Positions 1 to 64,000 of a DNA stretch of 64,000 nt are shown one piece after another. The number at the start of each line of letters is the position of its first letter. Position 1 is the stretch's first letter. Under the pieces are notes generated by a model. The model saw only the letters and a list, made by a program, of their open reading frames with translations, made no database searches and was not told where the DNA came from. The translations under genes were made by a program, and so were the position numbers. The DNA comes from Acidobacteriota bacterium (GTDB taxonomy: Bacteria > Acidobacteriota > Terriglobia > Terriglobales > Acidobacteriaceae), in NCBI GenBank assembly GCA_013288805.1, contig JABDBE010000003.1, positions 1 to 64,000 of the forward strand. Direction: 5' to 3'.

Positions 1-32
1 GCCGGGGGCGGCCGTCGCTACGTGGTGCCGCG

Positions 33-293
33 CTACTGGATTTTTCGGTTGGTGAGGGCCTTTAATTCTTCGACGATTTGCTCCAGCCGGCCGCGCCGCT
101 GAGCGTGATTTTGCTGCGCTGGCAAGGTTCGTCTCTGCTGGGCGTACTGCTCGTTGAGTCTCTGGATGTCACTGATCTCGGCCTTTAGCAGGTGGACACG
201 ACTAAGGATCGCTTCTCTTCCATTTAGTAACATGTCTCTAGCATACCCTAGTTCTCGAACATCCGCTCGGCCTTGTTGTGTGACTTTGGGCAT
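33..293 (-). CDS. small putative coiled-coil protein, hypothetical
   Basis: 86-aa ORF with heptad-like charged helix; no family recognised. Confidence 0.35.
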   Translation of the reverse strand: MPKVTQQGRADVRELGYARDMLLNGREAILSRVHLLKAEISDIQRLNEQYAQQRRTLPAQQNHAQRRGRLEQIVEELKALTNRKIQ

Positions 294-356
294 CCACGGC
301 CCGATTTGAGAACAAATCCTTTGCGGTGGAAATTCTGCCGGGTGAGAAATGACAAA

Positions 357-3300
357 TTACGGCACTTTCACCGAGTCATGAGTCTCGGCGGTCCGGAAAC
401 TCATTTTGGCGGTGCGTTCGAGTTTGTCCCAGGCGAAGCGCTGGCCTTCGATAGCGCGCTTCACCGTCTTGAACAGCACGACTGAAAATAGTTGGCGGTA
501 GGCGAAACGTTGCAGCCAGACCTGGCTAAGCAGCCAGCCGTCTTCGCGAGCTTCGGGTTGGCGGCGCTCGAGGGCAAACGCGATGGCGGAAGTAATGAAA
601 TCGATGACCAGAAAAGCAGCGAAGAAAAGGATAAGCCGCTGGATGCTGGCGGGATCAGTGGAGTCCGGATGGAAATGTTTTTGAATGAAATACCAAATTG
701 TGCCTACGGCAAACATCAAGTCAATGAAAGGCGAAACCAGGGGCAGCAAGATTTGAAAGATGACGATATTGGGCAGAGCAACCCAACCGAGCGCCCCCTT
801 GCGCGCGAACACGGCACGATGCTTCCATACCGACTGCAGAATTCCAAAAGACCAGCGGAAGCGTTGGCGCATGAGGCCGTTAGCACTGACGGGCGCCTCA
901 GTGTAGGCGAGCGCCAAATCTTCATACTGCACGCGGTAACCGAGCCGCAGCAGCGCCATAGTCAGATCAGCATCTTCAGCCACGGTGTCAGTGTGGTATC
1001 CGCCAGCTTCGCGCACCGCAGATGTTCTCCAAGCGCCGATCGCTCCCGGGACCACGCTGACGGCTCCAAGAACGTTCAGCGCCCTGCGCTCGAAGTTCTG
1101 GCTGGTGATGTACTCGAGCGCCTGCCATCGGGTCCACAGGTTCACGCGATTCCCAACCTTGGCGTTTCCCGCGACGGCTGCGACTTTGGGATTGAGGAAA
1201 TGGGGAACCAAGCGTGAAATCGCGTTGCGGGCGATCACCGTGTCGGCGTCGATGCCCACGAAGATTTCTTCGTCGCTCAAGTGTTCAAGACCGAAGTTGA
1301 GGGCTTCCGCTTTGCCGGAGTTCGGCTTGCTAAGGATGAGCACACGGCCCGAGGCTTCTTCCTCCGCAAAAGCCTGGCGCGCCACTTCCAGAGTGTTGTC
1401 CGTGGAGCCGTCATCAATCACAATCACGTGCAGGCCGGGATAATCCGAGTCCAGCACAGCGCGCACCGTGCGCTCGATCACCTTTTCTTCGTTGTAGGCG
1501 GGAATTAACACGGCGACCGCCGGTTTGTAGGAAGCTGCCTCGGTCGGCGTGCCGTAAGATTGCTGCCGCAGGCGATCGTAAATCGCGAACGCTCCAACGA
1601 ACAGCAACCGTCCAGTCATCAGCAAGTCACCAAGAAAAAATATCCAGGTGATGGCGTGCGTGCTGAAGTCCCAAATCGCGAATCCCATCCAGTCAAATCG
1701 GGCGGCCCAGCGCTCGTTATAGGGAATCGGAGGCATGACATCGGCCTTCGTCTTGCCGATCAAATCGCTAAGAGCGACGATCTCATCCCCTTTCGCGCGC
1801 ACACCGTCGATAATCATGGGCAAGGCACGGACGGTTTCGCTGCGATCCCCGCCGCCATCGTGCAGCAGGATGACGCTGCCACAGAGCCGGTCCTTGGGAT
1901 CGCAGGGCGGGATGTGGGCAAGTACCACGGCCGCGATGTGCTCGGCGGGATTCCCCGGTTCCTTCCAGTCATTGGGATCGATCTTGTTGCCCACGCTGAT
2001 GTAGCCCATATCCTGAACTACTTCGAGCGGCCGGACCTGGTCAGCCGTATCAGGCTCCTGATCGATAGAATAAGGCGGGCGGAAAAGAATAGTGTGGATT
2101 CCCAGGCGGCTGGCAAACAGCTGCTCGGTGAGGCTCAACTCGACTTTCATGTAGCTGAGCGAAATGTTGCTGATGTCAGGATGAGTGAAAGTGTGATTCC
2201 CGATTTCATGCCCCTCGCGGTAGACGCGAGAAGTGACGCTGCCGAAATCCTTGGCCTCAAGCCCAATCAAAAAGAAAGTCGCAGTCGCATTTTCTTTCTT
2301 CAGCACGTCCAGGATCTTCGGCGTCCACTGCGGATCGGGGCCATCGTCGAAGGTGATGGCAACCGCTTTCGGATTGTAGCCATAGCGAGCGACACGGTAA
2401 GGCTGCGGCAAAGGGTCAATATTTTCGTCGGTGATGATTCCGTCGGAATCCACCGTGATCTCCCGAGTCCCGTTGGCCGGACGATCTTCGATGCGCAGAA
2501 TTTCGCCCTGACCCTCCATATCCACGTCTTGACCGGGGAGAACGTCTTTCAGCTTATCCGGAGCCGTGGGATCCCCCGGAACATCCCAAACCCGCCACAG
2601 CGAGCGATCTTCAGCACCCAAGCGCCAGAGCGCGAAAGTCCCAACCCCCAGGCGTTGGGCGGCGCGCATCTCGTTGAGCGCGGTGACTGCATCCAGAAAC
2701 CAGATGTCGTGACGCCGATTTTGCTCATCCATGTAGCTGAAGTGCGGATTGCTGCTGTCGCCGTCGAAGTCGATGTCTTCTTCCGAATCGCGCGCGCCCA
2801 GCCACGCTTCCTGCACCGAGACGTTTGTGTCTCGCACATCCGGCGGCAGTTTGCCGTGCTTCGGCTTGCGCACCCAGTCATAACCGTAATTGCCAATCGC
2901 ACAGATCAGTTTGTCGGGCGGAACCGCTTTGCGCGCGAATTCCAGGTTCGCGACAAACCAGTCTTGGGACGCGACCGGCCCCGGCGTTCCTTCGGGATAG
3001 TGCTCGTCATAGTTCATGAGCACCACGCCATCTACACGGCTGGCCACGGCGGGATAATTGAAATCTTCATTGTGCGGAGGCACGCTCACGTACAACCTCA
3101 TGCTTTTAGCATGGAGATCGTCGGAAATTTCCTGCAATAAAGCCATGTAGCCGGGCTGAGCCTCGGGAGCAATCTCCTCGAAGTCGATCATCAGGCCGTG
3201 GTACTTGTCAGTGGCGAGAAACGAATCAACTTGCTGCCGGAAACGCGCGCGCGCGTCCGCGTCATTGAGGAACGATGTGATGTCGACCCAATTCACGCCA

Positions 3301-3857
3301 TCGGAATTGTTCACCATGGGGAACACTTCCATGCCGGTATCTTCGGACTTCAAAAACTTCATGACCTTGTCGTCCACCGGATGGATGCTTGATCCCTGAA
3401 TCACATCGAAGTACACGTTGGTCTGGTCATCGACGCCCTGCAGGTGGCCGTCGGGAGTCAAAACATGAAGCCAGTCGGGATAAAGCAGGTCAACCTGCCG
3501 GGCGTACTCACGCAGCGAAGCGAAGCTGGCTGCATCCCACGGAGCATAGAAAGCGGCGCGGATGCCTTCGTTGGAGTTGAGTTGCGCCAGCGAGGGATTT
3601 GCTTTGTTCTTATGGCTCCCTCGTAAGAGGGCCTGCTTGCGCCGCCGTTCTCTGGCCTTTTCTTTTTCGTTTTCTTTCAGCGCGTGGTAAGGCTTTTTCT
3701 GGGTTTGCCAAATCAGTTCAGGCAATTGCTCGCCGCGCAAGGCGTTATACACGAAGAAAATAACCAGCAGCATGACGCCGACGCCTAGAACGTCAAACAG
3801 GCTTCGCAATCGCTTCCAGCGAGCTTGTCGAGGATCGTAAAAAACCGGTTGCGTCAT
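357..3857 (-). CDS. tripartite GH18-like / NodB polysaccharide deacetylase / family 2 glycosyltransferase membrane protein
   Basis: 1166 aa: N-terminal TM; GH18-like segment (HGLMIDFEEIAP); NodB motifs (VAITFDDGPDP, GNHTFTHPD); TM segment; GT2 motifs (IPAYNEE, DDGSTD, GIDADT, AEDADLT, QRFRW); C-terminal TMs. Confidence 0.9.
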   Translation of the reverse strand: MTQPVFYDPRQARWKRLRSLFDVLGVGVMLLVIFFVYNALRGEQLPELIWQTQKKPYHALKENEKEKARERRRKQALLRGSHKNKANPSLAQLNSNEGIRAAFYAPWDAASFASLREYARQVDLLYPDWLHVLTPDGHLQGVDDQTNVYFDVIQGSSIHPVDDKVMKFLKSEDTGMEVFPMVNNSDGVNWVDITSFLNDADARARFRQQVDSFLATDKYHGLMIDFEEIAPEAQPGYMALLQEISDDLHAKSMRLYVSVPPHNEDFNYPAVASRVDGVVLMNYDEHYPEGTPGPVASQDWFVANLEFARKAVPPDKLICAIGNYGYDWVRKPKHGKLPPDVRDTNVSVQEAWLGARDSEEDIDFDGDSSNPHFSYMDEQNRRHDIWFLDAVTALNEMRAAQRLGVGTFALWRLGAEDRSLWRVWDVPGDPTAPDKLKDVLPGQDVDMEGQGEILRIEDRPANGTREITVDSDGIITDENIDPLPQPYRVARYGYNPKAVAITFDDGPDPQWTPKILDVLKKENATATFFLIGLEAKDFGSVTSRVYREGHEIGNHTFTHPDISNISLSYMKVELSLTEQLFASRLGIHTILFRPPYSIDQEPDTADQVRPLEVVQDMGYISVGNKIDPNDWKEPGNPAEHIAAVVLAHIPPCDPKDRLCGSVILLHDGGGDRSETVRALPMIIDGVRAKGDEIVALSDLIGKTKADVMPPIPYNERWAARFDWMGFAIWDFSTHAITWIFFLGDLLMTGRLLFVGAFAIYDRLRQQSYGTPTEAASYKPAVAVLIPAYNEEKVIERTVRAVLDSDYPGLHVIVIDDGSTDNTLEVARQAFAEEEASGRVLILSKPNSGKAEALNFGLEHLSDEEIFVGIDADTVIARNAISRLVPHFLNPKVAAVAGNAKVGNRVNLWTRWQALEYITSQNFERRALNVLGAVSVVPGAIGAWRTSAVREAGGYHTDTVAEDADLTMALLRLGYRVQYEDLALAYTEAPVSANGLMRQRFRWSFGILQSVWKHRAVFARKGALGWVALPNIVIFQILLPLVSPFIDLMFAVGTIWYFIQKHFHPDSTDPASIQRLILFFAAFLVIDFITSAIAFALERRQPEAREDGWLLSQVWLQRFAYRQLFSVVLFKTVKRAIEGQRFAWDKLERTAKMSFRTAETHDSVKVP

Positions 3858-3921
3858 GAGTGAGTTAGCACCATCCTAAGCCGTGGAGAAAGTCGGGTCA
3901 AACTTTGAAGGGCAGCCTTGC

Positions 3922-4032
3922 GCTTCAGGCTTCAGGCTTTCGGCTTCGGGCTTTCGGTTGCCAGCTTCCAGGTTGGATCTTGTGCTCAGGCGAAGACTGA
4001 TGCCTAACGCCTGAAGCCCGACACCTGAAGCC
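3922..4032. repeat. degenerate 7-bp tandem repeat, inverted pair of arms
   Basis: Left arm GGCTTCA GGCTTTC GGCTTCG GGCTTTC GGTTGCC...; right arm TGATGCC TAACGCC TGAAGCC CGACACC TGAAGCC. Confidence 0.85.
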
Positions 4033-4050
4033 TTCTGCTATATTTCCTCC

Positions 4051-5442
4051 GTGCGCGAATTGCTGCGCAAACATTCCCGTTTCTTTCTGATCGTCACCCT
4101 CGCGGGCGCTGCGCTGCGCCTTCTATTCATTTTCCGGTTTCCCGGAGTCACCAGTGACTCGTTTGTCTACGGCGACATTGCCAAGAACTGGCTGCAGCAC
4201 GGGATTTACGGCCTGAGCGGCATAAATGACATTTCCCCTACGTACATTCGACTGCCAGGATATCCCGCCTTCCTGGCCGCAATATTCGTGATCTTCGGCA
4301 TGGAACACTACCGCGCGGTGCTGGTCGTGCAAATGTTCGTGGACATCGGCACGTGCTTTGTTGTTGCCGACCTTGCACGCCGTTTGATTTCCCTCCGCGC
4401 GGCGCGGGTTGCCTTTCTGTTAGCGGCTCTTTGTCCTTTTCTCGCCAACTACGCTGCCAACGCACTCACGGAAACCTTGGAAGTGTTCTTCACGGTACTG
4501 GCGCTGGACTTGGCCATCGCTGGGCTCGGCACGCGCGGCGATTTGCAGATGAAAGCGTGGGTGGGATGCGGCCTGGCGATCGGAGTAGCCATACTGCTGC
4601 GTCCTGACGGCGGATTGCTTCTGGTCGCGGTTGAAGCATATCTGGCCGTGCTCTTGGTGCGTAGCTGGATGCACAAAACGTCGTCAGTATCCGCTCCACA
4701 CATTCTTCGCGCGGGCTTGATTCTGGCGGTCGTCGCCCTTGCGACCCTCGTTCCCTGGACAGTGCGCAACCTGCGTGTATTCCACGAATTTCAACCGCTC
4801 GCGCCACGCTACGCCAATGAAGAAAATTCTTTTGTACCACTGGGATTCAATCGCTGGGTGAGAACCTGGATCGTCGATTACACCTCGGTTGAAGAGATTT
4901 ACTGGGCGGTACCGGGCAACAAAATCGATGCTGAGAAACTTCCCTCGCGCGCGTTCGATTCATCCGAGCAGAGGGATCAGACGCAGCAATTATTGGACGA
5001 TTACAACGACACGCTGCATGTCACTCCCGATCTCGATGCGAGGTTTGCTGCGCTGGCCAACGACCGAGTGCATCATTCTCCGCTCCGCTATTACCTGGAA
5101 CTTCCGCTGCTGCGCATTGCCGACATGTGGTTGCGGCCGCGTACGGAAACCTTGCCTTCTGACACGCGCTGGTGGGAGTTTGATGACGATCCGGAATGGC
5201 TGGCGCTGGCGATCGGCCTGGGGATTGTTAATCTTTTCTATGTAGGAGCGGCCTTCGCTGGGCTGGTGCGTGGACAATTTAGGCCTTACCTCGACTTGTT
5301 GCTGGCATTCGTAATTTTGCGATCGGCGTTCCTCGGCACTCTGGAAAATCCGGAGCCGCGCTACACGCTCGAGTGTTATCCGCTGGTAATTATTCTTGCG
5401 GCCGCCTTGTTCCAACAGAAAACGCGGCGCACGGATGCTTAA
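4051..5442 (+). CDS. glycosyltransferase family 39-like (PMT/ArnT-type) integral membrane protein
   Basis: 463 aa, multi-TM, N-terminal SFVYGDIAKNWLQHGIYG and RLPGYPAFLAAIF pattern typical of GT39-like proteins. Confidence 0.75.
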   Translation: MRELLRKHSRFFLIVTLAGAALRLLFIFRFPGVTSDSFVYGDIAKNWLQHGIYGLSGINDISPTYIRLPGYPAFLAAIFVIFGMEHYRAVLVVQMFVDIGTCFVVADLARRLISLRAARVAFLLAALCPFLANYAANALTETLEVFFTVLALDLAIAGLGTRGDLQMKAWVGCGLAIGVAILLRPDGGLLLVAVEAYLAVLLVRSWMHKTSSVSAPHILRAGLILAVVALATLVPWTVRNLRVFHEFQPLAPRYANEENSFVPLGFNRWVRTWIVDYTSVEEIYWAVPGNKIDAEKLPSRAFDSSEQRDQTQQLLDDYNDTLHVTPDLDARFAALANDRVHHSPLRYYLELPLLRIADMWLRPRTETLPSDTRWWEFDDDPEWLALAIGLGIVNLFYVGAAFAGLVRGQFRPYLDLLLAFVILRSAFLGTLENPEPRYTLECYPLVIILAAALFQQKTRRTDA

Positions 5443-5493
5443 CAATCAGCAATGCCAATTTTTCGGGGAGCTTTTACCTAAGATGCCGAACCC

Positions 5494-5709
5494 TCAGCCC
5501 AAAGGAGAATCGGTCATGCGGAAGCGCGTACGCACGTGCTCGGAAAGAAGTTCGATCGCCTCACGATTCGATACCGGATCCGCTTGCGCCAGGTATCTCA
5601 TCGCTTCGACCAATTGCCGCTGCCCGTCAACATAGCGAGGATCGGAGGTTCGCTCACGACGCTTACGCCCTATCTGAGGAGGAATCGGAATGGTGAAAAC
5701 CTTGGCCAT
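5494..5709 (-). CDS. small hypothetical protein
   Basis: 71-aa ORF in otherwise non-coding gap; no family recognised. Confidence 0.35.
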   Translation of the reverse strand: MAKVFTIPIPPQIGRKRRERTSDPRYVDGQRQLVEAMRYLAQADPVSNREAIELLSEHVRTRFRMTDSPLG

Positions 5710-5892
5710 AAAAGAGTATTACCGCGATCGGAGTCTTTTTGCCCTCTCCTCTTTTCTCTATGAGCGTCTTTTTGGCAGTATACCGTCCTGCTCTCAGTTT
5801 TTCAGCCTTTATCTTTCCACAGGAGAAAGGCACTGGTCCGACAACCATACACTTCGTTTGACTACTGTCCGGACCTGCTCAATAGCCTTGGG

Positions 5893-6609
5893 CTACCCCT
5901 GAGGCGATACAAACTTGGTTTTGCTCGTGATCTTCAGCTTGAAGACGGAATCCGGAATCTTTTGATTCAATTGAATATCGGAATACTTAGCTACACGGTA
6001 ATCGCCTGATGGCTCGAAGAGTTGCTGCTGAACCGACACGCCGCGGGAGGTGTCGACCCATAACCAGATGTGATCGAACATGTTGCGGCCTTTCACCGAT
6101 TTAGGCACCAGTTCGAGTTTCGCGGTATCAATCCCATTCAACTTCTCAGCGTCGATGTTTTTCACATCGAACGACTTGAGCATATCTTTCCCGCTGCCGC
6201 CGAAACCCAGCACCATGAAGCTCTCAACTGCGCCGCGATCCTTGCTCGTATTAAATGTGGTCACTTGATCTATGCTGGGCTGATAAAACTGAACCTTGCC
6301 TTCCGAAAAGATCACATACTTCAGCGCGGGCTCCCGGATGTCAGCAGCCATTTGAATTTCGTTTCCTGTACGGCGAAAATACACCGTCCCTTTTTGTACG
6401 TCGTGGTCGTCCACAACTTTCTGATATTGGTCCCAGACAAAGCCAGCTTGAGCGGTGCGGAAGCTGGCTGCAGTCTGATCCATCTGACTGAGAACGCGTT
6501 GTAGTTCGTTCGAGTCTGGTGTCTGGGCTGACGCGACTGCCAGGAAAATAATGCCCACAAAACCCAAGCTCATCTGGCGGCACCATCCGAACATCAGCAG
6601 AGGATTCAT
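5893..6609 (-). CDS. LolA-like outer-membrane lipoprotein carrier family protein
   Basis: 238 aa, signal peptide, LolA-type pattern (VYFRRTGNEIQMAADIREPALKYVIFSEGKVQFYQPSIDQVT). Confidence 0.75.
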   Translation of the reverse strand: MNPLLMFGWCRQMSLGFVGIIFLAVASAQTPDSNELQRVLSQMDQTAASFRTAQAGFVWDQYQKVVDDHDVQKGTVYFRRTGNEIQMAADIREPALKYVIFSEGKVQFYQPSIDQVTTFNTSKDRGAVESFMVLGFGGSGKDMLKSFDVKNIDAEKLNGIDTAKLELVPKSVKGRNMFDHIWLWVDTSRGVSVQQQLFEPSGDYRVAKYSDIQLNQKIPDSVFKLKITSKTKFVSPQG

Positions 6610-6634
6610 TGTTCAATCCCAGCGTCGAGCGGAC

Positions 6635-7060
6635 CTACTCTCGCGCCACCCAAACCTTGTAGCTCAGGACGCGCCCCGCGCTGTCATACACGGGCTCAAT
6701 CTTCGTAATGCTGACTTCACCGGAAATAGGTTCGATGATTTCCAGCAACTGGTCGTGAATCGCGTCATCGTCTTTGCCTGCAACCGCAGCCGCTTCAATC
6801 TGGTAAATCAGTCCGCCATTGCCGTCGGGCACCACCGCGACTCCAGTACGATGCGGATTATGCTCAACCGGTTTGTCCTTGAAATTGATCAGCTTCGGGG
6901 AAAGAAAAACAAACAGCAAGATCAGCGTGACCATCACGTCGTACTGGATGGTGCCGCGCTCGTAGGACCAGAAAATGTAATCGCGGATTGTTCGCCAGAT
7001 CCCACTCATCGGAACAGTGGGAGCAGCCATAACCGTCGCATTCGCTTTTGCCCTGTCCAA
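6635..7060 (-). CDS. hypothetical membrane-anchored protein
   Basis: 141 aa ORF with one hydrophobic segment (YDVMVTLILLFVFLSP). Confidence 0.55.
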   Translation of the reverse strand: MDRAKANATVMAAPTVPMSGIWRTIRDYIFWSYERGTIQYDVMVTLILLFVFLSPKLINFKDKPVEHNPHRTGVAVVPDGNGGLIYQIEAAAVAGKDDDAIHDQLLEIIEPISGEVSITKIEPVYDSAGRVLSYKVWVARE

Positions 7061-7100
7061 GTCTATTTTTTACTTACTGTCTTTGCAACGACTAGCGCCG

Positions 7101-8393
7101 CTAGATTTTCCTCGGCGTCAGCCGATCGGTTCCCGTATACGGGCGTAGAGCCTCGGGAATAAGAACGCTACCATCGGCTTGCTGGTAATTCTCCACAATC
7201 GCTACCCAGGTGCGACCGACAGCCAGGCCGCTGCCATTCAGCGTGTGCACGAATTCCGTTTTGTTCTTGCCCGCAGGACGATAGCGGATGTTCGCCCGCC
7301 GCGCCTGAAACGATTCGAAGTTCGAGCACGAAGAAATCTCGCGAAACAACTGCTGCCCCGGCAACCACACTTCGATGTCATAGGTTTTGGCGGCAGAGAA
7401 TCCTATGTCGCCGGTGGATAAAGCGACCACCCGGTAATGCAGGCCCAGCTTCTGCAGCACTTCTTCAGCGTTGTGCGTAAGCTTCTCCAACTGCTCATAA
7501 GAATCTTCCGGACGCGTGAATTTCACCATTTCAACTTTCTGAAACTGATGCTGCCGAATAATTCCCCGCACATCTTTGCCATAAGATCCGGCCTCGCTGC
7601 GGAAACACGGCGTATAAGCAGTGAGCGAGATCGGCAGTTGTGCTCCATCGAGCACTTCATCGCGATACAGATTGGTCACCGGAACTTCCGACGTCGGAAT
7701 CAGCCAGAGATCTTTATCCCCGTGCGGGACCTTGAAAGAATCGGCCGCGAATTTGGGCAACTGCCCCGTCCCGTACATCGATTCCGAATTCACCACGTAC
7801 GGCGGCAAGACCTCGGTATAGCCATGCTCACGGGTGTGCAGGTCGAGCATGAAGTTGGCCAGCGCCCGCTCCAGCCGAGCTCCCAGATCCCAATAGACGG
7901 CAAAGCGCGCACCGGTGATCTTCGCAGCTCGTTCCAGATCGAGCACGCCGAGTTGCTCTCCAATTTCCCAGTGCGGCTTGGGAGCAAAACCAAATGTCGG
8001 CGGCGTGCCCCAGCGGCGGACTTCTACATTGTCGTCCGCGCTCTTGCCCACCGGAACAGTTGGATGCGGAATGTTGGGGATGCCGGAGAGAATCTGCTGC
8101 AACCGGGTTTCGTACTCTTCCGCGGCTTTGCCCAGTTCTTCGACGTGCTCGCGCAATTCCTTGGTCTCGGCGATCAATGCAGACGCGTCCTGCCCGCTCT
8201 TCTTCAGCTTCGCGATCTCTTCGGTGGCGCGATTGCGCTGCGCCTTCATGGTCTCGGCGCTGGTGATCGCCTGCCGCCGCTGGGCATCGATTTGCGCGAA
8301 GTTCTTCAGAACCTCGGTCGGCTTCATGCCGCGCTGGCGCAGCTTTTCCTCGACCAGCGGCAGATTGTCGCGGACAAAACTCAGATCAAGCAT
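7101..8393 (-). CDS. serS: seryl-tRNA synthetase
   Basis: 430 aa; [22 protein letters not shown] start, class II motifs ([48 protein letters not shown]). Confidence 0.97.
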
Positions 8394-8494
8394 GGGAATG
8401 AACTACTGTAACGGAAAAGGGGCCGTGAATGCACGCGGCTAAGCTGCACAATCGTTTTGGACTCGCACGCCCCGCAGGTTACACTACAACCGCG

Positions 8495-9442
8495 ATGCCC
8501 GCTTCCCCCGCCACCGTCAGGCGTACGCCGGACCTCTCCGTCAGCTTCGCTGGCCTTGAACTCAAGAACCCCGTAATCGCTGCGAGCGGCACATTTGGTT
8601 ACGGCATCGAGTTCGAAGACGTGGTTCACCTCGATAAGCTCGGCGGCTTCGTCGTCAAAGGCCTGTCGAAAGAGCCCATGGCCGGGAACCCGCCGCCGCG
8701 TCTTTACGAGACCGCCGCAGGCATGCTCAATGCCATCGGATTGCAGAACATCGGGGCCCGCGCCTTCGTCGACGAGAAACTTCCCAAGCTGCGCGAGATC
8801 AAGAATATCGTCGTCGTCGCCAACGTGTTCGGCTACACCCGCGAGGATTACGAGCGCACTATTCAAATCTTGAATGAAGGCGAAGGCATCGCGGCTTACG
8901 AATTGAATGTCTCTTGTCCCAACACGGCCCACGGCGGAATTCAATTTGGCAGCGATCCCCGTTCGCTTGACGAAGTTGTGGCCACGGCCCGCCATTTCTC
9001 GCAGCGGCCGCTGATCGTGAAGCTTTCTCCCAACGTCACCAGCATCGCGCAAATGGCCTACGTGGCGCAGGAAGCCGGTGCCGATGCGGTTTCGCTGGTC
9101 AACACTTTCGTGGCGATGGCCATCGACGCTGAAACTCGCAAGCCGCGCATTGCCAACGTGACCGCCGGACTCTCCGGGCCAGCTATCAAGCCGATCGCGC
9201 TGCGCATGGTTTACGATGCGGCCAAGGCAGTGAAAATCCCGGTCATCGGTATGGGCGGCGTTTCGACAGCAGTGGATATCATCGAGTTCATGCTGGCCGG
9301 CGCCACTGCCGTGCAGATCGGCACTGCCAGTTACTGGGATCCTGTAGCCACCGAAAAGATCGTGAACGAACTTCAAGACTGGTGCGCTCAGCACCGCATC
9401 GAGCGATTAGCTGACCTAACCGGCGGGCTGATCCTCGAATAG
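8495..9442 (+). CDS. pyrD: dihydroorotate dehydrogenase (class 1B-like)
   Basis: PDLSVSFAGLELKNPVIAASGTFGYG; ELNVSCPN; GMGGVSTAVDIIEFMLAGATAVQIGTASY; start set at internal ATG 8495. Confidence 0.95.
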   Translation: MPASPATVRRTPDLSVSFAGLELKNPVIAASGTFGYGIEFEDVVHLDKLGGFVVKGLSKEPMAGNPPPRLYETAAGMLNAIGLQNIGARAFVDEKLPKLREIKNIVVVANVFGYTREDYERTIQILNEGEGIAAYELNVSCPNTAHGGIQFGSDPRSLDEVVATARHFSQRPLIVKLSPNVTSIAQMAYVAQEAGADAVSLVNTFVAMAIDAETRKPRIANVTAGLSGPAIKPIALRMVYDAAKAVKIPVIGMGGVSTAVDIIEFMLAGATAVQIGTASYWDPVATEKIVNELQDWCAQHRIERLADLTGGLILE

Positions 9443-9482
9443 CTCATACCCCTTGCACCATCTGGAGGAAAGGAGCTCGAGA

Positions 9483-9662
9483 ATGACAACTGATTCGAAT
9501 GCGACGGACCCTGCAGGACCAAAACCTCCCTCATTCGGAACTAGACAGATCGTATTTTCACTCGTTTTGCTGGTGATCCTTCTCTTGCTTGGCCAAAGCA
9601 TGGTGCGTCACCGCTTCTTTCAAGGCGGCCGATACCACCAGAACGGCTCCGTCGGGCAATAA
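9483..9662 (+). CDS. small single-TM protein
   Basis: MTTDSNATDPAGPKPPSFGTRQIVFSLVLLVILLLLGQSMV; GGAGG-like ribosome binding site upstream. Confidence 0.5.
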   Translation: MTTDSNATDPAGPKPPSFGTRQIVFSLVLLVILLLLGQSMVRHRFFQGGRYHQNGSVGQ

Positions 9663-9765
9663 GTAAAATCGGAAGCGAGCTGTGCCTTTCCCTTCGCAAA
9701 CCAAACTGAGAAGGACGTAGGCGCAGCGAGTTTGAGCAGGGAGGGCGACCCTCCAAGGCCAGATC

Positions 9766-11079
9766 TTACCGGCCGGAGGTGTACCAGATGGAGCCTGGGG
9801 AGCGGAAATTCAGGCCTTCGCCCCAGACGGCTTGGGTACGGCCCTGGTGGTCGATGCCGATGCCGAAGTAGTCTCCGAAGGGAAAGCTGAAGCCGCCCGG
9901 GTGAATGTAGGGGTAGCCGGGGGCGTAGCTGGACATCTTCGACTCACGGGACCAGGTTGCGCCGCCGTTGGTGGAACTGCGGTAAAACGCGTTCCAGAGC
10001 GGGTGGTTGCGGGTATCCAGATTGCGCGAATCCATCCACGCGATTCGCACGTCGCCCGCGTCTCCGGCGGCGAGTGCGGGAAAGGCGTGCTCCACGCTCG
10101 AAGGCGCCGTTGAAATATTCAGCCGCGGCGACCAGGTTTCACCGGCCGTAGTCGAAGAAGAGAAATAAATGCGTGCAGGGCTCTTGTCGGCAGCGCCGGA
10201 ATTCCACAGGGCGTACAAAGTGCCTGCCGCATCCGAGGTCATCGTGATCTGCGCGCCCAGGTAGCCCCACTCGCAGCGATAGGCTCCGCAGTCGGGGGGT
10301 GCGCCGGAGGCATCCATGAGCCGGGTGGTCCAGCTCTCGCCGCCATCGGACGACTTGCTGATATACAGGCTCACGCGGCCCGTGGCGCCGTCGCGCTGAG
10401 TGTATCCGGCCCAGGACAAGTAGACCGAGCCGTGAGGATCGACGGTCGCGCCTCCGGCCAGAGCCCGCACCAGTTTGGATTTCGGACTTACATTGGCGGA
10501 AGTGAACGTAATCCCACGGTCGTGCGATGAGGCGATCAGGATATGGCCGTCGCGATTGAACCCGATGTAGACATCCTCACCGCGAACCGCGAGCACCGGC
10601 TTGTCGGCATCGAGGAGGCCGCGGTCGGCCACGACAATCGACCAGCTCTGACCGAAGTCGACCGACTTGGCCACGACCATGTCCAATTTGTTACGTTGCA
10701 GCCAGGCCGCATAGACCGTGCGGTGGTCGGCGGGGTCGACCACGATCTGAGGATCGTACTGGCCCGTCCCCGGCGGCGTGATCTCACGCGGCGGTTGCCA
10801 GGTCGCGCCATTGTCATTGCTGGCTACCAGAATCATGGAAGGGAGCGGGCAACCGCGGCATCCGGGAACGCGCCCGTACTGCGGATAAAGAATGTAAGTA
10901 TGACCGAAGCCGTCGGTTGCGATGGCAGGCTCCCACTGATCGCCCACGGTGAAGCCGACCCGGGCTTGCGGCGTGAAGCCTGCCTTCGCGGCGAAGGCGG
11001 CGGGAACGATCGCGCAAACAAATAAGATCGCGAGAGCCAGCCGGGAACTTCTGTGGGTGCGGTGGACAGCCAAGGTCAC
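9766..11079 (-). CDS. secreted sialidase/BNR-repeat-like protein
   Basis: 437 aa, signal peptide, repeated S.D.G.TW Asp-box motifs (SNDNGATW, SVDFGQSW, SSDGGESW, SSTNGGATW). Confidence 0.85.
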   Translation of the reverse strand: MTLAVHRTHRSSRLALAILFVCAIVPAAFAAKAGFTPQARVGFTVGDQWEPAIATDGFGHTYILYPQYGRVPGCRGCPLPSMILVASNDNGATWQPPREITPPGTGQYDPQIVVDPADHRTVYAAWLQRNKLDMVVAKSVDFGQSWSIVVADRGLLDADKPVLAVRGEDVYIGFNRDGHILIASSHDRGITFTSANVSPKSKLVRALAGGATVDPHGSVYLSWAGYTQRDGATGRVSLYISKSSDGGESWTTRLMDASGAPPDCGAYRCEWGYLGAQITMTSDAAGTLYALWNSGAADKSPARIYFSSSTTAGETWSPRLNISTAPSSVEHAFPALAAGDAGDVRIAWMDSRNLDTRNHPLWNAFYRSSTNGGATWSRESKMSSYAPGYPYIHPGGFSFPFGDYFGIGIDHQGRTQAVWGEGLNFRSPGSIWYTSGR

Positions 11080-11308
11080 AAAACCTCAGGCGAGCTGGGG
11101 GGCAAAGCCGCTAAAGCAACATATCGCGGAAAAGCGGGGTTCGTCAACCGGAATGGCGGGCAGTCAAGTATCCCAGGTCACGATTGGCCCAGCGTCACCG
11201 GCTTGGACATTGTTCTGCGGGCTGCTCGAACATCAGCGTCGAGACTTAGGCCCTGAGGAGATTATGTCCGTCCGGTTCTTAGCGGTCGCATCGCATATAA
11301 TGATCCGG

Positions 11309-11690
11309 TAGGCAGCTGGACCGGACGGTCGCTCTCGGCGCTTCGGCGGCGAGGGAGGAAAGTCCGAACTCCGCAGAGCAGTGTGCCGGATAACGTCCGG
11401 GAAGCCGGGTTCAAGCCCGGTTGACGGCTAGTGCCACAGAGAACATACCGCCTGGTGCATCTTCGGATGCTCGGGGTAAGGGTGAAAAGGTGCGGTAAGA
11501 GCGCACCGCCGCGGCAGTAATGCAGCGGGCAGGGCAAACCCCACACGGAGCAAGACCAAATAGGGAGGGATTCCGAGTTCGCTCGGATCGTGCCGGCTCG
11601 GCGCGTCACAACCTCCGGGTAGGTCGCTTGAGCCCCGCAGTAATGCGTGGCCCAGAGGAATGACCGTCCTGCAGGAGCAATCCCGCAGAC
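11309..11690 (+). ncRNA. rnpB: RNase P RNA (bacterial type A)
   Basis: Diagnostic conserved blocks: GAGGAAAGTCCGAACTCC, GGGTAAGGGTGAAAAGGTGCGGTAAGAGCGCACC, GGCAAACCCC, AGGAATGACCGTCC; ends approximate. Confidence 0.95.
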
Positions 11691-11728
11691 AGAATTCGGC
11701 TTACAGGTCCGGCTGCCACAATTCTTGG

Positions 11729-11770
11729 AATCACAGATCTTGGATTAGAAATCACAGATTAGAGATCAGG
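11729..11770. repeat. 7-bp tandem repeat array (6 units), single arm
   Basis: AATCACA GATCTTG GATTAGA AATCACA GATTAGA GATCAGG. Confidence 0.7.
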
Positions 11771-11780
11771 AGCGTAATTC

Positions 11781-11961
11781 ATGTCCGCACCCAGCCGTCG
11801 TCCGGAAATTCGTCGTCGCCGTACCCGCAAAGAAAAAAATTCTTAAGCTGCGCAAGAGTCTCGCTGCGGCCTCATCAGAAACCGATCGTGCTCGCTTCCG
11901 CGCGAAGCTGCATCGCCAGGGGCTGATTTCGCCAGGAACGCCGCTGCTCAAAAGCGAGTAA
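11781..11961 (+). pseudogene. small Arg/Lys-rich protein ORF, apparently frameshifted in an A7 tract
   Basis: Frame 1: MSAPSRRPEIRRRRTRKEK then NS*; +1 frame continues KKILKLRKSLAAASSETDRARFRAKLHRQGLISPGTPLLKSE* to 11961. Confidence 0.5.
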
Positions 11962-12040
11962 GCTCCGCGTCGCGGCTACTCGCTGGTGCATCCCGCGATC
12001 CTGAGTTTTCGTGGTCTCACCCGCGTCGGGACGCCCGCCC

Positions 12041-13207
12041 CTACACAGCTTTGACGTATTGAATTTCTCTCGTTTGTTTTCCTGCCACTGCTTCGTACAC
12101 ACCGAGAATCTGCCGGGCTGAAGCGTCCCAGGAGAATTTCTTGACCTGCTCGTAGGCTCGCTGTTTGAACTTGTCGCGAACCTGCTGGTCCAGCAGCACG
12201 CGGTGGAGCGCGCGCATGATCTCGAAGACGTTTTCGGGATTCACCATCACGGCTGCGTTGCCTACAACCTCGGGGAGCGACGAAGTATTCGACGTCACGA
12301 CCGGAGTGCCGTGCGCCATAGCTTCGAGCGGCGGCAATCCGAAACCTTCGTAGAGGGACGGGAAGACGAATATTTTGGCCGCGTCGTAAAACACTCGCAA
12401 CATTTCGATAGGAACGAATCCCATGAAGCGTACGTCATTTTGCACGCCGCCGCGAATGACGGTTCGGCGCAAGTCGGGATGCTTTGAAAGTTCATCGCCG
12501 ATAATGATGAGTTTCAGATCTGGGAAGCGCCCTTCCTTTTCGAGTTCGGCTTTCAAGGCCGAGAAGGCTTCGATAATCCTCACCAGATTCTTAGGCGGAC
12601 TGATACGGCCGGCATAAAGAAGAAAGGGATAAGTCACCAGATACCGTTCGGCGAGGACTTGCCGCTCGGAATCGGACGCGTGTCCGCGGAGGAAGCGCTC
12701 ATCAATGGCGTTGTACACCACTTCGATGCGAGAACCGGGGATGCCAAACAATTTCTCGATTTCGCTTTTCGTGTATTTCGAAACTGCCAAGATTCGGGCT
12801 GCCCCTCTCAGCACGCGGCGCGTAAGGTGAAAATGCAGCGACCGTCGCATGCTGGAGCGGTCATGGGCGCGATACATGTGTTCGAGAACGTCGTGGACGG
12901 TCATTACGTAGGGGCAAGGCAGGGTCCGGGGCATCCAAAACAGATGCGGAATGTGCACCAGATCGCAATTCACGCGCTTGAGAATGGCCCGACATTCGAG
13001 ATATCCCTTCGCTGTTGTGCCGTCGTCCAGCAGAGGAATTGCCTGAAAGTTTGGCGGGAGCGGATCTATCTCCGCTACTTTCTGCGGTGAACCGATCAGA
13101 AAGTATTCGTTAGAGTGATCCAGCCGGCCGAGCGCACGCACCACATTGCGGGTGTAGGTGCCGACGCCGAACTCAGTCATCCGCCGGATATCAATCGCGA
13201 CCTTCAC
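12041..13207 (-). CDS. glycosyltransferase family 4 (GT-B)
   Basis: VKVAIDIRRMTEFGVGTYTRN; SLYEGFGLPPLEAMAHGTPVVTSNTSSLPEVVG; GTG start inferred near 13207. Confidence 0.9.
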   Translation of the reverse strand: MKVAIDIRRMTEFGVGTYTRNVVRALGRLDHSNEYFLIGSPQKVAEIDPLPPNFQAIPLLDDGTTAKGYLECRAILKRVNCDLVHIPHLFWMPRTLPCPYVMTVHDVLEHMYRAHDRSSMRRSLHFHLTRRVLRGAARILAVSKYTKSEIEKLFGIPGSRIEVVYNAIDERFLRGHASDSERQVLAERYLVTYPFLLYAGRISPPKNLVRIIEAFSALKAELEKEGRFPDLKLIIIGDELSKHPDLRRTVIRGGVQNDVRFMGFVPIEMLRVFYDAAKIFVFPSLYEGFGLPPLEAMAHGTPVVTSNTSSLPEVVGNAAVMVNPENVFEIMRALHRVLLDQQVRDKFKQRAYEQVKKFSWDASARQILGVYEAVAGKQTREIQYVKAV

Positions 13208-13274
13208 GGAGTGATTTAACCACAAAGCGGCGGGCGAAGGTACACAAAGGAAATCCCGGCTTCGAGAGAAGCTC

Positions 13275-14564
13275 TCAGGCCCTTGCCTCCGCTTGCGCCT
13301 TGGCCCTGCGTTCCGGGTATAGCGGGAAAGTGTCAGCCAGCGCCAGCACCTGCTTGCGGATTTTTGCCAGGACAGCGTCGTCGGTTCGATTGTGAAGAAC
13401 TTCGGAAATCCACCGGCCAACTTGCCGCATGTCGGCTTCTTTCATGCCACGCGTGGTGAGCGCCGGCGTACCAATGCGGATGCCGCTGGGTTTCATGGGC
13501 GGGTTGGTGTCGAAAGGAATGGCGTTCTTGTTGACGGTGATGCCCGCTCGATCGAGCGCTTTCTCGGCCTCGCTTCCCAGCATGCCTTTAGAGAACACAT
13601 CGACGAGCATGAGATGGGTGTCGGTTCCACCGGAAATGATGCGGAAGCCTTCCGCCGCCAACGTATCGGCTAATACTTTCGCGTTTGCCACGACCTGGCG
13701 AGCGTAATCGCGGAAGTCCGGCTGCATAGCCTCGCGGAAGCACACAGCCTTGGCCGCGATAATGTGCACGAGTGGCCCACCCTGCATACCGGGGAAAACT
13801 ACTTTGTCGATCGCCGCGGCGTAGTCCTGCTTGCACAGGATCATTCCTGCGCGAGGTCCGCGCAGTGTTTTGTGCGTGGTCGATGTCACAATGTGCGCGT
13901 GCGGAACGGGCGACGGATGCGCGCCACCTGCGACCAAGCCGGCGAAGTGGGCCATGTCCACCAGGTAGATTGCGCCCACCTTGTCGGCGATTTGCCGCAT
14001 GCGCACAAAATCAATAATCCGGGGATACGCGCTGCCGCCTCCGATGATCATCTTGGGGCGCTCTTTTTCGGCAAGCTTTTCCAGATCGTCGTAATCGATG
14101 GTCTCGGCTTCCTTGGTCACGCCATAAGGCACGATGCGATAAGTCTTTCCGGAAAAGTTAAGGTGGAAGCCATGCGTAAGGTGGCCGCCGTGGGCCAAGT
14201 TCAGCCCGAGAATGGTGTCTCCGGGTTGCAGCACGGCGGCGTACGCCTCCATGTTGGCTTGCGATCCGGCGTGCGGCTGAACGTTGGCATGTTCAGCTCC
14301 GAAAAGTTGTTTCGCGCGCTCGCGCGCCAGGTTCTCCACGATGTCGGCAAACTCGCAGCCTCCGTAATAGCGCTTGCCCGGATATCCCTCAGCGTACTTG
14401 TTGGTAAACACCGAGCCCATGGCTTCGAGGACGGCTTCGCTGACGAAGTTCTCCGAAGCGATCAGCTCCAATCCTTCGTGCTGGCGGCGGACTTCATTGT
14501 CGATCGCTGTAGCCACCTCGGGATCGGCTTCGTAAAGCGGGCGCGACATGTCGTTGCTTTTCAT
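13275..14564 (-). CDS. glyA: serine hydroxymethyltransferase
   Basis: [33 protein letters not shown]; 429 aa. Confidence 0.97.
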
Positions 14565-14587
14565 TTCAGTCTCCGCAAAAAACAGGT

Positions 14588-15064
14588 TTAATGACGGGTC
14601 TGCTGATAAACGTCTGGGCGATGAAGTTCCATGTAGTTCTCAGGCTTCTTCAGAGGCTCGAAGCCAAGCTTCGAGTATAGCCCGTGAGCGTCTTGCGTGA
14701 CCAAACTCCAGCGGCGCAATCCCTGCAGGCGAGGATGCTGCATGACGCATTCCATCAGCCATTTGCCCAGGCCGCGGCCGCGAAACGAATCGAGCACGAA
14801 GACATCTCCGATATAAGCGTAGGTCGCATAATCGGAGATCACGCGCGCAAATCCTATTTGCTTGCCGTCCGCATACACTCCGAAGCACAGTGAATTCTCG
14901 ATGGAGCGGGCCACGACATCGCGCGGAATGCCCTTGGCCCAGTAGCAATTGGTCAGGAAACTGTGGACGACGTCCAAGTCAATCAGCGCGGGATCGGTGC
15001 TAACGGTGAACTCGCCTTTGCGATAGTCGGTTGTTTGCTCAGATTGGGTGGTTTGGTTAGACAT
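14588..15064 (-). CDS. GNAT family N-acetyltransferase
   Basis: [22 protein letters not shown] acetyl-CoA binding motif. Confidence 0.88.
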
Positions 15065-15081
15065 ACTCTTCTGTCATTTTA

Positions 15082-15114
15082 GACAAGCGCTTGTCGTTTG
15101 GCACTTGGCAATTG
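15082..15114. repeat. degenerate 7-bp repeats beginning with palindrome GACAAGCGCTTGTC
   Basis: GCGCTTG TCGTTTG GCACTTG GCAATTG from 15087; perfect palindrome 15082-15095. Confidence 0.75.
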
Positions 15115-15393
15115 ATCTTCAAAAACGTTCAGCGTGATCGATCATTACAGACGACGAAGCAAGGCCTGCCTCCCACAGCAGGTGGAAGCCTATTTACCTC
15201 CAGGGCAACATTGACGCTGGTTTTTACCGGGCGTAGCATCCCGGATCAGGTGTGAGAAGCCTCTTTCTAGCGGGAGTTCCTCTCTGAGACACTGGCTTCT
15301 GTGGCCACACAATTCACACGACCGTTCCCCGGGGGTCTTACAACTGGAAGTTAACGGAGCACGCTCCAAGCGCGCCCTGAGGGGAGGACGATT

Positions 15394-16551
15394 ATGAGAT
15401 GCCGGCTCGCGTTCAACAGCCTGCTGCTCGCAGCTTTATTTTTTGCTTTAACTCCATTCGCCCTTGCCAGCAGCACATGGTACGTCAATGGTGTCAGCGG
15501 GAACGACGACAACAACTGTATGTCGCCTCAGACTGCCTGCAAGACCATCGGCCATGCCATCTCGCTCGCATCCTCGGGCGATTCCATCATGATCGCGGCC
15601 GCGATCTATAAAGAGACTCTCACTATTGACTTCAGCCTGAAGCTGATAGGTGCCGGCGCGAGCACGACAATTATCGATGGCGGCGGCTACGGAAATGTGG
15701 TTTACGTTCCCAGTACCGTTCACGTCGGACTTTCAAACGTGACCATACGCAATGGTGCAGCCAACGGCGGGGCGGGTATCGCCAGCTTCGGAGTAGTGAC
15801 AATCAACAACAGCACCATCACCAAAAATATCGCGGAGCAAGGCGGCGGCATTGACAACGCCGGCGAGATGACGCTCAACGACAGCACCTTAAGCGGGAAC
15901 ACTGTACCGTACGCATACGATTCCTGGGGTGGCGCAATCTACAACAGCGGTACGCTCACGCTCAACCGCTGCACCCTCACCGGCAACTCAGTAAGCGCCA
16001 ACTACTCCTTTGGCGGCGGCATCTATAGCACCGGCACGCTGACGATCGTCAACAGTACGATCAGCGGGAATAGCGCGGAAGGTGAATCCTTCAGCGGTGG
16101 CGGCGGCATCGCCAACGGCGGCACGCTGACGATCAGCAACAGTACCATCACGGGGAACGGCGCCACCGCCGGTGACGTCCAAGGCGGCGGAATCTACGGG
16201 GCGGCGACACTTCAGAACAGCATCGTCGCGGACAGCAAAGGAGGAAACTGCTCCGGCACTATTACCTCCGAAGGCTACAACCTTAGCAGCGACAAGAGTT
16301 GCCATCTGCACAACAGAGGCGACCTGAACAACACCCATCCCAAGCTCGGGCCCTTGAAGAACAATGGCGGCCCGACGAAGACCAGGGCAGAACTCTTGGG
16401 GAGTCCGACAATTGATGCCGGCAGCCCGAATGGCTGTACCGACAGCCATGGTCATCTTCTGAAGACCGACCAGCGCGGCGAGCCTCGTCCCGGCAAATAC
16501 AAGCATGACAAACGCTGCGACATGGGCGCGTTCGAACGGCAGACCGACTAA
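15394..16551 (+). CDS. secreted right-handed parallel beta-helix protein (choice-of-anchor Q-like C-terminus)
   Basis: Signal peptide; repeated GGGIxNxGxLTIxNSTIxGN rungs; C-terminal NNGGPTKTRAELLGSPTIDAGSPNGC...DQRGEPRP...DMGAFE. Confidence 0.9.
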   Translation: MRCRLAFNSLLLAALFFALTPFALASSTWYVNGVSGNDDNNCMSPQTACKTIGHAISLASSGDSIMIAAAIYKETLTIDFSLKLIGAGASTTIIDGGGYGNVVYVPSTVHVGLSNVTIRNGAANGGAGIASFGVVTINNSTITKNIAEQGGGIDNAGEMTLNDSTLSGNTVPYAYDSWGGAIYNSGTLTLNRCTLTGNSVSANYSFGGGIYSTGTLTIVNSTISGNSAEGESFSGGGGIANGGTLTISNSTITGNGATAGDVQGGGIYGAATLQNSIVADSKGGNCSGTITSEGYNLSSDKSCHLHNRGDLNNTHPKLGPLKNNGGPTKTRAELLGSPTIDAGSPNGCTDSHGHLLKTDQRGEPRPGKYKHDKRCDMGAFERQTD

Positions 16552-16597
16552 GTTGATGGGGATGGCGTGAAGTACGACGGCGCGCCGGACCCAGAAG

Positions 16598-17716
16598 CTA
16601 GCCCTCGAATGCGGTTCGCATAAAGGACGCCAGATTCCAGCCGTCGATGTATTTGTAGGGCGTCTCTCCGGTTGTGTAATGTCCGCAGGGCAAAACCACT
16701 ACTTTGTGATCCAGACCGTGTCGCGCAAACTCGTGCACGGCGCTGCGCGAAAATTCCGGCAGAAATGTCAGGTCGTACTTGGCATAAATGATGAGCGACT
16801 TCTTCCGCCAGCGCGCGAACTGTTCGAAGTAGGACGCGGGGCTGACCGCGCTCCAAAGAATCCGAAGACGTTCGAGATCGATCTGGGTTTCCAACCCTTC
16901 CCGGATGTGCCGGGTGGATTGTCCGTGCCACACTACATCGGCAACGTAAGTTGCGGCATGATTGAAAGCCGCCACCTGAATCCGCGGGTCGTGGGCGGCA
17001 GCGAGAAACGCGTAACACGAGCCAAGACTCGTGCCCAGAATGCCAAGACGGCGATAGCCCTGGGATTCGAGCCAGTCCAGACAGCAGCGTACATCGATGA
17101 CCGCTTGGCGGCAGGCGTCGAGGGTTCGTCCGATGTTGGCGGAAACGGCGTAGTCGGCGCGCAGGATCTCGGGAGGGGTTCGAATGTCGTGGTAGGGCAT
17201 GCTCAATCGCAAAACCGAAATCCCGAGAAGATTGAGCACACGGCACAAGCTGTTGTACGCGAGGGCGTCGGAGTTCCAGTGCGGCAAAAGCACGATCGCG
17301 CGCTTGCCTCGCGCCGGAAACCAGCGAGCGTTGGCCAGGTTGTTTTCCGGAAACGGTGTGCGCACCGGCGAGGTGAAGCGCAGAAAATCGGCGTGGGTGT
17401 CTCTAACTTTTTCTTCTAAGGTTGGGTCGGGCACGGCGCGCGTGCTGAAAACTTTGACCTCGCGACGCTCCAAGCGGAAATCCGCCGGTTTGATATAGGA
17501 AAAGAATTCGTCGCTCGATGCGATGATTCGCCGGTTGTATTCGCGCAAATAGCTTTCACTATCTTGCGGAATATGCCCCGGAGCGTAGCCGTTGCGGCAA
17601 GGCCAGTCCCGCGCCCACTCCACACCCCATTCCAGGGGACGCACCACGCGGTTGTTGTCCACGGACGTGAGCCGCGTTTCCCAATCGTACATCCACTGTG
17701 CGTAGCGTGAGGGCAT
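16598..17716 (-). CDS. alpha/beta hydrolase
   Basis: 372 aa; GILGTSLGSCYAF nucleophile elbow, C-terminal PCGHYTTG. Confidence 0.8.
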   Translation of the reverse strand: MPSRYAQWMYDWETRLTSVDNNRVVRPLEWGVEWARDWPCRNGYAPGHIPQDSESYLREYNRRIIASSDEFFSYIKPADFRLERREVKVFSTRAVPDPTLEEKVRDTHADFLRFTSPVRTPFPENNLANARWFPARGKRAIVLLPHWNSDALAYNSLCRVLNLLGISVLRLSMPYHDIRTPPEILRADYAVSANIGRTLDACRQAVIDVRCCLDWLESQGYRRLGILGTSLGSCYAFLAAAHDPRIQVAAFNHAATYVADVVWHGQSTRHIREGLETQIDLERLRILWSAVSPASYFEQFARWRKKSLIIYAKYDLTFLPEFSRSAVHEFARHGLDHKVVVLPCGHYTTGETPYKYIDGWNLASFMRTAFEG

Positions 17717-18043
17717 GTAGTTTTCAGGATAACAAACAGGTGTGCAGCACGATCAGAGTCCCGCAGTGAAGCGCAACAACGAGCATTGGATGGGAGTTTG
17801 GGAGACTTGAAAATTGTCTCAGAGAAACTCGCAGATCTGTCTGCACTGCCCGACACTACGGTTCTTTTCGGACCCAAAAAATCTGATTTCCTGTTTTGAA
17901 ACCGTAGAACATTTATCTGGAGGGCGCCGCTTCGGCAACCGCTGTTTTCCCGCTATTCTCGTGACATCGTCTGATCGGTCGCAAGTGGGTGAACGCCGCC
18001 CACACATTCAGCGGGTTTGCCAGTAGCTACACTTGGAGTTACA

Positions 18044-18337
18044 ATGGTTTTTCAATGGGACGAAGCCAAGAATCGAGCCAACATCCGGAAGCACGGTTTC
18101 GATTTCGCTGATGCGGAGGAGATGTTTCGAGGCTTCCTTCTCGTTCGTCCTGACACGCGTGAGGACTATGGCGAAGAACGATGGATCGGGATTGGGATGA
18201 TTCGGGGGTGCGTTGCGTTTGTAGCGTTCGCCGAACCCTCATACGACACCGTACGCATTATTTCGCTGAGAAAGGCGGATCATGAAGAACGGAAAGAATA
18301 CGAAAAGGCGATCGAGGACGGACTGGAAGCGGGTTGA
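18044..18337 (+). CDS. brnT: BrnT family toxin
   Basis: VFQWDEAKNRANIRKHGFDFADAEEMF ... RIISLRKADHEERKEYE. Confidence 0.9.
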   Translation: MVFQWDEAKNRANIRKHGFDFADAEEMFRGFLLVRPDTREDYGEERWIGIGMIRGCVAFVAFAEPSYDTVRIISLRKADHEERKEYEKAIEDGLEAG

Positions 18338-18557
18338 CGCCCTCCGGGATGAGGATATCGACTATTCAGACATCCCAAAACAGGGGGCAGACTTTTTTGC
18401 GCATGCGATAATCTGGCCCGGACCCAAGAAGCAGATTACCTTGCGCGTTGATCCTGACGTTCTGACGTTTTTCCGCAAGCAGGGCCGAGGCTATCAGACC
18501 GTGATCAATGCTGTGCTGCGCAAATACATGGAAGCAAGAAAAGAGCGCACGGTGTGA
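18282..18557 (+). CDS. brnA: BrnA family antitoxin
   Basis: Immediately downstream of and overlapping brnT; C-terminal KKQITLRVDPDVLTFFRKQGRGYQTVINAVLRKYM RHH-like segment. Confidence 0.88.
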   Translation: MKNGKNTKRRSRTDWKRVDALRDEDIDYSDIPKQGADFFAHAIIWPGPKKQITLRVDPDVLTFFRKQGRGYQTVINAVLRKYMEARKERTV

Positions 18558-18591
18558 AATCGCACGTTTGGGTTTTCAGTGAGCCTGACTG

Positions 18592-18622
18592 CCGTATCTA
18601 ACTTCCGTATCTAACTTCCGTA
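18592..18622. repeat. 13-bp direct repeat, about 2.4 copies (CCGTATCTAACTT)
   Basis: Read directly; spans the alr stop codon. Confidence 0.85.
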
Positions 18623-19783
18623 CCGTCTCGGTACGCGTTTGGAGATTCCGCAGAGTATTTCATACGGGACAGTGTCCGAAAGCGATGCATGTTCCCTGGC
18701 GTCGACGCTCAGGCCATCGGTCGTGCCGAGCAAAATGACTTCGTCTCCGACGGAAACTCCAGGCAGACCGGTCACATCGGCCAGGGTCAAGTCCATGGAA
18801 ATCCGTCCTACGATGGGGGCATAGTGCTCGCCGACAATGACTCGGCCTTGCGAAGAGATCTTGCGATTTAATCCATCCGCGTATCCCACAGGAAGGACTG
18901 CGATTCGGGCCGGCGCTTTTGTCACATAGATTCCGCCGTATCCCAGCGCCTGGTTGGCGCGCATGTCTCTCAGCGATAGAATGCGGGTCTTCCAGGTCAA
19001 AACAGGTTTTACTTTCAGCCGCAAACCGCTGCCACTAACTTCTCGGCCGGCGCGTTCGAACGGCAGATAGTATCCATACAGCGCGATCCCCGGACGCACC
19101 ATCGTGTTCCACGATTCGGGACGCGATATCACCGCTCCAGTATTGGCCGCATGAATCAGTGGCGGATTGAATCCTTCGTTTCGAAGAAGGTTGCGGGTCT
19201 CCGCGAACGACTTCAACTGCAGCGCCACCGAGGGCTCGTCCAGCACTTCAGAAGAAGCCAGGTGGGTGGACAATCCCTCAAGCACCAAATGCGATGAAGC
19301 CTTCAGCGCGGAACAAATTCGCGGCAGGTCCTCCGGCGCAACTCCCAGCCGTCCCATGCCGGTATCCACTTTCAAATGGATCGGATGTTTTGAAACGCTG
19401 AGAGCAGTCGCGGCTTTTTCGAACAATTCAATTTGCCCCGTCTCCCAGATGGTCGGCGTTAAACCCAGGCGAATGATTTCTTCCTCTTCGCCACGCCAGA
19501 AACCAGTCATGAGCAGGACGCGTCCATTAATTCCAGCTTCGCGGAGTGGAATCGCCTCATCCAGCGAAGTCACGCCGAACCAGCGCGCGCCTTCCTCTTC
19601 GAGCGCTCGTGCACACTCGACCGCGCCGTGGCCGTATGCGTCGGCTTTTACGATGGCGCAAACTGCCACTGCAGGACTTATGTGCCGCTGTACAGCGCGA
19701 AAGTTCTGCCGCAAGGTTCCCAGCGAGACTTCTGCCCAGGTCGGCCGAGTCGCAGTTCGCTTGGCAATTTCGATGGTAGCCAC
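18611..19783 (-). CDS. alr: alanine racemase
   Basis: RPTWAEVSLGTLRQNFRAV; AIVKADAYGHGAVECA; GYGGIYVTKAPARIAVLPVGYADGL; VGRISMDLTLADVT. Confidence 0.96.
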   Translation of the reverse strand: MATIEIAKRTATRPTWAEVSLGTLRQNFRAVQRHISPAVAVCAIVKADAYGHGAVECARALEEEGARWFGVTSLDEAIPLREAGINGRVLLMTGFWRGEEEEIIRLGLTPTIWETGQIELFEKAATALSVSKHPIHLKVDTGMGRLGVAPEDLPRICSALKASSHLVLEGLSTHLASSEVLDEPSVALQLKSFAETRNLLRNEGFNPPLIHAANTGAVISRPESWNTMVRPGIALYGYYLPFERAGREVSGSGLRLKVKPVLTWKTRILSLRDMRANQALGYGGIYVTKAPARIAVLPVGYADGLNRKISSQGRVIVGEHYAPIVGRISMDLTLADVTGLPGVSVGDEVILLGTTDGLSVDAREHASLSDTVPYEILCGISKRVPRRYGS

Positions 19784-19874
19784 TAGCCTGATTATAGCGG
19801 CCTCGGGGGATGCAATCAGGTTACTGCCGTACTACTCCCTCCCTGAATCCTCGGCGCTTCCAAGACCATTTCAG

Positions 19875-20632
19875 CTATCCGCCGGAGAGTGTGAAGTTCA
19901 CAGTGACCTGGGTTTCCACTTCTACCGGCTCGTTGTTCAAATAATACGGACGATAGCGCCACTGGAGAACTGCGTCGATGGCGGATTTCACCAGCAGGGG
20001 AGGGCCGCTGACGACCTGCAAGTTTTCAATTCTGCCTTCGCGCGAAATCACGGCGCGTAGCACTACAACTCCCTGAACCCGCGCCTGCCGCGCCAGGGCT
20101 GGATATTGCGGCTGCACGCGATAGATGAGATTTCCCTCCATCATGCGGGAAACGCGTGGCGGTTGAGCGGATGGCGTCGGTGGAGGCGGTGGCACAAAAG
20201 CCCTAAATCCATTTCCAATCGAGTCAAGAACGCCGTTGCGGGCCGCCGGATCGGCGGTCCCGCCGGAGACTCCCAACCCATTCAGATTGACGGGCGGTGG
20301 GGCGACCGGTTCGTCGATGTTTAAGATCTGTCGGGGCACAGAAGGTGGAGCGATCACGTGGCCGTCGGGTGACAAGTTGCTGCTAACCGGAGTGTTTCGC
20401 GCAGGGCGGGAGCGGGCGGCGCCGGTGGTGGAGCTGGCGCGACCAAAGATGACATTAATTGCAGCTGCGGCAGGCCTTGGGTGTAGAGCAGTGGGAGCAG
20501 AAGCAAGCCCCCCAACCCTGCGGCTTGCATGGCAAACGAAACCAGAGTTGTCCAAGCGCGGCGAGAACGGTCAGTCCAGGTGGTGTCGATTAGCGAATCA
20601 GCAAACATGGTGACCTCCAGACTTTGTTTCAT
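19875..20632 (-). pseudogene. TonB family protein split by apparent frameshift
   Basis: N-terminal TM plus Pro-rich part in ORF 20354..20632 (MFADSLIDTTWTDRSRRAW...LVAPAPPPAPPAPA); C-terminal TonB domain in ORF 19875..20555 (YRVQPQYPALARQARVQGVVVLRAVISREGRIENLQVVSGPPLLVKSAIDAVLQWRYRPY). Confidence 0.75.
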
Positions 20633-20687
20633 CTAAAGACACCGGCATGCAGTCTGAAGGGCGCGAAGCAACACTGACTCCGCGAAA

Positions 20688-20718
20688 ATAAAAAGCCGCC
20701 TTGTGGGCGGCCTTTTGG
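20688..20718 (-). terminator. Rho-independent terminator downstream of ompH/skp
   Basis: Minus strand GGCCGCCC-ACAA-GGCGGCTTTTTATTTT. Confidence 0.75.
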
Positions 20719-20748
20719 GAACTTTCTTCGTGTTTAGGTGTCGCGGCT

Positions 20749-21525
20749 TTACTTAGGAGGCGCAGTAGTTGTCGCCGGCTTGGTCCCGCCAGCCGGAGCA
20801 ACAGGCTTGGTGCCCGTGGTTGCCGTCGGTTTGGTAGCGGGCCTCGTCGGCGCAGGAACACCAGATTGAAGATTGTAGGCGTCGACGATCGCCTTGGTGA
20901 TATCGACGGAAGGCCCCGCCCAGAGCACTGGTCCTTGCGGCCACGGATTGGAAGTATCCATGATCAGGCCGAATCCTTTATCGCCCGCATACTTCACGAT
21001 GATTGGCGCCATCTTTTGCAGGATGCGCTGTGCGATCTCATTCTGTTGTGCCTGAGCGTCATCGCGTGCATCCTGGACGCTGCGCTCAAGTTTCTTCTGC
21101 TTGTCCTCGACCTGCTTGACCAGAGTGGCGCGGGAATCTTCGTTGAGCTTGTCGTTGGTCAGCTGTTTCTTCAGACTCTCCACTTCGTCGTTCATGCCTT
21201 TCAACTCGGTCTGCTTGGGCTCGAGCTTCTTGCTGAGTGCCTCGAAGTCGCGCTGGCCTTCATTGCTGGCGAAGATTGCCTGCTCGATGTTGATCGTGCC
21301 GATTTTGTTTGAGGTGCTAGCGGCGGTAGTATCGGGCGTGTTCGCAGCCGCACTCGGGGCTGCGGGCAATCCGGGGTCCGCGCTGGCGGTTTGAGCCAGG
21401 GCGGTAACCGAGATGACGAACACAGTGGCCAGAAGAAATCGTGGAAGCTTTCTTGTCATGGGATTGCTTTGAACTCCTTGGAAATTGTTTCGGGAATCTC
21501 GCTTGAGGTCTTTTTCACGGACCAT
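20749..21525 (-). CDS. OmpH/Skp family periplasmic chaperone
   Basis: KIGTINIEQAIFASNEGQRDFEALSKKLEPK ... IVKYAGDKGFGLIMDTS; adjacent to bamA. Confidence 0.88.
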   Translation of the reverse strand: MVREKDLKRDSRNNFQGVQSNPMTRKLPRFLLATVFVISVTALAQTASADPGLPAAPSAAANTPDTTAASTSNKIGTINIEQAIFASNEGQRDFEALSKKLEPKQTELKGMNDEVESLKKQLTNDKLNEDSRATLVKQVEDKQKKLERSVQDARDDAQAQQNEIAQRILQKMAPIIVKYAGDKGFGLIMDTSNPWPQGPVLWAGPSVDITKAIVDAYNLQSGVPAPTRPATKPTATTGTKPVAPAGGTKPATTTAPPK

Positions 21526-21729
21526 GCTGGGTCCCGCCCCGAAGCCAACCAGGCCGTGTGATCAAACGGGGAAGGCAGACCTTAACCTCCAGCGTCTCAC
21601 GCTAACGTTTCAAACGTGATGACCACCCCGTACTATTCGATTTTCAGGGTGCTGTAGGTTTCATTATAGGAACACTTCCGCTCCAGCGTCAAACGGTCAA
21701 ACCTTGATGTTCGGCCTCTTGACAAATGC

Positions 21730-24648
21730 TTAGAAGGTCGTCGCCACGGTGAAGCGGAACGTCTTGCGTGGCTCTCTCAGTTGGTAGGGAGGAGAGAAAG
21801 AATTCCGGGCGAGCTGATACGTATAATCTCCGGCGGCGCCGGCGGGGAACATGCCGCGAGTGATTGGAATCGGAGCATTCACGATCGTATCCAACCGCAG
21901 CGGGTTATACGCCCAGTAGATGCGGAAGGGGGCGTTGACCACGGGCAAGAATACCTGCAACTCCAGGCCAGTGGACATTCTGGGCGTCCAGTTCGTCCCC
22001 GGCACGGGGTGCAGGTATTGCGGGAACTTCTGCGTGGATCCACCCACGCAGTTAAAACCGGCGTCCAGCGCAGGGCAGCCAAAAACCGTGCTGTTGATCA
22101 GGTCGAACTGTCCGTTGTTAATTTTGAGCTGGGAATCTCGGAGGATCGGTTCCACGCCCATGTCGACGAACGGCGCCAAGGCCACCGGGCCAGCGATGGT
22201 GATCCGGTATTCCAAATTTCCGACCAGGCTTAAGTCGCCGCCAGGGAAGACGATCTGGTCCAAGGGGACAGGGATGGTGTAAGCGCCTTGCAGGGGATTG
22301 GCGGGATTCTTAGGTACAAACGAGCCATCAGGATTGCGCAACTGGATCGAGGTTGTGTTGGGAAGAAATGCGACGGGCGAGATGGAGCGAATATCAAAGC
22401 CACGCAGATCATTTTCGCCGCCATCGTAGAAGCGCTGAAAAGGCGGAGGCACCAGGCCGTCATAGCCAGTGAGAAAAGAACCCTGAAAGTTAAAGCCAAC
22501 CGTATTGTGCCCCCTCTGCATCGGCTTCCAATGCGTGTATTTCACGATCGGACGAATTGTTTTGACCGTTCCGCCAATGCCGGCAAATTCGCTCGCCACG
22601 TAGAAACTGCTGCCCTTATGGGGGTACAGGGCCCTGTCCAGGGAGTTTATAGAGAAGCTGGGAGTGATCTTGCTGGTGATGATCCCGTTCAGAGCGTTTG
22701 GCCCGCTGATTCCGCTGAATGACAGGAAATTAAATAGCGTCTGCGACGCCGTGGTGAGGGCTACGATAGAAGAGTCGTCGTACGAATAACTAATTCCAAC
22801 CCGCTTGAAGGAGCGGTGCAGCGGATACGCCAGGTTGATGGCAAAACCCCGGCTCGACTGCGTGTAGTTCTGAAGATTCTCCTCCAGTTCAGCCGGCAGA
22901 TTGATCGCCTGACCGCTGAGGATGGCCGCTTGCCGCGCCTGATCGTAAGTGAACTTCGTGAAGTAAACCGTAAAACCCAACTGCAGAGGACGATCAAACA
23001 GGTAAGGTTGAGTGAAGCTGAAGGAAACGTTACGCTGCAGGTTTCCTATGTTCGCTTGTATGCTCAGAGTTTCGCCCAAGCCCAGAAAGTTATTGGTACT
23101 GTAGCTGAGGCCAATGAATGTGCCCGACAAACCGCTAACCCCACCGCTCAATCCAATGCTGTTCTTCCCTTTTTCCTTGACTTTGAGGGTGAGATCGACG
23201 GTGCCATCCTTTTCGTTCAGGTGGCGTTCGGTGACGTTGGGATCGTCGGGCTTCAAGTTGTCGAAAAAGCCCAACTGATTCAGCCGCTGGATGCTGAGTT
23301 CCCAGAGTTGCTGGTTATAGACTTGGCCTTCTTCCAGAACGATCTCGCGGCGTATCACCTTGTCGCGAGTGGTGGTATTGCCTTGGAATTCGATTCGGCG
23401 AACAAAGAACTGCTTGCCTTCATCTACGTCAATGTCGAGGAATACAAGTTTCTTTTCCTCGTCGAAGGTCGTGTTCGGAATGGAAGTGAAGTTGATGTAG
23501 CCGATTTGGCCATAGGCCTTTCCCAGGTTTTCCAGGCCTTTCGCGATTTTGCTTCGGTCAAAGGTATCGCCGTCCTTTATCGGAAAAAGGGCGCGTAAGG
23601 CCTTGGTGTTCGACACTGCTTTGTTGTTCTTGAAAGTGATTCCGCCCAAGTTGTATTTGTCGCCTTCCTCAATGGGCATGGTGATGTCGACGGCCTTGCC
23701 CGGCCCAGCCTGGATCAGCGGGATGTGAAAGCCCTTATGTCCGGTATCGTGGATTACCGTCTTGGGCTCCTGAACCAGCACTTTGAAGAAGCCGCGGTTT
23801 TGAAACTCGGCGCGAACTCGCTCGGTGTCTTCATCAAGCTTGGTGGCATCGTAGGTCTTCGAGAACAGATTCTCCAGAAAGATCGAGTGCGGGATGCCGA
23901 TGGGTTTAAGGTTCTTCATTGCGCCACGCAGAATGCGGCTTTTGACGTGTTTATTTCCTTCGAAAATAATCTTGCCGACTTTAACTTTCGGTCCTTCCTT
24001 GATCACGAAGGTGATGCTCACGGCGTTGGGCGGGATGGGATGAATCTCGGTGCGGATCGTAGAGTATTGTCTTCCATGCTCGGCCAGCAATTGCTTGATC
24101 GTGACCTCTGCCTTCTTCACTTTAGTCGGGTCATATTGGCTCTCGACCGACAATCCGACTTTGGCTTCCTTGAAGCGGTCGAGCACGTCGCTTTTCGAGA
24201 CCGAGTTCAGCCCTTCGTAGTTGATCTCCCGGATGGTTGGCCGTTCTTTTACATAGATATGAAGAATCCAGCCTTTCGGTGTCTGCTCCCGCTCAAAGCG
24301 AATATCCTGAAAGTATCCGGTATTCCACAGTGAGTTGAAATCACGCTCGATGGCTGCAGGATCGTAGACATCTCCTGCGTGGGTAAAAATTCTAGCCTTA
24401 ATGGTCTCAGCCGGAATGCGACGGTTGCCGTGAACTTCTACGCCGGCAATCACGTCCTGCTGCCCGATGGCCGAGGAGCAGAGCAAGAAAAAGGCCAGCA
24501 GGAAACTGAAAAGCGAAGCTCTCCTACCTGCACAACGCTTTAAAAATGAAGGAGATGGCCTCGCTGCGACAACCGAGGGTCGCCATGCGCGGCCGTGCCT
24601 GCCCTCGATAATCGCAGGGCTATCCTGATGAGTGCGATGAATCGCCAC
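21730..24648 (-). CDS. bamA: outer membrane protein assembly factor BamA
   Basis: 972 aa, POTRA-type repeats (IAGVEVHGNRRIPAETIKARI, IREINYEGLNSVSKSDVL, VRRIEFQGNTTTRDKVIRRE), C-terminal beta-barrel ending ...FRFTVATTF. Confidence 0.95.
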   Translation of the reverse strand: MAIHRTHQDSPAIIEGRHGRAWRPSVVAARPSPSFLKRCAGRRASLFSFLLAFFLLCSSAIGQQDVIAGVEVHGNRRIPAETIKARIFTHAGDVYDPAAIERDFNSLWNTGYFQDIRFEREQTPKGWILHIYVKERPTIREINYEGLNSVSKSDVLDRFKEAKVGLSVESQYDPTKVKKAEVTIKQLLAEHGRQYSTIRTEIHPIPPNAVSITFVIKEGPKVKVGKIIFEGNKHVKSRILRGAMKNLKPIGIPHSIFLENLFSKTYDATKLDEDTERVRAEFQNRGFFKVLVQEPKTVIHDTGHKGFHIPLIQAGPGKAVDITMPIEEGDKYNLGGITFKNNKAVSNTKALRALFPIKDGDTFDRSKIAKGLENLGKAYGQIGYINFTSIPNTTFDEEKKLVFLDIDVDEGKQFFVRRIEFQGNTTTRDKVIRREIVLEEGQVYNQQLWELSIQRLNQLGFFDNLKPDDPNVTERHLNEKDGTVDLTLKVKEKGKNSIGLSGGVSGLSGTFIGLSYSTNNFLGLGETLSIQANIGNLQRNVSFSFTQPYLFDRPLQLGFTVYFTKFTYDQARQAAILSGQAINLPAELEENLQNYTQSSRGFAINLAYPLHRSFKRVGISYSYDDSSIVALTTASQTLFNFLSFSGISGPNALNGIITSKITPSFSINSLDRALYPHKGSSFYVASEFAGIGGTVKTIRPIVKYTHWKPMQRGHNTVGFNFQGSFLTGYDGLVPPPFQRFYDGGENDLRGFDIRSISPVAFLPNTTSIQLRNPDGSFVPKNPANPLQGAYTIPVPLDQIVFPGGDLSLVGNLEYRITIAGPVALAPFVDMGVEPILRDSQLKINNGQFDLINSTVFGCPALDAGFNCVGGSTQKFPQYLHPVPGTNWTPRMSTGLELQVFLPVVNAPFRIYWAYNPLRLDTIVNAPIPITRGMFPAGAAGDYTYQLARNSFSPPYQLREPRKTFRFTVATTF

Positions 24649-24732
24649 TACCTCAAGTTATGGGAGTGTGGAAAACCGCAATTATACGGTAGAGCAGTGG
24701 ACACCGTCCAAGCACATGCGCCTTAATCGCCC

Positions 24733-26865
24733 TCAGGATGCCGTTTGGAAAAGCTCTACTTCAACCAAGACGGAATAAAAGGTGGCGGAGTTGCCCAAGT
24801 CAGTAAGTTTTTCCGAGGTAAGCACATTAATGTTCCGTCCCTGCGGACTGAGCTTGGCCCACGAGAGCCGCGCGCAAACCACGCCGGGCTGCAACACGCC
24901 GTCTACTTTGGCTCTTAGAAGTATATCGCCACGGCGGTTGAAGACACGTACCCGGTCGCCCTCCGCGATGCCGCGTGTTCGGGCATCCGTGGCATTCATT
25001 TCAAGCAGGCCAGCTTCCTCCATCTCCTGGATCGCGGGTAAATTGGAAAAGGATGAGTTGAGAAAATTGTCGGACTTACGAGCCAGCAACTCCAGAGGAA
25101 AAGTTTTCGCCTGCTCGCTGTGGCGCGATTCGCCCGGCGGTTCGAAGTGAACCACGGGATCCAAACCTTGAACCTTGAGCGTTTCGCTGTACAATTCCGC
25201 CTTGCCGCTCGTCGTAAAGAAGTTTCCGTGAGCAAAAGGCAAAAAGAAACCTGAGGACTGCGAACTGTCGTCTGTGAACTGTTTTTCAAAACTGAGCCTT
25301 ACGTGACCTTCCCGCTCCAGTCGCTCCCGGTTAATTCCTTGTAGCCAGGGATGGTCAGAGTCCAAGGCCGCATCGATCATCTGGTCCACGGATTCGCGGA
25401 AACACTCATCCTCGAATCCCATTCTCTGGGCGAGCGCACGAAAGACTTCCACATTCGAGCGGCATTCGCCCAACGCCTCGATAGCCTGATTCGAAACCTG
25501 CAAGAAGTAGTGCCCGTAGGCGGTTTGCAGATCCTTGTGCTCAAAGAAAGTAGTCGCGGGCAGAACCATGTCCGCGTAATCGGCAGTGTCGGTGAGGAAC
25601 TGCTCGTGAACAACGGTGAACAGATCAGTACGCTGCAAGCCCCGAATAACTTCATTGTGATTGGGACAGGTCGCAGCCGGATTACAGCCATAAACGAATA
25701 GAGACTTGATTGGCGGGTCATCCAGCGAATTTAAGGCTTTCCCCAACTCCACCATGTTCACGGTGCGTGCGGGACGGCCCAGTGGCTCGAGCATCAAGTC
25801 GGAACATTTAAGAGCTTCTTTGTTCAACTTAAAAGCTCCGCTGGTGGACATCTGCAACCCGCCGCCGACCTCTTTCCACGACCCGGTAATGCAAGGCAGC
25901 ATGGCAACGGCGCGTGTCGCCATTCCTCCGCCTTCGGAGCGCTGGACTCCGTAATTCAAGCGAATGACGGCTGGATGGGTCGTGGCGTACTCGCGGGCCA
26001 GCTTCACAATGTCAGAGGCGGCGATTCCCGTCCACTTCGCCACGCGTTCCGGCGTGTAATCCTGAACTTTGTTGCGAAGCTGCTCGAATCCGAGCGTATA
26101 GCGCTCGACGTAATCAGCGTCGTGAAGATTCTCGCTGATGATCACATGCATCATGGCGAGCGCCAAGGCAGCGTCTGTGCCGGGATTAATCGGCAGATAC
26201 CAGTCCGCGCACGCCGCCGTGCGGGTGCGATAAGGATCGATCACCACCAGCTTGGCGCCTTGGCGGCGGGCCTCCGCGATGAAGGGCCACAAATGCACGT
26301 TATTGCCGTGAATATTCGCTGCCCACGCAATGATGTAGCGAGAATGGCGAAATTGTTCCGGCTCGGTACCCAGTTTTATGCCAAACACGGATTCCAACCC
26401 TGCTTCGCCGGCGGCAGAGCAAATATTACGCGCCAACTGCGATGCGCCTAGTCGATGGAAAAATCGGCGGTCCATGGAAGCGCTATTCAACATCCCCAGC
26501 GTGCCGCCGAAGGAGAAAGGCAGGATCGCCTCGCTGCCAAATTCAGCGATGATCTTCTTGAAGCGAGAAGTGATTTCGTCGAGAGCTTCGTCCCACGTGA
26601 TGCGCTGCCATTCTTGTGTGGAGCGGGCGCCCTCGCCCGCGTTTCGTGGCCCCTTCGGCCCCATTCGCCTCATGGGATACAGAACCCGGTCGGGCGAATA
26701 CACCCGATCCAGATACTTCGCCACCTTTGCGCACAGGAAACCACGCGCAACGGGATGCGCCGGATCGCCCTTGATTTTGGTCGCGCGTCCATCCTCTACT
26801 GTAATCAAAACTCCGCAGGCATCCGGGCAATCGTGCGGACAAGCGGCGTGGACAACCTTCTTCAT
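24733..26865 (-). CDS. molybdopterin-dependent oxidoreductase (DMSO reductase superfamily, formate-dehydrogenase-like)
   Basis: CPHDCPDACGV...GFLCAK [4Fe-4S] motif; ITWDEALDEI; GVQRSEGGGMATRAV; GCNPAATCPN. Confidence 0.92.
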   Translation of the reverse strand: MKKVVHAACPHDCPDACGVLITVEDGRATKIKGDPAHPVARGFLCAKVAKYLDRVYSPDRVLYPMRRMGPKGPRNAGEGARSTQEWQRITWDEALDEITSRFKKIIAEFGSEAILPFSFGGTLGMLNSASMDRRFFHRLGASQLARNICSAAGEAGLESVFGIKLGTEPEQFRHSRYIIAWAANIHGNNVHLWPFIAEARRQGAKLVVIDPYRTRTAACADWYLPINPGTDAALALAMMHVIISENLHDADYVERYTLGFEQLRNKVQDYTPERVAKWTGIAASDIVKLAREYATTHPAVIRLNYGVQRSEGGGMATRAVAMLPCITGSWKEVGGGLQMSTSGAFKLNKEALKCSDLMLEPLGRPARTVNMVELGKALNSLDDPPIKSLFVYGCNPAATCPNHNEVIRGLQRTDLFTVVHEQFLTDTADYADMVLPATTFFEHKDLQTAYGHYFLQVSNQAIEALGECRSNVEVFRALAQRMGFEDECFRESVDQMIDAALDSDHPWLQGINRERLEREGHVRLSFEKQFTDDSSQSSGFFLPFAHGNFFTTSGKAELYSETLKVQGLDPVVHFEPPGESRHSEQAKTFPLELLARKSDNFLNSSFSNLPAIQEMEEAGLLEMNATDARTRGIAEGDRVRVFNRRGDILLRAKVDGVLQPGVVCARLSWAKLSPQGRNINVLTSEKLTDLGNSATFYSVLVEVELFQTAS

Positions 26866-26970
26866 GACCTTCCGATTATAAGATGCCGAGTTGCCGTCGG
26901 GAAAAATCAATAAGGGTAGGAAACGAAGTATCACAAAGGTTCGAGTTTGGCTGGTCCTTTGTGTTTGGAA

Positions 26971-27000
26971 GAAAAACGGGCGGCTCGCGCCGCCCGATTA
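26971..27000 (-). terminator. Rho-independent terminator
   Basis: Perfect 8-bp stem CGGGCGGC-TCGC-GCCGCCCG followed on minus strand by TTTTT; just 3' of the 27024 stop. Confidence 0.85.
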
Positions 27001-27023
27001 ATGCTCAGGTTAAGTCTCTTGCC

Positions 27024-28418
27024 TTACGGCAGTACGCGCACCCGTCCCGCCCACACGATAGGCTTTTGCGTGTTGGGATCGTAGAATACCAATCCGCGAG
27101 AGATCAGATTGGTCGCACCCGCACCTTGCAATCCCGTCAAGCCATTGATGTTGACGAATGTTGTGAGGTTGCCGGTATACACGGTGAACGGTCCACCCGC
27201 CGAATAGCTCATCAGGGCATCGTTCGTCATCTGATAGTTGCCCTGATTGCCGTTCGTAACCTTCACGCTGTTTGCGACCAGCGATCCGATCACGCCCTGC
27301 CTTCGCAAGGAAACCATGTCGGGAGTGAACGCGTTGCTCTGATAAGTGCCGCCAACGAAGATGCGTTGACCGACCACTATAGATGAGCCGCTGAACAGCT
27401 CTTTGGTAAACCAATTGTCGATAAAGCAAACGTCATACTGCGACACCAGGCTGAGGTCGACGGTGTAGACGCTATCCACGGGGATGCTCGCCGAAGTTCC
27501 AATCTCTTCGCCGACGAACATGGTCACCACCGGTCCGGGACTCACAGCCAGGATTCTGCCAGAAATGAATGCTTTGTCGGTTGTGATCAACTCGACGCTC
27601 CCGGCGAGAATGCTGCCATTGGCCTGCACCGTACCCTCGACGGAAACGATGCCATTCGCCATTAAACTGGTCAACGCATTGCTGCCGTTGTACAGAGTGC
27701 TCGAGTTGACGTCGATGGTCTCCTGGAAGCCGTACGGCCCTTGCATCACGAATGAGTTCCCCGAAGTATTTACCGAAACGATGTTACCGGTGAATTCGGT
27801 GATCTGGCCCAGATCGCCAGAGGCCGAGACTGCCATCACATCCAATACTGGTTTTACAGCGATGGTGCCGTTGTTGATGATCAGGTTGCCGTTTCCATCC
27901 ATGGCCAGCGACTGGCGCAGATCGAAGTCCATGTGCAAGCCGGCCAAGCCGTTGCTTCCCACCACAAGCGGAGCCCCTGCCGGGAATGCGACCGTTACTG
28001 TGGGGCTGCTCAAGGTTCCGGTTGCGGTACCGATTGAAGGTGGATTAGTGGTGAGGTCGACGTAATTAATTGAAGGCGCGGGCGTGCTGGTCGCGAAAGT
28101 GAAAGTGGCACTGGTGTAGGTTCCAGGCGCGACCGTGTTAAAGCCCAGCAGCGAACGCAAACCGATCAGCCGGCCGAAGTCAACCGTGGTCGGCGTAGAA
28201 AGCACTTGTGCCGTAGTCGAGCCATTGTTAAGTGTGATGCTGTTAATGGTGATATTGAATGCAACTACCGACGACACGGGCGCGTCCTCGCCCGTAGCGA
28301 AGACCTGCCCTTGAGTGTTCGGTGCTGGCGTTGACGACGAGGAATTGCTTACGCCGTTACAAGCACTGAAACTCAGGGCTAACGCAAGCAGCCCGGCAAG
28401 CGATAGAAATCTTTTCAT
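27024..28418 (-). CDS. secreted lipoprotein with DUF4382/DUF5666-like repeats
   Basis: Lipobox LALSFSAC; ITINSITLNNG...PTTVDFGRLIGLRSLLG; GNIVSVNTSGNSFVMQGPYG. Confidence 0.7.
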   Translation of the reverse strand: MKRFLSLAGLLALALSFSACNGVSNSSSSTPAPNTQGQVFATGEDAPVSSVVAFNITINSITLNNGSTTAQVLSTPTTVDFGRLIGLRSLLGFNTVAPGTYTSATFTFATSTPAPSINYVDLTTNPPSIGTATGTLSSPTVTVAFPAGAPLVVGSNGLAGLHMDFDLRQSLAMDGNGNLIINNGTIAVKPVLDVMAVSASGDLGQITEFTGNIVSVNTSGNSFVMQGPYGFQETIDVNSSTLYNGSNALTSLMANGIVSVEGTVQANGSILAGSVELITTDKAFISGRILAVSPGPVVTMFVGEEIGTSASIPVDSVYTVDLSLVSQYDVCFIDNWFTKELFSGSSIVVGQRIFVGGTYQSNAFTPDMVSLRRQGVIGSLVANSVKVTNGNQGNYQMTNDALMSYSAGGPFTVYTGNLTTFVNINGLTGLQGAGATNLISRGLVFYDPNTQKPIVWAGRVRVLP

Positions 28419-28688
28419 GGTTGCTCCTGTAAATCAGAATCTGTGGGGGAGCTGCGAATTTTTGATACCCGAATGAAAACACGTGTGATTGTAGGAAGTC
28501 TTCATTACCGTAGGACAGATTACGGACGTAATAGTGCCTCTGGGCGCAGGGTTGGGGGTGTGTTGGTCAAGCGAAGGCGCTGGCTGTTGTGCGCCGGCAA
28601 GGGAACCCGAGATTCCCCGTTGTTTCGCTCCTCGAATGACAAAAAACAGAAGTGGAATGACAGAAAAAACGACAGGAAAACGGGCACG

Positions 28689-29303
28689 CTATTCCAGGCC
28701 AATGTAAAGATCGACTTGCGATTCCTGCGGATTCTGGCTCCGCTGGTCGTAGACCTCGAAGTCTGCTTTGTAGGCTCGTGCGCCGCCGAGCTGTTTGTTA
28801 TCTTCCATGCTCCAGACCCGCTGCCATGCCTGCGGGACAACCTGCTCCACCGGTCCCTTTGCGCTGGTAACGATTGCGTATCTCCCGCTGGGTACCTTTT
28901 TCGCAACCATCCCTGGCGGAACATCAGACGCACTGCCGACTTTCATACCAACAATGAAATCGTACTCGCCATCGCGGTCGCTGGCGTAACCGGTGTAAAC
29001 CGCGTAGATCGTGGAATCTACTTTGTTCCGAATCTTATTCGCGATGCCTTCCTTGAAAAACTTGGCCCATTGCTTGGAAATCGCGCCGCCGCCGGTCATT
29101 TCCTTGGCGTTACTGGTTCGAACTTGAATTCCGATAACCGAGAACTCTGGCTGGTCGACGACTCTTGGTTCCATTGCGGCTCCCACAGCGGCGGCTGTCA
29201 CGGTGAGGACAATCACGAGACAAATCAAGGCGAGCAATCCACCGGTCAAACCGAACCCCAGCCGGGCCGCTCTGGAAAAAGGCTCGCCGTGCCCGATCAT
29301 CAA
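28689..29303 (-). CDS. hypothetical membrane-anchored effector-binding-like protein
   Basis: 204 aa; N-terminal TM (LGFGLTGGLLALICLVIVLTVTAAAVGAA); overlaps frr by 4 nt. Confidence 0.55.
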   Translation of the reverse strand: MMIGHGEPFSRAARLGFGLTGGLLALICLVIVLTVTAAAVGAAMEPRVVDQPEFSVIGIQVRTSNAKEMTGGGAISKQWAKFFKEGIANKIRNKVDSTIYAVYTGYASDRDGEYDFIVGMKVGSASDVPPGMVAKKVPSGRYAIVTSAKGPVEQVVPQAWQRVWSMEDNKQLGGARAYKADFEVYDQRSQNPQESQVDLYIGLE

Positions 29304-29887
29304 ATCTCCATCACTTCTTTTTCTTTGCCTTTGCTCATCTCTTCCATCTTCCTGATTTCACCATCGGTGAGCTTTTGGATCTCGTCCATGGCTCTTTTTT
29401 CATCGTCCTCGGTGATCTTCTTGTCCTTCATCGCCTTCTTGATGGCGTCGTTGCCATCGCGCCGGATGTTGCGCACCGCCGTGCGATGCTCCTCGAGTAT
29501 CTTGTGCAGGTGTTTCACCATATCCTTGCGGCGCTCTTCGGTGAGCGGAGGCACGGGCACGCGGACGATTTTGCCGTCGTTCATCGGGTTCAAGCCGATG
29601 TCCGCCGCGCGAATTGCCTTCTCAATCGCTGGCAGCGAGGTCGGATCAAAAGGCTGCACCGTGATGAGCTGCGGCTCGGGCGCATGCACCTGCGCAAGCT
29701 GATTAAGCGGCATGTGCGAACCGTAATATTCCACGTTGACGGAATCGAGCATGTGCACCGACGCACGCCCGGTGCGCGTAGACGCCATCGCCTTGCGGAA
29801 GTCCTCGACCGCCTTGTCCATGCGCGTTTTGAGTTGAATGTAAGTATCTTTAAGGCCAGGAATTGCGGCCATACCAGCTTGAGCCAT
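29300..29887 (-). CDS. frr: ribosome recycling factor
   Basis: MDKAVEDFRKAMASTRTGRASVHMLDSVNVEYYGSHMPLNQLA; PLTEERRKDMVKHLHKI. Confidence 0.97.
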   Translation of the reverse strand: MAQAGMAAIPGLKDTYIQLKTRMDKAVEDFRKAMASTRTGRASVHMLDSVNVEYYGSHMPLNQLAQVHAPEPQLITVQPFDPTSLPAIEKAIRAADIGLNPMNDGKIVRVPVPPLTEERRKDMVKHLHKILEEHRTAVRNIRRDGNDAIKKAMKDKKITEDDEKRAMDEIQKLTDGEIRKMEEMSKGKEKEVMEI

Positions 29888-29983
29888 GATCAGCTCCCCT
29901 AAGGATGAGTTACCAAAACTGTGAATTATAAACCTTTGAAGCCCGCAGCATTCCTAGGCCCAACCCCGGTCGCCAAAAAGAAT

Positions 29984-30349
29984 TTAATGCATCACCCGGG
30001 AATTGACCTGGACATTTATGTGAGCTGGAATGAACTTGCCATCGCAGGCGGCCGATTTAAATCGCCAAGTCTGAACGGCGGTTACGACATCGTGATCGAA
30101 CCCATCGCTGCCGGAAGTCCGCGTGACCTTGGGCTCGCGTACTTGCCCTTTTTCGTCAACGAGAATGTTGACAATGACGAATGCGGAGTCTTTCAAGGGG
30201 TAGTGCGAGGGCGGAGGATCCGGACTGTAGGTCGCCTGCGGTGGTGTACACTTCTTGCCTCCTGCATTCACTGTTTGACCTGAAGTACTGAACGGAAGGG
30301 AAATCAGCAGCAAGGCGGTAGTAACAAACGCTTCAAGACGCCCTTTCAT
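29984..30349 (-). CDS. small secreted TonB C-terminal-domain-like protein
   Basis: 121 aa; signal peptide; PDPPPSHYPLKDSAFVIVNILVDEKGQVREPKVTRTSGSDGFDHDVVTAVQTWRFKSA. Confidence 0.75.
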   Translation of the reverse strand: MKGRLEAFVTTALLLISLPFSTSGQTVNAGGKKCTPPQATYSPDPPPSHYPLKDSAFVIVNILVDEKGQVREPKVTRTSGSDGFDHDVVTAVQTWRFKSAACDGKFIPAHINVQVNSRVMH

Positions 30350-30365
30350 GTACTCCTCTGTGCTC

Positions 30366-31082
30366 CTACGCGCTGACCAGCGAACCGATCTTCTCGCCGG
30401 TTACGACCTTGCGGATATTTCCCCTCTGGTTGAGGTTGAAGATGATAATCGGCAGGTTGTTGTCTTTGCAAAGTGAGATGGCGGTCGAGTCCATCACTTT
30501 CAGGCCTTTTTTCAGCACGTCCATGTAAGTGATCTGGGTGAATTTCTTGGCGTCTTTTACCAGCACCGGATCGGCGTCATAGATGCCATCAACCTTCGTA
30601 GCTTTCATGATGACGTCGGCCTTGATTTCCATGGCGCGCAACGATGCTGCGGTGTCGGTCGAGAAATACGGATTCCCAGTGCCCCCAGCGAAAATCACCA
30701 CGCGGCCTTTTTCCAGATGACGGATGGCGCGCCGGCGAATAAAAGGCTCGGCGACCTGGTTCATCTCAATTGCCGATTGCACGCGGGTGTAAACGCCCTG
30801 CTTTTCAAGCGCATCCTGCAGCGCCAGCGAATTGATCACCGTGGCCAGCATGCCCATATGATCTGCGGAAACCCGGTCCATCTCTTTTGCTTGCTCGGCC
30901 ACGCCCCGGAAGAAATTACCACCGCCCACCACGATCGCGATCTCAATTCCTAGAGAACGTACGTCCGCGAGTTCAGCAGCGATTTCATGAATGCGAAAAG
31001 GGTCGACACCAAAACCCTGGGTCGCAGCCAAGGCTTCGCCGGAGAGCTTAAGCAAAATGCGTTTGAAGATGGCAGTCGTCAT
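30366..31082 (-). CDS. pyrH: UMP kinase
   Basis: [56 protein letters not shown]. Confidence 0.97.
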
Positions 31083-31143
31083 CCGTGATTTAGTCTAGCA
31101 TCCCGGCGGGAGTGTGAGTTGGGGAGCAGAATTTTGTAGAGTA

Positions 31144-31175
31144 AAAACCGAGTGGGGACAGCTGCCCCCACTCGA
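31144..31175 (-). terminator. Rho-independent terminator downstream of tsf
   Basis: CGAGTGGGG-(loop)-CCCCACTCG stem followed on minus strand by GGTTTTTAC. Confidence 0.8.
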
Positions 31176-31176
31176 T

Positions 31177-31860
31177 CTACTCAGCTTTTTGTTCGGGCTT
31201 GGTGATGGCGATGGTCTCGCCTGCCTCGCCCACCTTGAAACGGGCAAAGCGGCGCACCGCGATGTTTTCACCCAGCTTGCCGATCTTGGTGGCAATCAGT
31301 TGCGCGATGCTGACTGTTTGATCCTTGATGAAGGGCTGCTCCAGCAGGCAAACCTCTTCGTAGAATTTGGCCATCTTGCCTTCGACCATTTTTTCCGCGA
31401 TGTTCGCAGGCTTGCCGCTGGCGATCGCCCGCGCCAGCGCGATGTCCTTTTCGCGGGCAAAATCCTCTGCGGTGACGTCTTCCCTGCGAATGTACTTGGG
31501 ATCGCTGGCCGCGATGTGCATGGCAATGTCGTGCACCAATTCTTTGAAGTCCTCGGTACGGGCCACGAAATCGCTCTCGCAGTTGATTTCGACGAGTACG
31601 CCAATCTTGCCTCCGGCGTGAATATAGCTGGCCACCGACCCTTCGCTGGTCACGCGGGTTGCCTTCTTTGCCGCTACGGAAACACCCTTCTTGCGCAGGA
31701 CGACGACCGCCTGTTCCATGTCGCCCTTGGCTTCGGTTAGAGCTTGCTTGCAATCCATCATTGGCGCTCCGGTTTTCTCCCGGAGCTCTTTCACTTGTGC
31801 AGCTGAGATGCCAGGACGCTTGCTGTCATCTGGTTCTGGACTGATTGTTGTAGCAACCAT
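31177..31860 (-). CDS. tsf: elongation factor Ts
   Basis: SAAQVKELREKTGAPMMDCKQALTEAKGDMEQAVVVLRKKG. Confidence 0.97.
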   Translation of the reverse strand: MVATTISPEPDDSKRPGISAAQVKELREKTGAPMMDCKQALTEAKGDMEQAVVVLRKKGVSVAAKKATRVTSEGSVASYIHAGGKIGVLVEINCESDFVARTEDFKELVHDIAMHIAASDPKYIRREDVTAEDFAREKDIALARAIASGKPANIAEKMVEGKMAKFYEEVCLLEQPFIKDQTVSIAQLIATKIGKLGENIAVRRFARFKVGEAGETIAITKPEQKAE

Positions 31861-31963
31861 AATCTTTTATGAATCCCTTTCACTCCACAAAACTCGACCC
31901 GCGCCGGACGACCCGCGCGGGTCTGAATCCCTCAGGGGCTTAAAGCCCGGAATCTGATCTGTG

Positions 31964-31990
31964 TAACGCCTGAAGCCGAGAGCCTGGGCC
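31964..31990. repeat. degenerate 7-bp repeat arm
   Basis: TAACGCC TGAAGCC GAGAGCC TGGGCC; same words as the 3998-4032 arm. Confidence 0.75.
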
Positions 31991-31994
31991 TGCT

Positions 31995-32912
<918 letters not shown>

Positions 32913-33019
32913 TTAACCTCCTCATTTGGTCTGCATCCGGCGCTCACCCTGAGGCTGCCCCGAATTGCCATTCCCGTCCCCGTACCGAAGCACGGGAAGA
33001 ATTGAACACCTAAAAAACC

Positions 33020-33090
33020 GTCGCTCGTCCTCGGTCGTGCGTCGTCAGCCAACTGCCGTTGAGAACGACCAACGGCGAATGGCAAACGAC
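33020..33090. repeat. degenerate 7-bp repeat, inverted pair
   Basis: GTCGCTC GTCCTCG GTCGTGC GTCGTCA GCCAACT GCCGTTG / GAACGAC CAACGGC GAATGGC AAACGAC. Confidence 0.85.
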
Positions 33091-33095
33091 AGAGC

Positions 33096-33491
33096 TTAAC
33101 GCTTGCTGTATTGGAACCGCTTCCTCGCGCCCTTCTGGCCGTACTTCTTGCGTTCCTTGCCGCGTGAATCGCGAGTGACCATGCCTTCGGCCTTGAGCTT
33201 CTTGCGCAACTCAACATTGAACAGCATGAGGGCGCGGGCGATCCCGAGTTTCACCGCGTCGGCCTGCCCGTTCACGCCGCCGCCGGAAACTCTGGCGACC
33301 ACATTGAAGGTGCTCGCAGTCTCGGTCGAGAGCAACGGTTGCTTCGCGCTCGAACGCTGCGCCGGAGTCACGAAGTACTCTTCAAAAGCGCGTCCGTTAA
33401 TCTTGAATTCGCCGCTGCCCGGCCGCAGATAAACCCGCGCGATCGCCGACTTGCGGCGTCCCGTTCCGTAATATTGCACTAGCTCTGCCAT
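33096..33491 (-). CDS. rpsI: 30S ribosomal protein S9
   Basis: [28 protein letters not shown] ... [17 protein letters not shown]. Confidence 0.98.
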
Positions 33492-33496
33492 TCTTA

Positions 33497-33531
33497 GCCT
33501 TTAGCACTTAGCAGTTGGCATTCAGCCAAAC
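33497..33531. repeat. degenerate 7-bp repeat arm
   Basis: GCCTTTA GCACTTA GCAGTTG GCATTCA GCCAAAC. Confidence 0.8.
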
Positions 33532-33561
33532 CGCTCTCCGTGCAACCTTTCAAATTTAATC

Positions 33562-33591
33562 GGTTGAGACGTAGCCTGCCACGTCTCAGCC
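33562..33591. repeat. near-perfect palindrome GGTTGAGACGT-agcctgcc-ACGTCTCAGCC
   Basis: 11-bp inverted repeat (one G:U-compatible position), 8-nt loop, between rplM and rpsI. Confidence 0.85.
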
Positions 33592-33596
33592 AAACT

Positions 33597-34037
33597 CTAC
33601 GCCCTGACTTCGAGCGCCTTCGCTTGCGGCTTCTGCGCTTCGTGCGGATGCTTCTCGCCGCGATACACATTCAGCTTGCTAATCATCTGCCGCCCCAGTT
33701 TCGACTTGGGGAGCATGCGCAGAACCGCAGCCTCGATGATTGACTCAGGCTTACGCTCGAAGCGCTTGCGAAACTCCTCGGTACGCAATCCGCCCGGATA
33801 GCCGGTGTAATGCTGATACACCTTCTGCTCGGATTTAAAGCCGGTTGTCTTGACCTTCTCGGCGTTGATCACGATCACATGATCGCCAGTGTCGAGAAAG
33901 GTCGTGTATTGCGGATTTTCTTTACCCATCAAAATGCGGGCGACCTGTGACGCAAGCCGGCCGAGCGTCTGCCCGTCAGCATCCACGACGTACCACTTGC
34001 GCACAATTTCCCCCGCTTTGGGGAAATAGGTTGACAT
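33597..34037 (-). CDS. rplM: 50S ribosomal protein L13
   Basis: [36 protein letters not shown]-type motif; [14 protein letters not shown]. Confidence 0.98.
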
Positions 34038-34287
34038 GCAAAATCTCCCAAGAAATATAAAAACGCAAAGAAGACCGCTGAGCTCCCAGTGAGCGCCGAA
34101 GGCGCAGGGCTATCAGGCGGGCAACCGCAGGACTTGCAAAGTCTTAAAGATAACGTAGCCAGCGGGATATTGTCAACGAAGTAGCTGCCACATCAGCGTT
34201 TACCATAGCAGACAAGCCAAGAAAGATAGCAAATGCCCTGTAAAATTGCGCGCTGCGCTTTACTCGCCTGCCTGCATCACTCGCAGG

Positions 34288-35403
34288 CTATTCGTAGGCC
34301 AGCGCGTCAATCGGGTCTTTCTGCGCCGCCTTCAGCGCCGGATAAACCGCCCCCGCAAGGGCTCCAACCAAAGCGATGACAGTCGCGCGTAGAATCCATC
34401 CGACCGTCACCTCGACTCTGATTAGCGGCATCCGATAGATAATTCCTTTCTCGGCAAGCAGGCTGAAAACGATTCCCAAAACGATCCCGGCAATAGCCAG
34501 TAGAGCCGTTTCTCGCAGGATCACGTTGACGATGTAGAGCTTCGACGCGCCCATCGACTTCAAAATTCCGATCTCGCGTGTCCGCTCCATCACTGCCGTG
34601 TACATGGCTTGAAAAATAACGATCAGCCCAATGGTGACGGAAACTCCAATGACGACGTCAATGAAGCTGCCCAGGTAGGGATAGCTGGTCGGCGTCATCA
34701 GCGACAGGTACTCGCGCATGGAGCGGATGTTGTAGCTCTGCATACCTGGGACGGCCTTGATTTCGTCGACGACCGCAGGAGCATTATTGGGATCGTCAAG
34801 CTTGAGATAAAATCCCGATACTTTGCCTTGCGCCCCCATCAGGTTCTGGAGCGTGCTCATGGGGAGGAACTTGCGCGCGCCTCTGCCATGCTCAACGATG
34901 CCCGCGATGCGGAAGGTATTATTGAGGAGTTCAATCGTGTCGCCTACTTTTACTTGCTTCGATTTGGCAAAGACATCATCGACCAGCACATCATTCGGCC
35001 CCTGAAATGGTCCCCCAGCCAGATAGTGAAAGGGTCCGCCCAACTCTTCGAAACTCTTGAGATCGATTCCATAGATGAGCTCCAAAGTTCCGGCAGTCGA
35101 GAACTGCATCACGACTGGTGCCACGCTTGCGACATGGGGCAATTTGGCTAAAATGTCCGCGATCTTGATCGGTAAAGGCGCGCCGGAAACTCCCGCAATG
35201 ACCGTGGACCCCGGAGGCATTACCACAACGTCGGCTCCCATGCCTGCCTGGCGGGCTTTGGAATCGTTCAGAATTCCCAACGATAATCCGACAATCAGCA
35301 GAATGAGCGTTACCTCCAACGCAATCGCCACGATGCTGATCAAGGAGCGGATCGGCCGATGGACCAGGTTGGCGACGATCATTTTATTCATCATAGTGAG
35401 CAC
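34288..35403 (-). CDS. ABC transporter permease (FtsX/MacB-like)
   Basis: 371 aa, MacB periplasmic core plus FtsX TMs (MYTAVMERTREIGILKSMGASKLYIVNVILRETALLAIAG). Confidence 0.88.
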   Translation of the reverse strand: MLTMMNKMIVANLVHRPIRSLISIVAIALEVTLILLIVGLSLGILNDSKARQAGMGADVVVMPPGSTVIAGVSGAPLPIKIADILAKLPHVASVAPVVMQFSTAGTLELIYGIDLKSFEELGGPFHYLAGGPFQGPNDVLVDDVFAKSKQVKVGDTIELLNNTFRIAGIVEHGRGARKFLPMSTLQNLMGAQGKVSGFYLKLDDPNNAPAVVDEIKAVPGMQSYNIRSMREYLSLMTPTSYPYLGSFIDVVIGVSVTIGLIVIFQAMYTAVMERTREIGILKSMGASKLYIVNVILRETALLAIAGIVLGIVFSLLAEKGIIYRMPLIRVEVTVGWILRATVIALVGALAGAVYPALKAAQKDPIDALAYE

Positions 35404-35488
35404 TCAGCACTTAGCAATCAGCAATTAGTCCTTCAACGGTTCGCACAAAGTCCCACCTGCCAAATGCTAAATGCCAATTGCTAATTCT
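35400..35488. repeat. degenerate 7-bp repeat, inverted pair
   Basis: GCACTCA GCACTTA GCAATCA GCAATTA / CAAATGC TAAATGC CAATTGC TAATTCT. Confidence 0.88.
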
Positions 35489-36437
35489 ACCTTTCGCCTT
35501 GAGGCCCGGATGACGATTGCGCCTCCGGCTTATCCAGGTGAACAACCTCGGCGCCTGCCGGCTGCTCCAGTATGAATTTGTCATCCGGAAGCGGTTGGTT
35601 CAAGTCCAGTTTCACGATGTTCAGCGTAATGTCGTACTCTTCCTGCGGTCGCGCAATCTCGATTTGCCAGGGGAAGTCTATGCCATTGTCCTGCTTGTAA
35701 TTTCCGTAAACCGCGTTGGTCGCGACATTTCCCTGTTCGTCATACAGAAGCTGGCGGTGCGGCAGCAAGTCGGTGCGGCTGAAAACGATCTTCCGCGAAA
35801 GCATCCATCCCTTGTTCCCTTTGTGGATCACATCAACAATATAATCCGCGCGCGATACCTTGCGGCTCTTGGCTTCGGTCACCAGTTCGGTGTCGTTTTC
35901 GAGCACCGCAATTTCATTTTCCGGATCAATATGCCGCAACAGGAGCGCGTCATAAATATGTTGTGGACGCAGGTTCTCCAGCGGCTGCGATGGATTGTGG
36001 GTTTCGACATCGTTTCGCCCCACTACGAAACGGTTCTTCGGAGGAATCCATAACTTGAAGCCCTCACCATCGCTCACCATGTCGAAAGCCTTGTTGCGAA
36101 CAATCGGCATCAGTCCAATCATCCGCAGCATGGCCGGCTTGCGCGCCAGCACGTAGCCGCGGATTTCCTCGTAGTCCGTGACCTTGCCCTTCTTAACCCC
36201 GCCCACAGTCGTGTCAATATCGACGGTAGCCTGCATGGACTGAATGCTGCCGGCCTGAGTGTTGATGTAGTCGATGAGTTGCTGTTGCGTGGCAGTTTTT
36301 AGTTGGACAGAAATGAAGGGTGGTTCGACTATACGGGAGCGAAACAGGCAGCCCGTCAGGGGCAGAATTGCCAACAGGATGAAGGCACCACGATATCGAA
36401 AGAAAAAAGACATGAGGCAGCTTTGATTCCGTGCCAA
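35487..36437 (-). CDS. outer-membrane lipoprotein, LolA/LolB-like (DUF4292-like)
   Basis: Lipobox ILPLTGC; SIQSMQATVDID...; DGEGFKLWIPPKNRFVVG. Confidence 0.65.
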   Translation of the reverse strand: MARNQSCLMSFFFRYRGAFILLAILPLTGCLFRSRIVEPPFISVQLKTATQQQLIDYINTQAGSIQSMQATVDIDTTVGGVKKGKVTDYEEIRGYVLARKPAMLRMIGLMPIVRNKAFDMVSDGEGFKLWIPPKNRFVVGRNDVETHNPSQPLENLRPQHIYDALLLRHIDPENEIAVLENDTELVTEAKSRKVSRADYIVDVIHKGNKGWMLSRKIVFSRTDLLPHRQLLYDEQGNVATNAVYGNYKQDNGIDFPWQIEIARPQEEYDITLNIVKLDLNQPLPDDKFILEQPAGAEVVHLDKPEAQSSSGPQGER

Positions 36438-36543
36438 AGAGATGAGTATACCGAAGCTGAAGATTCAGAGTCGGTAGGCGGGACCGGAACTTTGCAAGGA
36501 CTTCGTTCGATCACAGATCGAGGAGGATCGAGGAGGATTCTCA

Positions 36544-36978
36544 CTAGCGGAGAAGCATTGTGTTGCCAGCAGCCATTTTGCGCAATCCGCGGTCAAAGGT
36601 GACCAATGTTAATCCAGTTGACTGCGCAAAAGCGGCCAGGTACGCGTCCGGCCATTGCTGCGAGAAGGAACGTGAATTTGAGGTCAGTCTGCGGAGCGAG
36701 GATTCAATCTGCTCGGGATCGGCTTCCGCGTGAAATGAAACCCTCTCGTCCTGAAGAAACGAGTCGTAGGTTTGCCACGCCTCAGCCTGGTTCCTTACAT
36801 CTTCCCGCATTACGCTGGGATGCGTAAGCAGCCTCAACAGCCCCAATTGGGTGAAGCGGCAAAAATAGACCTCTTCCCCATCCAGCCTCGCAAACCAGGA
36901 CGTGGCGGATGCGTGGTGTTGGTGTCCCTCGTAGGCCAACGCAATCCACACATTCACATCAGGGAAGTAGGATTTCAT
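36544..36978 (-). CDS. vapC: PIN-domain toxin (VapC family)
   Basis: FPDVNVWIALAYEGHQHH; WPDAYLAAFAQSTGLTLVTFDRGL. Confidence 0.88.
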   Translation of the reverse strand: MKSYFPDVNVWIALAYEGHQHHASATSWFARLDGEEVYFCRFTQLGLLRLLTHPSVMREDVRNQAEAWQTYDSFLQDERVSFHAEADPEQIESSLRRLTSNSRSFSQQWPDAYLAAFAQSTGLTLVTFDRGLRKMAAGNTMLLR

Positions 36979-37195
36979 GGATGGCCTTATTGTCCAGCCT
37001 TAGCCAGCCGGGCCGTTTCGATTTGATCAGCGGCAGCGCGATTCTGCCCTTTGCCTCTGCGCGCCTTTTGCCGTTCAATTCGATCTCGACGCCCCGCAGA
37101 ATCAAGTCCTTTACCGAACAGCCGCGTAGAGCGGCTCTCGCTTTGAGCTGGCGATAGGTTGGGTCGGGAATGTCCACTGTGGTTCTCACAACCAC
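36959..37195 (-). CDS. VapB/FitA-like antitoxin
   Basis: MVVRTTVDIPDPTYRQLKARAALRGCSVKDLILRGVE RHH-like, overlaps vapC start. Confidence 0.78.
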   Translation of the reverse strand: MVVRTTVDIPDPTYRQLKARAALRGCSVKDLILRGVEIELNGKRRAEAKGRIALPLIKSKRPGWLRLDNKAIHEILLP

Positions 37196-37236
37196 TAGAA
37201 TAGCATATTTATGGCTATACTGCCATATTTATGGTG

Positions 37237-38268
37237 CTACTTCCCGATCATCGCTTTCCGATATGCTGCCACGTTCTTATTGTGCTCTTCCAGGTTCTTG
37301 GCGAAGCGGTGATGGCCGTTGCCATTGCTGACGAAATAGAAATAGTCGGTATCGGCGGGATGCATCGCCGCTTCGAGCGACGTCTTTCCGGGATTGCCAA
37401 TCGGCCCCGGCGGAAGTCCTGCGTGAGTGTAGGTGTTGTAATCGGAATGGAACTGCATATCGGCATGATGAAGTGCGCCGCTGTAGGTTCCCTGCAGAAG
37501 TTCGGCATAGATCACGCTGGGATCGGCTTGCAAGGCGCCGTGCTTCGCCATGCGGTTGTAGTAGACACTCGCCACCAGCGGCCGTTCTTCCGGTGCGGCC
37601 GTTTCCTTCTCAATAATGGAGGCTAGAGTGACGGTCTGCTGAACGTCGTTGGCCTGGTTCTGCAGATCGCTATTCTTCACATCTGTGATCTTCGCGTCGT
37701 TCGTCAAACCAATCTCTTTTGCGACCAGGCGGAACTGTTTTACCATCGCTGCCGCCATCTCTTCCATGGTCTGCATGCGCGTGAACTCATAGGTATTCGG
37801 AAAGAGATAGCCCTCCAGGGTTTTGGCGTCCGGGGCAAGGTCAGAGATCAGAGACGTGTCCGATGTCGCGACTTTCAAGAAGTCCTCGCTCGAACCCAAG
37901 CCGGCGTTCTGGATGGCTTGCGCGATGTCGAACATGTTGAAGCCCTCGGGAATCACAACGGTGTGGAAATAAACGTCTCCACGAACCAGTCGCCTGTGGA
38001 CATCAACGGAAGTCGCACTGTTGTCGAAAAGATACTCGCCGGCCTTCAGGGAGCGTTTGTGATGGAGGTAATGCCAGACGACGAAGGCGTCAGCGCTGCG
38101 AATCACGCCCGCAGATTGCAATTCGGTCGCGATGCGCCGAGTGGAGTAGCCCGGATGCAAGAGCACAAACGTCTGCCCCGCCGGCATCACCGGCTGCATC
38201 AGCGTCCAAGCCAGCCACCCCCCGACGGCGAGGATAGCGAGCAGGAACAATGTGAAAATGACTCGCAC
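37237..38268 (-). CDS. mltG: endolytic transglycosylase MltG
   Basis: LEGYLFPNTYEF; VTLASIIEKETAAPEERPLVASVYYNRM; YNTYTHAGLPPGPIGNPG. Confidence 0.95.
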   Translation of the reverse strand: MRVIFTLFLLAILAVGGWLAWTLMQPVMPAGQTFVLLHPGYSTRRIATELQSAGVIRSADAFVVWHYLHHKRSLKAGEYLFDNSATSVDVHRRLVRGDVYFHTVVIPEGFNMFDIAQAIQNAGLGSSEDFLKVATSDTSLISDLAPDAKTLEGYLFPNTYEFTRMQTMEEMAAAMVKQFRLVAKEIGLTNDAKITDVKNSDLQNQANDVQQTVTLASIIEKETAAPEERPLVASVYYNRMAKHGALQADPSVIYAELLQGTYSGALHHADMQFHSDYNTYTHAGLPPGPIGNPGKTSLEAAMHPADTDYFYFVSNGNGHHRFAKNLEEHNKNVAAYRKAMIGK

Positions 38269-38294
38269 CGTACCAATAGTTTAGATGAGAGCCG

Positions 38295-38371
38295 GTCGTG
38301 GGTCGTTGGCCATTGGTCGTTAGCCGTTGGTCACCTTGGGAGGGCAGAGCCAAAGGCCAATTGCTACGGGC
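38295..38371. repeat. degenerate 7-bp repeat, inverted pair
   Basis: GTCGTGG GTCGTTG GCCATTG GTCGTTA GCCGTTG GTCACCT / CAAAGGC CAATTGC TACGGGC. Confidence 0.82.
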
Positions 38372-38903
38372 TATCTCTCGCGTCCATCCAGCTTTGCAGG
38401 ATCAAGACGGCGGCCATCTGATCGACCACTTGTCCCCGCCGCTTGATCGACATTTCAGTTTCGCGCAGCAGACGGTTGGCTTGGGCTGAGCTCAAGCGTT
38501 CGTCCCAGAGGTGAATCGGCAAGGGAAAACGCTGACGTAGCTCTTCTGCGAAGCGTTGCATCTTCTCAGCTTGGATGCCTTCAGCCCCGCTCATGCGCAG
38601 CGGGTAGCCCACGACGATCTCGGTCACCTCGTATTCGCGGATCACCTTTTCCAGTTGGGCGAAATCCAGGCGCTTGTTTTGTCGCTGGATGGTTTCGAGT
38701 CCCTGCGCAGTAATGCCGAGGGGGTCCGATATGGCAAGGCCGATCCGCTTGGACCCAACGTCTAAACCTAGAACTCGGGCCAGACTACGCGGCCCCAAGC
38801 CGTTCTGGGACTGGGTTGGTTCAGAGGGCACGTGCGCATTATAAGTCCCGATGAAATAGCCAAGAAATGGATTACGATGCTGAAATGGCGACCGGCGAAG
38901 CAC
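38364..38903 (-). CDS. ruvX: Holliday junction resolvase RuvX/YqgF
   Basis: VLGLDVGSKRIGLAISDPLG; IVVGYPLRMSG; LWDERLSSAQANRLL; true start probably downstream of ORF start. Confidence 0.93.
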   Translation of the reverse strand: MLRRSPFQHRNPFLGYFIGTYNAHVPSEPTQSQNGLGPRSLARVLGLDVGSKRIGLAISDPLGITAQGLETIQRQNKRLDFAQLEKVIREYEVTEIVVGYPLRMSGAEGIQAEKMQRFAEELRQRFPLPIHLWDERLSSAQANRLLRETEMSIKRRGQVVDQMAAVLILQSWMDARDSP

Positions 38904-39967
38904 AAGCTCAGACCCAGACGATACCAGCTCCGTCGTTGCCGCCGCCCAACCCTAAACTGCGCCCGCACTGGTCGATGAACATCATTGGTATCGCCGGAAT
39001 CCTCACACTTTGCTATGTCGGCGAATCGGTGCTGGTGGTGATGCTGGTTTCCGTGCTGCTGGCGTTCATCCTCGCTCCCATCGTCGATCTGCTGACGTAT
39101 CTTCGCTTCCCTCGCAGTCTGGCGGCCGCGATCGCCATTCTACTGTTGCTGGCTGCGTTGGCCGGGATTGTCTACTTTTCTTACAACCAGGCGGCCACAC
39201 TGCTGCAGGATCTCCCCAAATACACCAGTAAAGTTCGCGATGAGGCTTTGCGCTTCCGCAAGAGCGCGGAGCGCTTCGAAGTCCTGGCTCCGGAACATGA
39301 GAAGGGAGTTGTGAGCGTCCGTCCCGCGACCGACTGGACCGAAGTCCTGACTCGTGGCTTCGGTTCGGCGAGCGCAGCGATCCTGGCGGTCTCGTTCGTG
39401 CCCTTCCTGGTGTTCTTTATGCTGACTTGGCAGCAGCACGTCCGCTCGGCCACGGTCATGCTCTTTCCCTTGGAGAACCGCCATACCGCCTACGTCACCT
39501 TGGGCCAGATTTCGGCCATGGTCCGCAGTTTCATGGTGGGAAACTTGCTCATCGGGCTATTGCTGGGGGCCATCAGTACGGTCGTCTTCTGGCTGATTCA
39601 CTTACCGTTCTTCTACTTCGCCGGATTTGCCAGCGGCTTTTTGAGCCTGGTTCCTTACATGGGACTTCTGCTCGCTCTAGTCCCGCCGATATTTGTAGGG
39701 CTAGGGCACACGGATTCCCAGGACATCGTGCTGATTATCGGCGCGGTGCTCGCCTTGCACTTGGTCGCTCTCAACCTGCTCTATCCCAGAATCCTGGGCA
39801 AGCGCCTGCAACTCAATCCTTTAGCGGTAACCATGTCGCTTTTGGTATGGGGTGCGTTATGGGGAGCGATGGGCCTGCTCCTAGCTATTCCGATTACCGC
39901 CGCCATAAGGATCATCTTTGCCCACGTGGAGTCGTTGAAACCCTACGGGGCCTGGCTCGGGGAATGA
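38867..39967 (+). CDS. AI-2E family transporter
   Basis: Multi-TM; PFFYFAGFASGFLSLVPYMGLLLALVPPI; NLLYPRILGKRLQLNPLAV. Confidence 0.9.
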   Translation: MDYDAEMATGEAQAQTQTIPAPSLPPPNPKLRPHWSMNIIGIAGILTLCYVGESVLVVMLVSVLLAFILAPIVDLLTYLRFPRSLAAAIAILLLLAALAGIVYFSYNQAATLLQDLPKYTSKVRDEALRFRKSAERFEVLAPEHEKGVVSVRPATDWTEVLTRGFGSASAAILAVSFVPFLVFFMLTWQQHVRSATVMLFPLENRHTAYVTLGQISAMVRSFMVGNLLIGLLLGAISTVVFWLIHLPFFYFAGFASGFLSLVPYMGLLLALVPPIFVGLGHTDSQDIVLIIGAVLALHLVALNLLYPRILGKRLQLNPLAVTMSLLVWGALWGAMGLLLAIPITAAIRIIFAHVESLKPYGAWLGE

Positions 39968-40154
39968 GATTCTTGCGCTCAAACGCTAACTCTTTGTGTG
40001 GCTGAGACTTGTACAGAGTTCGCCCTCCGCCCTTCCCATCCGAGGAAGCCCCGGCGATGGCAAGGCGCCATTCGAAATTGCCTTTCTGTTCCGAATCGGG
40101 TAAAATAAACCTGAATTTGTTCCTCGCTTTCCCTCCGTTCGTGGATGGTTCTTC

Positions 40155-40691
40155 ATGCTTAATGGTGATGGCAATTTCCACATAGGCGACAAGGTCGTCT
40201 ATCCCAATCATGGCGTTGGCATCATTGAACAGATCAGCAGCCGGACTATTGGCGAGAGTGTGGAAAACTTCTACCTGCTCAAGATCAAATCCAGCAGCCT
40301 GAAAGTCATGGTACCTTTCCACAACGTCGGCACCGTCGGCCTCCGGCGGGTAGTGAAGAACGGCGAAATCCAGAAGATCGTGGATTTTCTTGAAGATGGA
40401 GCCTGTGACAACAACGCCGACTGGAAATATCGCTTCAAGGAAAACTCCGAGCGCATGCGCACCGGCTCCTTGCTAGAAGTCGCCAATGTCTTGAAAGCGC
40501 TGCTGGTGCTCAACCAGTCGAAGTCTCTCTCCTTTCGCGAAAAGAAAATGTTGGAGCGCGCCCGCTACCTCCTGGTCAGCGAATTGGCGATGGCGAAGAA
40601 CTGCGAAGAGCCTCATATCGAGGAGTTGTTGACCAAAGCTCTGTCCAAGTCCAACCTGAGATTCCCTGAAGCTTCCGAATTTCAAGCTTAA
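40155..40691 (+). CDS. CarD family transcriptional regulator
   Basis: FHIGDKVVYPNHGVGIIEQISSRTIGESVENFYLLKI; KMLERARYLLVSELA. Confidence 0.95.
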   Translation: MLNGDGNFHIGDKVVYPNHGVGIIEQISSRTIGESVENFYLLKIKSSSLKVMVPFHNVGTVGLRRVVKNGEIQKIVDFLEDGACDNNADWKYRFKENSERMRTGSLLEVANVLKALLVLNQSKSLSFREKKMLERARYLLVSELAMAKNCEEPHIEELLTKALSKSNLRFPEASEFQA

Positions 40692-40809
40692 GTTCGGGGC
40701 TGCTGCAAACCCTGCCGTTCTTTTTTGAATACCGATCGTTCCATCCTGACAAAAAGTCTGTAAACCGTGTGAGTTTGCGGCTGGCGCTGGGTTTATAATC
40801 CGTGGAAGC

Positions 40810-41289
40810 ATGACCGAGCAAATCAAGCGGAAGCTACAAGAGGAAATGAATCAGCTCGAACACGAACTGGTTCACGAACTCCCCAAAGAGATCAAGAAAG
40901 CCGCCGCCCTCGGAGATCTCAGCGAAAACGCCGAATACCACATGGCCAAGCAGCGCCAGGAGTTCGTCAAGGCGCGTCTCCGCCAACTCGGCAAACGCAT
41001 GAGCGACCTGGCTTTGATCAACATGGACAACATCCCCCGCGACAAGGTGGGTCTGGGATCGACTGTCCGGGTTTACGACAACGACAAGAACGAAGAAATC
41101 GAGTACAAGCTGGTCACCAGCGAAGAAGCCGACTTTCCTTCCGGAAAGATTTCCACCAGCTCCCCGATCGGGCGCGCGCTGCTGAACAAAAAAGTGGGCG
41201 ACACCGCTCTCGTAGTAACGCCCAACGGCAAGCGCGAGATGGAAGTCCTGAAATTAAGCACCATTCACGACGAGGCCGCAGCCGGGTGA
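40810..41289 (+). CDS. greA: transcription elongation factor GreA
   Basis: GDLSENAEYHMAKQRQEFVKARLRQL; SPIGRALLNKKVGD. Confidence 0.96.
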   Translation: MTEQIKRKLQEEMNQLEHELVHELPKEIKKAAALGDLSENAEYHMAKQRQEFVKARLRQLGKRMSDLALINMDNIPRDKVGLGSTVRVYDNDKNEEIEYKLVTSEEADFPSGKISTSSPIGRALLNKKVGDTALVVTPNGKREMEVLKLSTIHDEAAAG

Positions 41290-41954
41290 CGGGCACGAAC
41301 AAATCTGGACCTCGGACTTGGACCAGTGCCTTCGGACGCGCCTGCGGCGTCCTGCTGGATGCCATCGTGCGCCGGCTGGCGCTCGCCCGCGTCAACCCAA
41401 ACGTCCTCACTTTTCTGGGCCTCGTAGTCAACATCGTCGCCGCGTTTCTGTTTGGATATGCCAACGGCGACAATCAAGCTCGCATGTTCCGCTACGCCGG
41501 CCTGGTCATCATCGGTTCCGGTTTCTTCGATCTGGTGGACGGCGCCGTCGCTCGAGCCAGCAATCGAGTCACCCGCTTCGGCGGCTTCTTCGATTCCGTA
41601 GTCGATCGCTACAGCGACGCCTCGCAGTTCCTCGGATTGCTGGTCTTTTACGCCCGCGGCGACCGCTTTTTCTACGTCGTGCTCACCGCCATCGTGATGA
41701 TCAGCGCCATCATGGTCAGCTACACTCGCGCCCGTGCCGAATCACTCATCGGTTCCTGCCGCGTAGGTTTCATGGAGCGTCCGGAGCGCCTGGTCTTAGT
41801 CATCATCGGAGCCCTCTTCAACCGCATGGCCCCGGTGCTATGGATCATCGCCGTGCTCTCGACGATCACAGTCATCCACCGCGTCCGCTACACCTGGACC
41901 CGTACCGAATTGGTAGATCGAGCCGCCGCAGCCACTCCCGGCCAAGCCGCATAG
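41286..41954 (+). CDS. CDP-alcohol phosphatidyltransferase
   Basis: Complete motif DLVDGAVARASNRVTRFGGFFDSVVDRYSD; GTG start overlaps greA stop by 4 nt. Confidence 0.92.
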   Translation: MTGTNKSGPRTWTSAFGRACGVLLDAIVRRLALARVNPNVLTFLGLVVNIVAAFLFGYANGDNQARMFRYAGLVIIGSGFFDLVDGAVARASNRVTRFGGFFDSVVDRYSDASQFLGLLVFYARGDRFFYVVLTAIVMISAIMVSYTRARAESLIGSCRVGFMERPERLVLVIIGALFNRMAPVLWIIAVLSTITVIHRVRYTWTRTELVDRAAAATPGQAA

Positions 41955-41984
41955 AGCGGACACCCCTGTCCGCTGCTTTTGTCT
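41955..41984 (+). terminator. Rho-independent terminator
   Basis: AGCGGACA-CCCC-TGTCCGCT perfect 8-bp stem then GCTTTTGTCTTTT. Confidence 0.82.
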
Positions 41985-42126
41985 TTTCCGAATGGCCCGG
42001 TCTTCGCCGTTCGTAATTCTTCTTGACATCACGTTCTGGATGAATACTCTTAGGGCGCCAGCCCTCCCTTGTTTCAATTACCGCGAATCTCGCCTGCTCA
42101 AAAATGCCATACCCAGGGAGAACGGC

Positions 42127-43467
42127 ATGTCTCGCTTCCCAATCCATTTCTTCGCGAAGCTGTTCTTACTCTTGCTATGCGTTTCTGCCGTCGCAGAGGA
42201 CAGCCTCAAGACCATCGACAACCCCGGTGGAGGGCAGATCGTCTACGGGCCCGTCGCCGGACAGACCTCAATGCAAGGCGCGATGGGAGCCTTGCTCCGC
42301 GATATCCACAACCGCTTCGGCGAGCGTCCACAGATCGGCAGGTTCTTCCAGGCCGGGGGCACAGACTCCGTGGCAACCTTTTTCACAGTGACGGCAAAGA
42401 GCCAGGCTGGAAAGCACATCGCCGGCATGGTCATCGTTTCCATGCCTACCGGAACCCAACCAACCGGCGCGTTCATTTACGACGATGCACAGCGCTTCGG
42501 CACTACTGCCAATCCCATGTTGAAAACGTTGAACCAGGTTTTGCACCCCGATTCCGGCAAACCCGCGTCGCCGTCAGCAGCAGCACAAGCCGCCAACGTT
42601 CCCCCACTCCAGCAGACGCCCTTCCCAGACGGAAGCGGCAGCATCGGTCTACCCCCAGGATGGCAAATCACCAACGCCGGTAAAGGCACAGTCAATGCTG
42701 TCGGACCCAATTCAGAATCGATCCATTTCGGATTGTATTTCCCAATCCTCGACCCCAGAAATCCACAAACTCAGATGTCGCTCCGCAGCGGCCGCCCGCT
42801 GCCCGGAATGTATACCGCCTACCCGTCCGGAGGAGATCTGGTGCAGGCGTTTCTTGCCGTAATTCAGCAAGTTCATCAAAAGCAACACGCTGCGATGCCC
42901 ACGATCAACATCACCAGTTCGAAAAAGATGCCGACATCACCAACCGAGACTGACTCGGTACTGCTGACCGCGGACATCGACTCTCACGACGGCAAGGGTC
43001 TCATGGCCTCGAGCCTTCTGGTCTCTGCGCTCCGGCCGATTACGGGTGGGACTTGGGCGATCACGGTAAATCAGGGAAGCTTGCCCAAGCGACTTGCAGA
43101 TCAAGAGTGGCCCACCATTACGGCCATCGCTAACAGTTGGCGGCTGAACGGTGCCGTCATTCAAGCTCAGACCCAGACCGAAATCGGGAGAATCAAACAG
43201 ATCGGCGCCAACGCCAAAGCCCAGGCCGATGCCGCCCATGCAGCCGAAGACGCTCACAACGCCAGTGTCGAAGCACGATGGGATAGCCAGGCCAGAAGCA
43301 ATCAGAATTTCTCCAACTACCTGCTTGACCAGACCGTCGTTCAGGACAACAACACCGGCGGCCACGCCACGCTATGGAATCAATACGCTGACTCGTTGGT
43401 CAAGAACGATCCCAATCGCTACCAGTACGTGCAGACACCAGACTTTCTAAAAGGGATCGATTATTAA
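42127..43467 (+). CDS. secreted hypothetical protein
   Basis: Signal peptide MSRFPIHFFAKLFLLLLCVSAVAEDS; start set to internal ATG 42127. Confidence 0.65.
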   Translation: MSRFPIHFFAKLFLLLLCVSAVAEDSLKTIDNPGGGQIVYGPVAGQTSMQGAMGALLRDIHNRFGERPQIGRFFQAGGTDSVATFFTVTAKSQAGKHIAGMVIVSMPTGTQPTGAFIYDDAQRFGTTANPMLKTLNQVLHPDSGKPASPSAAAQAANVPPLQQTPFPDGSGSIGLPPGWQITNAGKGTVNAVGPNSESIHFGLYFPILDPRNPQTQMSLRSGRPLPGMYTAYPSGGDLVQAFLAVIQQVHQKQHAAMPTINITSSKKMPTSPTETDSVLLTADIDSHDGKGLMASSLLVSALRPITGGTWAITVNQGSLPKRLADQEWPTITAIANSWRLNGAVIQAQTQTEIGRIKQIGANAKAQADAAHAAEDAHNASVEARWDSQARSNQNFSNYLLDQTVVQDNNTGGHATLWNQYADSLVKNDPNRYQYVQTPDFLKGIDY

Positions 43468-43470
43468 GGG

Positions 43471-44490
43471 CTATTCGGTCGGGGCATTCCCGGCTAAAGA
43501 TGTCGCCGGATGCAGCGGCCTCCCAAACATAATCCCGGTTTCCACTTCCACCGGTTTTCGGTCCCGCAGGTACGGCTTGAACTTCCATTGTTTGAAGGCG
43601 TCCGTAATGGCCTTTGCCTGGTCGGGAAATGCGCTCAGAAAGTGAACGTGTTTTACCCTGCCTTCTTTGTCGATGATGATTCGAACCGGAACCGCATTGA
43701 ATCGGTGCTCGGTAAAGACCGGATCAGCCCGCGCAATCACGTTTTCCCCCTGCGCATAATCCTTGATGCACACTGGTACATCGCCGCCAGTGCCGGCCGT
43801 CGGGCCGGCCTCCGCAGGCAACTCCATCTTGTTGAGGTCAAGCATCAAGCTCGACAGCAGCTTTGTGTCCCTGCTGCTTAGCACCACTTCCACGGTGTGG
43901 CACCGGAGTTCGGTCGCGAGCACGTACCAATGCAGCTCTGCCACCGGAGACCAATAGGCAAAGAAAGTAAAAGGACGTCCGCCAATTTTGGCCGGCGTAG
44001 GCGTGAGCTCCAATTTGTAATCGGCTTGCAGGTTATCCTTTGAGTAATTGACGACCTGTAACGCGTTGGTCGCGGGTAGAGTGGTGAAGAACATATCGTC
44101 CGCCGTGATCAGAATGCTGCCTCGATCCGGCCCTTTAAGTGTGTCCCCCGGACTGATCTGCGCCAGCACGTAGCGGCCACTTTCCGACGGAGGCGGTCCC
44201 TTGTATTTCTCCGTCCAATCCTTGGGCAGCGCGTAGGTCATACCGAAATACGGGTCGCGGAAAACATTGTTGGTCACGTTGCCGTCTTCGGGCACGGGAG
44301 TTACTGAATCGCTCGCACTGGACCATGCGCCCTTCACCAAGATGACCCCAGTAGGCACCTTCGTCAGCGGTTGCGTGCTGTTAGAAAAGTCGCCGCCATT
44401 CTGGGATGCGATTTGGGATTTTGCACTTTGACCCCACGCCAGCAACGGTAAAGCGAGGCCAATAAGCAGAGATAAAAGCCTATGATGCAT
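43471..44490 (-). CDS. secreted protein with TonB C-terminal-like domain
   Basis: Signal peptide MHHRLLSLLIGLALPLLAWGQ; C-terminal VPVRIIIDKEGRVKHVHFLSAFPDQAKAITDAFKQWKFKPYLRDRKPVEVETGI. Confidence 0.75.
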   Translation of the reverse strand: MHHRLLSLLIGLALPLLAWGQSAKSQIASQNGGDFSNSTQPLTKVPTGVILVKGAWSSASDSVTPVPEDGNVTNNVFRDPYFGMTYALPKDWTEKYKGPPPSESGRYVLAQISPGDTLKGPDRGSILITADDMFFTTLPATNALQVVNYSKDNLQADYKLELTPTPAKIGGRPFTFFAYWSPVAELHWYVLATELRCHTVEVVLSSRDTKLLSSLMLDLNKMELPAEAGPTAGTGGDVPVCIKDYAQGENVIARADPVFTEHRFNAVPVRIIIDKEGRVKHVHFLSAFPDQAKAITDAFKQWKFKPYLRDRKPVEVETGIMFGRPLHPATSLAGNAPTE

Positions 44491-44670
44491 ACGACCTCCA
44501 ACCCAATGTAGGCGCAGGCGTCCCGCCCGAGGTCCTCGCCGCCAATTCACCATTGTCATTCCGAGGAGCGAAGCGACGAGGAATCTCGGTTTCTGCCGAT
44601 AGCGCGAAAAACGCCCGCCACCCAGCAAAACTCCGGCGAGACGCTCCCGCGTCTCGCCAGAATCCGTAAA

Positions 44671-46113
44671 TTACAGCGAGCGCAGGAAGTCCAAAATCTC
44701 CTGCCGCTGGCTGGTACTGAGGTTGCTGAAGTTCTGTTCCACGGTTGTGGCCTCGCTGCCATGGCCCGCATGCGCCGCGATAGCGGCGTTTAGGTTCGTG
44801 GTGCGACCGTCGTGCAGGAGGAAGATCCGTTGTCCCAATCCCCACAGCGGAGCGGTGCGGAACTGATCGCCCCCAGCGCTGCCCTGCGAGACGTTGTCCG
44901 CCAAGCCGTTGCCCATGTGATGGATCTCGATGTCCGAGAACGCAGGCACCGGGGCATTGCTCAATGCGGGAACCATGTTCGAAGCCTGTGTCGAGCCTGG
45001 CGTCGCATTGTGGCAGGTTGCACAGCCGATAGCGCTAAATAGCTGGCCGCCGGCGGAGATCGAACTCGCGGGAACCTGTTGGCCGTTCAGCACCACTCCA
45101 CCAGGCGGAGGCGGAGCCAGGAATCGCATGAAGTTTGCAAATGCCGAGACGTCATCCAAAACCGCTACGCTGGACGTCTGCGATGGGTTGGATGTGTCTT
45201 CCGGATAACCCGTTCCCGAGAGATTCAAACAGTTCGAGGGCAGCCCGGTTTGTTGCTGGTCTTCCCCAGGCAGCGGCCGGTCTTGGGTGAACAAAAGGTT
45301 GGTGATGCCCATCTCCACGTTGTAGGCCTCGGCGGAAAAGATGTGCAGCGATTTGTTTTGCGCCTTCCAACCGAAGCGGCTGATTGTGCCGTCATTGCCG
45401 TTGTGGTTGAAGGCGCCAGAAATGCCAAGGTTGTTGTTGTTGTTCGCCGCCTGGTTTTTCAACAAGGTTGAATCGTCCAGATTTTCGATCAATCCCGCGC
45501 CGAAAGTCGGTGTGGGAATGCGGAAGATGATGTCGTTAGCTTGCCCTGCAGCGCTAAAACTGGGCTGTGGCAGACTGCAACTGCCTGCGTCGCTACGGCC
45601 GCTAACTGTGAACAGGTCTTCCACTCCGCCATTCGGAGCGCTGGTGTTCACCGTGCCGTTGGCGTTAAAGAAGAACGGAAAACGGGCTTCCCGGGTGGGG
45701 CCGTTAGCCGTAATGAAATACGGGGTCGCGTCTTTAGGCGCAACGGAGCTGCCGGCAAACGCGAATTGAGGATTGTTTGCAGAACCTGTCCCGCCAACTG
45801 CAGGTTGCGCGTGGCATGAACTGCACTGATTGGAGTTGAACCGCGGCCCCAGACCGTTGTTGCCGGCTGCGTTGCCGGAAACCGACTCCACTGCCTGGAA
45901 GCGAGCTTGACCGTCCGTGAAAAACGGCAGGAAGCCGTTCGGGTCGCTCGTAATGATGGTGGCGCCGGTGCCGCGATTGCCACTCTGAACTCCAGGGTCG
46001 GTTTGAGCCAACGCCATCCCCGTGAACAACAGCGCCGCCCCAGTTGAAACTGACGCAATCTTAACCATCTTGATCAAAATGTATCTTCGTAAAGCCTGTC
46101 GCGAATTCCTCAT
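44671..46113 (-). CDS. di-haem oxidoreductase / di-haem cytochrome family protein
   Basis: Two CxxCH motifs (CSSCHAQ, CATCHNA); LWGLGQRIFLLHDGRTTNLNAAIAAHAGHGSEA; start inferred at MRNSRQ. Confidence 0.88.
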   Translation of the reverse strand: MRNSRQALRRYILIKMVKIASVSTGAALLFTGMALAQTDPGVQSGNRGTGATIITSDPNGFLPFFTDGQARFQAVESVSGNAAGNNGLGPRFNSNQCSSCHAQPAVGGTGSANNPQFAFAGSSVAPKDATPYFITANGPTREARFPFFFNANGTVNTSAPNGGVEDLFTVSGRSDAGSCSLPQPSFSAAGQANDIIFRIPTPTFGAGLIENLDDSTLLKNQAANNNNNLGISGAFNHNGNDGTISRFGWKAQNKSLHIFSAEAYNVEMGITNLLFTQDRPLPGEDQQQTGLPSNCLNLSGTGYPEDTSNPSQTSSVAVLDDVSAFANFMRFLAPPPPGGVVLNGQQVPASSISAGGQLFSAIGCATCHNATPGSTQASNMVPALSNAPVPAFSDIEIHHMGNGLADNVSQGSAGGDQFRTAPLWGLGQRIFLLHDGRTTNLNAAIAAHAGHGSEATTVEQNFSNLSTSQRQEILDFLRSL

Positions 46114-46455
46114 TGCTTTCTCCTTGATCCGTGTCCCGCAAATACCCAGGGGGATTTCCGTCGCGCAGACCACCTTGCAGGCGGACCATCAAAAAGTGCG
46201 GCGGCTGAAGGGTTTTTCGGTGGGCAACTTCAGACACACGAATAACGCATGAAGTTGCTCCCAATCATGGAGCAAGCTCCCGTGAAATCTTCTTGACTTT
46301 CAACCCGGAGATTCCCCAACGCAATTTTGCTGAGGTGACGCGCACCCGACGAAGAGACGCGGAAGCAGCGAAGAAACTCAACTGCGTGGCAGCAAACTAA
46401 GTGCGCCAGACGTTAGTACGAAGAAGAATAGGAGTCAACAAAAAAGTGCGCACAC

Positions 46456-47118
46456 GTGCACTTACTATTTGTCGGCGAATCAATCTCTCGCAAAATGTTC
46501 ACGGTAGCGCATTCGCAATTCGGCGCCGGCCACTTGGAGCACGTCCAAATGCTAGACTATCGGACATCGGAAAGGCTCTCTATGGGGGATGTCCCGCGGA
46601 TCAACGCAACCATTCAGAAGACGCTGGAACTTGCGTCCCGTTGCACCCAGCTTGAAACCAGCGACAATTATGGCGCTTTGGGCGATCAGGTCGAAGAACT
46701 CGAGGGTCAGGCGCGACAGGCATTTCTGGCGAAGATGGAAATCGCGTCGCTGTTGCCAAAACTGAAAACGGGAAAGCCACTGACGCCCGAAGACTTGAAA
46801 ACACTGGAACTGCTCATCGTTGGTGACGCTGAGTATTTCTTGAAGTATGAAAATGATTTGGAGCAGTGGAAGAGCGAGATCAGGAAGTTGCTCGGAGAGA
46901 TATCCAATTTGCAGTCGTCGGATTTGGATGTGGACAGCCTGATGCATTTGCGCGCGCTCTGCGCCGAAGTCGGCCGCGTCCTGCCCGATGTCGTCTATTA
47001 CCTCAATCAGAAAGAACGAACCAGCAAGTTTCAGGCAGCGATGCGAGAACCGCTCGATTCCGAAGGCTATCGCGTGCTCGCTGAAATCGTCGAGCAAATG
47101 CTCAGAGGCAAGATGTGA
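46456..47118 (+). CDS. hypothetical alpha-helical protein
   Basis: 220-aa ORF rich in Leu/Glu/Lys; start uncertain. Confidence 0.5.
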   Translation: MHLLFVGESISRKMFTVAHSQFGAGHLEHVQMLDYRTSERLSMGDVPRINATIQKTLELASRCTQLETSDNYGALGDQVEELEGQARQAFLAKMEIASLLPKLKTGKPLTPEDLKTLELLIVGDAEYFLKYENDLEQWKSEIRKLLGEISNLQSSDLDVDSLMHLRALCAEVGRVLPDVVYYLNQKERTSKFQAAMREPLDSEGYRVLAEIVEQMLRGKM

Positions 47119-47126
47119 AGGCCTGG

Positions 47127-47158
47127 CGACCAGGAACCGGGAACAGCGAACTGACAGC
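47127..47158. repeat. degenerate 7-bp repeat arm
   Basis: CGACCAG GAACCGG GAACAGC GAACTGA CAGC. Confidence 0.7.
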
Positions 47159-47329
47159 TGTTTTTCCTCTTTTATCCCGGCCCTGCGAAATCGAGTTTCT
47201 TGCTTCTCGCATTTTCGTTGAATCACTTCCACCCTCCGGCGTTATGGGTGGCCCACCCTTAAGCCGCGCTGCGCACAGCACGTCCCCGCGGTGTTAGACT
47301 GATCGGTCGTTTTCGGGGGAGGACTTTCC

Positions 47330-48247
47330 TTGTCGATGGATCCTGTTCTGCTTGTGCACGGCGGCGCCTGGGCCATTCCGGATGACATGGTCGACGCTCA
47401 TCTCAATGGTGTGCGCCATGCCATTGCAGCGGGCTGGCAGGTACTGAACCGCGGCGGCTCGTCACTCGATGCGGTCGAGGAAGCGGTCGTGATCATGGAA
47501 GACGATCAGACCTTCGACGCCGGACGCGGCAGCTTCCTCAACCGCGATGGCAAAGTGCAACTCGACGCGCTGATCATGGAAGGCGCAACCCTGCGCGCCG
47601 GCGGCGTGGGCTGCGTCGAGCACTTGCGCAATCCTATCCGCGCCGCCCGTAAAATCCTCAGCGAGAGCCCGCACGTGTACTTCGTCGCCGAGGGCGCGGA
47701 ACGCTTCGCGGCCGAGCACGGCATCGCGTTGTGCAAGAACGAAGACCTGATCATCCCGCGCGAAGTCGAACGCTTGCGCGAGTTTCAAGCCCACGCCGCG
47801 GAAGAGAAGCCCGATCTGTTTGCAGCGACTCTTTCCCACGACACCGTGGGCGCGGTCGCCCTCGACGCCAAAGGCGACATCGCTGCCGCGACCTCCACCG
47901 GAGGCACGCTCAACAAAGCTCCTGGCCGCTTGGGAGATTCATCCTTGATCGGATGCGGATGCTACGCCGACAACAAAACCGCGGCAGCTTCCACCACGGG
48001 ATGGGGCGAGCCCATCATGAAGTTGGTGCTGGCCAAGTGGGCCGCGGATCGCGTGGCCTCGGGCAGTCTGCCCGAATGGGTCGCGGCGGAAGCGATCAAC
48101 TATCTGCAGGCGCGCGTGAATGGGCATGGCGGGATGATTTTGCTGGACGCTCGCGGACGTTTTGGCATCGCCCACAACACACCGCGCATGGCCTGGGCGC
48201 TCAAGACGATGAGCGAAGAGCGCTCCGGAATCAGCCGCCAGGAGTGA
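47330..48247 (+). CDS. isoaspartyl peptidase / plant-type L-asparaginase (Ntn hydrolase)
   Basis: VLLVHGGAWAIPDD; HDTVGAVALDAKGDIAAATSTGGTLNKAPGRLGDSSLIGCGCYADN. Confidence 0.93.
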   Translation: MSMDPVLLVHGGAWAIPDDMVDAHLNGVRHAIAAGWQVLNRGGSSLDAVEEAVVIMEDDQTFDAGRGSFLNRDGKVQLDALIMEGATLRAGGVGCVEHLRNPIRAARKILSESPHVYFVAEGAERFAAEHGIALCKNEDLIIPREVERLREFQAHAAEEKPDLFAATLSHDTVGAVALDAKGDIAAATSTGGTLNKAPGRLGDSSLIGCGCYADNKTAAASTTGWGEPIMKLVLAKWAADRVASGSLPEWVAAEAINYLQARVNGHGGMILLDARGRFGIAHNTPRMAWALKTMSEERSGISRQE

Positions 48248-48362
48248 GAAGTGTTCCACGTGGAACATATTGTGGTTACGGTCCCATATGTACAAGAACA
48301 TATGCACAAGCGAAGAACTCACTTTGGTTTCAAGGAGCTAGCAGGGAAGAGCCAGTGATTTA

Positions 48363-51300
48363 TTAGAACGTGAAGCGGACTGAAAACTGCAGCACTCGGG
48401 GAAGGCCGTTTGGGCTAATTTCCTGGAGTGTCCCGAAATTACCCGGGCCGGAGTTAGGCACGAGATAGCAGGTCTGCTTCAGGGTTGCGCCGTCACCGCA
48501 GTTGGTCCCGATTGGGTTGTATTGCAGTTGGTTGACTCCGTCGCCATTCTGCACATAGTAGTTGGCGTGGTTGAACACATTGAAAGCTTGCACCTGAAAC
48601 TGCAGTTCCTTGCCTTCCCTGATTGCAAAACTCCGGGACAGCCCAACGTCGATCCTCTCCAGCCACGGACCGTAGAAGGAATTCAGGCCGATCCCCGGAG
48701 TGGGACCAGCGCCATTGATGCCGCCGGCGGTGTTGGCGGTGTCTTGATTGAAGGCAGTGTCGTTCAGGTTGTCGTTGGCGCCGTTGCAATTGCCGAATGA
48801 CAAAGTCGAACTGGTGCACGCCGGACTTAACAACCCCGCATAGGGGCGGCCGGAAGAGAACTCCATGATGCTGCTCAGGGTCCAACCGGAGAGCAATGCG
48901 CGGCCGGCATCCGATCCCGTCAGTCTTTCGAGTTGAGGACGGTAGACGGCCGCAAGACTAATTCTGTGCCGCTGATCGAGGAGCGAAGGCGCGTGCGTAT
49001 TGCTAAGGTCGAACTGATTGTTGAAGTCCATGCCATCGAGCATGATGCTCTTGGCGAAGGTATAGGAAAATTGCAGCGAGAGTCCTCGCGACATGCGGCG
49101 CTGCAACTGCACGAAGAAGGAGTTGTAGTAGTTTTGCGCGGGGCTGATGAGTTCGTTGATCTGGCCCAGATTGGGGTTGATGCGGCCTTCGGTCAGCAGG
49201 TCGTTATCCATGTTTGGCAGGGTAATCGACTGGCCGCTGCACGGCACCGTAGCTGTACCGGGAGGGCAGACGGTATAGGTCGTCGTACCTTGCAACGGCT
49301 TCAGGTTCGCGTCGTAGGCGCTGCCTGAAAGCAAGTGCACGCCGTGATTCCACATGGTGCCGATACTCACAGTTGTGTTCTCAGAAATCTCGCGCTCAAT
49401 CTGCAAACTCGCCTGCAATATGTAGGGCACGCGAAACTGCGGAGAAACCAGAGAAATATCCGGCGAAGCGGAAAACAAAGGAGAGTTGCCGGGGAGAATG
49501 TTGGGAAAAGTTGGGAGTTGCTGGTTCGGCGGGCCCGCAGTGTAACTGACACTCGCCGACGATTGCTGTGAGGCCAGTCCGTTCGAGACCACGGCGTTGC
49601 GGTAGTTCAGGCCATTCATGTTGTCATAGAACTGCCCGAATCCTCCGCGTACGACCGTCTTGGATGCAGGCTGCCAGGCAAATCCGAAGCGCGGGGAAAG
49701 GCGTAGAAACTGATTGGGATACTGTCCGGTGAGCGGGAATGCGGGATTTTCCGCGGGCTGCGGGTAAACCTGGAAGTCCTCGCGCAAGCCCATTTCCAGG
49801 GTCAACTTCGGCAACGCGCGGAAAGTATCCTGCAGGTAGAATCCATAATAAGGCACGGAAAAAGAAAAAGTCGGGTTCCCCGAAGACTGACTGAAGACAT
49901 TGTATTGGCCCAGTGCAAGAGCCTCGAGGTTTGAGAACTCATAACTGCCGAGGAACGATCCAAAATCGACGGCCTCGTTCGGGTCGGCGCCGCCATCGTT
50001 GTTGTCCGAATCCCAAGCGCGATTGAAATCGAAACCGAACTGTAGGGTGTGCTTGCCAATTACATAGTCGACCCGGTCGGAGAAAGAATACTGTCTTTCA
50101 AAAACCCTTCCCACTGAGAAAGGTGCGTTACCCAGAATGAATGCGGCCGGACTATCCAGAATTAACGTGGGGATGTTGGGTGCAAGGCCGGTCGGGGTCG
50201 AGATCTCGTTGTCCTGCGAGGTGCTCACGTGGAATTCGTTCAGCAATGTGGATGAGAAGGTGTGCGTCCATCCAACGCTGGCCTGGAAGGTGTGCACGTA
50301 AGCGTTGGCCAGCGTCTGCGTTCCATAGTTTCCCACGGTCGGGTCGGTGATGACGCCACCGGGGGAATTGAAGCGATTTAGATTGAGGCTGAGGAACAGG
50401 CTGTCACGGGAAGTGGGCTGATAGTCGAGCCGGGGAGTCAAGACCCAATCGTTGCGCTTTCTGGCTTTGCTGCCGAGATTGGAGTTGAGCGCGTTCACGG
50501 TGTTTGCCACTTGCTGGAGATAGACGGGATTGGTGGGATCAGGCGCAGTGTCGCTGCCGGGCACCGGCAAGGGACCGTTCGGCGCAGGCAAAGTCGTGCC
50601 CGCGGGAATTCCAAAATTAGCGCTCAAGAAGGCGGGTAAGTTCGCTGGTGTCGTGGCCAATACCGGGTTGATGACAGAAATCGGATTGTTGCGCAGTTGC
50701 TGCTCATAATCCACGAAGAACCACAGGCGGTTGCGAACGATGGGCCCGCCCACCCCGGCGCCGAATTGCTGCAAAGCATCTTCCGGCTTAGGGAATCCGC
50801 TGGCTTTGTCGAGGGCGTCGTTGGCACCGGTGGCGGAGTTCCGGTTGTAATAAAACGCGCTACCGTGGAAGGCGTTGCTTCCCGACTGGGTTACAGCGTT
50901 GACGAAGCCCGCTCCACCTCCATAGATGGCCGAGTATGGGCTGACCGAGACTTGAAATTCCTGGATCGCGTCCTCGCCAAAGAGGTACGGGATGCGGTAA
51001 CGGCCGATAATGTCGGAGAAGTAGTTGTTGGTGGCGTTGCTTCCATCCACGGTGAAAGCATTGCCACCGTTTCCGTTGGCGTATCCCGAATCTTCTCCGC
51101 CCTGTTGTCCGGCAATGCTGACCAGGCCAGTGTCGCCGTCGTAGCTGGTGTTCGGCGTAAGCACCGTAAAGTCGGTATAACGACGCCCGTTGAGAGGCAG
51201 GTCCTCGATAAACGATCGATCCAACACTGTGCTGGCGGAGGATTCCGCGGGCCGCAGCATGGGGGCAGTTCCGCTTACTTTAACGGCGTCTCCACTGGCT

Positions 51301-51737
51301 CCGACCTGCAGAATGATGTCCAGCGAAGTCGTGTTTCCGACCAGCACCTGGACTAAACCCTGGGCATCGCGAAAACCTTTGAGACTTGCCGCGATGGAAT
51401 ATGATCCCGGAGTAAGCACCGGAAAGCGGTAGAGTCCAGCACGGTTGGTTTCGACCGATTGTTTGACGCTGGTCTGGAGGTTGCTGACCACCACCGACGC
51501 TCGTGGGACTACGGCTCCACTCGGGTCGGTCACTCGGCCGCTAAGCCCCCCCGTCAAAACCACATTCTGAGCGGTCAGCAATACGCAGCCGGTCAACAGG
51601 ATCAGTATGCTGCATGCCGCCAGGCGATGGGTGACCGGAAGGGCGGGTTCCTTTTTCATTTCGGGTCCTGACAAGATTCGATCGGCCTCCGGGAAGGCGG
51701 TCTCAGAGCGGGGATGGAGACTTCGCCTGCGCAGCAT
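48363..51737 (-). CDS. TonB-dependent receptor with N-terminal carboxypeptidase-regulatory-like domain
   Basis: 1124 aa; GGLSGRVTDPSGAVVPRASVVVSN; plug-like DRSFIEDLPLNGRRYTDF; C-terminal LQFSVRFTF. Confidence 0.9.
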   Translation of the reverse strand: MLRRRSLHPRSETAFPEADRILSGPEMKKEPALPVTHRLAACSILILLTGCVLLTAQNVVLTGGLSGRVTDPSGAVVPRASVVVSNLQTSVKQSVETNRAGLYRFPVLTPGSYSIAASLKGFRDAQGLVQVLVGNTTSLDIILQVGASGDAVKVSGTAPMLRPAESSASTVLDRSFIEDLPLNGRRYTDFTVLTPNTSYDGDTGLVSIAGQQGGEDSGYANGNGGNAFTVDGSNATNNYFSDIIGRYRIPYLFGEDAIQEFQVSVSPYSAIYGGGAGFVNAVTQSGSNAFHGSAFYYNRNSATGANDALDKASGFPKPEDALQQFGAGVGGPIVRNRLWFFVDYEQQLRNNPISVINPVLATTPANLPAFLSANFGIPAGTTLPAPNGPLPVPGSDTAPDPTNPVYLQQVANTVNALNSNLGSKARKRNDWVLTPRLDYQPTSRDSLFLSLNLNRFNSPGGVITDPTVGNYGTQTLANAYVHTFQASVGWTHTFSSTLLNEFHVSTSQDNEISTPTGLAPNIPTLILDSPAAFILGNAPFSVGRVFERQYSFSDRVDYVIGKHTLQFGFDFNRAWDSDNNDGGADPNEAVDFGSFLGSYEFSNLEALALGQYNVFSQSSGNPTFSFSVPYYGFYLQDTFRALPKLTLEMGLREDFQVYPQPAENPAFPLTGQYPNQFLRLSPRFGFAWQPASKTVVRGGFGQFYDNMNGLNYRNAVVSNGLASQQSSASVSYTAGPPNQQLPTFPNILPGNSPLFSASPDISLVSPQFRVPYILQASLQIEREISENTTVSIGTMWNHGVHLLSGSAYDANLKPLQGTTTYTVCPPGTATVPCSGQSITLPNMDNDLLTEGRINPNLGQINELISPAQNYYNSFFVQLQRRMSRGLSLQFSYTFAKSIMLDGMDFNNQFDLSNTHAPSLLDQRHRISLAAVYRPQLERLTGSDAGRALLSGWTLSSIMEFSSGRPYAGLLSPACTSSTLSFGNCNGANDNLNDTAFNQDTANTAGGINGAGPTPGIGLNSFYGPWLERIDVGLSRSFAIREGKELQFQVQAFNVFNHANYYVQNGDGVNQLQYNPIGTNCGDGATLKQTCYLVPNSGPGNFGTLQEISPNGLPRVLQFSVRFTF

Positions 51738-52129
51738 CCATTCCCCCAGCGACTGCTTAAATACACTTTACCGTGCTGCCCTGCAGGCCGCAACGAATCC
51801 ATGAGGATAGCAGGACGGCTTTTGCTACTACCAACCCTAGGAGCTACGATCGTGCGCGGTGAAACGCTTTGAGGTGGGCTGCCGAGGTGGTGGTTGCTGC
51901 TGCACGCGTGGACGCTCGCGCCTACATTGACTCGGCCCCACATTTAACAATGCGATGCCCCTGCGTAATCCGGCTTGCTTTCCCCTGATAGCTTGATGTA
52001 CAAAGCAGCCGAACGTGCTTTCTCAAGAATGTTTGCTCTGAAGCCTGCCGGCGAATTCGGACTGGCTGCGGCCCTCTGCCGGCAAAAGCCGGGTGTCTCC
52101 CTCGTTCGTTATCTCCATGGAGAAAGTTT

Positions 52130-55100
52130 ATGACAATGCGGAAGTTCGTCTCGCTATTGGTCATAGTGCTGGGATTAAACACCTTCGGCTTTAGCCAAGG
52201 CGCGACTACGGGCGACCTTCGGGTTACCGTGAAAGATCCCAAGGGCAGTCTGGTCACCAACGCCACGGTTACGGCGCAAGATCAGGCCAAGGGATTAGAG
52301 CGCTCGGTAACCGGGAACGGCCAGGGCGACTACCGCATCGTATTGTTACCGCCGGGGACTTATCAGCTGACGGTCGAAGCCCCGGGCTTCGCGAAGACAA
52401 CGGTTGAGAATGTGAGCATCACGGTGGGCCAAGTGGTGGACTTGCCTGTCGCAGTCTCAGTTGCCGGCGCCCAGGAAGTGGTCAACGTTAGTTCCGCCGC
52501 CGAACTGATCGAAACGAGCCGCACTTCGACCACCGACACTATCGGGCAGCGGAGCATCGATAACCTTCCCATCAACGGGCGCAACTACATTAACTTTGCG
52601 CTGACGGATTCGCAGGTGTTGCGCGACAACGCTCCGGCTACGGGCGCGGCTCCGACGTCTGGGCTGAACATTAGCGGACAACGGGCGCGTGCAAATCTGG
52701 TAAATGTGGACGGTGCGGACGCGACCGACAACTCAACCAACGGTGTGCGTTCGACGGTTTCGCAGGAAGCGGTGCAGGAATTCCAGATCATCACCAACAG
52801 TTATGTCGCGGAATACGGACGTGCCACAGGCGGCGTGATCAACATCATTACGCGTTCCGGATCGAACGATTTTCACGGCGACGTATATGGCTATCTTCGT
52901 GATCGCGACTTTCAGGCGGTCAATCCGTTTAGCACCACGCCCAACCCGGCCTATACGCGGGTGCAGGCTGGAACGGCGTTTGGTGGACCGATCAAGAAGG
53001 ACAAAACATATTTCTACTTCGCTTACGAGATTACGCGACGGCATGAGACGGGATTTTCCAGCATCGGGCAGAACAATTTCGGATTCGTTCCGTTCGACGC
53101 GTCTCCGTTCTTCGGGGCTCCGGCGGGAACTTTCGACATCCAAGCCACGCCGCAGCAGGCGGCATTTTTGCAAAGCTTTATACCGGTGGTTCCGGCGGGG
53201 CTATTGCCGACACTACAGACTTATGCGTTTATGGCGGGCGCGTCTTCTGGCATCGCGCTCAACGGGAAATATCCCGCTTCATTTGCCCTGCTTCCGCCAG
53301 CCTTTGTGCCTGCGGGATTGCAACAGTTTCCTTCCACCTGCAATCCGGCGTTTGGCGTAGCCGGAGGCTTCGTACCGGTTTGCGCCGGGTTGCCAGCTTC
53401 GTTTCAGACGCTGGCCTCGCAGGTGGGAAACTTCCCGGTTTTCGAAGGAACCAGCCTGTATTCGTTGCGTCTCGATCACAACATCACTAGCAACAATCGG
53501 CTCATGCTGCGGGCGAACGTCAGTCCGAGCACGGTCACCGGTATTGAGGTAAATGGCGAGAACCAGGTATTCGGTCAGAATTCTTACTCCCGAACTTCGC
53601 AGCAGACCTACCGCGATGTCACAGGGGTGGCGCAGGATACATGGACGATCGGGAACAACAAGGTGAATGAATTCCGCTTCCAATTCGCCCGACGCGGACT
53701 GCTGTACAACTATTCCAGCGCACCGGGGGGATCGGATGTCGCGGTAGACATTCCGGGCTATGCTTTCTTCGGGCGCGAGCCTTACTCCTACATTGACCGG
53801 GTGGAAAAGCGTTACCAGTTCACCGACAACTTCTCGTGGACGCTGGGACGGCACGATACGAAGTTCGGAGTGGATTTTAATTACATTCCGATTACAGCCA
53901 CTTTCACGGTGAACTACGGTGGGGTTTACGATTTTGGCAGCCTCAGCCTTTTTCCAGCGCCTTTCCCGAGCTTCTCTCCGGTGCAAGGATACGGCTTAGG
54001 AATTCCTCAGGATTTTATTCAAGGCATTGGCAATCCTAGCGATTCTTTCTCGAACAAACCTTTGGGCGTGTACTGGCAGGATTCGTGGCGAGCCAAGCCG
54101 AACCTGACCTTCAACTACGGGCTGCGATATGACATCGAGTTCCCGCCCCAGTTCTCGCAGCCGACTGCTCTTGCGCTGTCGGGTTACAACCAACTCGGCC
54201 TGCAGAAAGGCATTCAGACGGATACCCATATGTTCCAGCCGCGCATTGGGATGGCATGGGATCCGAAGGGTGATGGGAAGACTGTCGTCCGGGCGAACTT
54301 TGGCATATTTTATGACCATCCTCTGCTCGGGCTGTACTTCCTGGGCGATGCTTCGGACGGTTCGAAGAGCGGACAATTGTTGTTTTTCGGGGGCACGCCG
54401 GGATGCAACCCTGCGGCTCCGCCACTCAGCATGACGGCAAACAATATTTTTCAGGGCATTGCGGGAACGTGTTTTCCGGCGGCCGTATCCGCGTTCGGAT
54501 ATCAGGCCAGCCAGCAACGCTTCAACTCGTTCGATCCGACGTCGCTATTCATCAATCAGGGATACCTGACGAACGGAGTGCCGCTGGTGTCGCAGCCGTT
54601 CGGCTATCCACAGGCGAAGGGTTTCGTGTATCCCTATTCGCAGCAGGCGAACTTTACGGTGGAGCGCGATTTGGGCGGCGGCTTCGCGCTGAGTCTGGCT
54701 TATAACTGGAACGGCGGACGACATCTTAACCGTCCGATTAACGCCAACACTGCGCGTGGTGATTTGCTGACGTCGAATTGGCAGGCTGCAGTGGCGACGG
54801 GGGCGGCAGCGTCGACGGACAGCCCATTGGCGGTAGCGTCGTGCGGCGTGAACCCGATTCCGGGATCGAAGCTGCCTTATTACGTTCCCGCCGCTTTGGT
54901 CAGCTTCTTCCGGCCCTCGGGACTGAATCCGTCGCTGGCGGGCGGGCCGTTTGCGCCGTGCATTCCGCTGGCGTTGGCGGATTTGGCAGCAACCGGGCTG
55001 AACACAGGGTGCAACCCCGGCGTTTCTGGACTGGCAAATTGCGTGCCGTTCAGTGATATGGACGCGAACTATTCGAATGGCAGTTCGAACTACAACGGAT

Positions 55101-55828
55101 TCACGGCGAATTTGCGCAAGAGATTCTTGCGGCACTATCAATTCCTGGCGTCTTATACCTGGTCGCATTCGATTGACGACTCGACCGATTTGCAGTCGCC
55201 GCTGGCGCCGCAGGATAGCTACTACCCTAATCTGGAGCGGTCGAACTCTTTGTTTGACCAGCGGCATCGATTTGTTTTCAGCGGCGTGTACGAGAGTGGG
55301 AAGCTTAGCGGGGATAGCTTCGCCGATCGATTCTTCAGCAACTGGACGGTCGCGCCGATCCTTGAAGTCGGCTCTGGGCGGCCTTTTAACATCCTGACCG
55401 GAACCAGCGACAATCTGCAGTTTGACCCCAGCGGCAGCCGTCCGAATGTGGTCGCGGCGGGAACTCCGACGAACGCGTGCGGTTATCCTACGGTTGCTTC
55501 CAAGTATTCGCCCAGCGGTTTTCTTCAAGAAGTATGTTTTGCCGACCTCACGCCGGCGCAACTGGCTTCTCCGAATGCGCTACTCCTGCTGGATGGTACT
55601 TTGGGCCGCAATGCTGGATTCCAGCCGTGGACTGTGTTCAACGATTTGCGGATCGCGCGGCGGATTTATTTTGGCGAACGGGTGAATCTCGACCTCATTG
55701 TGGATATGTTCAATCTCGCGAACAAGAACAACGTGGCCGCCGTCAACGAGCTATATACCAATGCGGGGCAGCCGACGGCGGCTTACGATCCCAGGCAGTT
55801 TCAGTTCGCCATGAAAGTGAATTGGTGA
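52130..55828 (+). CDS. TonB-dependent receptor with N-terminal carboxypeptidase-regulatory-like domain
   Basis: 1232 aa; GDLRVTVKDPKGSLVTNATVTAQ; SIDNLPINGRNYINF; EYGRATGGVINIITRSGSNDFHG. Confidence 0.92.
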   Translation: MTMRKFVSLLVIVLGLNTFGFSQGATTGDLRVTVKDPKGSLVTNATVTAQDQAKGLERSVTGNGQGDYRIVLLPPGTYQLTVEAPGFAKTTVENVSITVGQVVDLPVAVSVAGAQEVVNVSSAAELIETSRTSTTDTIGQRSIDNLPINGRNYINFALTDSQVLRDNAPATGAAPTSGLNISGQRARANLVNVDGADATDNSTNGVRSTVSQEAVQEFQIITNSYVAEYGRATGGVINIITRSGSNDFHGDVYGYLRDRDFQAVNPFSTTPNPAYTRVQAGTAFGGPIKKDKTYFYFAYEITRRHETGFSSIGQNNFGFVPFDASPFFGAPAGTFDIQATPQQAAFLQSFIPVVPAGLLPTLQTYAFMAGASSGIALNGKYPASFALLPPAFVPAGLQQFPSTCNPAFGVAGGFVPVCAGLPASFQTLASQVGNFPVFEGTSLYSLRLDHNITSNNRLMLRANVSPSTVTGIEVNGENQVFGQNSYSRTSQQTYRDVTGVAQDTWTIGNNKVNEFRFQFARRGLLYNYSSAPGGSDVAVDIPGYAFFGREPYSYIDRVEKRYQFTDNFSWTLGRHDTKFGVDFNYIPITATFTVNYGGVYDFGSLSLFPAPFPSFSPVQGYGLGIPQDFIQGIGNPSDSFSNKPLGVYWQDSWRAKPNLTFNYGLRYDIEFPPQFSQPTALALSGYNQLGLQKGIQTDTHMFQPRIGMAWDPKGDGKTVVRANFGIFYDHPLLGLYFLGDASDGSKSGQLLFFGGTPGCNPAAPPLSMTANNIFQGIAGTCFPAAVSAFGYQASQQRFNSFDPTSLFINQGYLTNGVPLVSQPFGYPQAKGFVYPYSQQANFTVERDLGGGFALSLAYNWNGGRHLNRPINANTARGDLLTSNWQAAVATGAAASTDSPLAVASCGVNPIPGSKLPYYVPAALVSFFRPSGLNPSLAGGPFAPCIPLALADLAATGLNTGCNPGVSGLANCVPFSDMDANYSNGSSNYNGFTANLRKRFLRHYQFLASYTWSHSIDDSTDLQSPLAPQDSYYPNLERSNSLFDQRHRFVFSGVYESGKLSGDSFADRFFSNWTVAPILEVGSGRPFNILTGTSDNLQFDPSGSRPNVVAAGTPTNACGYPTVASKYSPSGFLQEVCFADLTPAQLASPNALLLLDGTLGRNAGFQPWTVFNDLRIARRIYFGERVNLDLIVDMFNLANKNNVAAVNELYTNAGQPTAAYDPRQFQFAMKVNW

Positions 55829-55833
55829 AAGGA

Positions 55834-55958
55834 GCATTCAGCCGTCAGCATTCAGCACTCAGCCTTGTGGGCCGACTGCGTCCGCCGGGGGCGCGGATTA
55901 AGGTAGCTGGAACAGGTTTCTTGGTTTGACTGATTGCTGAGTGCTGACGGCTGATAGC
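55834..55958. repeat. degenerate 7-bp repeat, inverted pair
   Basis: GCATTCA GCCGTCA GCATTCA GCACTCA / TGATTGC TGAGTGC TGACGGC TGATAGC. Confidence 0.9.
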
Positions 55959-56013
55959 TAACCCCTCTGCTACACTTTCTCCATCCTTCGCGATTGCCGG
56001 GAGCTTTTCCTGA

Positions 56014-56673
56014 ATGTCACAACCCTCTGCTTCAAGCGCGCGGACGCGCCTTGTCCGCGAAGCTGATCGTGCGGTTTACGATCGGGGCGCTGCTTACAAA
56101 ATTCTCGATGAAGGTTTCATTTGCCACGTGGGATTCGTGGTGGATGGGCAACCCTTTGTGATTCCGACCGGGTACGGCCGCGTGGGCGACAATTTATATA
56201 TCCACGGATCGGCAGCGAGCCGGATGCTGCGTCGCGTCAATGAGGGTATCGCAGTTTGCGTCACGGTTACGCTGCTGGATGGACTGGTGCTGGCGCGATC
56301 GATTTTCAATCACTCGATGAATTACCGGTCCGTCGTGATTCTGGGAGCTGCTCGGGCGGTAACAGATCCTAAAGAAAAGCTGGAGGCTCTGCGGCTCTTG
56401 TCGGAGCACATTCTGCCGGGTCGCTGGGTGGAGTCTCGCCAGCCCAATGAAAAAGAGCTGAAGGCTACTTCGGTACTGCGCCTGCCGATCGAGGAGTTCT
56501 CTGCGAAGGTGCGACAAGGGCCGGTTGTGGATGATGAAGAGGATTACGCGTTTTCAACTTGGGCAGGAGTTATTCCGCTGGAGATGGTGGCGGGGCAGCC
56601 GATTGATGATGAGCGACTCATGCCGGGTGTAAGAGTGCCGGAATACGCGCGGGGGTATACTCGCAAGCGCTGA
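56014..56673 (+). CDS. pyridoxamine 5'-phosphate oxidase family protein
   Basis: YKILDEGFICHVGFVVDGQPFVIPTGYGRVGDNLYIHGS. Confidence 0.88.
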   Translation: MSQPSASSARTRLVREADRAVYDRGAAYKILDEGFICHVGFVVDGQPFVIPTGYGRVGDNLYIHGSAASRMLRRVNEGIAVCVTVTLLDGLVLARSIFNHSMNYRSVVILGAARAVTDPKEKLEALRLLSEHILPGRWVESRQPNEKELKATSVLRLPIEEFSAKVRQGPVVDDEEDYAFSTWAGVIPLEMVAGQPIDDERLMPGVRVPEYARGYTRKR

Positions 56674-56699
56674 CAGTCACGGTTACAATCAAAATAGAA

Positions 56700-57194
56700 A
56701 TGCGAAAGGTCTTCCATTTCGACTCGCCGTCCGGCCCGTATGTGGCCGATGCGGCCGTTCTTTGCTGCTTTGATCACCGCATCAGTACGGCGGTGCGAAA
56801 GTTTCTGAAGAAGCAAGGCATCGAGCGTGCCGACATGATTATCGTTGCCGGAGGAGCTAAGACTCTAGCTTCGCCTCGCAACGACTTCGAACAGGACTTC
56901 ATCCTTGAACAGGTGAGGATGTCGATTCGCCTGCATCAGACCAAACGTGTTCTGGTGATGAGCCACTCCGATTGCGCCACCTATGGTGGGTTGGCGCATT
57001 TCAACGGAGACCGGGACGCGGAGGCCGAACATCATCGCGTCGAACTTCTCCGAGCCAGAGACCTTCTTACTGCAAGTTTCGAACACATTGCGGTCGAGCC
57101 TTATTTCGTGAAGTCCGATGGAGTATGGCTAGTGAACGAGGCCGATCACGGGCAATCACATTCGGTTACGGATGCTGGTCGCAAACTGGCGTAG
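56700..57194 (+). CDS. carbonic-anhydrase-like protein
   Basis: VLCCFDHRIS; RVLVMSHSDCATYGG; Cys/Asp/His/Cys layout reminiscent of beta-CA. Confidence 0.55.
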   Translation: MRKVFHFDSPSGPYVADAAVLCCFDHRISTAVRKFLKKQGIERADMIIVAGGAKTLASPRNDFEQDFILEQVRMSIRLHQTKRVLVMSHSDCATYGGLAHFNGDRDAEAEHHRVELLRARDLLTASFEHIAVEPYFVKSDGVWLVNEADHGQSHSVTDAGRKLA

Positions 57195-57315
57195 CTGGCG
57201 GTTTGCATTTCTCGCATCTTCGCCGCATCGGATACGATGGAAATGCCTTGCACCTTTATCGTCGTGCCATCATCTGCGGTCCTTCGACTCCGCTCAGGAT
57301 GACACGGTTTTCGTG

Positions 57316-58284
57316 CTACGGAATCAGCAACAACTTTCCTGTCGTTTTGCGCCCCAGTAGATCCCGATGTGCGACGGCCGCATCGGCCAAGGGATAAATG
57401 TGCTCGATCCGCAGCTTGAGCTTGCCTTCAGCAATCATCTTAAAGAGGGCGCTTGATCGCGCCTGCAACTCTTCTGTCGTAGCGGTATAGCTCACCAGGG
57501 TTGGCCGCGTGACGTAGAGCGAACCCTTCTGCGAAAGCTGAATCAGATCGAAGGGCGGGACGGCTCCGCTGGATCCTCCGAACAATACCATCATTCCGCG
57601 CGGCCGCAGTACGTTCAGGCCTTTTTCAAATGTCGTCTTGCCCACGCTGTCGTAAACGACGTCTACACCGTGGCCACCGGTAAGACGTTTGGTCTCAGCC
57701 TCGAAGTCCGTCTGCGTGTAGAGAATCACTTCGTCGGCGCCCGCCTGCCGCGCCAGCTTGGCCTTTTCCTCGGTTGAAACCGTGGCGATAATCCGGGCTC
57801 CGATGTTGTGCGCCAACTGCACCAGCAGCAGTCCGACGCCGCCCGCGGCCGCATGCACTAAAGCGGTTTGTCCGCGCTTTAGGGGAAAAGTGTCGTACGC
57901 CAAATAATGCGCCGTCATACCTTGCAGCATGGTGGCAGCTGCTTGCTGATCGCTTACGGCTTGCGGAATTTGCACCAGCCGTTCAGCGGGGACGGCGGCG
58001 TACTCCGCGTAAGAACCCAGGATGCTGCTCCAGGCCACGCGGTCTCCCGCTTTCAACGATTTCACATCTGAACCGACCGCTGTGATTGTTCCTGCGCCCT
58101 CCTGCCCGAGCACGAACGGCAGCGGGACTTTGTATCTGCCCTCGCATTGATAAATATCAATAAAGTTCACACCCGAAGCCGCGACTTTCACCACCGCTTC
58201 GTTGGGTTTGGGCTGCGGGACGGGCAAATCCACAAGCTGCAGAACGTCCGGCCCCCCGCATTGCTTGACTTGGATGGCTTTCAT
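57316..58284 (-). CDS. NADPH:quinone reductase-like zinc-independent alcohol dehydrogenase family
   Basis: MKAIQVKQCGGPDVLQLVDLPVPQPKPNEAVVKV; VHAAAGGVGLLLVQLAHNIGARIIATVS. Confidence 0.93.
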   Translation of the reverse strand: MKAIQVKQCGGPDVLQLVDLPVPQPKPNEAVVKVAASGVNFIDIYQCEGRYKVPLPFVLGQEGAGTITAVGSDVKSLKAGDRVAWSSILGSYAEYAAVPAERLVQIPQAVSDQQAAATMLQGMTAHYLAYDTFPLKRGQTALVHAAAGGVGLLLVQLAHNIGARIIATVSTEEKAKLARQAGADEVILYTQTDFEAETKRLTGGHGVDVVYDSVGKTTFEKGLNVLRPRGMMVLFGGSSGAVPPFDLIQLSQKGSLYVTRPTLVSYTATTEELQARSSALFKMIAEGKLKLRIEHIYPLADAAVAHRDLLGRKTTGKLLLIP

Positions 58285-58569
58285 GTTTGAGTTCGATTCG
58301 TATCGTGCCGGAGGAGATTCATCAGACCAGCCGAAGCTTCCGCAGTCATAGCTGAATTTTCCAGGCACTCTGTGTTCCCCTAAGAAGCCGTCCCATAAAA
58401 CGACCATCCCGTCACACAGTGGTTGCAGCGGCTGGGGTCGCTGAAGTAATATTCCCGCCGGTTCCTAAAGTAACCCAGACCAACTCGCTTGCGGATTGAC
58501 CCATCAAATCATGGGTAGTAGCATGAAGTGCGTTACGCTAGGGTTGATCGTTGTAAGTTGTAGATAAAC

Positions 58570-60486
58570 ATGAGGATTTTTAAAATCTATGTTCTGATCG
58601 CGCCGGTGTTTGCCCTGGTTTTGGGCAGCCTGGCGTGTCAGACGGCGCAGCGACAGGCAACGCTCTTGCCTCCTGGGACTGCCACCGCGCCAGCTTTGAG
58701 CGCAGCTCCTGCGCCAGCTCCTCAAGCCGTTCCAGATACTCAAACCACTCCCGCTGTACAGACTCAGCTTGAGGTTAAGCCTGATCCCGTCGCTCAATTG
58801 ATTGCGCAGGTTGAAAACGAATACCAGCTCGGGCAGGACAACTATAAAGCTGGGCACCTCGAAGCTGCCAAAGAGAATTTCGATCGCGCCTTCAACCTTT
58901 TGTTCGGGAGTTCGTTGGACTTGCGCTCTGACGAGCGCTTGGAGCAGGAATTTGACCGCGTCCTGGATGGCATAAACGGCTTCGAGCTGCAAGCCCTGCA
59001 AGAAGGCGACGGGTTTACCGAGCAGAAGTCGGAGCCAGCGCCGATCGACGAAGCCAACGAGGTCACGTTCCCGGTTGACCCGAATCTCAAAGCAAAGGCC
59101 GAGGCTGAGGTCAAAGCTACCCATTCGGATCTGCCTCTGATGATGACGGACCCTGTAGCCGGCTACATCAGTTACTTTTCCACGCGTGGGCGCGGAACAC
59201 TGGAGCGAGCCCTTGCCCGGAGCGGGCAGTATGACGAAATGATTCGCAGGGTTCTGAAGGAAGAAGGTGTTCCTCAGGACTTGATCTATCTGGCCCAGGC
59301 CGAATCGGGATTCCATCCACTGGCTCTTTCTCGCGCCGGCGCTCGGGGGATGTGGCAATTCATGGCCAGCCGTGCGACCGGATACGGCCTGGAACGCGAC
59401 TGGTGGGTCGACGACCGTCAGGATCCCGAAAAATCTACGCGAGCGGCGGCGCGTCATTTAAGAGATCTGTACAACGAGTTCGGCGACTGGTATTTAGCCA
59501 TGGCCGCCTACAACTCGGGACCAGGCACGGTGCAGAACGCGGTCAAGCGCACTGGATACGCGGACTACTGGCAGCTCTACAAGCGCAATGTGTTGCCCAA
59601 GGAAACCCGAAACTACGTACCCATCATTCTAGCCGTAACTATTATGGCCAAGAATCCGGCGCAGTACGGGCTGGACAAGGTGGTCACGGAGAAGCCGGTG
59701 CCGTACGATGCGGTCAAGATCGACTATCCCGTGGATCTCCGCTTAGTTGCGGAGTGTGTCGACGTATCCGCAAGCACGCTGCAGGATCTCAATCCAAGCT
59801 TGTTGCGCTTGACCACGCCAAAGGACCGCGAGTTTGAATTGCATCTGCCGGCTGGGACGAAGGATCGCTACCTCACGGCGATTGCCGCTATTCCACCGGA
59901 CATGCGAGTGTGGTGGCGCTATCACAAGGTTGCAGCGGGAGACACGTTGTCCTCGGTCGCTCGCGCTTTTCATACCAGCCCGCGGGCTATCGTTCAGGCG
60001 AACAACCTTGACGGTGATGAGAGTCTTCAGGCTGAAAGCGAACTTATTATTCCAGTTGCTCCGGGCAAACATTCCGCCGACGAGATGGCCAGCTATTCGC
60101 ACCGCGCTACCGCGTACAAGGTTCGCAAGGGGGACACGGTCGAAACCGTGGCCGACAATTTCGGCGTTCCGCCGGCAATGGTTCGCCGGTGGAATCATCT
60201 CAAGAGTGACAGCCTGCGGGGACGGCGCGTTTTGTATGTGCATCTGCCGATCGCACCTGACGCCACGGAGAGCCATCGCGCCGCTGCTCCTAAGTCGAAA
60301 TCCAAGAATAGGTTACAGGCGAACGCTTCAAACAAGGTCGTGCATCATAAAGTGCAACCGGGCGAAACCCTCTCTTCGATCGCCAAGTCTCACAACGTCA
60401 GCGTCGACGACTTGAAGGAAAACAACGGGAACCTGGCCAACCTGAGGCCGGGTATGGTTCTGGTTATCGGCACTCCCAGCAGATAG
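58570..60486 (+). CDS. membrane-bound lytic murein transglycosylase D-like, with LysM domains
   Basis: Lipobox VLGSLAC; AESGFHPLALSRAGARGMWQFM; MAAYNSGPGTV; three LysM-like segments. Confidence 0.94.
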   Translation: MRIFKIYVLIAPVFALVLGSLACQTAQRQATLLPPGTATAPALSAAPAPAPQAVPDTQTTPAVQTQLEVKPDPVAQLIAQVENEYQLGQDNYKAGHLEAAKENFDRAFNLLFGSSLDLRSDERLEQEFDRVLDGINGFELQALQEGDGFTEQKSEPAPIDEANEVTFPVDPNLKAKAEAEVKATHSDLPLMMTDPVAGYISYFSTRGRGTLERALARSGQYDEMIRRVLKEEGVPQDLIYLAQAESGFHPLALSRAGARGMWQFMASRATGYGLERDWWVDDRQDPEKSTRAAARHLRDLYNEFGDWYLAMAAYNSGPGTVQNAVKRTGYADYWQLYKRNVLPKETRNYVPIILAVTIMAKNPAQYGLDKVVTEKPVPYDAVKIDYPVDLRLVAECVDVSASTLQDLNPSLLRLTTPKDREFELHLPAGTKDRYLTAIAAIPPDMRVWWRYHKVAAGDTLSSVARAFHTSPRAIVQANNLDGDESLQAESELIIPVAPGKHSADEMASYSHRATAYKVRKGDTVETVADNFGVPPAMVRRWNHLKSDSLRGRRVLYVHLPIAPDATESHRAAAPKSKSKNRLQANASNKVVHHKVQPGETLSSIAKSHNVSVDDLKENNGNLANLRPGMVLVIGTPSR

Positions 60487-60661
60487 TTCCGTTGCATCCA
60501 ATCTCTGGCAGCATTCCGCTTTCGAATCTCAACTCGCAATGCACGTTTTTTTTGCACGGCGGGTAGACAACTGGAAACAGGAATTCAACTTCGGTGTAAT
60601 ATGCATGGGGCAGGTGGGAAGCAGATAGTTTTCGTCACTGCATTGCGAAAAACTACTGTGC

Positions 60662-60667
60662 TATAAT
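60662..60667 (+). promoter_or_regulatory. candidate -10 box TATAAT upstream of the histone H1-like gene
   Basis: Exact TATAAT; -35 not clear. Confidence 0.4.
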
Positions 60668-60752
60668 CGCGGCCCATTCAGTCTGGTAACAACTTTCGGT
60701 GTCTTTTTAATTCTTGACGCATGTAGTGCGAGCAGAAAATTCAGGAGGAGAA

Positions 60753-61157
60753 ATGAACGTTCACGAAACCCTCTATTTACGAGACGACGAAATGGATGAG
60801 TTTGGCGACAGCGGCGCCTATGGCGAGTCGCTGGAAGAAGATTACGAAGAAGAAGAGGAAGAAGAGGAAGCAGAACTGCCGGGTGTAAGCGATTCAGAAG
60901 TGGGAGCGGAAATGCCTATGCCGACGCCGGCAGTGCCTGTCGGAGGAGGCGGTGGAGGCGCGTCGAAACCTCCCGCAAAAAAGGCTGCCCCTAAAAAAGC
61001 AGCGCCGAAGAAAAAGGCGGCGAAGAAGAAAGCCCCCAAGAAGGCCGCCAAGAAGAAAGCAGCCAAGAAAAAGCCCGCCCGCAAGGCCGCCAAGAAAAAA
61101 CCGGCAAAGAAGGCAAAGAAAAAGGCCAGCAAGAAGTCAGCGCGTCGCCGTCGCTGA
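60753..61157 (+). CDS. histone H1-like Lys/Ala/Pro-rich nucleoid protein with acidic N-terminus
   Basis: SD AGGAGG before ATG 60753; acidic LEEDYEEEEEEEEAELPG, Gly linker, then (P/A)AKKKA-type repeats. Confidence 0.85.
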   Translation: MNVHETLYLRDDEMDEFGDSGAYGESLEEDYEEEEEEEEAELPGVSDSEVGAEMPMPTPAVPVGGGGGGASKPPAKKAAPKKAAPKKKAAKKKAPKKAAKKKAAKKKPARKAAKKKPAKKAKKKASKKSARRRR

Positions 61158-61187
61158 AAACGAAGTAAGAGAACTCTGACTTAACAT

Positions 61188-61218
61188 TAAGCCGCTGCTT
61201 GAAGCTGCGGCTTGTTTT
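61188..61218 (+). terminator. Rho-independent terminator
   Basis: AAGCCGC...GCGGCTT stem followed by GTTTTATTT, 30 nt after the H1-like stop. Confidence 0.8.
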
Positions 61219-61300
61219 ATTTGAGTAAACGGTTGATCAGAACCACGGTCGAAATTTCACTCCGTCGGGTTCGGCGTCGCTTGCCATGAAGTTCCACGCG

Positions 61301-61564
61301 CTATTTCTTTCGCTGCACCGCCTCCAGACATCTCCCATAGAGTTCGAGCAGATGATTGGCATAGTCCTCCGGCTTTGACGCTGCTCCTGAGCCCTGGAAG
61401 CCGACACCCGACGAACTGGTCCGGCCGTAGCCGGTGGTCATGGCGACAAATTTCATAAGGTCGAGGGCGATGTCTTCATTACGGCGTGAACCGGCGGTGC
61501 TGGTTGATACTTCGTCCATGAATTCCTCCGTGGGAACGCGAATGCTGGGTATTTCGTCGTCCAT
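61301..61564 (-). CDS. small hypothetical protein
   Basis: 87 aa, well-formed amphipathic C-terminus (EDYANHLLELYGRCLEAVQRKK). Confidence 0.5.
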   Translation of the reverse strand: MDDEIPSIRVPTEEFMDEVSTSTAGSRRNEDIALDLMKFVAMTTGYGRTSSSGVGFQGSGAASKPEDYANHLLELYGRCLEAVQRKK

Positions 61565-61711
61565 ACTGCGTTACATAAAAGCGGCAGAAAAAATGATAGC
61601 AGAACAGGAAGCAAGCCATGAACCACGAAGAACAAGAACATCTCTTTCCAAAGGCAACTTATGCCACGCATGATGTGTAAGCTGCGATCGTACGCACCGG
61701 GTGGTTGCTGA

Positions 61712-62452
61712 TTACTTTCCCAGCGTTTGAGCCAGGAAGTTGACGGTTCGCTTCCAGGCGTCTGCGGCATCGTCCGCGCGGTATCCAGCCTTGTTGTTGG
61801 GATTTTCGAAGGCGTGGCATGCATTCGGATAGATCACAATTTCGACTTTCTTGCCCAGTTGCTTCATTGCTTGCTCAAACTTCTTCACATCGTCGACCGT
61901 GATGCCGCGGTCTTGTCCGCCGAAAATTCCCAGGATCGAAGCATTGATTTTCTTGAGCGACGCGGGATCGCTTGCCAGGCGGCCGTAATTAATCACGTCC
62001 GCCGTCAGGGTTGGCTCCTGCAACGCTACATCGAATGAGTAACCGCCGCCCATGCACCAGCCGATGGATGCAATTCGATCTTTGTTTACATTAGGCTGCG
62101 ATTTCAGAAATTCGAAAGCCGCGTGCAAATCGCGCGCCGCCCGGTCATCAGGAACACCACGCATGATTTCGTGAGCCTCGTCGGGCGTGGTCGCGACTTT
62201 GCCGCGGTAGAGATCGATAGCCAACGCAACGTAACCCAGATCGGACAGCTTCGAAGCCTGCTCCTTGACCCAGTCGTTAAGTCCCCAATATTCGTGGATG
62301 ACCAGAATGCCCGGAAACGGTCCCGTCCCTTCAGGCGTGTAAATTATTGCTTGGACGGTGTCGTCACCACTCTTATAGGAAACGTTCTTAGGGGTAGCGG
62401 CAAAAGCACCGAGGGCAAGAAACAAACTGATGGTCAAAGAGAAGAATTTCAC
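61712..62452 (-). CDS. secreted dienelactone hydrolase family protein
   Basis: Signal peptide VKFFSLTISLFLALGAFAA; GILVIHEYWGLNDWVKEQASKLSDLGYVALAIDLYRG; GWCMGGGYSF. Confidence 0.92.
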   Translation of the reverse strand: MKFFSLTISLFLALGAFAATPKNVSYKSGDDTVQAIIYTPEGTGPFPGILVIHEYWGLNDWVKEQASKLSDLGYVALAIDLYRGKVATTPDEAHEIMRGVPDDRAARDLHAAFEFLKSQPNVNKDRIASIGWCMGGGYSFDVALQEPTLTADVINYGRLASDPASLKKINASILGIFGGQDRGITVDDVKKFEQAMKQLGKKVEIVIYPNACHAFENPNNKAGYRADDAADAWKRTVNFLAQTLGK

Positions 62453-62487
62453 GGCAAATCCTCCGCAACGGCAATGGCTCGTCAAAA

Positions 62488-62973
62488 CTACAATTGCAGT
62501 TCCATGTACATCGCCCCAGCGATCGGATTGGGGCGATACGGGGCGATCTCTCGAAAGCCCAGTTTTCGATACATTTCCACCGCATCTTTCATGATCGGCT
62601 CGATTGTATCGAGACGCATGCGCTGATAGCCAATCGTGCGGGCTTCGGCAATGATCTTTTCTGCCATGGCGCGGCCCAGTCTTTTTCCGCGAAATGACGG
62701 ACGCAAGTACAGCCGCTTCATCTCGCAGATGTCGGCATCCCATCTGTGGAGGGCGACGCATCCCGCCGACTGTCCTTCATACTCCGCCAGCAACAAACGG
62801 CCGTCGGGTGGGGCGTAATGACCGGGAAGTTCGGCAAGCTCTTGCTCAAAGTTCTGGAAGCAGAGGTTCACACCGAGCGATTGCTCGTACTCCTGGAAAA
62901 ACCCGCGTACCTGCGCGATCTGCGCAGAAGATTCCGCCTGCGCAAATACTAGCCCTGAAATTGGACTGGTCAC
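62488..62973 (-). CDS. GNAT family N-acetyltransferase
   Basis: MKRLYLRPSFRGKRLGRAMAEKIIAEA; overlaps fabG stop by 4 nt. Confidence 0.93.
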   Translation of the reverse strand: MTSPISGLVFAQAESSAQIAQVRGFFQEYEQSLGVNLCFQNFEQELAELPGHYAPPDGRLLLAEYEGQSAGCVALHRWDADICEMKRLYLRPSFRGKRLGRAMAEKIIAEARTIGYQRMRLDTIEPIMKDAVEMYRKLGFREIAPYRPNPIAGAMYMELQL

Positions 62974-63713
62974 CCCATGAGCATGCCGCCGTTCACGGCT
63001 AGAACATGTCCAGTGATATAGGAAGCTTCGTCCGAGGCGAGAAACGCAACTGAGTTCGCCACGTCGTCGGGAGTCCCGATTCGTCCCAGAGGAATCATTT
63101 TCAATGCGTTCTGTTTGAAGTCATCGGTGAATCCCGAGGTCATGGCGGTTTCGATGAAGCCGGGCGCGACGGCGTTGCAAGTTATGTTGCGCGACCCGAC
63201 TTCGCGGGCGATGGCCATGGTCAATCCAATCAGTCCCGCTTTCGACGCGGCATAGTTTGCTTGTCCGGCCTGGCCCATCTGACCGAAGACCGACGTTATG
63301 TTGATGATCCGGCCCCAGCGCTGCTTGAGCATCGAACCGATCACCTGCTGAATACAAAGATACGCGGATGTTAGGTTGGTGTTGAGAACGGAGTCCCAAT
63401 CGGCGCGCTTCATGCGCATAACCAGTTGATCGCGTGTGATGCCGGCATTGTTTATGAGAATGTCGACTTTACCGAGTTGTCCGAGGGCAGCCTTGAATGC
63501 GGTTTTGACTTGCTCTTCGTCGGCTACATCAAGCCGGAACGCAGACGCCTTCCCACCCGCGGCCTCGATCTCTCGCACCAGTTCGTTCAGCTTTTCCTGA
63601 TTGCGAGCTGCCACTGCCACGGTCGCGCCTGATGCCGCGAGCTTAAGAGCACAAGCACGGCCAATGCCCTGGGACGCACCCGTGACGAGCGCGACCCGAC
63701 CTGAAAGGGTCAT
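62970..63713 (-). CDS. fabG: 3-oxoacyl-ACP reductase
   Basis: VALVTGASQGIGRACALKLAASGA; NNAGITRD; YAASKAGLIGLTMAIARE; VNGGMLM. Confidence 0.95.
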   Translation of the reverse strand: MTLSGRVALVTGASQGIGRACALKLAASGATVAVAARNQEKLNELVREIEAAGGKASAFRLDVADEEQVKTAFKAALGQLGKVDILINNAGITRDQLVMRMKRADWDSVLNTNLTSAYLCIQQVIGSMLKQRWGRIINITSVFGQMGQAGQANYAASKAGLIGLTMAIAREVGSRNITCNAVAPGFIETAMTSGFTDDFKQNALKMIPLGRIGTPDDVANSVAFLASDEASYITGHVLAVNGGMLMG

Positions 63714-63807
63714 GATTTCTCCTTACTGATTGAACCCGAATTATAGCGGTAGATGGGGAGTCGTGGCGCGCTGCGGAGGAGTGGAACACTAAATTCGCGA
63801 TTACAGC

Positions 63808-63999
63808 CTATTCTGAATCCGGCTTGGCAGCGGCATGGCCCCTCCCCGCAGTTGGACCTTTGGGTCTATTGGCCACAACACCGGTTTCCTCGGCGCCAGA
63901 ATCGCCAACGTGAGGAGCCTCCTCATAGCGAGCAAAGGTCATCGAATAACTGGCTCGCCCTTGAGTGCTCGAACGCATGTGCGTCGCATAGCCGATCAA
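63808..63999 (-). CDS. fusA: elongation factor G, C-terminal fragment (truncated by window edge)
   Basis: IGYATHMRSSTQGRASYSMTFARYEEAP matches the conserved EF-G C-terminus. Confidence 0.85.
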   Translation of the reverse strand: MIGYATHMRSSTQGRASYSMTFARYEEAPHVGDSGAEETGVVANRPKGPTAGRGHAAAKPDSE

Positions 64000-64000
64000 T

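Follow-up and report, generated by a model that had tools for sequence, protein, structure and literature searches.

The heptamer hairpin behind a TonB-dependent receptor gene of an Acidobacteriota bacterium probably belongs to a dispersed family of palindromic DNA repeats

The closest known counterparts of the element described here are the inverted GGGAATC heptamer pairs of Xanthomonas and, by location, the REPs. The Xanthomonas repeats, GGGAATC or (GGGANTN)n, comprise about four units, are 89-93% intergenic and lie on average 28 nt behind the upstream ORF (Rehm et al. 2015, PMC4692102). Each genome carries 70-75 inverted pairs in convergent orientation, the prominent repeats stand at different genes in two species, and the G-rich units form quadruplexes (PMC4692102). 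REPs of the GTAG and CGTC families are intergenic, lie behind stop codons in convergent and unidirectional gaps, and supply the TAG stop (PMC3733652). The TAACTGA direct repeats of Beggiatoaceae, Cyanobacteria and Bacteroidetes consist of one constant unit and lie mostly just upstream of start codons, with one indirect repeat noted (PMC4679880). The cyanobacterial STRR heptanucleotides (Calothrix), as cited in PMC4692102, are tandem heptamers with several families per genome, and the description given there includes no paired inverted arrays at gene ends. According to MacGregor (PMC4679880), Mrazek et al. (2007) described heptamers as the commonest class of repeat in the majority of genomes and ascribed them to polymerase slippage. 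No literature on such repeats in Acidobacteriota was found.

The window analysed here is a 64-kb stretch of DNA from an Acidobacteriota bacterium (contig JABDBE010000003.1, positions 1 to 64,000). Gene content points to this phylum, as do the Acidobacteria and Terriglobia records among the named matches. A first-pass annotation of the window had placed a long heptamer hairpin between two genes on the same strand, encoding a TonB-dependent receptor and a PNPOx-family protein. The arms were found where they had been placed, the hairpin between the two genes is supported, and the gene identities agree with those proposed. The locus is organized as follows.

52130-55828, + strand: upstream gene, TonB-receptor-type outer-membrane beta-barrel (PF25183, PF13620, PF00593)
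55833-55863, + strand: 5' arm, tandem heptamers AGCATTC-AGCCGTC-AGCATTC-AGCACTC-AGC, starting 4 nt past the upstream stop codon
55864-55929: loop between the heptamer arms
55930-55959, + strand: 3' arm, inverted heptamers CTGATTG-CTGAGTG-CTGACGG-CTGATAG-CT, the 5'-arm motif reversed
55968-55976, + strand: TGCTACACT, extended -10-like motif of the Pyridox_ox_2 gene, its bases largely conserved in relatives
56014-56673, + strand: downstream gene, Pyridox_ox_2 (PNPOx-like), by domain match

The arms (55833-55862 and 55930-55959) are 30 nt each, 87% complementary and 67 nt apart. The 145-nt region that includes the hairpin folds at -71.8 kcal/mol, compared with -50.8 +/- 4.1 kcal/mol for 200 dinucleotide shuffles (z -5.1), none of which folds as well. 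The antisense DNA strand folds comparably (z -4.5). The hairpin is an automatic consequence of the arrays standing inverted. No match to an intrinsic terminator (a GC-rich stem followed by a T-run) was found in the loop or the surroundings, no T-run follows the hairpin, and the hairpin fits no curated covariance model in an Rfam scan of the window, where RNase P was the sole match. Neither end of the element carries a GTAG or CGTC tag, and the unit TCAGCNN contains no G-run and hence lacks G-quadruplex potential. A stretch of 8 nt separates the 3' arm from TGCTACACT, a putative promoter element of the Pyridox_ox_2 gene in which CTG.TA is invariant in seven aligned sequences; a sigma-70 promoter scan made no call there.

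The arms had further been described as pairing unit by unit in register with compensatory or wobble changes. GCCGTCA and TGACGGC do match fully, but this holds for only one unit of the four. Across the arms 4 of the 8 free NN nucleotides are matched, with one full match (CG/CG), two units matched at one of two positions, and one matched at neither (AT/TA). When whole-dinucleotide NN matches within loci, taken in the best register, were compared with those obtained after swapping right arms between loci, p was 0.20 in this bacterium's own genome, 0.95 in genus g37, 0.24 across many phyla and 0.32 in a fourth set. Scored per nucleotide, the match reached p 0.03 in the own genome and 0.34-0.89 in the other sets. 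Compensatory pairing of individual units is therefore rejected, as the NN match is no better than the cross-locus control in most sets. Selection on an RNA helix predicts G-U mismatches above A-C. The trend on the sense strand is the opposite, with 101 A-C versus 71 G-U in 98 bacterial hairpins between co-directional genes and 102 versus 61 in an independent set of 96 tandem-context hairpins from viral contigs, which rules against a wobble preference on the transcript. The A-C excess in both sets possibly reflects a strand-biased mutation pattern. "Compensatory or wobble changes" is an interpretation rather than an observation. The arms pair because two arrays of one motif face opposite ways: all units share (T/C)(A/G)GCNNT, so any two opposite-facing arrays pair at 5 of 7 positions. 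It appears from these comparisons that the constant unit positions are conserved and the pairing of individual units is not.

Two outcomes had been named as refuting the proposal, a lack of conserved pairing in relatives and a folding energy no better than that of shuffled controls. The first is seen, since the element is absent from the TonB/PNPOx gap of relatives that retain both genes; the second is not. In several relatives that have both genes as well as the downstream motif, the gap holds ordinary terminator-like hairpins (of canonical form in G338, G210 and G346) or different sequence. Another four relatives carry unrelated arrays of heptamers ahead of the PNPOx gene. Palindromes or repeats of a different design, dispersed and imperfect, occur in the own genome and a relative (TCATCCCGAGC..., CACGGATTTCACGGAT, CACCACGGACACACAGAG and CACAAAGGACACTAAGG; sites L183 11816-11898, L185 19404-19489, L188 16571-16681 and the L236 upstream gap), and one of these occupies the same TonB/PNPOx gap in G334. 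As an RNA structure, the hairpin at 55833-55959 is not specially conserved.

The window contains at least four hairpins built of heptamers. The other copies, a lone array and the RNase P match are listed here.

3915-4034: second heptamer hairpin, unit family GGCTTCA/GGCTTYG, fold z -3.1
11313-11719, + strand: RNase P RNA, bacterial class A (Rfam RF00010, 291 bits)
33492-33526, + strand: lone heptamer array AGCCTTT-AGCACTT-AGCAGTT-GGCATTC, without a near partner
35394-35489: third heptamer hairpin, unit family AGCNNTY, weak fold (z -1.4)
38291-38373: fourth heptamer hairpin, left arm of the GGTCGTT family, right arm mixed, weak fold (z -1.35)

Periodic runs in the window number 11 at lag 7 and 0-4 at lags 4-6 and 8-11. 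Across 461 kb of the own genome there are 60 runs at lag 7 versus 2-22 at lags 4-6 and 8-13, with the double lag of 14 ranking second; 400 kb of this sample were picked around hits, so the densities are upper values while the contrast between periods is less affected. In the same 461 kb, 11 of the 15 inverted repeats with arms of at least 20 bp are heptamer-periodic and none is periodic at lags 4-6 or 8-13. In the assembly of this genome (3.5 Mb in 203 contigs, about half-complete), AGCNNTCAGCNNTCAGC has 44 exact matches on both strands together, a number that rises to 100 when one mismatch is allowed, compared with 0 and 4 for the reversed control. Several unit families coexist in it, and unit families are genome-specific. 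The heptamer-hairpin design is patchy in Acidobacteriota and occurs in many other phyla as well.

The unit in the own genome is the degenerate motif (T/C)(A/G)GCNNT, and an unsupervised phase model yields T-Y-R-G-Y-N-N. Inspection of the consensus in two relatives shows that it, too, agrees with the generic unit YRGNNNY. In runs found without use of a motif, mismatches between successive units are clustered in two of the seven phases (z 13.1, 12.1, 5.1 and 4.7 in four genomes), and z for the same clustering in the two richest genomes is about 0-2 when lag 9 or 14 is taken. Arrays thus retain certain positions and leave others free. At the free positions a unit agrees with its neighbour no more often than with a unit drawn at random from the pool (0.10 versus 0.13 in the own genome). 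Sharing of NN was higher between units two apart than between adjacent ones in g37 (0.45 versus 0.28, a value that takes in orthologues) and in the named genomes (0.20 versus 0.14), a hint of 14-bp duplication steps.

The arms have a fixed polarity. The YRG arm is the 5' arm in 14 of 14 pairs from the own genome and in 26 of 27 from named genomes (Nitrospira, Planctomycetota, Cyanobacteria, KSB1 and others). When both polarities were sought in 20 genomes, 15 had only YRG at the 5' side, two (G242 and G029) had only the opposite, and none had both. The median distance from the element end to the stop codon is 6 nt, with 123 of 164 ends between -15 and 30 nt. Gene contexts, taken from a home-made ORF caller, are tandem for 98 of 147 intergenic elements, convergent for 33 and divergent for 16, and of the intergenic background in four genomes 10-14% lies between convergent and 21-31% between divergent genes; convergent gaps are over-represented among the elements and divergent gaps under-represented. 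TAG is the stop at 42 of 83 array edges versus about 35% of all genes. Arrays without a partner face either way, the sense ones mostly right behind the stop codon and the antisense ones mostly further down. A sense-only array of the 3'-UTR is unsupported, as this placement fits the arms of a gap-filling pair. Nor do the heptamer arms generally wrap terminators; they do so at one locus of g37, where 7 of 23 elements have a terminator-like loop, compared with 0 of 17 in the own genome.

Turnover of the arrays could be followed in genus g37 at two orthologous convergent gaps, each in about 30 species. One set of species has AGCTNTC hairpins at these gaps, with the number of units varying. GGGCTRT heptamers occupy the first gap in G363 and G360, and a full GGGCTRT hairpin is found at the second gap in G363, where G370 and G368 have GGCTTCT heptamers. 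The other g37 species have no clear arrays at the two gaps. Of the features of a MITE, which are fixed terminal inverted repeats with target-site duplication, constant ends were not seen at the gaps. At one of them the arms flank a conserved bidirectional terminator, which makes arrival as one block unlikely. At locus B of G190 (L341) one arm is a long run of identical GAGAGCT units and the other has about four units; the arms change length independently.

The same heptamer hairpins are found on IMG/VR contigs. The 34-kb tailed-phage contig IMGVR_UViG_3300045936_000120, which encodes terminase, portal, capsid, adaptor and tape-measure proteins, carries about 17 of them, nearly all in or at gene junctions. 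In phage relatives with proteins 60-90% similar, several of these junctions overlap or span few bases; in one example a hairpin-filled gap of 117 nt corresponds to a 1-nt overlap. This comparison indicates that arrays can be gained in number without gene loss. Many junctions of the contig have hairpins or lone arrays where the genes of related phages often overlap or nearly do. The cores between the arms share more 6-mers within than between genomes (0.26 versus 0.13, p 0.003, mostly from the phage), which lends modest support to copying. Direct evidence for copying of whole elements, as near-identical copies at new sites, is weak.

The heptamer hairpins are a variant of the known bacterial heptamer repeats, and the Xanthomonas type is nearest. 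They have in common with it tandem units of 7 bp in which some positions are fixed and others free, a dispersed and mostly intergenic location near the end of the upstream ORF, and inverted pairs in convergent orientation; GGGAATC itself fits the generic YRGNNNY in the rotation CGGGAAT. Unlike GGGAATC, TCAGCNN has no G-runs, several unit families share a genome, and the design extends across phyla and to phages. The TAACTGA repeats are likewise abundant intergenic heptamer arrays with a patchy distribution across phyla, and the reverse complement of TAACTGA fits YRGNNNY, but they are direct repeats before starts rather than inverted pairs at gene ends. With REPs the elements share palindromic structure, dispersal, a position after stop codons, convergent and unidirectional enrichment, and TAG stops, but they have no tag tetranucleotide, are built from a variable number of tandem heptamers instead of a tagged palindrome of 20-40 bp, and are numerous in several genomes without RAYT.

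Based on these comparisons, the hairpin at 55833-55959 probably belongs to a dispersed and rapidly evolving family of palindromic DNA repeats, the members of which would best be read as REP-like 3'-end repeats. This reading takes in the genome-wide dispersal, the phase-fixed free positions, the polarity, the 3'-end location, the turnover and the phage junctions. Two opposite-facing arrays of degenerate heptamers with fixed polarity occupy the gap behind the stop codon of a gene. The number of units would rise and fall by slippage, and copying or insertion at gene junctions would supply new elements. Elements may be tolerated or kept after stop codons, where a hairpin harms no gene. The least certain step, somewhat doubtful in itself, is a role at the mRNA level, in which a hairpin in this place might shield or delimit the upstream transcript, as proposed for REPs; the lack of a G-U preference weakens this step. 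A protein that recognizes the fixed positions is a possible alternative, and no trans-acting enzyme for the arrays was found. It is possible, though doubtful, that the elements constitute a distinct repeat class of bacteria and phages, a palindrome of degenerate heptamers whose arm polarity is single, and whose unit families are particular, to each genome and that is gained at stop codons and gene junctions, including those of overlapping phage genes, through a putative factor writing or recognizing YRGNNNY every 7 bp and leaving the other positions free.

Other explanations account for part of these features. Plain slippage, in which heptamer microsatellites expand neutrally through a property of the polymerase (Mrazek et al. 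2007, as given in PMC4679880), would fit the dominance of period 7, the variable array lengths, the long run of identical units in the G190 arm and the homogeneous arrays (e.g., AGCACTC) of some genomes. Decay of slipped copies would strike all phases equally, however, and the mismatches are confined to fixed phases, so neutral decay is insufficient. Adjacent units are moreover no more alike in NN than random ones while the other positions are kept, and inverted pairing, fixed polarity and stop-codon placement are left unexplained, which makes slippage as the whole account unlikely. A functional RNA hairpin of this gene pair, a terminator or 3' stabilizer kept by compensatory change, is less likely again. 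The strong predicted fold would suit it, as would the position between the receptor stop codon and the conserved -10-like motif of the next gene and the terminator-like hairpins in the same gap of three relatives, but the NN match, which is not above control in most sets, the mismatch data, the absence of the element from that gap in relatives, the lack of a T-run or terminator match, and the z values of only -1.4, -3.1 and -1.35 for the three sister hairpins speak against it, and in its conserved-structure form it is largely refuted. Least probable, and very unlikely, is a REP/BIME-type element moved by a RAYT (Y1) transposase. Its appeal lies in the REP-like distribution (PMC3733652) and the excess of TAG stops at array edges; the palindrome is nevertheless one of tandem, untagged heptamers, and the genomes in which Y1_Tnp was matched do not include the element-rich g37 genomes G065, G106, G133, G142, G150 and G190. 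RAYT is therefore not needed, and an association with it is rejected for this genus. The half-complete own genome has two Y1_Tnp matches, of unassigned type.

The excess of heptamers among bacterial repeats has been known since 2007 without a mechanism. Constraints on such a mechanism are now testable, namely the free positions, the polarity held within each genome, the placement at stop codons, the replacement of one unit family by another at orthologous sites, and the occupation of gene junctions in the phage. Slippage alone does not account for these constraints, and RNA pairing is not the conserved trait. If a trans-acting factor exists, it would be traceable by comparing element-rich with element-poor sister species of g37, or the phage with its relatives.
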